Origin: Dermatophagoides farinae
Lineage: Eukaryota; Arthropoda; Arachnida; Sarcoptiformes; Pyroglyphidae
Assembly (NCBI RefSeq): GCF_024713945.1
Contig: NC_134681.1
Span: forward strand, 2,771,001-2,835,000
Direction: 5' to 3'
DNA length: 64,000 nucleotides
Shown piece by piece: positions 1-64,000 of the stretch; the stretch's first letter is position 1, and each line of letters begins with the position of its first letter. The notes beneath the pieces were generated by a model. The model saw only the letters and a program-made list of their open reading frames with translations, had not been told where the DNA came from and ran no database searches. The translations under genes were made by a program, and so were the position numbers.

Positions 1-2945
1 GATGTGATACGGACCATCAATGAACATGCATTCATCACGAATGAATATCCAATCATATTATCGGTGGAAAATCATTGTTCATTGCCACAGCAACGTTATA
101 TGGCCAATATTTTTTGCGAGATATTCGGCCATAATCTGCTTTCGAAACCATTGGACAAAAATGACCGTGAAATGCCCTCACCGAATCAATTGAAACGAAA
201 GATTATTATTAAACATAAAAAATTGCCAGAATCAACAGTTTCAAATCAGGATACCATTGAAACTGTCACCGAAAATATCGATTTCGATCCGGCAAATTCA
301 ATCAAAAGTGGTCGAATTTATCTGGAATGTGACGGTCTAGCTGATGAAACAAAAGAATGGCGACCATTCTATTTGATGCTTACACAGACAAATGTGCTAC
401 ATTATTTCGAAGAGAATCCAATGAATAGTAGTGATCACGTTACCACTGGAAATCTGATTGATTTGAATTTTGGCGATGATGATGATGACGATGATGAGCA
501 ACCATTACTGCGTAAAGATCATCATGAACATTACGATTATTTAGCCGCATTCAGTGGTCAAAATAATCATGGTTATGCTGTACAACTCACGGTGGCCAAA
601 ATGAAATCATTCTCTGTGGATGAATTACATTTTGATGAACCATGGTTCCATGGCCGTTTACCTGGTGGCCGTCAACAGGCTGAACAATTAATCCATGATA
701 TTCCGGCTAAAGTGGACGGATTATTTTTAGTGCGTGATTCCAGCACTTTTATCGGTGATTATACACTATCGTTATGGTATAATGGCAAAGTGCATCATTG
801 TCGTATCAAAGAGAAACGTTTTGCACAAGGAAAAGTTAAATATTATCTTATCGATTCGGTCATGTTTGAAACACTCTACTATCTGGTCACTTATTATCAA
901 TCGAATCCATTGAAATCGCCAGAAATGACCGTACTGTTATCGGAACCTGTCCCGCCTTGCATTTACTGTGATGACAAAGAATGGTTTAATCCACAAGTTT
1001 GTAAAGATCGTGCTGAAGATCTCTTACGTCGTGTATGGTTTGATGGTGCATTTCTTGTACGTCGCAGTGAACAAGAAGATCGATGTTTTTCCATATCGTT
1101 TCGTGCTGAAGGTAAAATCAAACATTGTCGTATACGTCGTGAAGGTCGATTATTTGTTATTCATCAGAAGAAATTCGAAACACTTAACCATTTGATTGCC
1201 TATTATCATCGAACACCGTTGTATAAGAATACGATGTTGAGAAAAGCAATCAATCCGGAGATTGTGACCAAAATCGGTCATGAACCCTGTGAAACGGACA
1301 TTGGCTATTTGGATACATTCCAAACAACCATTCCTCGTGATGACATTCAAAATCGCTCATTTATGGTCAAAGCTCTTTATGATTATCGAGCCCAACGATT
1401 TGATGAATTATCGTTTTGTAAACATGCAATCATAACCAATGTCGTTAAACATGAAAGTGGTTGGTGGCGTGGTGACTATGGTGGCAAAAAACAGCATTGG
1501 TTTCCGGCCAATTTCGTACAGGAAATTATTCAATGTTCTAATTATGATGATGGTGGTGGTGGTGATATATCAATAACTCACCATGATAATAATGGTAATG
1601 ATCAGCTACAACAACAACAACAACAACCACAACTGATGACAAAAGGATCAGTAAACATGACCGGTGCAACTATAACAATGATTAGATCAACAACGATTTC
1701 AAATGCTTTTCAAATCGATTTTTGTCGATCGTCCACCAGAAATCAGCTCCCATATCTCCGAATCGGTAGTGATAGTCGAGAGGAATTACAAGATTGGATT
1801 GTAAAATTACAAGAAGCTTCTTCGGCTACCACCGATGACCTGATAATGAAACGTAGATCGAATGATTATGTGATTGAGAAAAATTTCCGTATTGCTCATG
1901 AATTATCCGATTTGATCATATATTGTCGAGCTGTGCCATTTGTGCCTGAACGTATGGGAAATTGCACCGAAATGAGTTCATTATCGGAAACGAAAATTGA
2001 AAAATGGCTAGCAACAAACATGTGCAAATTGCTTATCGGTTATAATATAAATCAATTTACACGTGTTTATCCAAAAGGTAGCCGTATTGATTCATCGAAT
2101 TATGATCCAATCAAGTTATGGAATTGTTCCGTACAATTGGCCGCCCTTAACTATCAGACACCAGATCGTGCAATGCAATTGAATCAGGCAAAATTTCAAT
2201 TAATGAACGGTGCATGTGGTTATATTCTACGGCCGCAATTCATGTTTGATCCGACATTCACTCCATATGATCCAAATTGTCTGGCAAAATTAGCTGTCGA
2301 TACATGGATCGTGGCCGTTCGTGTGATCTGTGGTCGTCATCTAACGAAATCTCGTGGTCGTGGTGGTGTTATAAGTCCATTTGTTGAAGTGGAGATTATC
2401 GGCACTGAATATGATTCAACTAAATGCAAAACAGTCACCATAAGTAAGTTGTCATTGTTGATTACATATATGATATATGATGAATTGATGATGATGACTT
2501 TATTTCCATTACAAAACAGATGATAATGGCTTGAATCCATATTGGAATCAATCGTTTGTCTTGTCTGTTCGTTGTCCACAATTAGCTTTCATACGATTCA
2601 TCGTATGTGATGAGGATGTATTTGGTGAGCCCACACAAATTGGTCATGGAACCTATCCATTGATGGCCATTCGACAAGGTTTTCGCTGTATGCGATTGAA
2701 AAATGAACACTCGGAAGAATTAGAAATGGCTGCCATTCTAGTGCATATCAAAATCGATATACTAGCCACTGGTAACAATAATCATGTGAGTTGTTTTCTC
2801 TTTCAATTCATTTCAATTTATCAATCTTAATTTTTCTTGTTTTTTCTCTACTTGACCTTGACTCTACACATAAATCACAATGAACACGTGATGCATGATA
2901 CATTTTGCGCAGAAAAAGGACCGTCCATCGACTAATCGTAAATAA
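1..2945 (+). CDS. sl (PLCG-like): Phospholipase C-gamma (3' part, three exons seen)
   Basis: This enzyme hydrolyses PIP2 to IP3 and diacylglycerol downstream of tyrosine kinases. The gene enters from the left edge, open at base 1. Exons are 1-2443, 2520-2785 and 2913-2945, with GT-AG introns of 76 and 127 bp that keep frame. Visible order in the partial protein: end of the PI-PLC X box (residues 1-65, with metal-site Glu in SVENHCS and phosphate-binding IIKHKK), split PH first half, N-SH2 (about 213-310, FLVRDSS), C-SH2 (about 328-425, FLVRRSE), SH3 (about 454-507, ALYDY), an Asp/Gly/Gln-rich linker, PH second half (about 550-610), Y box (about 633-757) and C2 (from about 767, continuing through exon 2). 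The double SH2-SH3 insert between X and Y occurs only in the gamma class. The last exon adds a short basic tail. The N-terminal PH, EF hands and catalytic histidines lie outside the window. Symbol follows Drosophila small wing. Confidence 0.95.
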
Positions 2946-3269
2946 ATGATAAATGATTTATATTTTTGTTTTGCTGGTTTTGTTCATTTTTTGTATATTC
3001 GATTCATGATGAAAAATAAACATCAACCTGTGTTGTAAACTGGAATGAACCAGTGATTGGCTGGAAGCATGAATGTTTTGAAAACTAAACCCAGCTGGTG
3101 GTTTGCTTTATTGTTGTTTTGTTCTCCAAAACTGAACAGAGGATATAATATGGTGTTTGCGTGTGTCTAGTGTTCTCAACAAGTTTTTGTTTCTTAGCTC
3201 GTTGATAATGATGATGTGATCACATTGTTGGTGCGACTTTGTCTTATGATTACTGGAATTTGAATAAGA
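2946..3269. other. PLC-gamma 3' flank and intergenic spacer
   Basis: Noncoding spacer between two genes on the same strand. It contains an AATAAA at 3015-3020, about 70 bp after the PLC-gamma stop, which fits as its polyadenylation signal. The rest must hold the promoter and 5' leader of the P450 gene. No other feature is visible. Confidence 0.6.
3015..3020 (+). terminator. Putative poly(A) signal of the PLC-gamma gene
   Basis: A canonical AATAAA hexamer lies 70 bp downstream of the stop codon, in the expected orientation. It is assigned by position only. Confidence 0.5.
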
Positions 3270-4873
3270 ATGAAAATCTCAATACGATTCGGTTCAAAAT
3301 GTCGTTTCGGGTCATTATCATCATCGACGTTATCATCGACTACAAATGTGATCGATGATGGTCGAGAACAAGTGAAATCATTCAAAGAGATACCCGGTCC
3401 TAAAGCATTGCCATTAATAGGTAATCTATGGCGATATCTACCGATAATTGGTCAATATAGTCTTGAACGTTTGTATGAAAATGGTCATTATAATCTAACA
3501 CATTATGGCACAATTGTACGTGAAGAGATCACTGCAAAGCATAAGATTGTACATTTATTTGATCCAGATCATATGGAATCAATGTTTCGACAACAACAAT
3601 ATCCATATCGTCGTAGTCATCGAGCATTGATCAAATATCGCCATGAACGATCGGACAGATATCAATCTGGTGGTATATTCCCAGAGAATGGTGATGAATG
3701 GAAACGTTTACGTGATCTGTTCAAACATTATTTTCTTCGTCCCAATTGTATTCATGTTTATGATCGACAATTGAATGAAATTGTTAGCGACTTAATCCTC
3801 TCTATACGATATGAACGAGATGAATCAACCGGCCATTTGGACGATGATTTTCAACAATTTCTTTATCGTTGGTCATTGGAAAGTATTTGTTCGATCATGT
3901 TGGATGCTCGCATTGGATGTTTAGATCGGAACAATCAAGATGGCGCTAACATGATTGAAGGTGGTCATAAAACACTGTATGCTGTAATGAGAACCGAATT
4001 ATATGATGGTTGGCAATCACGAGCTACAAAAGATTATCAATGTTTAGTCGAAGGACAAGATCTAATGGCCAAAGTTGTGGAAAAATATCTCAACAAACGA
4101 ATCGAACAGATAGAATTGGACGGAAATGGAGGCAAAACAACAACAACAACAATTGTTGGCCAATTGATTCGTGATCCAAAAATCACACGAAAAGATCTGT
4201 TTGGAATCGTAATGGATTTTGTTTTCGCCGGTATCGATACAACATCCATTACAGCTGGTTTTACATTGTATTTTTTGGCTAAAAATCCAAACCTTCAACA
4301 ACGATTATTTCAAGAAGTTGATCAAGTTTTAGGCAGTGATGGCTTTTTTAAAGGTAAATGATTGATGATTGAATGAATGATTGCAATTGATTCCATTTCA
4401 TTTGAATTGAATGGCTTTTCATTTCAGCCCAACATTTCAACCATACACCATTGTTGAAAGCATGCGTGAAAGAAACACTACGATTGCGACCCATATCGAT
4501 TGGTGTTGGACGTTTAGCGACGAATGATATGATAATTGGTGGTTATCATGTGCCAAAAGATACGATGATTATAACACAGAATCAGGTTGCATGCCGTCAA
4601 GCGGCATATTATCCACGGCCGAATGATTATGATCCAGATCGTTGGATCGGATCAACTCGTAGTCGTCACCATCGTTATCTATACATACCGTTTGGACATG
4701 GTACACGAATGTGTCTAGGTCGTCGTATTGCCGAACTTGAGCTATACATTTTGTTGGCCAATATTGTTCACCAATTTCGGCTGGAATGTTGTCCACATTA
4801 TGATATTGGACAACGAACACGACTCATCAATTTACCGGATCGTCCGATAAAATTACGATTCATTGATCGATGA
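3270..4873 (+). CDS. CYP302A1-like: Mitochondrial-clan cytochrome P450, CYP302A1 (disembodied)-like
   Basis: A heme monooxygenase of 509 residues encoded by 3270-4353 and 4428-4873; the 74-bp intron splits one Ala codon. Visible hallmarks: a Ser/Arg-rich, acid-poor N-terminus suited to mitochondrial import, the proline hinge (IPGPKALPLIG, about residue 43), I-helix AGIDTTS (about 320), K-helix ETLRLR (about 375), and heme loop FGHGTRMCLG with the thiolate Cys near 456. The wording around the hinge (YLPIIGQYS) and the later YRRSHRAL stretch resemble insect disembodied, the C22-hydroxylase of ecdysteroid synthesis. If so, it acts in the mitochondrial inner membrane of steroid-making cells. Another mitochondrial-clan P450 (CYP12/49/301/314/315 type) is possible. 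The first in-frame ATG before the targeting region was taken as start. Clan assignment is firmer than the ortholog name. Confidence 0.8.
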
Positions 4874-4968
4874 ATTTTACACTGAATTTTTCGTTTAACT
4901 TTTTTTTTCTTTTATTTCTTTCATTGTACGACATTACAACAAAGTGATGATGATGATGATGAAAATAG

Positions 4969-4974
4969 AATAAA
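4969..4974 (+). terminator. Putative poly(A) signal of the P450 gene
   Basis: An AATAAA hexamer lies 96 bp after the P450 stop codon on the coding strand. It is assigned by position only. Confidence 0.5.
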
Positions 4975-6305
4975 ATCTGAAATTATGGAAAACATTTAAC
5001 AAACAGACAGATATATCTCTGCGGTAGAGCATTATTTCATTGTGTACAGTGGGGCTGTTAGTGTAATAAATGTTATTTTTCATTGTCCATAAATATGTAA
5101 CTGATGTAACTGATGCAACTGATGTATCATGTCATGGCAACTAGAAAATTGTGTTGATGATAGTTTATAATTGATGTGGCCATCAATGAATGGAGAAATG
5201 AACGAAATAAAAATTTAACAGTGAAGCACAAATTCAACAAGCATAAAATGTATGGAAAACAATGTTAATGAAAAAACGTTTGTCTTTTCTTCATGTTTCA
5301 GCCAATTAAAATGATTGATGATTGATGATGATGAAAAACAATTGCAATGAATTTGTTCGATCATTTTCTCGAAACTTGGTCTTTGTTGTTTATTTGAATG
5401 AAATGGAATTGTTTCCTGATTTGGTCATCAATGTTGTCGATTAGCCACTAATTGAAATTGATGATGAAATTAATTAGTGAAACAATGTCTATGTTATGTT
5501 ATGATGATGAATCTATTGAAAATTCGAATGAAAATGGAGCACCAATATGAATTCAAGTCTGATTCATTCATCGTTGATTCATTAAATTGACCTAATCAAA
5601 TTGACAAATACAAAATGGCTGATGATAGATTAAAAACAAAGTGAAAAAGATAAATTCCACTATCGATGACTTGTCACTCGTTTGAATAGAAAATGACTTG
5701 GAAAAACTGAATTAACCGGAACCACATATGATGAGTATTACACACAGGTAGGCCAGCCGTGTGTGTGCACTCGTCATGAAATGGCGATGATGAACAAAAG
5801 AAAAATATTAAATAATAACCACCACTCTCTTGCATTGGTTATGGCTATGTATGCTTGATCTATGGTTTTTTGCATTTGAGTAGTCGAAATCGTACAAAGC
5901 AAAATAGTAGAAAAGAAAATTGAAACAAAATCAAACATGATGATCTTGGATCCATCGTCATTCCATATTTGTTTGAGAGACAGAGACAGACAGAGAGAGT
6001 GAAGAATGTGTTTGTGTGTGGGAGTGTGAAACATGATGATTCGACAGCAAAAAAACCCATTTCCATATCCATTGATTGAAGGAACCAAGAAAACTGTACA
6101 AAACTGAAATATAATTTGTTTGATGTGTCAAAAATCTACAAATGAATGGAGTGGAAGAATGAGTTTTGTTACTTGGTGATTGTGTTGCATACAATATAAA
6201 GGTAATCATACCTTTGATGATCAATTGAACAATGATGACTGGATGACTGAGTATGATGATGATAATGATCACAATTTTTCGTTTTCTTCTCACAAATGTT
6301 GCCAT
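4975..6305. other. Intergenic region between convergent P450 and DIRAS genes
   Basis: About 1.3 kb of AT-rich DNA with scattered GATGAT runs between two genes that converge on it. I see no coding region with family features. Short hydrophobic reading frames on the minus strand near 5.8-6.3 kb are Ser/Phe-rich and look random. It should hold the 3' untranslated regions of both genes. Confidence 0.6.
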
Positions 6306-7070
6306 TCACATCATTATGCAATGGCCTTTAAGTTTTTCCTTTCGTATCTGAGACCTAGTCTTTTTTAGATCCATTCTTAACGACATGTTTCTTGTTTTAT
6401 CCATCGATAGTAATTCCTATGATGATTGTTGGAGGTGAAATCAAATTGAATGATTAGTGATAAGTAATTAGTAATTAGTGATTAGTGATTAGTAACTAGT
6501 AATTGAAATACCTGAAACGCTTCGTGTACATTATGGCCAGTTTTAGCCGAAGTTTCAATATAACCACATCCTTTTAATATTTTGGAACAATATTCTTGAG
6601 CATAATCGGCGGTCACTTCTCGTTGACCTTCTTCATCACATTTATTGCCTACCAAAATTAATGGTATTGTGTCATTATCATTTTGTTTGGTGTCGAATAT
6701 TTCTCGATAGATATGGTTCAATTCCTCTAGACTTTGTTTGGATGTAACACTAAAGACAAGCATGAATGCATGTCCTTTGGTTATGTTCAAACGTTGCATA
6801 GCGGGAAATTGATGTGAACCGGTCGTATCGGTTATTTGTAGTGTGCATACGTTCTTGTTACACGATATCACTTGACGATATGTATCTTCAATGGTTGGTA
6901 TGTAGGCATCACGGAATGTTCCTTTCAATAATTAATGGATTTCCATTCATAAATTCAATTCAACTAACAAGCAAATATTTACCTTTCACAAACCGTAACA
7001 CAAGGCTTGATTTGCCAACACCACCGGCGCCAAATACAACCACACGATAATCATTGCTTTGTTCGGGCAT
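6306..7070 (-). CDS. DIRAS2-like: DIRAS-family Ras-like GTPase (complete, three exons)
   Basis: A 202-residue Ras-superfamily GTPase at the plasma membrane, close to vertebrate DIRAS1/2 (198-199 residues). Exons in transcript order: 7070-6983, 6921-6512 and 6416-6306, with introns of 61 and 95 bp; the first splits a Gly codon and the second is phase 0. Motifs: P-loop GAGGVGKS (14-21), effector TIEDTYRQ, G3 DTTGS (61-65), G4 NKCD, G5 ETSAK. The short last exon is easily missed: it gives a basic tail ending RKEKLKG and the CaaX box CIMM, predicting prenylation. Ser65 at the Ras Gln61 position is typical of DIRAS and explains the family's low GTP hydrolysis. The start [14 protein letters not shown] matches the family N-terminus exactly. 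Function in mites is inferred from vertebrate relatives, where DIRAS antagonises Ras/Rap signalling. Confidence 0.95.
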
Positions 7071-10000
7071 ATTTTTTCTTTTCTTTTCTTTTCTTTTGTT
7101 TTCTTTTGTTTTTTGTTTTGTTTAGTTTGAAAAATTGTTTTTGTTGTCAACGACGAATCTCGATCATTCAATGTTTGGTTCAATTTTTTGCTTGGATGAA
7201 TAATTCTGGAACCAGGCCACAATCATCTATGATGTTATGTGTTTAATCTTGTTTTTGATTCTAAAAAGAGAAAAAAGCGAAACAAAAATTCAAATCAAAC
7301 TCAGTGAAACATGGTGAATAAAGAAGGCGATATGATAGGCCTAGTTGAATGTTTTGTTAGAAAGTAATTCATTATCATTATTCTTTTGTTCGTGACTATG
7401 AATTTGGAATTAGCGATGATTAAAAAAGAAGTAAAAATTGAATAGAGAATCAAATTGAACCGTAAAAAACCTGAATGCCAAAGTCGACTAATAATTTGTA
7501 AGGTAACTCTCTCATCATCACTCTCATTCATTCTATAGGAATAATCATTTTCAAAAGGCAACAAACAAACCAACACAACAGAAACATTGATCCAGACAGT
7601 AGAGAATGTTACTATTTGTTCGAAATTTTTCAATTTACAACATGATAACGCAACAACCGGTTATGGAACAATGAAAAGAAGAAAGAACTTGGCCAGCATG
7701 TTTCAGACACACATAGAGTATTCGAATGGAAAAATGAACACTCGCACAAACGGTACATTTCGGATTCGTTGATCTGTTAGTTGGTTGAATAGGTCGTAAC
7801 GCATGCGTTTTTTCAAATCTGTTTTCTTTTATTTTTTGGATCATCAATTTTTGTGTTTGTATGTTATGTGTGTGTGTGTGTGTGTGTGTACTGTAGTCAG
7901 TATTTTGATCCCGAACATAAAACTGAGAATCGGTTATCGGTTATATAACACAATAACATACGTACCAATCAATAAAACCCTGACAAATATAAATCAAAAG
8001 GACAAGAAAGTTTATTGCCCAAAATTACATCATCATCATACTGCTACTATATGATTAGCTAGCGAACATGTGATTATGTAATTCGTTCTCTTCATTCTAT
8101 TGAATTCCGGTTAATTCGAGTCCATAATTGACATGCAATTTATGAGTTTCGTCAATAATTTTGACATTTTGACATTTGAATTCATTCTCTGTGTGCGTGA
8201 GAGACAAATGACTAATGACTAATGACTAAGGACTAATTAAACTTTTATTACATGTATATATTCCGGACACATGTAATAATCCATGTTACATAATTCGATC
8301 ATCGGATCATAATGTCAAAGTTAGGTGATGGGCAACAAGTGTGGTGAATTTTTCATTCACCGATAATATATAAATAGGAATGAAATGAAATCAGAACCTT
8401 ACAACTCATCATTAGCAATAGAGCAGACAAACAAACAAAAAATTGGGCCAACTTTTGCCGGAAAGAAAGCAAGCAAAAGAAAACTCGTTGGGTTCTAGGA
8501 AAAAAGAATCAATCCATCTATCCATCTATCTATGGAAATGATGTTATGCGTTGCGACGAAATCATTTTATTTCAGATGAATCCATGAATGAATGAATGAA
8601 TCATATCCACCATATCCATTTCGAGGGCTTAAAATCGATTCACAAATGTGTGTGTGTGTGTGTGTGTACATGCACATGTATATCAACTGAGAAACAACAA
8701 ACAGAAAATATTGGTGATAACAAAAAACGTAATACTGAGAAATGAGTCAAAATCAGCATCGATGACTAATAAATGACTCATTCTGAACAATAATGTTTCG
8801 ATTGATAAATGATGACAAAATCTGTATTACTGCAAAATTGGTTGAACATGGCTTTCGATCATCATCATTGTTTATTTGCTAGTTAGTGAATCATGTGAAA
8901 ATGCTGGTTATATTCATTATTCATATTTATTTATGAATAACGACAAGATGATTGTGATAGTGGAAGATTGGATTCATCACCATGATCTCGAAGAACATTG
9001 AAAAATTGACTTGTTTGGCCATCTCATGTAAGTAGAAAAAGGATTTTTTTCAATTGAGAAATGAGATAATTTGATGAACATTGTAGCTTTTAAATAGAAA
9101 TATTAAATTAGTCAAATTAGAATTGATTATGATTATTATTGAATGTTACTATTTTTTTGTTTATTTTCATGAACTGAAAAATATTTGTTCCGTTTCCTGT
9201 TGTGAGCCAATTTTTGGTATGTAGTTTGTTGGGCGGAATCCTTAGTTTATATGTAATCAATTATCGGCCTATACACACATGTTTTTAACTTGATGTTCAT
9301 GATTAGCAACATTTGGACCATGTTGGCTGTTTGTTTAGAATTGTAATTCTTGCCATTCATTGTGCTATTATTAAATTATGCTATTCATTCACTGCTGGGA
9401 TTTAGTTTTGTCATGTATGGGTGTTTGTTTGGTTGCATCTTTTTTTTCTCTTTTTTGGTGATTATTCGATTATTAATTCAAGCAACCAACGAACAAACAA
9501 CATTTGTTTATTTATCCACTGTTTTTCTCGTTTTTTTGTTGATGTTATTTATCCAGCATCATCAACCATTTAACCATTTTAAAGATCATATGATGACAAG
9601 TGAAAAAAAACAACAACAATTACAATGATGATGCTGGTGGTGGTGACAGAAACAACAAAGAGAAATGAAAAGCCCATAATGATATTCTGTATTATAATCA
9701 CCTACACACAGTGAGTAAATCAAGAAGTAAAAAATTCCACCAACAATAGCGCAAGGAATAATGTGGCGAAGAATGCAAGCCGTTTCATGTTTCATGTGTC
9801 ATATAAAATCCTAGTGCAATTCATTTCTACATGAATTAATCCCTTTATTTCACACTGTGTGAGTGCATGTTGTTTACTAGTCGATTCAAGGTCAATGATT
9901 CAATCATTCGCTTGGCTAAATTGTTTTGTTATAATTTGACTTTATGAAAATTTTCAAGCCCGACGATTGCAATACGTTGCAATACTGACCAATATGATTC

Positions 10001-10246
10001 CATTGTTGAATTTAAATTTTGTTGAATGATTCATTTTCTATTATTTTCTTTTGTTTTGTTTTTGACATTGAATTTGACTCTGTTGTCGAACATCTGTGCC
10101 ATGCTTGATCGGTCATTGTGAGAATAACTTGGTCCAACTAACCTAATGGATTGACTATGGAATAATTTGAATACATGATAGACACACAGGTGTAATCGAT
10201 AGATAAACAAACATTGTTATAGAATATTCTGCCAGACAAAACCGAC

Positions 10247-10514
<268 letters not shown>

Positions 10515-13500
10515 ATGTGGTCATCATAGTGAAAGTTTTGTTTACAAATTCCATGAATGAACTTGAATGAATGAAAAAAAAACTTTTGCATTTTTGAAAC
10601 AACAAACGATGTGCAAAATGAAAGTAAGAAAAAAAATTAAAATTCTTCTCAATAAATCTTATGTAGCAGGGAGCAACAGTGATGACGAAAAAAATTTACG
10701 AAAACTTGAGATTCTGGTTGTGTTATTTAGATATTTTCTGGCCAACAAGCCCCCCCCTCTTCTGTTCACCATTTTACATTGTCCACATAAACTGTACACA
10801 TGAATGAACATTTTCAACACACACACACGCACAGAGAGAAATTCATCGATCAATCATCACCGATTCTTATTACACACACACACACACATTTGACTGGTAA
10901 TGTTTTTGCTGTAGGATTTATTTGCTGGAATTTGTCATATAAATTATATCGCTATATTGACATTGAACTTGTAAGCATGGTATCTGTCTTGTGATATTGA
11001 GTGTTCGATTCGTTGCAATATTGTTTGATGAACTCAATAGTACCAAGTGATGAGAAATCCGATTATCATCATACGGATTTGTGCCTAAAAAAGATGAAGA
11101 GAAATTTGTTTTGTCCACCATTCCAACATACACGAATCGATTCGTGTAACATTATTCTAGTGAACCTAACAAGAATTTGAAATTATTTCATTCTTATTCT
11201 CACGTTTCTGGCTTTACTCATTGAGCTATCAACACATTTTCGATGATCATTATGTCCAAAGATACCGGACTGAATGAATGCACAAAGTGGCACGTGAGTT
11301 ATTATTATAATGATGATGATCAACGTGAACAACAAATAAAACAATAACTATAACAATACATTGTTGAAAAGAGAGAATGATACAGTGAACAGAATTATTA
11401 ATATGCATTCCGGAAATTGCATCACAATAATGTAACCAAACACAGTGAATAATTGAATAATTGAATTTAATTGCTGAAATGTTGGAATGTTATTACAAAA
11501 CTGGTATGTACTTTACAAATTACCAATTGGCATAAAATCGGATAAAATTTGGACAATGAGCATCATGATTGATGAGCAGCGACAAATTCAATTGAATCAA
11601 TGGTTAGATTATGGTTTATATGAATCACTATTGAGTCATGCATTGATTTATATGGTAGCCATAGGCATTGTTGTTGCTATTAATGGTCATCATTTCATTT
11701 CATCTCTATCAATAGCGAATATTTTATCGTTCAGAGAGTAAACAGTTTGTGTGCAATGTATCTGTTGGAAATCATTTTTCAATATTTGGCTTCTTCATTC
11801 TCTTGGAATCGCATTCCATTGAATGTTGCTCGATTGTGCAACAATGAATGTGTTATTTTTCCAGTTAATGATGATGACAATAGAGAGATAGAGAGTGAGA
11901 GTGAAAAACTAACAAAAATGTCCCTATAGGGACAAAATATTTATCTCGAATTAGAATCTATTCGGAAAAATCGAAATGAAAACAAATTGCAGGAGTCAAA
12001 ATAGAAATAGAACTATCGAAACTGATTTCGTTTGAATGATCCATTCTAAATTATGATATATGCCATATGACAAATGATGATGATGAATATAATTCTCTTT
12101 TGAAATGAACTTGCCAATCCTCATGAATGTCGTAAACAATCGACACTCAGATAGTATGGATATCCGGTTTCATTAGTGAATGAGAGACTGATGATTTGAT
12201 CATTTTGTCGCTCCATTTGAATTATATACATCTTGACTGTATTGTATGATTATGTAATTGAAAACCAATTTCGTTTCCTTCTTTTTTGTCTATAGAATAT
12301 AATCACGAATGAAGGGAAAACCTTTCAACACCTTTTTATTGCACACATCACAGGTGTGCAATAAAAACTAGGCCATCCTGGCAAATAATAATTGGAAAAT
12401 GGAACGGGAGAAAATAAAAATTTCACGAGACCGGCTTTGACAAATGGAAATTTTCAATTTTCTTGCATGCACATGGATAGATTACAATGTGGCCACACGA
12501 ACATCATACATTGGCTGACGGCTTTTGTCGTTGATGTTGTGAATGAAGGAATGGAAAAAAGACTTACATTTTTGTCGTGATTGTTTCCACTTGAAAGTGA
12601 ATATAATAATATTCTTTGCAATTTGAAACGTTGATTGAATTGATGTTGCTTTTTCCATCATTTTTATTGTCGCCGTTGATTTTGTGATTGTTGGTCTCCA
12701 TGCGTGTTGAAGATGAAGCGAAAAAAAACAGAATCAAAAGCACAAAGTGATGAATTGTCCTCTCATTTACATGTTTTTGTTGTTTTATTACCATTTTTAT
12801 GTGGCAAATTGCCGGCAATTTGGCAAACAAGCAATTTATTATTGCTTTTATGGAGCCCATTAACCTGGGCTGAAATTGGTTGCAACCGAAACGGAATGGA
12901 ATTGAATGGAATTGAATTGAATTGATTGGCTCCAATTTTGGCCATTCAATAGATGAAGAGCGAAAGCGAGACTATTCAAATATTTAAACTGACAGTAAAT
13001 TTACAGTTGAAAAAAGGTTTCATCATTTGAATGAAAGGAAAATCTGAGCATCCGATTCAAGTGTTGTTTGTATTGTGATGACTATGGAATTTCACTCAAA
13101 CAGTGGTGACAACATTGATTATGACCAAATGGAATTTGGTCCAATGCAAACACCACCACCGTTGAAGATGAATGCACTTGAAGTAAACAAATAAGATGAA
13201 AACTTTTATCTCAAATCAAATATTTCAATGACGACCAGAAGGAGAGGAAAAACTTTTTGATTCGTTTTCGAAAACATTTGGAGCCGATGAACGAATAAAT
13301 AAATACATAGTGAACAAATGTATGGCACAACCAAAAGCAAAACAAACTGAACAGTCACATAGTAATAGAATTTGGTCACAAGGTATTCACATTTCACTTT
13401 TCTTTCATTTTCCCTTGAAAATCATTGATCATTGATTCTGTTTATCTTATTTTACGTTAATTTATTGAAAAAATTTCAACTTGTTCATTCATTCATTTAT

Positions 13501-13594
13501 TCATTCATTCATTCATTCGTGTGTCTATGACTCGATAGTATTTATACGAAAACCAGAGTAATGGGAAAGATCCAAGAAATCAAGAATGAATAGT

Positions 13595-13598
<4 letters not shown>

Positions 13599-13645
<47 letters not shown>

Positions 13646-13654
13646 AAGAGAGAG
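13599..13654. repeat. Compound (GT)n-(AG)n microsatellite
   Basis: A GT dinucleotide run (13599-13626) passes directly into an AG run ending near 13654, with one AAAG interruption. It lies in the gene-poor region. Confidence 0.9.
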
Positions 13655-16600
13655 CGAATAGCGGTCGCGAATGAATTGTGATGGTGAAAACGGAAAAAAT
13701 TATTTGAATTAAACTTTGATGTTTGGGCCAGAAGAGAATCAATACGCAATCGTAGTCAATGGTTATAGTATTATATTGATGCGGCAATTGATCAAGTTTT
13801 TCTGTGGATGCTCATACTATGGTTACGATATTGCAAACTAAAACTGTTTCGATTCAATGATTTTATATAATAAAATGAACCAGAAAATGCGAAACTATCA
13901 GAAACCAAGACACCAATGTGAACACAAATGAAACACACATATTATTTAGATTTAGATAAAAACAACATCTCTCTGTCTCTCTGTCTCTCATGTGTATTTG
14001 TTGGAGTTGCTATTCTGCACATGCATGAAGAGGATGAACATAGTACTATACTAGGGTCCTAGACGTAAACCAGAAATGAATAAGCGGTATTTGTGCGAAG
14101 AATTGAATGAATTCATTTGAATGAATGGCTGAATCAATGAATGAATGAAAAGGGCCAACTGAAAAAAGACTGTGAATATCAAGTTTTCTCCATTTCTTTG
14201 CTTTTCCATTCCCTTTCGTGTAATCCATGATGGGATTGTTGAAAAATTTTCACTGCTAGATAACTAGCCAGTATATCTGATATATTGTTGTATGGAAAAG
14301 CAAATAAATATGACTCCTGGATTGTACAATGTGTGCTGTTGGTGTTCAAACAACCAGAAAAACCGAAAAAGACTCAAACAGAATACACATACATAGATTA
14401 TACCAGTGCTCTTTGTCTCATCATTTCATTTGGCTTTTTCTTTGACGTTTCGTTTGTACATGTGTATGGTTGCAAAATATATGCCTATAGTATACGTTTT
14501 TGTTGTGTTTTTTCCATTCTATGACGTGGGTGTATAATGGGATAGTTTTGTGTTTTTCCCCCACCCCTCCCATATATACACACACACACACACAAAAACT
14601 TGGCCAAAAGTAATTTCTTATGGAGCCAAACTATTTCTGAGTCGACGTCGTTGTTGTTGTCGTCAGATGTCCTTTTCTAGTGAAATAAAAATAAAAATAA
14701 AAATAAAAGAGTAGTTGTAAAAAGTGATAGAAGCAGCAATGATTATTTGGTGTTGGATAAAGCTTTGAAAATTGAGGAAAAGAATGCCGCATTTGAGCTG
14801 TTCCTAGAAACTGCCACCACATATTGATCAATTTCATAATGTAAATGTTTTTTCTTCCCTCTCTCCCTCTCTTACTTATTTGTCGATGTTCGATTCTTGT
14901 TTCTCCACATCTAATCGAATCGAAGACATGAGACAGATATTCCGGAAACAATTGTATGGGATCTGATCGTTGGCTGGAGGAAAAAATTTTTTGAATTCTC
15001 TACTTGGAAAAAAATATTTCCAATGTCCATTACCCCACTTTTGATTGCGAAAAAACATAGTCATTTGCTCGGCAATAATAATAATGAAATGTTTATGAAA
15101 CATGTGAATTTCGTGTAATTGTGTGCGTGGGCGTACAAATGAAGAGATACATGAAAGTGGATCAATTTTTGTTGCAAATGGAACAAACTTTTGAGACGAA
15201 AAAAATGATGATGATTCTATTGAAATTGGCCAGTAATACACATGTTATGAATGAAATTGTTGGATGCAAAGTTTATTCAATCTCTTTCTCGACTGGATAA
15301 TTCTGATCTTTGTTGTGGGTAATCATTGTTTGTTTGAAGAAAATTTTTATCTGTCCAGTTTTTGGGTTGGTTGCCGTTTCCACGCAATCATCATAGAATT
15401 CATCATTTGGACTTGAAATAGCGAATTTCTTTCTCCGAATCGAATAGAAAAAGGACGATCGATCGATCAAATCGTCGCAATGGTGATGGATCGATCGATC
15501 ATTATTAGTGAATGTAAAAATGACTGGAATCGAATATTGAATACAAAATTGAAAAGTGGAAAAAACTTTTTAGTTCCGGTAATTTACGATCATCATTATG
15601 ATCAAATACATTGCCTTGGGTCATTGAACAATGATGATGAGACATTTATTGGATCGCAAATTTTGTGTGAGCAATCTTTTTTTGACAACCAATGATGACA
15701 AACGCACAATGAAACACACACATACACACACTTGTACAATATTGTATTAGTATATGATGATCAAAGAGAAAGAAATGTTTTCTATTTGCTTGAAACCGTT
15801 AATCAAAAACTGGGGAAATTGAAAATGAAATTGTCACGAAATTGAACCCTAGTGAACGAAATGACGACAATCGACAATCGAAATGGAAAATTTCAGTGAG
15901 CCAATAAGAAAATCACAGACAAAATGTGGTTACCACCAATCTGATCGATAATGACGTTGATGACGAGAAATTTAAATATTTTTCCCTGTTTATTTGTGTG
16001 TAATGAAATTTGCTGAATTTGTCTTTGATTCCATTTTCCGTTGATCGTCATGTGCCATGGTGAAGAAAAAAGAAAATGAAAGTCGGAAATGATGATGACC
16101 ATTGAATACGACCATGAAATGTCTAATGATCTGTTTGTCTGTAGTTTTGTTTGTTGGAAACTCCAACCAGTCACCAATTGATGAGTGAAATGTGCTCAAT
16201 TTGTAAAATGATCGAATCGCTAAAGCAACGAATTAAGTCATAATCAGACTTTCTATTTTGCTTGTCTGAATTGTTGAATAATTTTCTGTACGTCAGATTT
16301 GACAACTAAACCAAATGGAAAAATTCCAGATTGACGTTTTCGACATTTTCACTGTCCTATTCAGTTCAGTTTAAGTTTCCAGTATTTATCCAAGAGAATA
16401 ATAAGTCAAAGAGAGAAAGCCATCAAGTATTTTTCATTTGTTTATGCATGTGAATAAATGAATGAACCAAATGAAAGTATTATTAGTGAAAATAAAGAGA
16501 CAAACCAAAAATGATATGGTTATGTGCTGTGTGTGTGTGTGTGTATATGTAGAATCACTAATGATTAGAAAAGCGAAAGGTGTACAATGACAAAACACAG

Positions 16601-16740
16601 ACCCACTAACAAAATGACAATTGTAATGTAACCATTTGTGGTTCTCTCCATAGTTTTGTGTATGGTAGGGTATGGTTTGGTTGCCAAAATGAATTCTTTT
16701 AGATTCTGGCCATTTTACGACATCAATCATTAATTAATGA

Positions 16741-19309
16741 GTTGTTTATGTTTGTGTCGTCGTCTTTGTCGCTGTTGTTGTCATTTTCATTGTTAGAGGA
16801 AAAAACAAAATGAAACAATAGAAAAGAAAATTGTTCTTGTTGTTGTTGTCGATGTTGTCGATGTTGTTGTTTTGTTTTATTTGTATTGTTTCATGTGTTT
16901 TGTTTGTATTTTCCAAGATTCTCAGCTTTCATTCCGGTGTCTGTGCATGTGGTTTTGATTGATTGCCATTCGGCACACTCACACACGGCCAACACACTTA
17001 TTGCATTTCGTTTTGTTTTTGTTTTTGTTTCAGTAACATCATTTTAATGTCTTACCACAAACATTAATGGGCAAATACATGAGTCATCCATTGTGGACAG
17101 TGTGAACATGTTCCGAATGGAGAGGAAATTAGAAAGAATCAAATATCAAGACATGTGACCAATATTTATATATTATCATTGTTATTGTTATGTTGGTCAA
17201 CACGTATAATCGTTGGATGGATTTTTTCTCCATTTTCCAAATGGGTGATTGTATTGCTTTAATTTGATTGAAAAAAATTTATTGATGTGATTGGGATGAT
17301 TATCGTTGCAAGTTTCAGAATCACTTGATTAATTGCATTCCATAGACTTGCAATAGTGGAATTACAGCATTGGTTTACTGATTGATTGATTGCTTCAATT
17401 CTTCTTTATTGTCATTAGTTGCTATTAACCTTATTTAGAACCATAATATTGAAAAATGGCCATTTCAATCATCATGATGATGATGACAGCGTCATTAGAT
17501 TACATGATAGCCTGCAAAAATGTTTCAAATGTATGTTGTCATCAAGTTAGCAAAATGCATCAAACAGCAGACAAAACACACTGATCAATCATTTCATGTA
17601 ATCCATTCACTAGAAATGGGTTAACATTGACGTTCCATACGAATGAATGGACAAGTTAATCAAATTAAGAATGTTTCGGGATAACTCCATTACAACAACA
17701 ACAACAACGAAAATAGCGAAAAAAACGAACTTAAATGAGAAAAATAAACAACAAGAAAGACAATGTTGTTTTCAGCAATCTATTACTACTAGTTTCAATT
17801 AATTTCTTTCAATTTGCAATTGGAAACCGGCTATTCAAGATTCATAGTGATTCAGTGCCATCACGAAGAACAATGAATAATTTGTATGGACAAGAGAAAA
17901 TTAATTATCAGTCACTGTTTACTGTTACCGGTAAAACATTGATGTGACACAAACGTGTGTGTTAATGAAAATAAACCATAAACCATAAACCACCAAAAGT
18001 AAAAAAAGTGGCTAGCCAAATACAGCACGTCATAAACAGGTGTCTATGGGAACCATTCAGATTCACATCTTTATTTGTCTTGAATTTGCGTGTTATTTAT
18101 GAATTGAAATCAAATTCACTTGTGAAATTCAGTATAAGTCGTCAACCTTGCATTCAACGTCAATTGTAATTTGCTTTTCATCATTAACACTAGGATTGTT
18201 TCCCCATAATCGGTTATTGACGCGAACCAAACAAAACAACTACAACGACAACGACAACAACAATAACAACAACAACAACTTACTACTATATAGTAAAGAA
18301 GAAAGAAAATTCTATTCTCTTGGACCATGGAAATGAATGATTGTTGCTTGGCAATGACAACCGTAATGGGAACAGATGGGACAGTAGGAAAATCTCATCA
18401 AGTATTGAATATTGAAAATAATGAATGTTTGCAGTTTGGTTCATTTCAAATGTCCATTATGGAATTCATCATGGGGTGTGGATGGGAAATGTTTTCAATC
18501 CCACCATTGTTGCCGTCGTTTTTAATTGGTACAATGAATCGCTATGTAAAGGAAAAAGTGAATGACTTTTGATTTTGCAAAATGTTATTCCAATTTGATT
18601 GGCCTTGAGTTGATTTGTTCTTTTCAATTATTACGTTGGGTGCCTTGAAATTTAACAACCATCATCCTTAGGAATGAAAGAATGAAAACAAAGGGACAAA
18701 TCCAATTCCATCCCTTGCCAATGAACATTTCAGATGATGACGATGAGGTATATTGGTATAGGACAATGATTGATATCGGAGCAAGTATCAACAAATGAAC
18801 ATGATGATGATGATGATTATAATGGCAGTAAGTGGAATGTGGAAAATGAAAAACAAAAACAAAACAAAACAAAACAAAAACAGTGCATTGTTTTGTTGTG
18901 CTCATTTAGAATTTTGATATCAAAAACGACAAAAACAACTGAAACAACACATTTACAGGGGGTGCTAGTACACATTGTTTTCTCATTCCTCATTCGGATG
19001 GTTTTTCTGTTAATCTAGCATTGTGAATGGAATATTCATCTGCGTGTAAAACTTATTCTGGCATTCGACGGGGTTTCATCATTATCATGACTGTTTTGTG
19101 CAGTTGTTCATTCTGTTGATATATCGTCAACAATCACAGTGAATCGAGGGAAAGCTTTTGTTTCAATTTGATTCGATTTGTTTTCGACCACATTTAATAC
19201 ATTGTTCCAGAGCATAAATGAAAACACCGTCATCATTATCATTTTGGTTTTCCATTCGAGATTCCATAATGAATGAATCGGGAATATATGCGCGTATTAT
19301 ATTGGAATT

Positions 19310-19352
<43 letters not shown>

Positions 19353-22300
19353 GTGTGTGTGTGAAACAATTCATTAATGAATGAATCCTTTCTCTCATCT
19401 TTTGTCACTGTCTATGAAAGTGAATTAAAACGCAAGAAGGCAAATGAGCAAATGAAAAAATTTCGAGTTATAGATATAATGGGTGTGTCTGTGTGTGGGT
19501 AACATGAGTGAACAAAAAATGAATACATTAAGGACTGGAAAATAATGCAATCAACAAAACATCAACAACATTGTCATTGTTGAAAGTGAGAGCCTCTTTC
19601 TTTCCATATATCTCGTAAACATTGTTGTTGATATCTGAGAGTTCAAACTTGAAAATGTCGACGAGTTTTGAGTCTGTCTGTGTGTGTGTGTTTGTGCTTG
19701 TGATTTTTGTTTTTTTTGAATGTTTATAGTCTTTGTTTGTTGTTGTCATACTGAGGATGGCCATTAGACGAGATCAAATATCTAAAGTGTTGAGAAAGAA
19801 TGCTAGTTTCAAGAGCAAGAGACATCATTAGCCTTGAAAGCATATGACCGGATCCATAGATGAATGCATGGTTGTTTTTCTTTCATCATTGCTGCAACAT
19901 TGAACACTTGGTTGGCTGAGAAATTATCATCATTGGATAAACGATGTGATATACTTGTTTTGTAATTTGGCATTTTTCTCTTGTTTCCGGCCCACCAAAG
20001 TGACTGCCTCAATGTTTTCTTCATTCATTCATTCATTGATCGTATGACGTCATTGATCATTTTGGCATTAGAGAATATTGCACAAAACAATTATGTGGAC
20101 ATGATTCTCCAATGTTTTGATTGCTGCTGAACATTTTTGTTGAAAAATGAAACAATGATGATAATTGAATGGAATTTGGCAATTTTGTTTTCATTGATTT
20201 GTGTATAATAAATGTATTGATAGATGGCAAAGAATCATTTTCCAACCACATTCGACATGAAACCAATGTTGCTCATAACAAATGCATCTATAGAGGAATG
20301 CTGAATTATTGGGGTAGTGTCTGTTTATTGTTGAGCCACCACACTCTTCACAGCAGATGAAATAATATTCACCTCTGAAATGTACATGTAGGAAATGGAT
20401 TCCCAAGAATCGCGAACAAATTGTCAATGTAAATGATGAAATGAGAATCTCGTTTTTTCTACATCTCAAATGGCTTTAATTTTTCCTTTCCCTCAAGAAA
20501 TCGGATTCTCACTTTGCGAAAATATTAAAGACGAAATCATGAGCGGCGTTTTGCTTTTTTTCTGCTTGATGATTGAAATGAACATGAAAATGAATTGATC
20601 GTATTCGTATAGTATAGTTTCTCTCATTGAGTGGAGCTCAACAATTTTGAGATTTTCTCAGATTTTCCAAACGGACAAATGACACTAATGATAATGGTTG
20701 CAGCGGTTGTCGTCACAGTTTCTCGTTTTTCTTGCACCATTCCAATGTATTAAATAATGAAAATGTCAATTCATTTGTCCATTCTACTCTCTATCGTCAT
20801 GTTATATTTTAATGGAAAAAATTTGACCGATCCGGGTTGCCAAAGAAATTATTTTTTACAACACCGTGCACACAGTGATTGGTGTCGGAAAAAATTGATT
20901 GCCTTGATTTTGAATTGATGAAGGCCAAGAGAATCGTTTGCCAAGTATGGCATGAAGCCAACATGAAGCCAACATTGAAAAAATTAATCTTGACCATTTC
21001 ATTATATTGAGAATTTTTCCCTCATTGTTTCGGTGATACAAGAATCAACAATGACGACAATTTCCGAGCAGAAAAAATGAGGAAATCCGAGTCAAAAGCA
21101 GAAATGAAAACTAAATCTTCTCGCACTCTCTGGCAAGCGGCCAGACAACGAGAACACAAGAGAGTTTTTCTTGCATCCATTGATATGGATTGAAAATAAA
21201 TGGAAAAAATAAATAAAAATCACTCATCACTCAGGCAGGTTTGTTTTGTTCAAAGTTTACAAGTGCGAGTGTTGAGAATCAATTGTCAATTGACAAATCC
21301 ATATGTCACACTGTCACACAAATTAGTCGAATATTAATGGTTTGATGATGATGGCAATCGACCAGCATGGAGAAAATGTGAATAACATGCATGAAAAGAA
21401 AAACCTTACTGTTTCACTCAAGGTTATAAGAAGCAAACCTGAGCAAGAAAAGAAAAATATTGACTATGAAATTGAGTGTTGAAATTTTGCTACAGCAACC
21501 ATAATGGGAGAATGTCGGGAGAATGTGGAGAAAAATTATAAATAAAGTGGACAAACATGAAATGATTAATATCCCGACGAATGGAATGCATTTAGAGAAA
21601 TGGAACATGTTATGATGTTGTGATATTTGGTCTCATTGCATGTCCATCATGTGCTAATGAAGGTTACATTGTTTCAATGAATCAATCAATGATGACACAA
21701 GGACAAGGCCATCATTCATCTTGTACGAATGAATTCATTTTCAGTTGATAAAGATTGAAAGTTATTCCTGCCATTTCCGACAGTGAACACATTGTGGGCA
21801 TTCAGGAAACTGACTGACCGAGTGAGTGAAGGAAAGAATGACTGCTCTTATCTATGATCATGGCATTCATTTCTCATACCAAAAAAAATGATAACCTAGA
21901 TATGTGCATTTATGGATTTATGGATATATGGATGTTATTGTTATATAACAACGACAATAAGAAAAAAAATTGTCCACAAATAAATGCAATTCCGACATTG
22001 AATGTCATCATATCTTTATTCTTTATGAAGAAGGAATTGTTCCTTTCCAAACAAGACCATCAGCAATCCATCCGGGCAATAACAAATATATTCAGGGCCA
22101 CAGAATCGGATATTTCTCGTTGTTGTTGTTAGGCATTCATAATGAAAGCGAATTCCAAAGTATCGTTGATCTGGTTGTTGTTGTTTTTCCTGAATATGAT
22201 AGATAGATGGATGGATGACGTGAATGTGTGTCATGTAACAATAATAATAAGGATAAGGATAAGGAGAGAAAACATCATTAACGCTGTGTGCATGATAATG

Positions 22301-25300
22301 AATAATGAAAAATTGAAATCCAAATTGTTCATCGCACATTTTTTCTCTGCTTAGATATTTTGATTATGGCGATGAATTTTTTGTCATTGATTCATCTTTT
22401 TTTCCGAGACAATCATGAATCATGAATTTATATTTATATTTTGATATGATGAGGCAAATTGAACGATTCGATCCAAATATCAAATGATGATGATGGTGAT
22501 TATATATATAGACTGGTGATGCTTTCGATATCCAAAAGTTGCATGTTTGCAAATATTTTCCAAGACAAAAGTCTTTTGTCATATCGATTACAGAATTCAT
22601 GTATGCAAAATATAACAACAACAACAACAACAAAAACTTTATTTATACACCAATCCACTAAGGACGAAATGGGAAAAACAAAAAAATGAAAATTGCAACC
22701 AACTACAAAGAGAGTTTGTGATTGTAAGGAGCAATCGATATCGAATCTTGTCAAGTTTGAGACAGAAAAAACTTTTAAATTTGAATTTTGTCGAGTCATA
22801 TGGAGTTGGTTTGGTTTCCAATGTTTTCATTTTGTGTGTTGAAAAAATGACTCAATGTCGATTCGATTGAGTTGAAATGGGTTGAATGAATTGCAGAAAT
22901 TTTGTATAAATGTTGCCATCACTTTGCAACCTTGTTCAATTCATGACTTGTTATTATTGTTCTTGTTCTTATTCTTATCCTTATCTTTATCTTTTTATAT
23001 TGTTGTTGTTAGTAACAACAGAGAGACCCATTATAGTGGTGATCCCAAAAGGCAGCTGCAACATGAAAAACAACAAAAAACGGAAATGAATTATCAATCA
23101 ATGCATGACATTTATTTGAATGTCAACAAAACCGAATTGGTCAAGAACTTGATTTTCTATAATCCGGGATCGATGTCTAGATCTAAATCGAAATCAAGAT
23201 CAAGATCAAGATCAAGATCAAGAACAGATGGAGCAATGAATGTCGATTGGTGGTGTTGAATAAATGAATGAGAAAAGGATCGCTTTGCCAATTATTTTCA
23301 GCATGGCAAAATTTGAAATCCAAAATGTCAACATTGAATTCGATTCCATGTAGTTGGCATTTTCCATCCTGTTTTAATCATTCACTTCTGATGGATTATT
23401 TTGTGTTTAAAAAAAATAATTAAAATTGAAATTGAAATTTGTTTTTATGCCCAACAAATGACAAGAAAGTTGTATATAGAATATGAAAACTGTTCCGGTT
23501 TGTTGATGAATTTTTCCACAGAATTTTATAATCGTCAGAATTTGTTGTTGTCAAGATAATATCAAATCCGATTATGTGTGAGCGTGTGTTTCATTATCTG
23601 TGAATACATGACATGAGTTTGTTGTAGAATATGTATGTCAATCACAGTGTCAGTCCAATAGACATGAATGAATGTATTATTACAGAAACGAATGGGAACA
23701 ATTTTCAATTCACCTATATTGATGACTATTGCTTACCAGCGCAGTGATTGATCTGAATTTGATTGTAATTTGAAATTTGAAATTTCAAGTTTAATTTATC
23801 ATTCGTTTCGTTGAAATGGAAGATTCAGCTTGGGGCCAAGTTTGAAAAATTGAACATGAATACTTTTGTTTTTCTAATATCCCTCGTTTCTCTCAGTCAG
23901 ATGATTATTTACATTTACATTTACATTTAAATTAAACTTGTTGTAGATGATGAAATTTTAATAAATTTCCAAAATCATCCAAAATCATTGGACCGAACCC
24001 TGAGACGGATGTTACAATGAGGAGAGCGAGAGCGATAGAGAGAACAAGTCTGACGTCAATAGGCGAAATAATAATGATGATGATGATGATGATGATGATT
24101 AAGAGTAAGAAAATCTTGAAATTCACTGGCATTTTGCATTTTGCATTTTTCTTAACCTAATGTGGGGCGAAACAGTCCATCTATAATGTTGATGGTAATA
24201 CGTGATGACATTGAAAATGTTCATTTTAGTCCACGATTCATAGTCATCATAGTTTGTTGTTTGAATATGAATAAAATGCTCTGTGAATTTGTTTCGTTGT
24301 TGAGTTGTTGAGAGAAAAACAATGATAAGTGTGAATAACTCGAGTCTTTTCACTCTGGCCATTACTTTGATGGAAAAAATGTTTGGTCAGATTGCTTCAA
24401 ATGTGAGTAAATTATTGATTCAATTTGAAACCGGTCTACATGTATAGACGAATGATTTAAGCCATTAATGATAATTAGTGGACAATGGTTTCTCGGTTTC
24501 GGACCATTCAAGTGAGCAAAGACAGCCATTCTTCTATTCTTCTCTAGCAATATGAAGATGATCAATGCGGACATATGAATAATTCATGTTAATTGTTTGA
24601 CTACTCAAGGTTCGTGATGATCATGTTGATCATGCATCAACATTGGAATGTATTAATAGTTGTTTCGGTTCAATTAGCTAACTAAAGAATAAAGTGAAGC
24701 GAGAACATTATTATTCAAAATATATGACACCCACACACACACACTCGAAACATGAGCATCTCAGACTGGATCAATTGGCATTTGGACAACTTTGATTCAA
24801 CTAGTTCATAGTAGTGTATGATGTTGTTGGTGTTGTTGTTGTTGTTGTCGTGAGCCAATTCATTATTGATAAATATAACATATATGGCCATTAAAAATAA
24901 TAATAAAAACACACTACAAATGTACAAATGTGTATTATTAATGATCATGTTTGATATGTGAATGTGTATGATGCATGAGGAGATTGAATGATTGAATGGA
25001 AATAGAAATTTCATAACTGGATTGATAATGATGATCATTCCACCGTTTCCGGATGAAAACAGACAGCGCATTTAATGTTTAATGTCAAGAATTGAAATTT
25101 ACAACGAAAATTTATAAGAGGCAAAAATTGCGCAAACTTGGCAAATGAATCAATAATTATTATTCAATAGCTATGATGATGATGATGATTTGCTTGAAAC
25201 CAGTTCATTGCATTTAGTTTCCAATCAAATCCAGTTTAAAGTTTGCCATAAATCAATCGTCAATCGGAATGAAACTTGAAAAATCCTTGGAAACCACGCT

Positions 25301-27398
25301 CACTCGCACACGTTGTCGAGTTAATGAATCGATGAACAAATAATGGTGAATAAATAAATGTTGAGCCGGAAATCAAATGCGAATCTATACATCTGCAATT
25401 AATGTTGATTCTGGTCCGTAGAGAGGAACACAAAAAAAGTTGAGCCAACTTGATTCTCATGGGCTTGATTCTCATGGAATGAACTTTTCTCATTTTTATC
25501 GTTTGAGTTCATTGCCGATTTCAGTGACAAAAAAGTTCATTCATCGCATGGCTGTTGTTTTCGTGTTCATCAATTCGATTCTGTGGAACATTTTTCTCAT
25601 GAAAAATACTCAGAAGTAATCTGCTCAATTTATGGCAAAAGTTGCTAATGATTGATTTGGTGATGATGTTGTTGTGATTGTGTGATGAGGGAGAAATGAA
25701 AGATTCGATTTGGTTATTTGATAACAGCGGCAATGGTTACAAACATCTGGTGTGGATTGATTCATTTTGAAATTATTGAAATTATTCTCCATTCTCCATT
25801 CTGCATAAATTTTGTTTTACATTTCAAAAGGATGGCATATTGATATTTTCAGAACATTTCCAAACATTTCCAGTTTAACTTTACGGTTTTCGCATTTGTT
25901 GAATGAAAATTAGTGGTGAGATTTTATCGTTTACATCATCGCATCGCATTACATGGCTAATCGATCAATTCTCAGTTATGGATGCATTATGGGTTCATTT
26001 CAATTTGTGTGATGATTTTCTTTTGGTCGGAAACGGCAACATTGTTGAGAATGGATCATGGCGATCGATTGAGCTTTGCAGAGATATGAAATATGTCATG
26101 CACTTCATGCTAACTAGCTCTGCCAATGGAATCGATCACTGTCAGCGCATCTTTCTACTAATACAACGATAAATTTCGGTTCGTTTGCTTCATTTGATAT
26201 ACTCTGGCATAATTGGCGACAAATTGAAAAAAAAAACATTGATCAATCATGGATAGATTTGTAGCGAACAGAATTTTTGTGCCAACCACGATCTTTTAGT
26301 TTTTGGGAGAGTGAAAAGTGATTTTAAATTCTCATTGAGGGAAGGAGAAAAAACCAATTTGGTTTTCGACAACAAAAAAATTCGATTCTATCAGTCGACA
26401 GTCAGTCTCGGTGATGATGATAGATGGATGAATCGATTTGTTTTAAATTGGATTCATTTGATAAACTAACAATGTTTTTAGAATGTTTTGTTCTTTGCTT
26501 TGTGTCCTGTACATGGTTGTTCCATGTCCAAATTGTTGTTATGAATGAATCGATTTTCATTTTATTTCAAATTTATTGGATCGTGAAATCAAAACAACCA
26601 GCCTAGTGAAGAATGCAGTATTTGTCGGCCTGGACAGACCTATTTTTTTTTTTTTTTTTGATTCATCTTGGCCATTGTATCCAATAAAATCATTAGACCG
26701 AATTGTTTCCATTCTCTCATTGTTGTTGAACCGAAATGAACAATGAATACCTGAATATCAGTGCATGTTGTGTTGTGTTGTGTTGTATTGTGTTATAGTA
26801 TGTTATCCACTGATATTCCTATATTCAAATTTGAAACTGGGTGATAAAGATAAGATGAGTGTTGCACTTGACAAAACAAAGACGCCGACGACCAATTTGT
26901 TATCAAATCAACCGAAATGAGAAACGAGATATATGTAAACTGTGACTGATTGAAACAATGAATTGGTGAATAATAAACACATGATTAATCAAATCAAATG
27001 TTTGTGCAATGTCAGACATTCAACTCGAATTTGTTTGAGTATAGACTATATATATGATATATTAAAGACTCGAGAAGCAATGAGAAATTGAAAAATAAAA
27101 AGTCAATTCAAGTGAAATATTGTTCAATTCACAATTTACAATCTAGTGTCCAGCGGAAAGAATTGAAATCGATTGCGTCATGATGCACGGACGGAAAATG
27201 AATCACTACGAAAAAACTGACAAAATAAGAAAAAGAAAAAGAAAAAGAGGAATTTTATTTACAAAATTTGCTCCAAAAAAAGAAAAAAAATCCTGATGGA
27301 TGAACAAAGTGAGTGCGTAGTACGTGTTGTTTTGATTTCATTCGAATGTCGTAGTTGTTGTTGTTGTTGTAGTTGTGGTTGGTGGTTGATAGCGACGG
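16741..27398. other. Gene-poor region, second half
   Basis: Another 10.6 kb without a recognisable gene, ending at the 3' end of the Ras/Rab-like gene. Sequence character matches the first half. Simple repeats include a TCAAGA hexamer tract near 23.18-23.23 kb, a GAT run at 24.07 kb and a (TC)n/(GT)n tract near 19.31-19.36 kb. Short reading frames such as 25903-26172 (+) have no signal peptide, domain or splice partner that I can identify. Nothing here can be called a gene from sequence alone. Confidence 0.6.
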
Positions 27399-28325
27399 CT
27401 ATTTATCATTCGATTGATTAGCATCGCTCTTATCGTCATGTTCGAGTGCATCGATGATTTTATCCATGGTTAGATCCATTTTGGCTGAAATCTCCAGATA
27501 ATCACCATCATATGTCATGGCCAGATTTTTAGCCAAATTTTTTGCCACTTTACGTTCATTATCAAGATCACTTTTATTGCCAATCAGAATGATACGTTTC
27601 ACTTGTATTAGATCGTGCGTGTGAATGAATTGTAGCCAATTTTTTGCCAACGTGAACGATTCCATTTCGGTCAAATCGAAAACGACGACGAATGTTTGAA
27701 ATAACTCACAATACTTTCTCGCGATTGGCATATATCGTTGTCGGCCACCGATATCGATTGCTTCGATATTACCACATTTGAGGCGATGAAGATCTGGACC
27801 AATTGTCGGATTGTACAAGGACGTGTCACTGATCAACGGCCAATTGATATTCTGCATACGTCGTAATATTAGTGTTTTGCCCACTTTTGCCGCGCCCAAT
27901 ATCAGGAATTTCGTTTTTGATGTTTTTGCTATTCGTGTACTGGCCGTGGTCAACAATGGTTGACTGGTCGATGCAACTGTCGTGGATGGCGGTAGTGGTG
28001 GCGTCACATCGAGCACACCATCGATGGTGCCGGATGTATTCAATACGGTAGCTGAACGTACAATGGCTTCTTCTGTAGTGGATGATCCTTGTTGTTGAGC
28101 AGCTGTAGCCGCTGATGTTGTTGAAGTGATTGTTCGTCCACTGATCATTCGGATATTGATTATATCTTCACCGCTGATTGGTTTTGATGTCGATACAATG
28201 GTGGTGCAAGTGGAAAATGGACGGTCACCTTGCGAAACGATTTGATGATTATTGAATGAATCCATTAACGAACAACAATCAACAATAACTGAGACACACA
28301 CTAAACTATCACGATATATAGACAA
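27399..28325 (-). CDS. Divergent Ras/Rab-like small GTPase with long Ser/Thr-rich N-terminus
   Basis: A single-exon reading frame of up to 308 residues. Residues 1-135 are Ser/Thr/Ala-rich and low complexity; 138-295 form a small-GTPase fold. Motifs: P-loop GAAKVGKT (144-151), a switch-I Thr in YNPTIGPD, G3 DIGG (191-194), G4 NKSD (250-253), G5 EISAK (278-282). Position 195, equivalent to catalytic Gln61 of Ras, is Arg, so intrinsic GTP hydrolysis may be impaired. The C-terminus is acidic and hydrophilic and has no cysteine, so no prenylation is expected, unlike typical Rab or Ras proteins. The upstream Met at 28325 is the longest choice; Met21 (MDSFNN) is an equally plausible start. I cannot place it in a named subfamily. 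It is probably a genuine gene, since all five G motifs are intact and in order. Confidence 0.82.
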   Translation of the reverse strand: MSIYRDSLVCVSVIVDCCSLMDSFNNHQIVSQGDRPFSTCTTIVSTSKPISGEDIINIRMISGRTITSTTSAATAAQQQGSSTTEEAIVRSATVLNTSGTIDGVLDVTPPLPPSTTVASTSQPLLTTASTRIAKTSKTKFLILGAAKVGKTLILRRMQNINWPLISDTSLYNPTIGPDLHRLKCGNIEAIDIGGRQRYMPIARKYCELFQTFVVVFDLTEMESFTLAKNWLQFIHTHDLIQVKRIILIGNKSDLDNERKVAKNLAKNLAMTYDGDYLEISAKMDLTMDKIIDALEHDDKSDANQSNDK

Positions 28326-29550
28326 TTATTATTACAAATTACAAATTACAAAACAAAACAAAAACCACAGATACAAAATATACATACACACGCACACATA
28401 CACACACCAACTGAATAACTTTGTTACCACTGTCGACAACGATCACAATGACAGAAAAATCAAAATCTGACTCGATTCAATCACTTTGATGGCAAGAGAG
28501 ACGAAATTATATCAACAAGATAATGTTCATTGAATGGAGAAATATCTGCCAATTTGCCATATTTGTTCATGTATGATTTGCATGATGATAAAATTATCAT
28601 CGATAATGATAATGATGATGCATGATGGGATGATAGGTATGATTTGATTGATTTCATTATTTCCACTGTATGTTTATGCTATCACCATACATAGCATGCG
28701 GTGGTACTTGTTGTTGTTGTTGTTGTTGCTGCTGCTGCTGACTATGACAAGCATGATGCACTTTGAACTTTTTCTTTATTCATGATGATCAACAGTGGTT
28801 GCCATTTGTATAGAATTCAGGGCAAATGTTCAAAAAACCCAGCCATAGGTCTCGTGTCTGCATTCTATAGTCATGGTGGTGGAAAAACCGAAAAATTCAA
28901 ATAGAAATGCTCCAATGATTGAATGAAAGAAAAGCCAGGACAATTGGAAAAATGTTGTCCATTTCATTTCATGTCTGCCTATTTCGTTTCTCATAAGAAT
29001 GATGATGATGATGATGCATCATGCATGTGATGCAAATGTATTTTATAACACACGTACATTGATTGATTGAAATAGATTGATGAAAAACAAAATTTAAACG
29101 CCAAAAGTACCCAGTTATGAATTGCATCAATAAATGAAACACACTCTGGCACGGAGAAAGATATCAAGAGTAAGAAAGATGAATAGATAAATCCATGTGA
29201 TGTGATGATGATTTCAAACGAACAAACAAAACAAAACAAAACAACAAACAAGCTGATGGCTCCATCTGCCGTGGATTGAAATTCTTTTTCGGTTTCATGA
29301 TGATAACGGTTACTGGTGTATGATCGATCATTAATCCATGTGGCGATGGCAACATGTTGATGTTTGTTTGTTTGTACAAAAGTATACTATAATATTATTG
29401 AAATGATGATTGCAATCGGTAACATAAACATGGATAATCACCACGGTAATTTGTCGGTTTATCCAGTAATGACAATGATGACAATGACAACAATAACAAC
29501 ATATAACAAGCTAAGCACAATCAACAATTCGACCATTCACTAGCCTAATC
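28326..29550. other. Intergenic region between divergent genes
   Basis: About 1.2 kb separating the minus-strand GTPase and the plus-strand membrane protein, so it should contain both promoters. It contains CAA/CTG-type simple repeats, for example (GTT)n-(GCT)n near 28.71-28.74 kb. No coding feature is supported. Confidence 0.55.
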
Positions 29551-30295
29551 ATGATGCTGATGACTACAACATTTTCAATATTGATCATCACAGTTGGATC
29601 AAGTGTTTGCATAGAAAATGAATCCACGTTACGACCGTTGAATAAATCCGAATCTAATGCAACGACAAGAACGATGATTGATGATGGGTCAATGTTTAGT
29701 ACAAATATTCTTAATATTGGCAACGAAATAAATTATCTGCTGTCTAGTGTGTCGAATGAATGCCGTGAATCAATCATCACTTGTGAACGTCATTGTTATG
29801 CCAATTATGTGGATCGTTATGAAGAACTAAGTCACCAAGTGATAAACGAGGATATTTCATCTGAATTTGACCGAAAAGTAATGTAATGTTGACAATTTGT
29901 AAAAGTGAGAAATTCCAAGTTTGATTTACCAAATGATACAGGTATGCTGTTCAATGTGGGATTGGTTTGATTGCACGCGCTCACGGATTCAGCAGCGATG
30001 TATGAGTACGGATGTGGACTTGTTCGAACAATCCTTGCTCGATTCATACATACATTCATCCTACTGCAAAGGATATGAGTACGGTTCATATTATTGTTGG
30101 CCATTACCATTGTGGCTCTACATTCTCTTTACATCGATGGCATTTGCCATGTTGACATTGGGCACCGTAGCCATTGTATGGTATTGGCGTCATGGCTTCA
30201 GCTGCCATCACAGGGACCAACAGTTAAAACAGGTTCACCACGATTATCGACGACGACGACGACGACGACAATCTTCAATGGATTTCTACGATTGA
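29551..30295 (+). CDS. Unrecognised Cys-rich single-pass membrane protein
   Basis: A 226-residue protein from exons 29551-29877 and 29942-30295, joined across a 64-bp GT-AG intron in phase 0. The first about 20 residues (MMLMTTTFSILIITVGSSVC) look like a signal peptide. The ectodomain then contains three cysteines in exon 1 and six in exon 2, including a CC pair and a WDWFDC segment, a spacing that suggests disulfide bonds. A hydrophobic segment at about 165-191 (PLWLYILF...AIVWYW) is followed by a short tail with a run of Arg residues near the C-terminus, giving a type I topology by the positive-inside rule. The splice reading is supported because both exons are cysteine-rich and the junction keeps frame. 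I do not recognise the family. It converges on cnk, with only 187 bp between stop codons. Confidence 0.7.
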
Positions 30296-30482
30296 TTATC
30301 GATTATCGATTGATTGGGATTGATAAAATTAAATTTATTTGGAGTTTTGATTGATTGATTGATTGATTGAAAACAAAAATTTGTACAAAAAATGTGCAAA
30401 CAAATGATGAGAAATAATGAATAATGAATAAATATATGACATATATATAATATAATATATAGTCAAACGACGATGATTATTT

Positions 30483-33400
30483 CTATCCGGATGTGATTGA
30501 GGAATTCGATGGTCGACGATCAATTGGTGCAGTATTACAATTTGAGTGATGTAGATTGATTGCTTTTTCAATGGCCGAACTATCGGCGCTGACATTGGAA
30601 AGTCGTTTTTTGGCCAACATTGATAGGCCCATTGTCGGTAATGATCGACCGGGCGATATATCGAAACCGGATATACTCGTAGGCGTACTGGGTGTATCAC
30701 CGAACGATGCTACCGATCCGGTACGCTGAAATTGTAGTGTTTGATTATTGTTATAAATTGTTAAAAATAGGGCTGTTTCATCATCTTGATTGGATTCTAA
30801 TGAATGTCGAGATTTCAATGAGGGTCTATTGGATGTTGTCGAGCCATGGTTCGTTGATGATTGATATGCAGCATCGGAAAAACTTCGATTCAAAAATTTA
30901 GCACCAGATTTGGCCGCAGCTAAACACTTGATTAGGTCGGGCTTTGGACAAATTGGAGGCGGTATCTGTGCTGGTTGTTGATTGCTATTTGAACGTGATA
31001 ATTGTGGATGTGATGTCGTCGGCAAAGGTGGTGGTGCCTGACTTTGATTGATTGGCCGTCTCGGCAACAATGTTGGAGGTGCTTCTGATGAATCTTTTTC
31101 TAGTCAATGTTTTCAAATTAATGAATGAAATTTACAAAATTGTCATCAACAAACTTACTCGAATCATTTCGATTTGGTTTAGGCGGTACAACCGGTGCAA
31201 CTTGTGTTGCAGTGTTGTTGACCATTGTTTGTTGTTTGGCCGGACGTTTTGTCTGTACACGTGGTGAACCAACTGGAATAGGTGTGGATTGATTCGATGG
31301 TTGTTGTTCCAGATTATCAATGATCAACGATGGAAGTGATGCTGGTGGTGGTGGTGGTGGTGGATCAATCGATGGTGGTAATGATGATCGCGATTCATCC
31401 TGGTCCGATGATGATGTTGATGAATCGGATGATTGGGCCTGTTGCTGAAGATTCGTGGCCATCGGAACATGACAATATAATGGGTTACCTATGGTTTGCA
31501 TGGTTGTTGTTGTGTTCGGTTGTTTGGCTACAATCTGATCTTGTGTGGATAGTGGTTTCGGTCGGTTATTGATGATGTAGTCATAATCTGCATAATTGAG
31601 TTGTTGATTACTACTGGTGGCCATTTTTGTATTTTTTGTCGTCATCAAAGAATGCTGTTGCTGAGCAAAACTTGTTCGAAGATTATTCTGTCGCTGTAGA
31701 TTGGCGAAATGCTGTATTGTTTGACTGATATGTGTGGATTTTTCAGGCACTGAAATCGGTGCTAACCGTTGTGCAGCTAAATTTGTAGAGGATGATGCGT
31801 TGACTCGGCCATTCATGATGGCCATTTTCGATATTCGAGGTTTTGGTCTCGGCATTTGATCATTGATTATTGTTGTTGTTGTCGTCGTTGTCGTAGTAGT
31901 AGTAATAGTTGCCGTTGCAGGAGTAGTCGTTTTGATTGAAAAATTTGACAATCTTGGCGGTAGATTTGGTGCATCAATCGTTTTGACAGGTACGTCATTT
32001 GAATCCAGATTTTCGGCCAACGTCTTTTTCACGTCGATTGTCGAGTCAACGAAATCTAGATCCTGTCCAGAACGACGAACAGCAAAACGAATGGAGCCAC
32101 GTGGATGCGGTGATTTTATGAATCGATGATGGCCACCATTATTATCATCATTGTCGTTGGTTGATGCTGAATTCACATCATTCATACTCTGGAATTTGAC
32201 ATGATGCGAACCATCATTGGAATCGCTGGACTTGATGGTCAATAGATCATGATAGTCGTCGGATTCCAATTCGGATAATTGCAGCGGCGTCTCTTTACGA
32301 CTGTCGTCAGTGGAAGATTGATCTCTACTCATGGCCTGTGATCGAATAGATTCGAATTTTTGATTATGAAATGATGGCGGTAATGTTGACGGTGATTCGC
32401 CAATATGTGCTGGCGATAGATAATATGTGAAGCAAAGTTGAGGCTCGGTTGGATTACAGCAGAAACGATAACCGAACCGGACGATCCAGCGAACCAATTC
32501 GGCCAGTGAATCGACGGCAAACATGAACAAACGATGATATGTGACCAGTTTGAAGATGACCAATTGTTTCAATTGTGCACCATCTTGTTGCTGCCTCTGA
32601 TGATGATCGAGAAACATTTGTTTATCCACCAGTATATAGTAACCGGGTAGATGAATCGGAATTTCGAAACAAGCGACAGCCGAATCTTTGAGATATGAAT
32701 AAAGACAATTATCTCGCAGCACGGAACGAATTTTGGTCCATTTCTGCAATTGTTTTGGATCGACAATCATTCCTAATGATGGAATATCGGCACTATTGCC
32801 CCCGATTCGTTCGGATCCTTTATAAGTGTAGAGATGACCTTGATAGTTTCCCATGACTAGATCACCACCACTTAGTCTGTGAATTGTCTGTTCAATTTTT
32901 TGCGCTACAACAATAATAACAAAGTTGGATAGTTGGATTCAATCAATTTGATGGTGATAATAATAATAAATATAAATATAAAAAATACATACCTAGAATT
33001 GGGTCGAACTTTGATTTCGAATGCGTATTTGCCGATGATATCGATGATGACGATGACAATGATGGTTGTTGCACGTTGTTTTGTACCTGTGTCATATTGG
33101 CGAATCGAATATTTTTGGCCAAACTGGTCAGATGTGTTATGGTTGACAGCTGTACCGACGTCATTTGTGTGGCATTCATGAGTTTTCCGAAATTGAATGC
33201 AGTTTTGTTCATTGCTGGTGCTATTGCCGTTGCGTTGTTGTTGTTGTTGTTGTTGTTGTTGTTGCCATTCTTTTGCATGAGATATAATTCTTCAAATTCT
33301 GCACTTGTACGAGGTTTCATCATCACCATGTTTTCATCGATATCGTTATCATCACGTTCGCGAATGCCGGAATCGGCCGAATCATTACCGCCCATGCTTT

Positions 33401-36383
33401 CATTCTCCTTGGATGAAAATGATGATGATTTTTGTTTCGAAATTCGTATCTTGACAAATGAATTGGCCAAATTTTTCGTGTTTTGACTCGTCGTGGATGA
33501 GCAAGATGAACATGATAATGATGTTGTCGTCATTGTAGTCGTTGACATTGTTGCTGGACAATTGTTCACGTGATTATTGGATTTGTTGGAATCCTCATTT
33601 TTGGAACTTGTTGTCGATGTCGATGTCGATGTTGTCGTACGTCGTCCAGAATAGAAAGCCGAATCATTGTCGTTATATTCTTCCATGTCTTCAATTTCAC
33701 ATTCACTGGCACCAATAAATTCATGGTCCGATGAACAACAACAGTCATGACGATTGATGGTTGCTTTTTTCGAATGTTTAGTTCGACAGCTGATTGTCTT
33801 TTGGCCATTGCTATCGTTGATTGCAATTTCCGTAGATGGCGTTGTGGTTGTTGTTTTCGTTGTAGTGGTGGTGGTGGCGGTGGTGGTGGTCGTCATTTGA
33901 TCAGTACGATCAATTTTGGTTGTTGATTTCATTTTCTGTTTTTTGCCATTATTATGGTTTGAGGATTCGATTTTGATGTGATTGTTGTTGTTGTTGTCAT
34001 TATGCGAGATTCTATGATTTGATCGGCTACGATGTGAATGTCGATGGCCGTGATGATGATGGCGATTGATGGAACAATCGGTGTCTGTGTCCGAATCGGT
34101 TGAAAACATTGTGGATGAATCGTCGTCATCATCGTCGGATAGATCAGATAATGGTGAGGAATCATCTGATAAAGTGCATGTTGTACGTTGTATGATGTTT
34201 GTCGATTCTTTGTGAGGTTGTTCTTTATGATGATTGAAATGATGATTTGCAAAGTCATCAAGATTATCTAGATTATGTTTGTTTGTATCATTGTACAGCA
34301 TTGATGACATCATCATCATCATAGTCAATGGTTTACGATTCTGTGGTTTATTATTATTGTTCTTGTCACCATTGTTATCATGATTGTTGTGAGCACTACT
34401 ATTTTGGATCATAAAATTTTCCGTTGTACTCGATTTGTCGCTGTTGAATGTCAATGTGTGATTGTTGTTGTTGTTGTTGTTGAACTGTGTTTGTTCTGTT
34501 ATGGTTGGATCTTGTTGTTTGAGACTACTATTATTATCCTGAATGGCTGCTGTAGTCGTCTGTTGTTGATTGATTGAATAAGCATTAAGTGGATATCCAG
34601 TGGAGAGGATTGTGTTGTAGATGGTGCAATTGTCATTACTCATGGGTAATGTTCCGAGTGGCAGACTGGAATTACCGATGATAGACATTTCGGGTAATGG
34701 TAATGCAAATTGTGGTACCACCGTAAACGAACCGCTTGAATGATGACGTGGCCGTTTCTTGACGGTCAAAATTAATTTGGTGGGAAAACGGCGCATTGAT
34801 GCGACCAACTTTTTCAATTGCCAGCCGACGACAGTCTGATAGTTGACTTGGATGATTTCATCGCCTTCTTCAATGTTACCATTAAGATGTGCGGGCGAAT
34901 GATATTTGAGGCCACCGACGACATGAATGCCGGAATAGGAAGAGTGAATGTGCATACCAAGATCCTCATCCATATTCTTGGTCACAGTGACCACTTCTAA
35001 TGATGATGCTTGCATTGCTAGTGAATCGTTCAATTCCTGTACAAGACGATCACAGAGATCGGCCAATTTTTTACAACTTTGCCGTATCACTTCGTTGGGT
35101 CCCTGAACAAATTGTTGATCACGTTGAGCGGTAGATGTCAGTTCTATAGACAGCTGTAATATAGCTTTACGAGCTTGCACATATTTATCCTGTCCATCGA
35201 ACGGATAACGATCGATCCATGATATGAAATCTTTGACAGCGGATAATATGTCCGATACGGATGCCAGTGTCGCTGTCGATACAGGCGATAAATCGATAGT
35301 TGTTGTTGTTGATTGATTTGTGTTAGATTGGTGATGGTGGTCTTTATCCTTGTCTTTGTTTTTATCCTTTTTACTGCCACTGTGGGAATGGTTATTGTTT
35401 TCCACATCGGTTGTATGGTGATTGGATGCTTGGACAGCTGCGGCTGCGACTGCTGCAGCTTTTTCCGCTGATTTTTTCAGCTGATTGAACAATGCCCGTG
35501 ATTTGCATGCTAAACGTAAGGCAATCGTTTGCAATGTTTCCGATGTAATGTTGTAGTGGAGATTACGCAATAGCTCTACCGCTTCCAATATGATTTCTTG
35601 GTGGCCAATTTTGTGAATGTTGAGATTGACCAAGTCCTGTGCGGTCAGCAATAGCAAACGACATCCATTGATTTGATTGTTGACAAAGAATTGTACATAG
35701 GGCAATATCGAATCATCCAGACCTAGTGGCGGTGAATGGAGAACAAGAAAGAAATGTGATTAGAAACCTGGAGGCTAATTCACATGTACAGGCATGTCAC
35801 GTTTTCACGCAAAAATCGAGTCAATTTGATCATTGTCTGCAATTTAATCACAAAATTGAATGATGCCTGGTCCAAGTTATTCAAAGATCAAGACAAAGTG
35901 ATTAACAATCTATCAGGTTGAAATTTTCTTTTTTTTCGCTCGAGATCATCATAGAAACAGGTTCATCATATAGCCAAAAGTTGGCCATGTTTCACTTTTT
36001 CTTTCATTCTCGTTGCTTTGTTCAATTTTGCCAAAGCAAATAATAATGGATGAATGAAAAGAGTGAAGAAAAACTTGGTTATGACGATGTTGAAGAAATT
36101 GTCCTGAGGTCAGTTATGTAGTTTACCCACCTGCTGTCCTTGATGCCTTTCAATTTATCTAATAGAATATGCTCTAATAATAGAACATGGCAGTAGTAGT
36201 AGTGGCAAATTCAGGTGTTCATGTTCTAGTCTTGGATTTTCTTTTTGATTTGTGATCGGGTCTTATGGTTTGAATGGGATCCTATTTGGCAAATATGGTC
36301 AAATTGGTTTTTTTTGTAGTATCACTTGATCATCACATGATGACAACATCTGGTTGGCCCTCACATTCATTGATCGATTGTTA

Positions 36384-36423
<40 letters not shown>

Positions 36424-38699
36424 TTGCTTTATTGTATTGAAGCCAATGACTTTTGGTGGTGTCGTCGTCGTACGAAAACCCTGACTATGAGAGTTGCTAA
36501 CGTATGAATGACGTTCATATTGGTTCCCACGATTGTTGCATGCATTGTTGAACGACGTCTTGTTTTGTTTGCAGTTGTTTTTAGCATGGACTGGACATCC
36601 TGCCATCAACTCATTTGAACCGTTCTGGGTAACATGACCCAGAACTAGCCGAAGAACATTTCTGAACCTAATGCAGTATGGATAAACAAGTAAGAAGAAG
36701 GAGAAAGGTCACTAGGCTTGTTTATCAGATGGTAGCACATCTGGTTGAAATTGTTTGGAATAGAGCGAACAGCAACAGCAGGTTGTGATTGTTGCTGCTG
36801 CTGGCTCGCATGGTTTCTGTCAAGAATTTCAAGTCGAACATGTGATGATAATCATCATCCGATAATCGATGTACCAATGAAAACAGTTCCGGCCGCCATT
36901 TGCAACATGTGTGTGTGTGTTTGATCTTGATTCACAAGTTTGAAAAGTCATCAGAATCTATTTGATTTCATTCACTTTCTCTCTCTGTGTGTGTGTGTGT
37001 GTTTATTGGCAGTAAAAAGTGGAAAAATTACTTTTTCAAAAAGTCAACAAAAAAAAAGAAGAAAAGCATTGCATGTGGAGGAGAATGGTCAAGAAAATAA
37101 TGATGATGCTTGTGAATTTGCCCTTAAGCTAGAAAGCACATCGAGCATCCATAAAACAATCAACATGAGCGACATTTCTCATTCACGACGGGTCAAGGGT
37201 CTATGTATATATATTCTCTTCATTCTAAAAGGTCAACTCACGCAAACACAACACACACACACACACCATGAGCCTATGGCCTTGGATTATTTGAAAAAAA
37301 TTGGAGCTGCTACTGCATTCTGATGCAGACACAGACTCGATTCTATTGAATGAGAAATGGGTTCCACCCATATTGCAGACTATTATCATCATTGTTTTGG
37401 GCCAGCAATTTATTCTTCATTTTCTGATGATCAATTCACTTGTGTGGTGAAAAAATGTCGATTTATTCGTCAAATGGCTTGAGGGTAAATTTTTTTTCTG
37501 GCCATTGATTATGATGATTATGGTGGTGGTGTTGTGGTGGTCTGAAAAAAACTAGCATGGCAGGTAGCAAACATTGGTGAAGCGAGAAAAAATTCCAGCT
37601 CAAAGACACCTGACAAACACCATCCATCCATCCATCCATCGAATGAATCGACTATCGACCGACAAACCGAATTGAATCAAGTTTGAATTGATGCCAACGA
37701 TGACGGTGGAAAAGTGTAAAGCGCAATTTCAGTGACATGCTGTTGGCAACGAAATTCGTTGGTTTCACTTGGTTTGAGGCTGTGTCCAATGACATGAATG
37801 ATCAAAGCCTACTGTCATATTCATCTGAAATGGTGAATTGAGTCAGTGTTAAGTTATATATCATCATCAGCTATATATAACATGATAACATGATGATTGA
37901 TTTTCAATTTCGGTTTGAATAAACACGAGCCATGTTGATTCATTGGAAGAAATGAAAGAATTTGTTTACAATCTGGTTGATCACGAGCACCTGATGTAAT
38001 TGAATTGAATTGAATTTGTTACTGCAATGGTAATGTGTGTGTGTGCATTAGTAACATTATAACTAGTTGTGCATGAGTGAGTGTGATTGACACAAGTTTA
38101 TCATGTTAATGAATTTGTTGTTTGCATGAGTATTTGGATTTGGATGATCAAGATGGAATTCACGACGACCACTCTCGAATCACATACTTGGTATGTGACT
38201 ATATAATTAGCAAATGTAGGCCAAGTGTGTTCACAATGGCCAAACCTAAGTTTATTGTACTTGACGCGATGGTAATGAAAAGTTTTCATTGAAATGCACA
38301 AATTGTATTTGAATGAGATTGTGTGGATTAATAATCACTTGATCATTTGACTTGATTGGCTGCAATCGATTCATTCATTCGATATATTCATGGATATGGC
38401 ACGATTATGATGAATAAAAGTCATTACTATGATAATGATGATTGGTTCAAGTTTGTTGGCCAGATAATTCTTGTTTAGGAACCAGCTCCAAATCAGCACC
38501 AAATACATGGTTGATTAGTGATTTAGATGATTGATTCATTAATAATTTATCCTCATTTTGTGCGCGCAAGTAAAACACTTTTTGTTTTTGTGTTTCAAGA
38601 GCAAAAGGTTTCAATGAATAATGAATACTGAATACACATTAACATTAACATATATATTGATAATGCATACACTAGCAACACAGAAACAAAGAAACAAAG

Positions 38700-38735
<36 letters not shown>

Positions 38736-39940
38736 TTCTCCATTACTCAAGAATTGAAGCATCAGCCTATGGCAGAAAAATTTGCTCATGAAAACGTGAA
38801 AAACAAACGGTTAGGTCTCAGGATCTTTTGTGTCTTGTGGTTGGATGTTCAAAAACATTTCAAAAATAGCCACAGTATGACGGAAATGAATGAATAGAAA
38901 ATGTTTTTCTGCCTTTCATTCACTTGCACTTGATTCATTCAACTTTTTTGTTTATAGCCCAGCAGAAAATTGAATTTGCCATTTCTGTCCAGAGCTTGGC
39001 AATTTGAAATTTCATATAGCCATATGCAACCCGAGGATGATGAGAGATTAAGAGTAAATAGAGATTTTTCTAATTTTCTCATTCAAAATGAAATTCAATT
39101 CAATTGAAAAGGATTAGGAATTCCATTCACTATGTTCATTCACTTGGTTTGTTTGTTTGTCACGGTAATCATCTAATTGAGTGAATGCCTGGAAATGAAA
39201 AGGTTGGGTTTTTCATTTCGAAAAACATGGCGCAAGAATTGTTCATTGTTTATTTGTGGCTAATATGAAACCGTTTCGGTTATGTGTTTGTGCGTTTGAA
39301 TAATAATTCATTTGCTTTGGAAAAGAATCCTGATTAGCAATCAATGTGCGATGGTGTGCCTAACATCATCTTAATAAAAATGAAACAAACTCAAGTGACA
39401 ATCAAAATAACCTTGAACGATTAAACGGAAAAAACACTGCTAAACATCGATGATGAATCTGGTTTCTCTCTCTCTATGGGTGTATTGTTTGTGTATTTGT
39501 CCTTTCTGTTTGACTTGACGGATTCGTGATTGAATTAAACGCAGTAATAATAAATGAGAAAATGCAAATTAAAATAAAAAAGCCAAGTCTTTGCATCACC
39601 AATTTGTTTTCTACAACGATCGATTGTGGATATATCGAATGAATGGACATAATAAATGGATCGATTAGCTATTTTTAGATTCCAACACTCATCATTCATT
39701 GTTATTTGTGCAGCAGAATTGGCACAAACAAAAATCAATGACACTGTTTCTGTTTCTGTTTTGGCTTCTGTGTAAGGTTAGTATATTGAATACATGAATC
39801 GATCATTGATCGATTGATGATGATAGCAATTAATGAGGCTAACTGAGGAGACAAAAAAAACTGTCGATTCATCGTTTCTTACCATAAAGCCAGTCGCCTA
39901 CATGTTGGGCAGTCCACTCGGCTACATTTACATAGGCCAT
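30483..39940 (-). CDS. cnk: Connector enhancer of kinase suppressor of Ras (CNK scaffold), four exons
   Basis: A scaffold protein linking Ras, Raf and Rho-type signalling at the membrane. Exons in transcript order: 39940-39883, 35722-32993, 32904-31159 and 31099-30483; introns 4160, 88 and 59 bp; predicted 1716 residues. The remote first exon supplies the start and the first helix of the SAM domain (MAYVNVAEWTAQHVGDWLYG), whose last Gly codon is completed by exon 2. Then follow the rest of SAM (to about 75), the CRIC domain (about 80-250), PDZ (about 258-345, with LGMHIHSSYSGIHVVG), a very long Asn/Thr/Ser/His-rich region, a PH domain (about 950-1075) and a Pro-rich tail with PPPP-type motifs. 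The SAM-CRIC-PDZ-PH order is specific to CNK. The homopolymer expansions (Asn, Thr, Pro) are much larger than in vertebrate CNKs. All junctions keep frame. Confidence 0.93.
36386..36420. repeat. (GT)n microsatellite
   Basis: A perfect 35-bp GT dinucleotide run within cnk intron 1. Confidence 0.95.
38704..38731. repeat. (AG)n microsatellite
   Basis: A 28-bp AG dinucleotide run in cnk intron 1. Confidence 0.9.
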
Positions 39941-40122
39941 TCTGATGATGAAGATTCAGGATTCGATTGACATGCATACGTTGCTGAGTGATGATGATCA
40001 CCAACAAAATTAAACGACGAATGAATGGTTCATGGTTCCGATATGTTCAACTTTTGGTTGAAAAAATGCAATCCCAGAAAGAAAGAAATTCAATACAACT
40101 ATTAATATATTCTTTTGCTGCT

Positions 40123-41340
40123 TTATGTGGGTGTTTTGCTGATTTTCGGTCGATTGTCTTGAGTAGCCGGTCGATTCACTGCTGACACAATTGAAGGGAT
40201 CGATTCTGTGTGATATACCACCGAACCAATTAAGGACAAGGATGGTGGCGGTGGTGGTTGATTGTATGGTTGTGAAGGCGTATTTGAGTTCACTATGAGC
40301 ATGGAAAGAAAAATTGGAGAATCAGATTGATTAGAGTGCAACTTTTGTAATAACAATCATTAAAAGTGACTAGAATGATTCGCGTGTGCAATGAATTAAA
40401 TTTCAAAGTTTTTGTTGTATTTGTACTTTGAATGGACTTTAATTGCAAGATTTAAATGAATTGATTGATTGATTTTGGTAATCAGTTTGGACATGATTAG
40501 CTTGTGATGATCAACAGGTTGTTGGCTTTTCGCTTGAACATGACTGACTGAATGACTGACTGAATGATTGGATTTCCCCCCCCCCTCTTTCTCTCTAATA
40601 TGAATGATAATGTCATGACAGATATCAAAGTTCATAGATCATCATTTGTCTGTTTGTGTTTGCGTGTGCATTGAAAATAAATAAATAAACAAACAAATAA
40701 AACACTGTGATCACTGTGTTGGCCCAAAGATTTGCATTTTTCAATTTATCATTTTTTATCATTTTCGACCAAAATAATGGTTACCGGTCTTGAAAGGGTT
40801 GACCGAAATCAACATGTTTCTCGGAAACAACAACAACAACAACACCACAGAAAGAATGGTTACATGAGAGACATGATCACCATTGACAACCAGAGAAAAT
40901 TTTATGACACACACGCCCAAAGTAATTTGAGAGATACATACCCGTTGAGAAATGTGCTGCATTCTCAATATTCTCTTTGTCGATTATGATGGATAATGAT
41001 GACTGATGATGAATGCAAAAATGCAAACAAACACAATATAAATCATTAATGATGAATGCGAACCAATGCTAAATATGGCAAGTCGAGTTACGAACCAAGA
41101 ATATGAGGTGGTCCGTGTTGGTATCTGTGCTGCCTGTGTGTATTGATGGTACGAATGCCAAACCAAGACTGTGTTGCCGAAATCATAGTGGCAAACAAAA
41201 TCATACCAGACCCTGGAAAGAAAACAACAGAAAATCCAAGTGAATTCATGCATGCGCTTTGCCAACAAAGTGCAAATGTGATGGTCGAAGCTCGGGAGAT
41301 AAACTCGAAACTTGAAAACCAAGCAGTAGCAGAAGCATAG
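40123..41340 (-). CDS. Candidate exons of an unidentified membrane-protein gene (5' end not found)
   Basis: Three segments on the minus strand look exonic. Segment 41340-41096 is open, follows a TTAG acceptor, and encodes aromatic and hydrophobic stretches including MNSLGFSVVFFPGSGMILFA, then a hydrophilic His/Arg/Gln-rich piece ending at a GTTCGT donor. A middle segment ends at 40942 before GTATGT; its start (about 40978-41002) is uncertain. Segment 40292-40123 follows a CATAG acceptor and encodes a Pro-rich tail (NQPPPPPSLSLIG) up to a TAA stop. The junction of the last two keeps frame. One or two membrane helices are likely. I could not find a convincing first exon: TMEM177 lies 0.3 kb upstream on the same strand, so the start may be internal (Met of MNSLGFS). 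Family unknown; the model is tentative. Confidence 0.35.
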
Positions 41341-41359
41341 CTAATTTTCAAACACCAGT

Positions 41360-41385
41360 CTTTCTTTCTTTCTTTCTTTCTTTCT
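41360..41385. repeat. (CTTT)n microsatellite
   Basis: Six or more tandem CTTT units just upstream (minus strand) of the candidate exon at 41340. Confidence 0.9.
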
Positions 41386-41640
41386 CAGTGTGCATGTGTG
41401 ATAAGGATAAAGAGAAATGTCAATTCACAACATTCTACTATTCCCAACTAAACAACTTTTTTGTTGTACACTGCGAGAGAAAGAGATAGCTAGATGATGA
41501 GTGAGTGAGGATTATTTATTATTATTATTTATTTATTTATCATTTATTATTAAATTAAATTAAATTTTACTGATGATGATGATAATTAAAGAAACAGGAA
41601 AAAGACAAGACAAAATTTACATTCATTACTACATTTGACG

Positions 41641-42765
41641 TTATTGATGGGTTAAATGATGATGAAGGTTGATGTAATCTAGATGTGTTTCGTATGATGT
41701 TGTATATAATCCAAACAGTCGTTTTACATGTCCATTTGATGTAAAGATTTTGGGTCCTTGTTCGCCCAACAGTTCAAACATTGCCTGATTACGTTGAATC
41801 AATTTCTCATAAAATTCCTGTCCGCCCTTGAGATGTTGATCATTGCGTCGGATTGTTTGCCGCAATGACCGTAAATCATAAATGTAATCCAGTAATTGAT
41901 CCGCAACGATTGTCATGGATGTCACGAGGAACAGACATAGAAAAGCACCCATTGTTCGTGGCAAGAGGCGTGATGGTCGATTATCAACTTGTCGTAGACG
42001 ATTGAATCTGGGCACGATCCACATGTACAAGGCAGTCATGGTCATTATATTCAGTGATTTGATTAGAAAATATGATGATGACAGTAGATGCAGCTGATGT
42101 GCGAATGCAAAACGTTTTGCGTCATCGCTCAGTATCAATGATTGAAACAGTTTCTTTATGACGGGCGAATCACGTGTTCGTTTTGTCTTGTAACGTCCCA
42201 ATAGTCGTATATCGTTTGTATCTAATTGTTGGGTCGATTCCAGATTGAATGTAAATGGCACTCCGATATAGGCACCGGTCGGCAAATAAACATTGCCAAT
42301 TGAATAGATCTGATTTGCAAAACAAAGTGTTATTCATGGAGCAAGAAACAGTAAACAGAACAAGACTCACATCACAACCGAATGTATTGAATAGATGTAG
42401 TTGATGCTTGCCACGACGATCAAATTCGAATCCATCGTTCTCGATAGTTTGGTCCAGCAAATGATCCAGTTTGTCATTGACAGGCATCGGTGCTTTCATT
42501 CTGTCATTCATTCATTCATTCATTCATTTCGATATATTTCAATTTCAATCCGAATAATCAATCAATCATGAGACACATACCTGTACATTTGTAGATGATT
42601 GACGAATGTATCGACTTTGATGGTTTGTAGGCCCACATAGATGCCGGTTGTAGTCATTGTGGCCGTGATCGATGCGGCCAAATATATCCGACGACGGGTT
42701 ACTTTCGGTAAAAAACGAATCGTATCGTAGAGATTACGAAATTTTTGCCGCAACAATGGTAACAT
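41641..42765 (-). CDS. TMEM177: TMEM177-like mitochondrial inner-membrane protein
   Basis: A 327-residue protein (human TMEM177 has 311) from exons 42765-42581, 42500-42371 and 42309-41641; introns 80 and 61 bp, the first splitting an Arg codon and the second phase 0. Recognition rests on the LPTGAYIGVPFTF segment and on the C-terminal GGQEFYEKLIQRNQAMFELL block followed by a KIFTSNGHV-type motif, both matching the vertebrate family. Hydrophobic helices lie at about 25-46 and in the middle third (MGAFLCLFLVTSM...). In vertebrates TMEM177 stabilises COX20 and newly made COX2 during complex IV assembly in the inner mitochondrial membrane; the role here is by homology. The first ATG, before a basic MLPLLRQKFRNLY stretch, is taken as start. 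Confidence 0.88.
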
Positions 42766-43376
42766 GGTTAGTGATTAATGATTAATGATGATGATGATGA
42801 TGGTGATGATTGACACCAGAGTGAGAAAAACATGTGTTGTCTCGCCACTGGAGCCATCTAGCGCCATTGAAATCATGACTGGATTTATTTTCATTTTCAT
42901 TTTCATTTTTATTTTGATGATTGATGATGGATTGAATTTGAATGATTGGCCATTTCACAATAATTGTGTGTGTAATAATAGTATAATATATATGCATGCT
43001 TTAATTGAATTTTTTATAAAATTTAAAAATATTAATCCATCAACGATTTGTCGGTGAATAAAATAAATATGTAATATATATAATCAATAATCATCAATGT
43101 ATGCAATGAAAGAAAAATTATCAAACCAGATTACAGCAAAGTGTGTGTGTGTGTGTGTGTGTGTTGAAAAAACTGTTGAAACGAAAAAGTATCAAACGGT
43201 GGGTGTGAAAATGAAGAAAAAGAGATCCGGGAAAAAAGTGAGAGAGCAAAGCATGCATGAGAAGATGAAGAAGAAATGGAAATGAATGGGCGTGTGAGCG
43301 AAACGCAATTTAGACTAGCTATAATCATGAACTGAGAATGACCGATATAGATGTATACAATTCAAATTGTTCATAT
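42766..43376. other. Intergenic region between RSBN1-like and TMEM177 genes
   Basis: About 0.6 kb between two same-strand genes. It contains a CAT/ATG run at 42785-42806, TTTTCA repeats near 42.89 kb and a (GT)n at 43141-43163. Nothing coding is supported. It should hold the RSBN1-like 3' UTR and the TMEM177 promoter. Confidence 0.55.
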
Positions 43377-43690
43377 TCAATTGCAGCAATGTTGATCATC
43401 CAGACATTTGCGTTTTCTGTCGTTGGGACCTTGCGATGACGATTGCTCTTGTTTGATTATTGAATTTTGTCGTAAAAATTTCATGACCAATTGTTTGCGT
43501 GATTTACATTTCCGAATACACGGCGGTTCGCTGTGAACACGTTGCTTATCGAACGGCAAACGATTCTGTTCAGGTGTCGTCGCACTATGACGACGTTTTC
43601 GAAATTGTCCATTGTTTTCCGAGTCCTCCTCTTGAATTTTGCTTTTCAAATCTGCTGTTTTGGCATCATCAATTTCTCTACGATCATCAT

Positions 43691-43721
<31 letters not shown>

Positions 43722-46191
43722 AGCAGTGGAGTAAGCAATACGAGCTCGTTTGTTCGGCACCGGTTTTCCATCTTGAGATGATGATTCTTCCTGCTTGTCG
43801 GAACGTTGTTTATTGTTTGGATTGGATTTTTTCGTAATCGAATGTTTTCGTTGTTGTTGTTGGTGACGATTATTACTGTGCGATGATTGATCTTTGGCTT
43901 GATTGTCGTCCGTTTTATCATGTTTGGCCGATACAGAATCACGATAATAACTTTTGAGACGAACATGCCAGGCAATCGATGTTACAGCTATATGATTACA
44001 ACCATTGATGGTGGACAGGTTTTATTGATTAGTAAGCACTTGAGTATGAGTCATTCAACTTACCGGTGATTGTACGGAATTGGTGGATAATGTTGCGCGG
44101 TAGGAAATAAATGTCATTATCGTGTAGCTGCACACGAGCATATGTGACACCTTCACGGCGTAGTTGATTGAGCTTGGCATCTTCGATCCAAGTGATGCAC
44201 TGCGAAACAGGCGGTTCGTAAAGATCCAGCTGTAATTTCATGGTAAGTTCATCGAAATGCGCTGCATCGAACGCTACCACATCTTTGGTCACACGATTAT
44301 ATTTAGGCTGTTGTCCACAGTGAATTGCTTTCAGCACACCAACGGCGGCAGTGGTTTGTCGTTCCAAACCCTCGCCCACTTGATCAGCATGAGCTTTCGT
44401 CCTGTGTCGAATCGAAACAAAATGCTGGTGGTTACCAATCATGTACAAATACAGTGAACAAATCAAGAATGAACGAACCTATCTTCAAACATGAATTCTC
44501 GAGGTTCCGACGATCGTCGTAAAAGACCGCGCAGTTGGTTCTGACGTTTAGTAGGTGTGTTGGATGACGAAGAATTGGATGAAAGACAAGCGGTCGGTAT
44601 CAATTGTTCACCAGGACGAACCCAGAGTATGGGGCCATCATTTGATTCAGTGGGCGATGACATGTGCTGCAATGATGACATTGGTCCCCATGGCATGACT
44701 AAACGAAGAAATGGTGATTTCTCCAGAATCGAAATCAACCGTGGAAAATAGCCGCCAACTTCTTCGTGAACAGTTCCGACGACCGAAACCTGATGTAATG
44801 GGCCATATCGATAGGTGCCATTCAGATAGGTTTTGTGTACCTAAAAATCAATCAATGAATGAGTGAGTGAATAGTGGAAAAGATTAACAGCTTACTTGTT
44901 GACGATATTTGGTCATTGTGGTCGTCTCGATATCGGAGCCAGATTGACCGAGTTTTCCGGCCTTGACCGCTAGATTAGGGTTCGTGTCGGAAAGCCATTC
45001 AAGCCAATCGGGCATGTAATAGGCGGCATTGTGTATAATACTAATTACGTATGCAGAAACGTTTGGTTTCACTTCACGAAAGCTTTCCTTCATGTATTCA
45101 GCTGCCAATTCCAGCTTTTGTTGTCGATCCAGATGAGCAATTTCATCCCAATAGAGATGCAACACTTTTGCATAGCCATTTGGACATTGTTCGACGCGAA
45201 AATATTTTCCATATCGTAGATTTTGTAATTCGGCCGCTGGCATCGGTAGTCGAGGTGTCATCAATGACAACGACAATGCCAATGGCAATTTGCGAATCTG
45301 TGTGGCCAGATATTGCACGATCTTGCATTGAATTCGTACATTTGACTTTTTCACTTGATTCGATAACGTTTTATTGTTGCAACAATTATCATTGCAAACT
45401 GTCGAATTGTGGCGATGAGCATGATGATGGTGGTGATGTTGGTGTTGGTGTTGATGCTGATGGTGATGAGGATGGTCATTTGCATCCAATTTGATTGTTT
45501 GAACATGTACATTGTTATTGTTGTCCCGTTCACTTTTTCGTTGTTTATGGATCAACGACGACGACGATGACGACGATGACAATGTTGATGCCGATGATGA
45601 TGGTGCAATGTCAATGTCATCATTTGTCGACGTGGATTCATCATGTTGATTTTCAGATTTTCCAACATTGCAACGAAGACGTTGTACAAACTCTTTGATC
45701 AGTGTGTTTGCAGCTGTTGTTGTGCAAGAACAAGTTGCCTGTGTCGATGATGAATCCTGAGCCAATATTCGGAATAACATGCGTCTTGAATCGTCTTGCT
45801 GGCACATTCGTTTGAAAGCATTATATAATGGATCATTATTCTCTGCGTTTGTTGTCGTCGTCGTCGTCGTGGCTGCAGTTGTTGATGATGATGATGTGTC
45901 TGATAATTTCCGTTTCATCCGATCTCGATAGGACAGTGGACCAACTTTTGATGATTTCTTTGTAGTCGATAAGCATGATGAAGATGAAGATGAGGATGAT
46001 AATAATGATGATGGTGGTGGTGGTGGTGGTGGTGCTGCTGGTGGTGGTAGTGGTGGCGATGACGATGATGGCTGATGAATACGGCCATTTGAATTGGATT
46101 CGTTTTTACTTTCTGGTGACATTTTGATCTGTGAATTACTGGATAAATGGGATTTTGCCTGCAATTGAAACTTGTGACTAGTTTCCTTCAT
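43377..46191 (-). CDS. RSBN1: RSBN1/DPY-21-family JmjC-like histone demethylase
   Basis: A nuclear protein of 868 residues from exons 46191-44896, 44840-44479, 44401-44064 and 43987-43377 (introns 55, 77 and 76 bp). The N-terminal 300 residues are Ser/Pro/His-rich with Pro and His runs. The conserved core follows: [119 protein letters not shown] and [14 protein letters not shown]. These match vertebrate RSBN1 and C. elegans DPY-21, an H4K20me2 demethylase. His557 and Asp559 (HAD) with His659 (IIHQF) are a plausible HxD...H iron triad (inference). The C-terminus is Lys/Arg-rich with poly-Ala/poly-Asp. A likely 5'-UTR intron (46236-46395) has good GT-AG ends. The family is confident; activity is inferred. 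Confidence 0.93.
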
Positions 46192-46578
46192 AATTGTCGA
46201 GTTGTTGTTGTTGTTGTTGGATTGGTGAGATTAATCTGTGCAGCAGGCAAATGATTGTGCGAATGAATGTGTCATTTGAACAATGACAGTGTGTGATTTG
46301 AATTGCATTCAATTAGCTGTTGACATTTGCATGGAATTACTGTGTAATGAAACTGATGATGATTGTTGACAGGATTTTCATTAGACATGACATACCTTTG
46401 GATGTGAACGATCGGATTGTGGATTGTTAAATTTGAAATCAACAAATGTCCAAATTACGAGATCGAGTGGTGAATCATTGAATTGATGATTGAATGAATA
46501 ATAATGGGAATGAAAAGAACAAATTGCAGAGAAATGTGTGAAACGAGCCAAATGTACAAACGGACCACTGCGGCCACC

Positions 46579-46610
<32 letters not shown>

Positions 46611-47532
46611 CAATTACACATATTCTTCTTCTAGTGGTATGGCAACATTTGACATTCAATCTATACACGTACTAGTGGATTGTAGCAGCAAATGGTAAAT
46701 ATCGAGCAATCGTATTCACCCTTTACCACTTATATATAATATGGCGGCCGTAGAATTGGATTCATAAAAGGTAGTAGCGCATAGAATGATAGCACCGTCT
46801 GTGTGTGTCTATACATCAGTTGATGAAATTTTGAATTTTGTTCGTCATTCAAATCACGTAGGCACGTGACGTCTGTCTGTCCTCAGATCACCACACACAG
46901 TGCTGCCTACTTGAATTGCAACTCAGTTCTAGCCGGCTTTATTCGTGTTGTTGTTGTTTGTATTGCTACATTCACTTGCTTTCACCAGATGGTGTGTTTA
47001 TTGTTGTATTGAAATCCAAATATCCAAAAGATTACCAAGTCCCAGGGACTTTTTTACCGTGAATAAATAAAAACTAGTAGATACATGATTCAAGAGACGA
47101 GAAAAATTAAAATTTTGTTCTGTGTAATAATGATTGCAAAATGTGTTTACAGAGTTGTGTGAAAGATATGTAAGGCTATCATCGGATAACAATGATAAAT
47201 CGGCCGTCCTATGTAGCCCATATAAATTTTGATTGAATTGAATCTTCCTCATGTAAGGGTCAATAACGCATTTTCACCATATACAGGTTTCTAACCCCAC
47301 CTGTTGAAAATTATACACAGCACAATTTGGTAACTTAAGAACACAGTAAAATAATGATGAAACAACAACGACTTGACACAAACTTATATACACCACCAAC
47401 AATCAATAATTAGAGCCATACACGCCGCTTTTCTTCTTATCGTTCCTAAACAGCCGCCACTTGGAATATTTTTCTGAAACTTCCAACAATTCAGCCATTC
47501 AGAAAAGCCGACTTTTTGACAAACAATCAAGA
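46192..47532. other. 5' flank of the RSBN1-like gene
   Basis: Contains the presumed 5'-UTR intron (donor at 46395, acceptor at 46237-46236 on the minus strand) and upstream promoter DNA. A (GGT)n/(GTT)n tract lies near 46.57-46.61 kb. No further coding region is convincing; short frames here are repeat-driven. Confidence 0.5.
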
Positions 47533-47904
47533 TTAAATTAACTGTACTTGTTGTATGTGTTCATCAAGACGATCCTTGCTTCCGGCTGCATAGCCACAAT
47601 GGTCGCATTTGTATTGTTGGCAATCAATATGTTCAAGATTCGGTGATGAATTGTTTTCTGGTTCCTTGTCTTCAGATATATCATTTGTGATCATAATTTC
47701 GTCGGCTGGTGTATGATGATGGTCGTCTAATGAGTCGACAATTGTGGTGTCCGAATCATATTCTTCAGATGATTGGCTTATTTGATTATCATTCAATTGA
47801 TGACTACTTGTCGATTGTTGATGGAAATGTTGTCGAAATTGTTGCCACAACGATGCTATTTGTGTGCACAAACGGCCATATTTAGATTTGATGAATTTTT
47901 GCAT
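47533..47904 (-). CDS. Small acidic protein with half a C2H2 zinc finger
   Basis: A reading frame of 123 residues starting at an ATG (MQKFIKSKYGRL). It has a Gln/His/Ser-rich first half, an acidic middle (SSEEYDSDTTIVDSLDD), and at the end CDHCGYAAGSKDRLDEHIQQ. That has the two cysteines and first histidine of a C2H2 finger but stops before the second histidine. The frame stays open upstream to a possible TAG acceptor near 47986, preceded at about 48043 by a GTAAGA donor, so further exons may exist. A donor-like GTACAG in the last codons could also lead to a downstream exon completing the finger, but I found no convincing one. It is either a short or incompletely modelled zinc-finger gene or a decaying copy. 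Confidence 0.45.
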   Translation of the reverse strand: MQKFIKSKYGRLCTQIASLWQQFRQHFHQQSTSSHQLNDNQISQSSEEYDSDTTIVDSLDDHHHTPADEIMITNDISEDKEPENNSSPNLEHIDCQQYKCDHCGYAAGSKDRLDEHIQQVQLI

Positions 47905-47989
47905 TGTTTCAAATCTTATTTCTAAAGCATCATTATCGTCATCGTTTTGTGTTGATCCGAAAAGCTTGATGACGGTAGAATATTCCTAA

Positions 47990-49365
47990 CACTGTGGTGA
48001 ATGAATGGACATTTAATTAAAAATGAAAGTTTGGTTTGTTTTCTTACCTGGTTCTGTTAAAAGATGGTACAAGTATTTTCTGGATTCAACACTTGAGCAA
48101 AAAATTGAGCACATGGATGTATTGTAAAAAAAAAACAAAACAATTTTGGCAACTCAATGAAAGACCGATAGATGGCATTAGTGACAAAGATGATGCGTTT
48201 TTTATGAATGAACCTCTTCTGAGCTGTTTCTCGCTCAGAAGAGAAGGATGTGGTGTATTTTTGCTTTTGTGCATGCATTGAATGCGTGAGTAACTTGTGA
48301 CTCATTCGTGATCCATGGTTTGGAGCACGTGTTTTTTGACTTGATAAAAATGCGTTTTCACCAATTGATTTTTTTGTTTTTCATTTTGATATTATTCTCT
48401 GTGATGATGATATATATCAAGTCGAATCAAACAAATTTTTATTTTCATTTTTAATTTTATTTCATGTTAAATCGCACCATCACTGAAATTATACGAAAAT
48501 GTTGATTCATAAACGTGAGTTGCCTTTCCCTTTTATTCTTTTCTTTTTTCAAGTTTCTATCAGAAATGGGTTTTGGTTGAATTTGATTTTTGATACCTCA
48601 AAAAAACCCATGTTGTTTTTGTAATTTGTAATTATTGTTTTGTGGTTTTAATTTTAATTTAATTTATTAATTAATATTAATAATTAATATTATGGTAATG
48701 TTCCGATTGTAATAAAGCATTGTCTTAATCACACTGGCTCATGCACACTTCTTGATCTAAGTTGTGTTTGATGTTGATGTGTGTGCACAGAGAATTTTTA
48801 TTTTTATTAATTTCACACACCACACGGACACATTTCACATTTTATTTAATGTTATATTTTATTTTATAACTATTTATTATTTATTATTTATTACTATTTA
48901 TTACTATTATTATATTATTATACCAGCCTGGTACATACGCTACGCGCCTGTCCAGACTGGCCCTGCGGGGCTGACTAATTGACGGTCATCTATTTGATGC
49001 AAAAGCTGCATCAACGCGCAAAGCTAAAACAATTTTTAAAAGAAAGAGCATCAAAGCTACATCTCACCACTTCAGAAACTTTTTACCGACAGATGGCGCT
49101 GAAAGCATTCTCAAAAAGCACTCCTTAAAGGCATTCCCTACTGTTGGATGTATACACACAGACACTAATCACCTTACTCTTTTATATAAAGTAAGTATGG
49201 TGATTATTATATTATTTTATATTTGTTATCCATTGTGTCCTTTTTCCCTGATCGATTTGTATATTTTTGGATGCCCTGGTTGGCCATTGCCTAACTGTTT
49301 GGAAAGAATGAAAAATTTGTTTCAAATTTGTCATATCAACTAACAAGTTAACCAGTCAATAATTA
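47990..49365. other. Transition region with unusual GC-rich patch
   Basis: Mostly AT-rich noncoding DNA, extremely A/T from 48.34 to 48.92 kb. A short GC-rich patch at about 48923-48990 stands out from its flanks, and 49.0-49.2 kb has locally distinct composition. A segment at 48194-48312 resembles one at 54151-54218. This marks the change from ordinary gene-bearing DNA to the repeat-rich half. No gene is supported. Confidence 0.5.
48194..48312 (+). repeat. Dispersed repeat, copy 1
   Basis: Shares an ordered series of words with 54151-54218: a GTTT.TTATGAA block, CTTCT.AG.TGTTTCTC, and GAGTAA.TTGTGACTCATT.GTGA. The second copy lacks about 50 bp of the middle. This is a diverged duplication within the subtelomere-like half. 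Confidence 0.55.
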
Positions 49366-49614
49366 AGTAGTACGACGATCAGCCAAAAATCAATCACTGA
49401 TGAAACAATTTCACCAGTTTATTGTATGGATCTTACTGAAAATATTGTGATTGATTCACAATATTTTTGTAATGCATTTCGGTTCTTGAACCATTCTTGT
49501 TTACCGAATACTTCGTCTAGTTTATGGTCGGTTAATGGCCACTGGCGAATAGCTATATGTGCTGAACGTGTTATTAGTGAAGAACTTACAAAATTTTGTT
49601 TTGGTCTTGAATGA
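49366..49614 (+). pseudogene. Degenerate SET-domain fragment (ASH1-like)
   Basis: An isolated open stretch of about 82 codons, also readable from an ATG at 49426. It encodes the post-core part of a SET methyltransferase domain: IVIDS, then RFLNHSCLPN, then WSVNGHWRIAICA and EELT. ASH1-type enzymes read similarly (IDS...RFINHSC.PN...WSVNG...ELTYDY). The RF-NHSC S-adenosylmethionine-binding and pseudoknot motif is intact, but the region where the family has its catalytic tyrosine (YDYNF) reads KFCFG. There is no upstream SET half, pre-SET or post-SET cysteine cluster nearby. It is best read as a relic of a duplicated or retrocopied methyltransferase gene, sitting 0.6 kb from a viral relic. Confidence 0.65.
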
Positions 49615-50175
49615 AGTTTTGGTCTTGAAAAAAATTTTAAAATTGTAAACAACTCGTTATTAAGGTTAACAACCAGAATTATTCCTTTTCTGTATTACTC
49701 AAGGTCAGAATAGATTGCATCAAATTGCAATTTGGAATCTATTTACTTAAATTAAATGCGTCTGTATTCAAATTTTTTGAAAAAAGATTAGGATAAGATA
49801 GAAAACTTTATTCTTTTTGAAATCATGTCGTATGTAAAACGGGCTTGTTTTAGAGAATTTTTCATTATTTTTCGCCATTATATAGGGGTGGTTTTTCAAA
49901 TTTTTTTTTTTTGAAAATTTTTTTTTTAAATTGATTATAATTGTAAGTTATGACACTTGATGACCTTTTTTCTTCTATCTTTTCTTTTTTAATTCCGTCG
50001 TTTCTAATTTGTTTTTTTGTTTTCTTTTTTTGTGTTTTATATTATTCAAATGATGACTTTTCACAGGAAAAAAATGGCTGATCAAGAAAATGTTTAAGTA
50101 TTTTAGTAGGCAATTTCGTTTAACCCTAAAGTTTGCCTACATTGCTCTGCCTCCTAACGTATTACCCCCCAAACT
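49615..50175. other. AT-rich spacer
   Basis: Spacer between the SET relic and the viral relic, with T-rich runs at 49.89-50.03 kb. The last 80 bp may already belong to the viral insertion, whose left boundary I cannot fix. Confidence 0.45.
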
Positions 50176-51333
50176 TTGGCTCTGTGTGCATATAAGAGAA
50201 ACCCATCTGTGTTACATACCAATTCGTATCCTAATCATCAACAGACATTGTCGCAAACACTTTTATGTGTGAATGAACGAAACTGGAACGTTCCGAAACT
50301 CCAATCGAACGTTTGTAAAGAAGTTTATGCAACCGTAAATTTTGATAAATTTATGAAGGCATATTGCGTAGATAAATACGACGACATATTGTCGTGTTAC
50401 GAAGATTGTCCAGTCGAGTTCACGCAACAATACCTCAACGAGTGGATATCAAAGATTCCGAACGACAAACGGACAAAGTACATGAATGCCGACCTATTGA
50501 TCTGTAATATGCGTGAGTTTTATTACACGGCCACCTTGAAAGGTGTGAATAAGGCTACTGGCGAATCTACAATTGGTACCAAAGTGCCGAAGGGCCAGGT
50601 TATTAATGCGATGCCAGAGTCAGTGTGTTTGTATTATTCACTTGTTATGAGAGACGCAATTGATCGAATTCGTGCTATGTTGCGACCAAATGTTTTACTT
50701 GCAATTGGTTTTAACGATGATTACATCAATATATTGGGTTAATTTTTATGTACAGCCACAGTGTGAGTATAATTATTATGAGTGCGATTTCAGTGCTTTT
50801 GACAAGTCAATCTCGTCACCGCACCTATCACTTTCCTATATCTGATGAAGCGGGTCGGATTTAGTGATGAACTTATCAATTTTTGGGAATTTACTCATAA
50901 TTATTATACACTTAGTCGTTGCCATCAAGGCGCTTCGTGGTATGTTGGTTTTCAAACAAAATCTGGCGATCCTGCCACCGCATTTTCGAACACAATATTT
51001 AATATGACTGCTCTTGCAGATTTAGTACTCAAGACAAAACCCGAGTGTTCTATGTTTATGGGTGATGACTCACTTATTATATCGAAGTATTCGATTGATG
51101 TGTCGAGTTTTGACTATGATATTGGTTGTAGTCATGGGTTTATTGCTAAATTAATCAAACCTAAAGTTGGACAGTTTTGTGGTTTATATCTTGTACCAAT
51201 GTATGACAAGTTTTTGTTTATAACAGATGTTGTCAAAAGATTCGAAAAACTTGGTTGTCAAGATAACCCTGAAGTGCTAATATTAGCAGAAAATTTTTTT
51301 AGCTTACAGGTGATAAGAAAAATGTGTTTTTAA
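50176..51333 (+). pseudogene. Endogenous viral element: alphavirus-supergroup RdRp fragment, frameshifted
   Basis: A genomic copy of the RNA-dependent RNA polymerase core of an alpha-like (RdRP_2 type) positive-strand RNA virus. The ordered signature is an upstream PNHQQTL/VNERN segment, TKVPKGQ, motif A (DFSAFDKS, near 50789), motif B (SGDPATAFSNTIFN, near 50965) and motif C with the GDD triad (near 51062). Reading frame breaks twice: the first part is in frame 1 to a stop at 50740-50742, motif A lies in frame 2 and ends at a TGA near 50845, and motifs B and C return to frame 1. It is therefore a non-functional relic, though otherwise well conserved, suggesting no great age. Virga-, nege- and kita-like viruses share these motifs; I cannot say which is nearest. 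No capsid, helicase or methyltransferase domain is visible. Confidence 0.88.
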
Positions 51334-51489
51334 TAAAAATTGCATTTATTGATGTGACAAATTTTGATACAATTAGTAAAGGAAAAATTTTCATTTATAT
51401 AGATTTAAAAATATACTAGAAGTTTCTAGAGACCTCTAGTTTACAATCATAGTTCATTATACAGCTGATGTTTTCTTTTTCAACAACAG

Positions 51490-51624
51490 GACAGAACGAA
51501 ATCAATACAGTCATTGGAAACATCAATTGCACTCGCTGAGTGCATTCAAAAACGTTATAATAGTTCGATTACACCATTTAATATTGTATGGTTTATTTCT
51601 TTTGTTTCATCGAATTTTTGTTGA
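51490..51624 (+). pseudogene. Possible C-terminal continuation of the viral relic after an intron-like gap
   Basis: A 44-codon open stretch followed by a TGA, beginning just after a TTCAACAACAG sequence. It is helical and charged, like the C-terminal end of alpha-like polymerases. It is separated from the end of the main relic (51309) by 180 bp with GT...AG ends that would join in phase 0. The gap may be a later insertion or a sequence now read as an intron. The assignment is tentative because no motif is diagnostic here. Confidence 0.35.
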
Positions 51625-52086
51625 ACTACGATGCGCATGTTCTATTTTAGTCATTGGCTCTGTGTCATTTAAACTTTTGTCTTTTCTAAATTTTGTTTGT
51701 ATTTTTCATCTCATTTAAAGACACGTGTTAATTTTTCATTATTCATTATTATTTTTTCTGTGGTGAAAATCATTTTTGATAATAAACCTTTGTTTATTGA
51801 TTTTTTTTCGGCTGAAGTTTATGTCTGTGTATTGTTTGTTTCTTTTCTGTATCGTAAAATTTCGTATCAATACAAATTTTTCTTTATTTTTGCAACTTTA
51901 TAAAATTAATTATTTTTCCAATGAAGAATCTTTGGACCTATTAAATGCAGCACGTGATCGGCTGATGTCCAAGATTGCAGGTGTCAGTATCTAATTTAGC
52001 GAGCCATAGGTTCGAGGTTTTCTCTCAATCTTTCCTCGATTAAATCGCGTAGATTGTTCTGCACTTGCTTGAGTTGAATTTTCTTT
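51625..52086. other. AT-rich spacer after the viral relic
   Basis: T-rich DNA with short hydrophobic frames of no family character. A 24-codon stretch ending at 51994 (NEESLDLLNAARDRLMSKIA) looks protein-like but is too short to assign. Confidence 0.4.
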
Positions 52087-52264
52087 AAAAAAAAAACCTA
52101 ACCTACCTCGCTCGTGAGGTTTTGCTCGAATATCGCTGCAAATGGCCAACCAACAAAACACAATAAAAAGCATCAAGAAGTTCATAGCAAAATAATTTGG
52201 AATCACAAAAACAAACAAAAAAGTAAACAATTGGTGTGTGATGACTATTGTTACACAAGTGTAC
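52087..52264 (-). repeat. Subtelomeric module, inverted and shortened copy
   Basis: On the minus strand this reads, in order, a 133-bp segment (52264-52132) matching 55760-55892, the start of the hairpin repeat seen at 56470 (TCGAGCAAAACCTCACGAGCG), a GGTAGGTTAGG telomere-like stub (52107-52097) and a T10 run (52096-52087 on the minus strand). The plus-strand region 55760-56950 has the same order over 1.2 kb. It is thus an inverted, internally deleted duplicate of the DNA next to the telomere repeats. Confidence 0.8.
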
Positions 52265-54150
52265 ATGATTGATATTCCATACCAGACTAGGAAATAAAAA
52301 CAAGAAGTAAAATCATCAACAACAACACGAATCAACATATCACAGATAAATATTGGCCATGGGAATCTCCAATAGGACGATCATCACCAGTGCAACGGTT
52401 GACGATAATCGATATTCCGGACCTGGCAGGATAAAAAATAAAATCGACAAGTTAAAAGCAACAATCATCATGTACGATACGCACCACCAGCAAATCAATC
52501 GCCGTGTTTGCGTCTTCTTGGAATCATTTTTTTTTACGATCAATACAATTGAATGAATAATTGATTGGAATCAAATCCGACTATCAACAAACAACAACAC
52601 ACCAAAAATGAGCAGAAAACAAACTTGGTCAAAAACAACAACTTGACATCGACTCATTCATGTACAAATAGTAAGTCAAAATGATGAACACAAATCGACC
52701 ATAACAAATACACAACACAAATAGATGTATTTTTCACTGTCAACAAAACACACGTATGTACAATCGACAAATAGTTTTACCGCCAAATTCGAGCCACCAA
52801 TCAGATCAATAGCAAAAATGTCATTGCAACGTAAAAACTACGTTTAGCGATCGTACTTTACAACAAATACACATGGATTGACTTTGAACATTATGAACAG
52901 CCAATAGATTTCATTTTTCGTAGTTTTTCCCCCTCTGATGATCAAAAAGCATTACGAATAGTATAACGAAACGATTTCTTAAAAGTATATAAGTCTTGAA
53001 AAATTTTCAGATCATCAGTTTTCGCAGCCTAGTTATATAGATATGCTGTCAGAAACATCGACAACCAACAACAAATCAATCATCGATCACAATTTTTCAT
53101 TTCATTCCATTTTTATTATTGTGATCATAAACACACGAAATCTTCTGTTTATGAACGAACACGAACAGACACACACACATTCCAACCGCATACACACACA
53201 CACATATTGGCCTCAGCCAACACACCAGACTCCATTCTATTCATTCTATTCCATTGGACACATACACAAACACTGGACACAATCTAAATTAGTTGAAATG
53301 TATCTTTATTTTATATATTTTTTTATTCTTTGTTAGATTTTCTTCTTTATTTTATTATTCAAAATGGCAATACAAATCAGCCAGAAAAAATGAAGTCAAT
53401 CGATGGGAAAAAAACCAACTAAAACCATTACACAACGTCGCTCATAAAATTTTTAAAAACAAAAAAACTTGTCGATTCAAAGTTTGATTGTTTGATCATG
53501 TTAAAAATATTGTGGATATAACGTTACATCTGAATAAGATTTAGAACTTTGAGCAACAACGTGTTTTTTTGTTGTATTGATTTTTTTGTGTTATGATTAA
53601 AAAATTTCTTTCTTGATTATTAAAAAATAAAACCATTTTTAAACGTGATTATTATCTCCTGATCCTTAACAGATCAAGTTATACTGGGTGATCAAACATT
53701 CGAATTTTAATTTTATCCACCGAATAACACACAACACATTCGATTGATTACCATCAAGAATTATTTCAAGAATCATCAATTGATAAAAAAAAAATTGTCT
53801 TTAAGAATTAAATAATCATCATTATTTTATTATTATTATTCTAAAATGGTATGTTGTATCTGCATTCACATTCTCGATTACTTTTTCCAAATCGATTATC
53901 GATTGCTATTTTTTCCATCATTCACTAGTGACTAGTCCAAACGCAAACTATCACCACCACCAGCAGCAGAACAAATGGAAATTATTAATAGAACTTGGTG
54001 TTATAATGACATGATATGAACATGATCATAACACAAAGGCATGGTTATGTAGTCATCATAAGATCACCATAACATCAGCATAATATCAACATGATAAGTT
54101 GACCATAATATGGTTAATTACAACACAGATCATCCATCCTGTGGGAAAAG
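52265..54150. other. Noncoding subtelomere-like region
   Basis: About 1.9 kb with CA-rich simple sequence (53.16-53.22 kb) and irregular CATAA/CATGATAA-type repeats at 54.0-54.12 kb. On the minus strand two acceptor-like TCCTGCCAG and TTTCCTAG sites (near 52.42 and 52.29 kb) precede hydrophobic open stretches. These could be relic exons of a membrane protein, but I cannot identify one. Confidence 0.4.
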
Positions 54151-54218
54151 GATCCGTTTGTTATGAACATCTTCTCAGTTGTTTCTCTTGACTTGAGTAA
54201 ATTGTGACTCATTTGTGA
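54151..54218 (+). repeat. Dispersed repeat, copy 2
   Basis: Diverged, shortened copy of 48194-48312, in the same orientation, recognised by the shared GTGACTCATT and CTTCTCAG/TGTTTCTC words. Confidence 0.5.
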
Positions 54219-55086
54219 GTGTCGTTTTTTGCCATGCTGTCTTTCTCCTCGACTAATTATTGCAATGACGAACATGAACTATTGTGAATATTTATCATTG
54301 TCAACTGTGACAAGTCAAATGATCACGTTCAATGTCTTTTTCTTGATTGAGCCTATTGTATATAAACCGAAGCTGTCCAACAATATTTGCCACTTGTTAA
54401 CCGAAGCTGCGTCAGTCGATATTACGATTTGTGAAAAAAATGTTTCATATCATTTTTGTTGTATTTCATCATCAAATCATCATCATACAATGAATGAATT
54501 ATAATTTTTTTCTGGTTAAACATAATTCCGTCTTGTGATTAAGTTCTGTGTATTAATTGGTGTCGTGAAAGATGAACTGGTCTGGAATGTTGTATAATAA
54601 TGCCTAAGCATACGTCCTTTATGTGTTAAAATCATTGCGATTCTGAACATGTTTCTTTCGTGCACAATTTTACTGTGAATAATTTTTGCAATAAACTATA
54701 GTGTGGCACCACCACTGTTGCCAGTCATGGGCATTTGTGTCTGGTTGACTATGAATGTGTTTTGATAATAATATTTGTATATAAAGTCTTAAAAACGATA
54801 ATAAAGTTTTGTCATTGTTATTTTGCTTTCAAACCGTGCTCTATTTGTTTCTATAGTCAGATTTGTTGTTTTTCCACAATTGGTGTTTGTCAAGTGTTAG
54901 TTCATCAGGATATTAAAGTGACTGAATTTTATGAAACGATTTCATTCGAAAATTCTGTGTTGTGCTGTGCTTAGTGAAGTGTTGTGTTTCATCATCATCG
55001 TTGTGTCCATCTTGTTCATCTGAATATCATCATCTTTATTAATCAATAACCAGACATATTTCAGTGAATTGACGCAACAAGTTTCA

Positions 55087-55345
55087 TAATGGTAAGTGAT
55101 TGGTTTGCTCTTGATAAATGGTGATTAATTTTTTCTTTCAAGCAGAATTTCGTGTTGTGATTCAGTGCTATGATTAATTGGTGTTTGTGAAGTGTTTTAT
55201 TGGTGTCATCTTTATCAATTAGTGGTAAGTGATTAATTATAATGCTGAAGATGTGAAATAATTTTTTTTTCTTTTCAACAGAATTTCGTGTTGTGCATAG
55301 TGCTGTGCAGTAATTTATTGGTGTTAGTGAAGTGTTTTTTTTTTT
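55087..55345 (+). repeat. Two tandem exon-like repeat units
   Basis: Units of about 125-135 bp (about 55090-55221 and 55222-55345). Each begins GGTAAGTGATT, has a T-rich tract ending AGCAG or AACAG, then AATTTCGTGTTGTG, then a GTGAAGTGTTTT end. Each therefore looks like donor, short intron, acceptor and exon in series. A third related sequence (ATTCTGTGTTGTGCTGTGC...GTGAAGTGTTG) lies at about 54948-54990. They are either a degenerate tandem repeat or duplicated noncoding exons. Confidence 0.55.
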
Positions 55346-55759
55346 TTTTTGGATTCAACTCGTCTCTAATTCCATATGTGGTTTGCTATCAACTTGATAT
55401 TCATCAGACAACGTATCAACAAGTGTCAAATTGTTTTCTGTGTGTTGATTAGATTGTGATTATTTAATTTGTGTTTTGTGTTGTGTTATGTGTTCATCTA
55501 GAATTCATCTTTATATCGTCAATTCAACTCAGCTATCTGCTCGACATTTAACATTGTCATCTTGATCGACTCGACGTACCCGGACAACTGCATAGTAGGT
55601 GTCATTTTCATTTGCGCGATTTTGAAGTGAGAGAGATATTTCAGTTTCAATTATAAGTGAGATTCAAATGTGATTGAGAGTTGCAATAGATCTAAATGTG
55701 AGATTAGTAAATTGTTTATATTGTTTATATTATCATATATGTTTTCACTATTTTTACTA
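55346..55759. other. Noncoding spacer
   Basis: T- and GT-rich DNA beginning with a run of T. No coding or repeat feature was recognised up to the duplicated segment at 55760. Confidence 0.4.
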
Positions 55760-55892
55760 TGTACACTTGTGTCACAATAGTCATCACACACAAATTGTTT
55801 ACTTTATTGTTTTTGTGATTCCAAATTATTTTGCTATGAACTTAATGCCATTGTTTTGTATTGTGTTTTGTTGGTTGGCCATTTGCCGCGAT
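55760..55892 (+). repeat. Subtelomeric module segment, direct-strand copy
   Basis: Matches the minus strand of 52132-52264 with a handful of substitutions and small indels (for example GTGTCACAATAGTCATCACAC against GTGTAACAATAGTCATCACAC). In this copy it is followed by about 580 bp of extra DNA before the hairpin repeat and telomere repeats. Confidence 0.8.
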
Positions 55893-56469
55893 CTGTATCA
55901 AATTATGATCTGTCTTTGATTTTTTAAAATGTGACTTGTGGATGATAATGGATTATTTACGATTTATAAATTTTGAAATCTCGTGCGCCATATTTCTATG
56001 TGAAGAAACATTGTCAACTACTTTACCTATTTGAAATTATTTGGGCAAGCTTTTATCTCCACTGTTCTTCGTTGTCATTTTTCACTTGTTCTATTATTGA
56101 AGCATATATTCACCTGTTGATGATTGGATTGGTTTTTCTTCTGCATTTCTGATATTTGTAGTGTACCCTTTTTATTTTGTTTTGATATGTCATCGTTCTC
56201 ATTACTGGTCATGTGTTTCCTTACTTATATGTTACTTTGCAAATGTATAATAATAATTTGAGGTTTATATAAACCTCTCCATTTTTCTTCCTAAATTTAA
56301 GGTTTATTTAAACCTCACTAAAATATCCATATTTTTGCGGTATAACTATCAGTTATTTCCGGAATCGATTGTTTTGAGAATGTTTATTTGTTGTTTTTTG
56401 ATATTAATGCAATGAACTGATCAGATATTGACACAATGGTTATCGGTGGCCAAATTCCCGGGAGGACAA
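55893..56469. other. Spacer within the subtelomeric module
   Basis: About 0.58 kb present here but missing from the inverted copy near 52.1 kb. It includes a pair of AGGTTTAT.TAAACCTC palindromic words near 56260-56320. No coding feature is seen. Confidence 0.4.
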
Positions 56470-56586
56470 TCGAGCAAAACCTCACGAGCGAAGCTCGTGA
56501 CGGTTTTGCGATGTCCTGGAGGAGTGCCTTTCGAGCAAAACCTCACGAGCGAAGCTCGTGACGGTTTTGCGATGTCCTGGAGGAGT
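56470..56586 (+). repeat. 56-bp tandem duplication with strong hairpin
   Basis: Two apparently identical 56-bp units (56470-56525 and 56531-56586) separated by 5 bp. Each contains an interrupted inverted repeat, AAAACC..ACGAGC-GAA-GCTCGT..GGTTTT, able to form a GC-rich stem with a 3-nt loop. The units are markedly richer in G and C than their surroundings and sit immediately before the first TTAGG units. A half unit lies at 52108-52130 on the minus strand beside another telomere-like stub. Confidence 0.9.
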
Positions 56587-56914
56587 AGGTTATCCAGGTT
56601 AGGTTGAATAGGTTTTTAGGTTAGGCCATCATCTGATAGGTGAGACCAGATAGGTTACAGGTAAGTATCCGGAACTGGTTCTGTACAGGTTAGGCAATGA
56701 CAAGTAGTTGGTTGGTCCTTTATGGTTCATTTCGTTTTTTAGGTTAGGTTAGGTAGGTTAGGCTGCTTTAGGATAGGTTGTTATGGCCACCAATAGTCAC
56801 GGTGAAGGATCTCAATACAATCGGTTAGGTTAGGTTAGGTCGATGGTAGAGAATGGTTAAAAAAAAAAAGGTTTTAGGTTAGGTTAGGTTGGTTAGGTTA
56901 GGTTAGGTTAGGTT

Positions 56915-56917
<3 letters not shown>
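56587..56917 (+). repeat. Degenerate (TTAGG)n telomere-repeat array
   Basis: TTAGG and GGTTA units interspersed with unique DNA, becoming purer rightward: clusters at about 56738-56762, 56822-56840 and 56872-56917, the last an almost perfect array. TTAGG is the standard arthropod telomere unit. With the G-rich strand on +, the polarity is that of a chromosome's right-hand end, the genes at 1-48 kb being internal. The array is abruptly ended by a poly(T) run belonging to a retrotransposon. Confidence 0.9.

Positions 56918-56950
<33 letters not shown>
56918..56950 (-). other. Poly(A) tail of the retrotransposon (poly(T) on +)
   Basis: 33 consecutive T on the plus strand, joining TTAGG repeats on the left to the element's 3' UTR on the right; an AATAAA lies 14 bp inside on the minus strand. 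This defines the element's 3' end and its insertion junction. Confidence 0.85.
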
Positions 56951-56952
<2 letters not shown>

Positions 56953-57338
56953 TATAAAAGAAATTTTATTATCAATACGCCAGGATTGGCAATGGCCAAC
57001 CAATATGTTATCAATTACAATTCATGAAAATCATTAAACAATTCATATCATATAAAAAAGAGAAGAAAAAATAACAAAAATAAAATAATAATAAAGAAAA
57101 ATAGGCATTTTCATGTAAAAAAAACTCCACTTGTTCCGGTATTGATTCAGTTTCCATTTTTTCGATCGGCAGTTTGGTTGATTATATTTAAGTATGGGGA
57201 GAATAATCATTCGTACATTATCGGCAATGCCATCATGAATCGGCATTTTGACGGTGATGGTGGTGATATGATGATGGTTACAGCTGGAAAGATTGACAAT
57301 GGTGGCGGATCAATTTTGGCGATATTTTGTTGTTGTTG

Positions 57339-58321
57339 TTGTCGTCGATGGTGTTGATGATGGTGATGATGAAAGATGGCCACAAGGGCTATAGCACAAT
57401 TCGGTGGTAAGTGTCACAACGCTGTGGCAACAGGTTGGCACGGATAATAATGGTCACAGAAGCGGTGGTTGGATCGAGAAAACGACACATGCATTGATAT
57501 CACAAATGGTCGATATTGTCACAGATTGCGGTGATGATAACCAATATCGGATAAGAAATGTTGGATTGACGATGATTGGTGATGATAATGATGATGTTGG
57601 TCAAGGGAAATTCACAAGATGATGATGGTTGATGGTGATGATATGACATGTATCAGCACCAGATTCGAAACACGGATTTTCACAGGAATAATGTCACAAC
57701 ATTGGTAACCAATGCTGGCACAGGCAAAAATCGTGATCATAAACAGTTTGTTGAAAATAATAAAGAAAAAATCACAGAACATAACACAACTACAATTATC
57801 ATTCGCTAGTTGAGATTAGGTCCAGTAAAACACAATGTCTGTTGCTTTGATGGTTGCTTTTATATGGTTTGTTTATGTTTCTCGAAATTTCTCGATGTTG
57901 TTGGTTGTGCTCAATTAATGGTCGAGCATGATGATGATGAACGATGAGCAACTGGTTACATTGGTTTATGCCGCTACCATCAACTGGTATTGGTCGTTGT
58001 TGCTCATGGCTGCTACTATTGATGACTATGGTTGGCAATGTTGATTCGACAATCAATACTCGCTACTATACAAATGGATGAGCTATCTTCGGCTATATCG
58101 ATTGAGCGTCGACCAACAGTCGACTATTTCATTTGTTTATATTGACAATAAATTAAATCTGCAATTATCAACTCGATTCCGATTCTTCGGTATACGATCC
58201 ATGGATTTGACCTGTTGAATTTCATCTGTTGAATACCACTTGTTGCCCATGATGACTTTTAATGTGTGTAAGTGTTTGTGTTTTATGTTTGTGTTTTAAT
58301 GTGTTTTATGTTTTTATTATA
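57339..58321. repeat. Outer palindrome arm, left
   Basis: Reverse-complement match to 63010-63992 (position x pairs with 121331 minus x). The stretches compared, including two reading frames, show no mismatch, and a single-base gap appears at 57338. It lies in the element's 3' UTR. Confidence 0.9.
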
Positions 58322-59253
58322 GCAGTAACCAATTAGCTAGGATTTTCAAATTAATTTAACTTATCTGTGATAATATTTTGTTTCTATTGACATATTTATA
58401 ATTTTTCAATTGACTAGGATTTTCAAATCGACTATAATTAATAGACAATTAAAATTTTCAGATAAATCATCTGTGATAGATACTTATTTGTTCAACATCT
58501 GTGATTTAGGATTTTTCAATTTAGGATTAATAAATTAATGTTGACTATGGATTTTTCATTATTGACTATAAAATTTTTCAGATTTATGAATTGGTTACTA
58601 ATTACTAATTAATCATTTTATGGGTTTTAGATTTATCTGGTTAACGATATACGATTACCCAGCCAGATTTAAATAGGTAGAGAATGCCTATTTCAGCCCT
58701 ATTTGGTTACTGCCAACTATTGTGTGTAAATATTATGTGTATATGGTACAAATTGAATACATGTGTATATGTTTATTTTTGGAACATGAAGGTGTAAGAT
58801 CTGCAACCAATGGCGGCCATTTACGGTATGCCATCCAGAAGAGCCATGGTGCATCAATGAACAATATGTTTATGTGTATGGTATGAATTGTTTGTGTTGT
58901 TATCAATAAAATCGGCTGTTTTGACAACAGCAATAAAACAAAGGTAAAAATCAGCTGTGTTCTGTGTAAATGTGTATATTGTTCATGTGATTGATCGAAG
59001 GTAAGTAAATAATAAATAAATAAATTGGTACCTATAGTGTATAGTGCAAGATCTGCAGCCAATGGCGGCCATTTACGGTATGCCATCCAGAAAAGCCATG
59101 GCGCATCAATGAACAATATCTGTGTATGGAATGTATGTATATGTGTTGTTATCAATAAAATCAGCTGTTATAACAGCAGAAATAAAACAAAAGTAAAAAT
59201 CAGCTGTGTCCTGTGTGAATGTGTATATTGTTCATGTGACTGATCGGAAAATA
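58322..59253 (-). repeat. Diverged middle of left arm, with two 252-bp tandem repeats
   Basis: Two units about 252 bp apart (about 58793-59044 and 59045-59270, the second running into the inner palindrome arm). They share blocks such as AGATCTGCA.CCAATGGCGGCC, GGTATGCCATCCAGAA.AGCCATGG and TGTTGTTATCAATAAAATC.G. The corresponding right-arm region (61988-63009) carries recognisable but strongly substituted versions. The rest (58322-58790) is AT-rich, with little likeness to the right arm. Confidence 0.75.
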
Positions 59254-59344
59254 AATAAATAAATAAATTAATAATGTGTATATATGTGTGTATTCAATGT
59301 GTGTAGTCATCATGGTTGGTGGCAAATTTGAATTGATGATAATC

Positions 59345-60634
59345 TTATCCATGGTCATTATCCGTTGTTGTGATTGATTGGCGATTATTACCACTGTGCA
59401 GATTTTTCCTGTATATGTCCACCAGCATAGCAATTTGTTCGTATAGAACAGCTGTGGCTCTAATTCGGTCAATTGGCTTCATAGCAGATTGTTGAGTCAA
59501 TAAATGATCGCGTCGAAGACGTTCCGATAGTGGACATTCATTTAGCATGTGTAAAACAGATTGATTTTGATTACCACATGGGCATTTAGCATCATCGATG
59601 AATCCGAATCTCTTCAGAAATTCCCCAAACTGTCCATGTCCTGTCAGTGTTTGGGTTAACCAGAAATTGTTAAATGGCCAAAATTTTCTTGCATCACCAA
59701 CGTTTGGGCATAATTTTTTAATCGTTGTGCCAAATTTATCACGATGATAATATCGGTTCCAGTTTATCAGGGCAGTTTTCATTTCCATCTTTTTGATTGT
59801 GGCCATTGGAATTTTTTCATAGTCAAATGTTTGTTTTAATCTGGCCGTCGACATTAGCATCTTTTTTAATTTAACTAATTTTCTATCGCTTCGATCCATT
59901 TTAACCCACGCAATGACCATGTTTGTTGGTGTTGATTCAATAATTTGTTTCGCCAGATTCGATACTTTACTGTGATTTTTCTTTTTAATATGGCTGATTG
60001 CACCTAGATTATTATTCAAAATTGTAATGGCCGCTTCGTTGCTATATTTTTCTTTACAAAAATCGATCGCTTTTGAAATCACAAACAGGTCAGCTTGCAA
60101 ATTAGAGCAATATGTAGGCAGCCGATAAGTTACAGTACCGATAAAATACGTTCCATTGAATAATTGGAACCCACATCCGATTCCATGTCTTGTTCGAATC
60201 GATTTTGTATACATTTGGTAGAATGTTCGCGTAAATGGTTGGCCGCAATAGATTCGTGGATAAGCATTAACATCAATCCTTGTTTCATCAGGTACATCGA
60301 CAACCAAACGATTTTCATTCATTTTATATTTTTTCTTGATTCTGGCCAAAGCTATATTTGCCTGTTTCATGATTTCCAAATGCAGTGGCAACATATCAGC
60401 AATTGCGGTGGTGGAGACAAATGCCGCGGATCGATATGATTTTGTTATCAGCTGGGCAATCGGCCTCTGGAACTGCCTCAGTTCCTTTTGTATAAACACA
60501 TAATTAATTGCTCGGTGCCATGCTGCGCACCCATAGGTAATAATTGGCACTATTATCGAATTGTATAATTGTTTAATAATCTTCGGCCCAAGGCCATACT
60601 TCGAGCGTGCGAAACCGATTAATCGGTTTCGCAC
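59345..60634 (-). pseudogene. Non-LTR retrotransposon RT C-terminus / RNase H-like / zinc knuckle (left copy)
   Basis: An intact 429-codon frame whose first five codons are artefacts of reading across the palindrome centre at 60620; the true N-terminal part of the polymerase is missing. It starts at the conserved post-RT segment (GLGPKIIKQLYNSIIVPIIT then YGCAAW). A degenerate RNase H-like region follows (LQADLFVISKAIDF, then NNNLGAI where active enzymes have an Asp), then LTGHGQFGEFLKRFG and a CPCG...HMLNECP zinc motif, the usual ending of R1-clade ORF2. The lack of stops implies recent activity of the parent element. There is no start codon of its own. Confidence 0.85.
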
Positions 60635-61896
60635 GCTCGAAGTATGGCCTTGGGCCGAAGATTATTAAACAATTATACAATTCGATAATAGTGCCAATTA
60701 TTACCTATGGGTGCGCAGCATGGCACCGAGCAATTAATTATGTGTTTATACAAAAGGAACTGAGGCAGTTCCAGAGGCCGATTGCCCAGCTGATAACAAA
60801 ATCATATCGATCCGCGGCATTTGTCTCCACCACCGCAATTGCTGATATGTTGCCACTGCATTTGGAAATCATGAAACAGGCAAATATAGCTTTGGCCAGA
60901 ATCAAGAAAAAATATAAAATGAATGAAAATCGTTTGGTTGTCGATGTACCTGATGAAACAAGGATTGATGTTAATGCTTATCCACGAATCTATTGCGGCC
61001 AACCATTTACGCGAACATTCTACCAAATGTATACAAAATCGATTCGAACAAGACATGGAATCGGATGTGGGTTCCAATTATTCAATGGAACGTATTTTAT
61101 CGGTACTGTAACTTATCGGCTGCCTACATATTGCTCTAATTTGCAAGCTGACCTGTTTGTGATTTCAAAAGCGATCGATTTTTGTAAAGAAAAATATAGC
61201 AACGAAGCGGCCATTACAATTTTGAATAATAATCTAGGTGCAATCAGCCATATTAAAAAGAAAAATCACAGTAAAGTATCGAATCTGGCGAAACAAATTA
61301 TTGAATCAACACCAACAAACATGGTCATTGCGTGGGTTAAAATGGATCGAAGCGATAGAAAATTAGTTAAATTAAAAAAGATGCTAATGTCGACGGCCAG
61401 ATTAAAACAAACATTTGACTATGAAAAAATTCCAATGGCCACAATCAAAAAGATGGAAATGAAAACTGCCCTGATAAACTGGAACCGATATTATCATCGT
61501 GATAAATTTGGCACAACGATTAAAAAATTATGCCCAAACGTTGGTGATGCAAGAAAATTTTGGCCATTTAACAATTTCTGGTTAACCCAAACACTGACAG
61601 GACATGGACAGTTTGGGGAATTTCTGAAGAGATTCGGATTCATCGATGATGCTAAATGCCCATGTGGTAATCAAAATCAATCTGTTTTACACATGCTAAA
61701 TGAATGTCCACTATCGGAACGTCTTCGACGCGATCATTTATTGACTCAACAATCTGCTATGAAGCCAATTGACCGAATTAGAGCCACAGCTGTTCTATAC
61801 GAACAAATTGCTATGCTGGTGGACATATACAGGAAAAATCTGCACAGTGGTAATAATCGCCAATCAATCACAACAACGGATAATGACCATGGATAA
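60607..61896 (+). pseudogene. Non-LTR retrotransposon RT C-terminus / RNase H-like / zinc knuckle (right copy)
   Basis: Identical in protein sequence to the left-copy frame and in inverse orientation; the first 14 bases again cross the palindrome centre. Same domain content: post-RT connector, degenerate RNase H-like region, LTGHG block and C-terminal zinc motif. It cannot be expressed as a full polymerase because no catalytic FADD-type RT core is present. Confidence 0.85.
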
Positions 61897-61987
61897 GATT
61901 ATCATCAATTCAAATTTGCCACCAACCATGATGACTACACACATTGAATACACACATATATACACATTATTAATTTATTTATTTATT

Positions 61988-63009
61988 CATCAATTCGATC
62001 AGTCACGTCATCAATAAACACATTCACATAATTTACAGCTGATTGAGTGTACTTTTGTGCCATTTGAGCTGTAATTTGAACTGAACAAAATGATAATCAA
62101 CTAGCCAATCGATGGATTTCATTCACCAATATTGTTCATTGATGCGCCATCGATTTATTTGATTTCATACCATAAATGAAAACAACTAGTCAACAGATCT
62201 TGCAGCAATCGATTCCATGTACCGCTGTGCCAATGTATTATTTATTTACCTTCGAACAATGAAACCAATAGCCAAACAGTATTGACACAGAACTGTGATC
62301 CATTAATTATCTACGTTTTATCATTGTTGTCGATTTACGAACCGAGAGTTCTGATCTTATGCTGTGATGATTCACACCATAAATTAAAAATGTTATTGTG
62401 ATTATTGATACATGATGAATCTAATGGATGGCATACCAAGATTTTGAAACATTGGTTGCAAATCCATTGTCCTTGTTTTTACCATAGTAAACAAAAATGT
62501 AAACATTGTATACGTCATCTATGAATTAACACAAACAAAATACACAAATCTGCTCATCACAATTCACTAGCAGCATTAATGTAAACACCACTGTATTGAA
62601 CATGCACATCCATTACCTACACAAGTCTGGCCAATTAAGTCGTACATAGTTTTAGCTGCTCACACATATACAACGGAAAATGTGCTCTAACTATGTGTGT
62701 AGTATTCAATCGAACACGCTGAACAACTTGATAGTTAATTTTGTTTGTTACATAGTCAACATCAACTTTGACATTACCATCATAAATTGATTTCTCAACA
62801 TCATCACCAGCAATATGTGTTCAATTCTGTGCCTCTATCAGATGATCAACACTGATTAATGATAATTGACTACAAAAGATTTTTTTTTTGTCTTGGCTAG
62901 TCATATATAAACAAAACTTTTTGTGTTGACAACTTGCTAGTCGAAATTTTCTTTGAGCAGAAGTCTGAAAATTTTCGTGTTTGTTTATGCTAAAAGTTTG
63001 TTTACATGG
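61988..63009 (+). repeat. Diverged middle of right arm
   Basis: Homologous in order to left-arm 58322-59253 but 90 bp longer and heavily substituted. Landmarks such as TATTGTTCATTGATGCGCCAT (near 62141), ACAGATCTTGCAGCAATCGAT and TGGATGGCATACC (near 62426) match the two left-arm repeat units. It represents a different subfamily or older copy of the same 3' UTR. Confidence 0.7.
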
Positions 63010-63992
63010 TATAATAAAAACATAAAACACATTAAAACACAAACATAAAACACAAACACTTACACACATTAAAAGTCATCATGGGCAACAAGTGGTATTC
63101 AACAGATGAAATTCAACAGGTCAAATCCATGGATCGTATACCGAAGAATCGGAATCGAGTTGATAATTGCAGATTTAATTTATTGTCAATATAAACAAAT
63201 GAAATAGTCGACTGTTGGTCGACGCTCAATCGATATAGCCGAAGATAGCTCATCCATTTGTATAGTAGCGAGTATTGATTGTCGAATCAACATTGCCAAC
63301 CATAGTCATCAATAGTAGCAGCCATGAGCAACAACGACCAATACCAGTTGATGGTAGCGGCATAAACCAATGTAACCAGTTGCTCATCGTTCATCATCAT
63401 CATGCTCGACCATTAATTGAGCACAACCAACAACATCGAGAAATTTCGAGAAACATAAACAAACCATATAAAAGCAACCATCAAAGCAACAGACATTGTG
63501 TTTTACTGGACCTAATCTCAACTAGCGAATGATAATTGTAGTTGTGTTATGTTCTGTGATTTTTTCTTTATTATTTTCAACAAACTGTTTATGATCACGA
63601 TTTTTGCCTGTGCCAGCATTGGTTACCAATGTTGTGACATTATTCCTGTGAAAATCCGTGTTTCGAATCTGGTGCTGATACATGTCATATCATCACCATC
63701 AACCATCATCATCTTGTGAATTTCCCTTGACCAACATCATCATTATCATCACCAATCATCGTCAATCCAACATTTCTTATCCGATATTGGTTATCATCAC
63801 CGCAATCTGTGACAATATCGACCATTTGTGATATCAATGCATGTGTCGTTTTCTCGATCCAACCACCGCTTCTGTGACCATTATTATCCGTGCCAACCTG
63901 TTGCCACAGCGTTGTGACACTTACCACCGAATTGTGCTATAGCCCTTGTGGCCATCTTTCATCATCACCATCATCAACACCATCGACGACAA
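63010..63992. repeat. Outer palindrome arm, right
   Basis: Reverse complement of 57339-58321. The match resumes on the far side of a one-base gap (a G at 57338 is missing here) and continues to the window edge at 64000. Confidence 0.9.
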
Positions 63993-64000
63993 AACAACAA

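Follow-up and report, generated by a model that had tools for sequence, protein, structure and literature searches.

Sequence evidence for a broken alphavirus-supergroup polymerase, interrupted by a Ty1/copia LTR, in a dust-mite chromosome

Non-retroviral endogenous viral elements in arthropods are generally known as partial, broken, single-copy viral genes lying among transposons. Positive-strand, alphavirus-like elements are less common than negative-strand ones, and in mosquitoes viral elements have been linked to piRNAs. The locus described here, from the dust mite Dermatophagoides farinae, is likewise partial, broken, present once and surrounded by transposons. In this study, we conclude that it is very probably a single-copy, non-functional endogenous viral element in a dust-mite chromosome, holding a broken polymerase of the alphavirus supergroup. 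An earlier note, made from the DNA letters, had proposed an endogenous polymerase of this supergroup, and the proposal stands on the matches to the RdRP_2 profile, on the host flanks and on a virus/LTR junction that recurs in a public protein record (P0001). New beyond that note are the nested copia LTR and the finding that a virus in the databases is probably misnamed.

The polymerase fossil and its chromosomal setting

The window, meaning the whole 64,000-nucleotide stretch of DNA that was analysed, is C5:2771001-2835000 of a 62.4-Mb genome in 22 contigs. Open stretches from a six-frame translation of the window were each searched separately against Pfam. Running the RdRP_2 (PF00978) check suggested by the earlier note, we found three co-linear pieces (Table 1) that match profile positions 31-200, 195-232 and 236-390 of 440. 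Pieces 1 and 3 score 66.1 and 112.9 bits, both above the curated cut-off of 27, and piece 2 taken alone reaches 17 bits, below it. The match of piece 1 starts at about 50206 and the RdRP_2 homology stops at 51309; pieces 1 and 3 had no match in an NCBIfam search. In translation, the residues that we take to be polymerase motifs A (DFSAFDKS) and B (SGDPATAFSNTIFN) fall at 50786-50809 and 50962-51003, with the GDD of presumed motif C at 51061-51069. The order A, B, C that had been noticed earlier is thus kept along the fossil and can be located precisely.

Table 1. Coordinates of the viral pieces, nested elements and candidate border features in the window
Feature	Position	Strand	Details
RdRp piece 1	50158..50739	+	194 open codons; frame-break stop at 50740; RdRP_2 E 3.6e-18
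RdRp piece 2, motif A region	50717..50833	+	other frame; in open stretch 50651-50842; RdRP_2 E 0.0028
RdRp piece 3, motif B and GDD	50842..51310	+	within open stretch 50803-51330; RdRP_2 E 2.3e-32
Ty1/copia solo LTR	51311..51485		TG..CA, 175 bp; perfect 5-bp duplication ACAGG on both sides
Unique open stretch, candidate RdRp C-terminal remnant	51487..51618	+	between the two elements
Second LTR-like element	51619..51874		TG..CA; AATTTT on both sides, A/T-rich and so weaker evidence than for the first element
Unique open stretch ending in TAA, candidate polymerase gene end	51875..51994	+	
Ten-A run then CCTAAC, weak candidate for poly(A) tail and flanking duplication	52087..52096	+	

Pieces 1 and 3 share a frame and piece 2 lies in a different one, which amounts to two compensating breaks, with the reading frame lost near 50740 and restored by about 50842. 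All five main-frame stops that precede the end stop (50740, 50764, 50770, 50779 and 50800) lie between the two breaks, in agreement with the paired breaks and stops described in the earlier note. Frame reading revealed no nonsense changes within pieces 1 and 3, which fits slow or recent decay, with past constraint still possible. The two frame breaks, the five stops and an LTR insertion have abolished the coding capacity of the fossil. In its present state no working polymerase can be made from it, because the catalytic motifs are split across frames.

The RdRP_2 profile matched at this one place in the whole 62.4-Mb genome and at none in 14 control genomes. In a DNA search of the genome with 48600-53000, the stretch 50153-51309 matched only itself (among 40 of the 102 candidates, which were scored); 50094-50152 matched one place on contig C7, and 51310-51485 matched several places. 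Host-repeated DNA is therefore close on both sides of the viral stretch, the join being known from the assembly and the sequence, and the same search places the fossil in a repeat-rich block. The window contains a P450 gene that shares 79% identity with a P450 of Dermatophagoides pteronyssinus and 81%, over 66% of the query, with one of Euroglyphus maynei, and this resemblance identifies the host as a pyroglyphid mite. The claim that the polymerase is embedded between host sequences is borne out by these flanking repeats, found elsewhere in the genome, and by the mite P450.

The surroundings contain further observations. A lone SET-domain fragment at 49363-49611 (E 1.2e-7) shares 70% identity with part of an open frame of 305 codons at C5:4786688-4786894 and is perhaps a decayed gene copy. 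On the other side, the repeats in 52132-53000 are shared with sequence near both ends of C7 and with C1, C2 and C6, and an interstitial TTAGG array of 9.4 copies lies at 56874-56919. Together, these repeats and the array resemble a subtelomere-like block inside C5.

Nested retroelements and the borders of the insert

An LTR element has inserted into the viral fossil. The solo LTR, with its target duplication (Table 1), starts where the RdRP_2 homology ends, and the polymerase end of 51333 given in the earlier note is 23 bases too far for the virus stretch, since host LTR sequence runs from 51311. Both ends are present in six of the eight sequences examined, and four of those six carry perfect 5-bp duplications; the remaining two are the paired LTRs of a single full element at C4:1733654-1738024, 99.5% identical to each other. 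That locus is a full-length Ty1/copia element with a 1300-codon open gag-pol frame, its 1300-aa product containing RVT_2, rve (integrase) and copia gag domains, and it was possibly active recently.

The second LTR-like element has copies, 98% identical, at two places on C7, where the flanks are shared and CTAATC stands on both sides, as well as a partial copy (93%) on C10. It was probably inserted into the fossil too, if the stretches beyond the first LTR are viral. The open stretch between the two elements is unique in the genome (four of four candidates scored), the one after the second element has no second genomic match, and neither, taken by itself, matched anything in Pfam or PDB. The two may represent the rest of the polymerase C-terminus, which would take the gene to about 51994. 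The DNA at 51995-52131 has no other genomic match, and known host repeat resumes by 52111. The short unique open stretches and the poly(A) run at 52087 suggest that the fossil extends to about 52096.

The left border of the viral stretch lies between about 50153 and 50206. The 6-mer that follows the A run on the right, CCTAAC, also occurs at 50153-50158, where the C7 match ends and the frame of piece 1 opens. When narrower zones were compared, two 6-mers turned up in both, and a 6-bp word is not beyond chance by its length, so that position alone favours it; with 51990-52160 as the right zone, no word of 7 or more is shared with the left border. A poly(A) run with a flanking 6-mer, as LINE-type copying would leave, is a weak candidate signature of the viral insert. 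Another candidate for the viral target duplication, a 12-bp word present at both 50176 and 51654, was rejected: its right-hand occurrence falls within the LTR-like element, and at three other loci it is joined to that element without a break. Among random pairs of zones drawn from the window, 1.25% have a word of 12 or more in common.

Public relatives and placement of the virus

A protein search with piece 3 yielded 20 candidates, one of which passed: P0001, identical at 161 of 162 residues and encoded on a 1307-base contig. Its last residues are LTR-encoded, hence the virus/LTR junction exists in a second public contig, and this reading of the RdRp into the LTR argues against misassembly. 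The single residue that differs from piece 3 is counted against our preferred explanation.

The search with piece 1 passed two of 27 candidates, P0002 and P0003. P0002 is the RNA-dependent RNA polymerase of Hattiesburg toga-like virus (taxid 2789616), a record filed under unclassified Togaviridae. Over its length it is identical to piece 1 at 128 of 129 residues and ends at the same frame-break stop, although it is filed as exogenous, unlike the chromosomal locus of the fossil. Because of this identity and this shared end, 'Hattiesburg toga-like virus' is most likely the dust-mite fossil itself. The six remaining viruses in the range of taxids 2789613-2789619 are likewise named after places, which suggests that the series came from one data-mining study. 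The name of the Hattiesburg virus was found in no paper of the PMC open-licence collection. The group behind the D. farinae small-RNA paper reportedly works in Hattiesburg; the word does not occur in the text of the paper that was searched. The same group deposited a D. farinae DNA assembly (PMC5805368), and for this reason the Hattiesburg record alone is no proof that the fossil is transcribed.

P0003 is an unnamed protein of 192 aa, encoded on a public contig of 1538 bases. Like the fossil, it carries the piece 1 region (93 of 110 residues identical) and continues through motif A, with 27 of 33 residues identical in the piece 2 region. Unlike the fossil, it is open across the break and then passes into an unrelated lysine/asparagine-rich end. 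It had only an insignificant match in NCBIfam, and a tblastn search of viral contigs found no relative of the fossil. Ten of the 17 differences between P0003 and piece 1 are conservative (null 0.347, P = 0.036), a weak measure from which we draw no reading of selection, because the P450 gene compared with three mites in the same way gave 0.37, 0.51 and 0.30.

At the level of sequence, the fossil is confirmed as an Alsuviricetes-type RdRp (Pfam RdRP_2), that is, of the alphavirus supergroup. Piece 3 also matches alphavirus nsP4 chains (PDB 7y38, 7f0s, 7vb4 and 7vw5; E 1.2e-4 to 1.3e-3), whose motif B and C regions align with the fossil, but these are very distant from it and support the supergroup only. 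Neither the nsP4 relatives nor the record filed under Togaviridae decides the family, including the virga/nege/kita type put forward in the earlier note. A methyltransferase profile had no match across the genome and none in the controls; the one helicase match, of 25.5 bits on C6, is unconvincing, the same profile matching nine of the 14 cellular controls. A gene order in which the polymerase comes last, ahead of a poly(A) tail, is more in keeping with a segmented, kita-like plan than with a togavirus plan. If the borders given above are right, the polymerase would have been the last gene before the poly(A), and we may speculate that the virus had such a segmented, kita-like plan.

Other viral profiles were also run across the genome. 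RdRP_1 matched three open frames, with lengths of 931, 1132 and 1473 aa; two of these matches pass the cut-off, and one of the 14 controls matched as well. The three are probably reverse transcriptases. RdRP_4 had no match in the genome or in any control. On the minus strand of C10, at about 1992458-1993242, there are two open pieces next to each other with matches to mononegavirus L polymerase (E 1.6e-6 and 4.4e-6; 26.6 and 25.2 bits against a cut-off of 27), in neighbouring regions of the L profile. A third piece there is without a match, and PDB L chains gave E 0.043. This is likely a second virus fossil.

Origin, alternatives and possible role

The history that best accommodates the locus would begin with infection of a dust-mite ancestor by a toga/virga/kita-like virus (Alsuviricetes, RdRP_2). 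Host retrotransposon enzymes would probably have made a DNA copy of its RNA, and this copy would have integrated in the germ line. Since then the integrated copy has lost its frame twice and received an LTR element, probably two. Any present role would putatively be that of a non-coding RNA or a source of siRNAs.

Two alternatives to such an inert fossil are barely credible in light of the evidence above. A circulating virus misassembled into the mite contig could account for a GenBank 'virus' with a near-identical protein, but the Hattiesburg record stops at the same frame break, P0001 carries its LTR-encoded tail on another contig, and an LTR with a target duplication sits directly within the viral sequence. 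It is just as hard to believe that the polymerase fragment was taken over by a host gene and serves as a protein. Open frames of 194 and 176 codons do remain in pieces 1 and 3; the catalytic palm motifs, however, are divided between two frames and the polymerase gene is interrupted by the LTR.

A role through RNA has to be weighed against what is reported of small RNAs in this species. D. farinae is reported to be without Piwi proteins and piRNAs, its transposons being silenced by Dicer siRNAs, many of which come from master loci containing transposon sequences (PMC5805368). The piRNA part of the earlier suggestion of small-RNA silencing is therefore unlikely to hold, and, for the same reason, siRNAs are the plausible small-RNA link. 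By analogy with the piRNA-linked elements of mosquitoes, the fossil might be expressed and useful as a feeder of Dicer siRNAs against related viruses, which we regard as unlikely. In its favour are the siRNA-producing master loci without piRNAs, the repeat-rich block that holds the fossil, the existence of the related virus-like sequence P0003, and a large inverted repeat whose outer arm starts at 57330, 5.3 kb past 51994. The fossil lies outside the inverted repeat, however, and is present as one copy only.

The inverted repeat is a locus in its own right. Its perfect arms, 59251-60620 and 60621-61990, adjoin each other without a spacer at 100% complementarity and lie within a 3.3-kb palindrome at 95% (58990-62260); further out, the stretches 57330-58332 and 62998-64000 form a pair at 99.6%. 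Each side also carries an identical open frame of 438 aa. The region 57330-64000 is either a real hairpin locus or an assembly artefact. That the fossil and its transposon block, near this hairpin-capable palindrome, form a heritable antiviral siRNA locus directed against toga/kita-like viruses of mites is quite unlikely; if true, integrated viral DNA would give an immune memory that works without Piwi.

Read as a single-copy, non-functional viral element, the locus points to infection of dust-mite ancestors by a virus of the alphavirus supergroup. A further suggestion is that the public taxonomy lists at least one virus species that is really a chromosomal fossil, and a misnamed fossil of this kind calls for caution when viruses are sought in public read sets. 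In addition, the locus provides a place to ask whether an animal lineage reported to be without piRNAs uses integrated viral DNA as an siRNA memory. It is in this respect that the dust-mite lineage, reported to be without piRNAs, differs from the setting of other arthropod endogenous viral elements.
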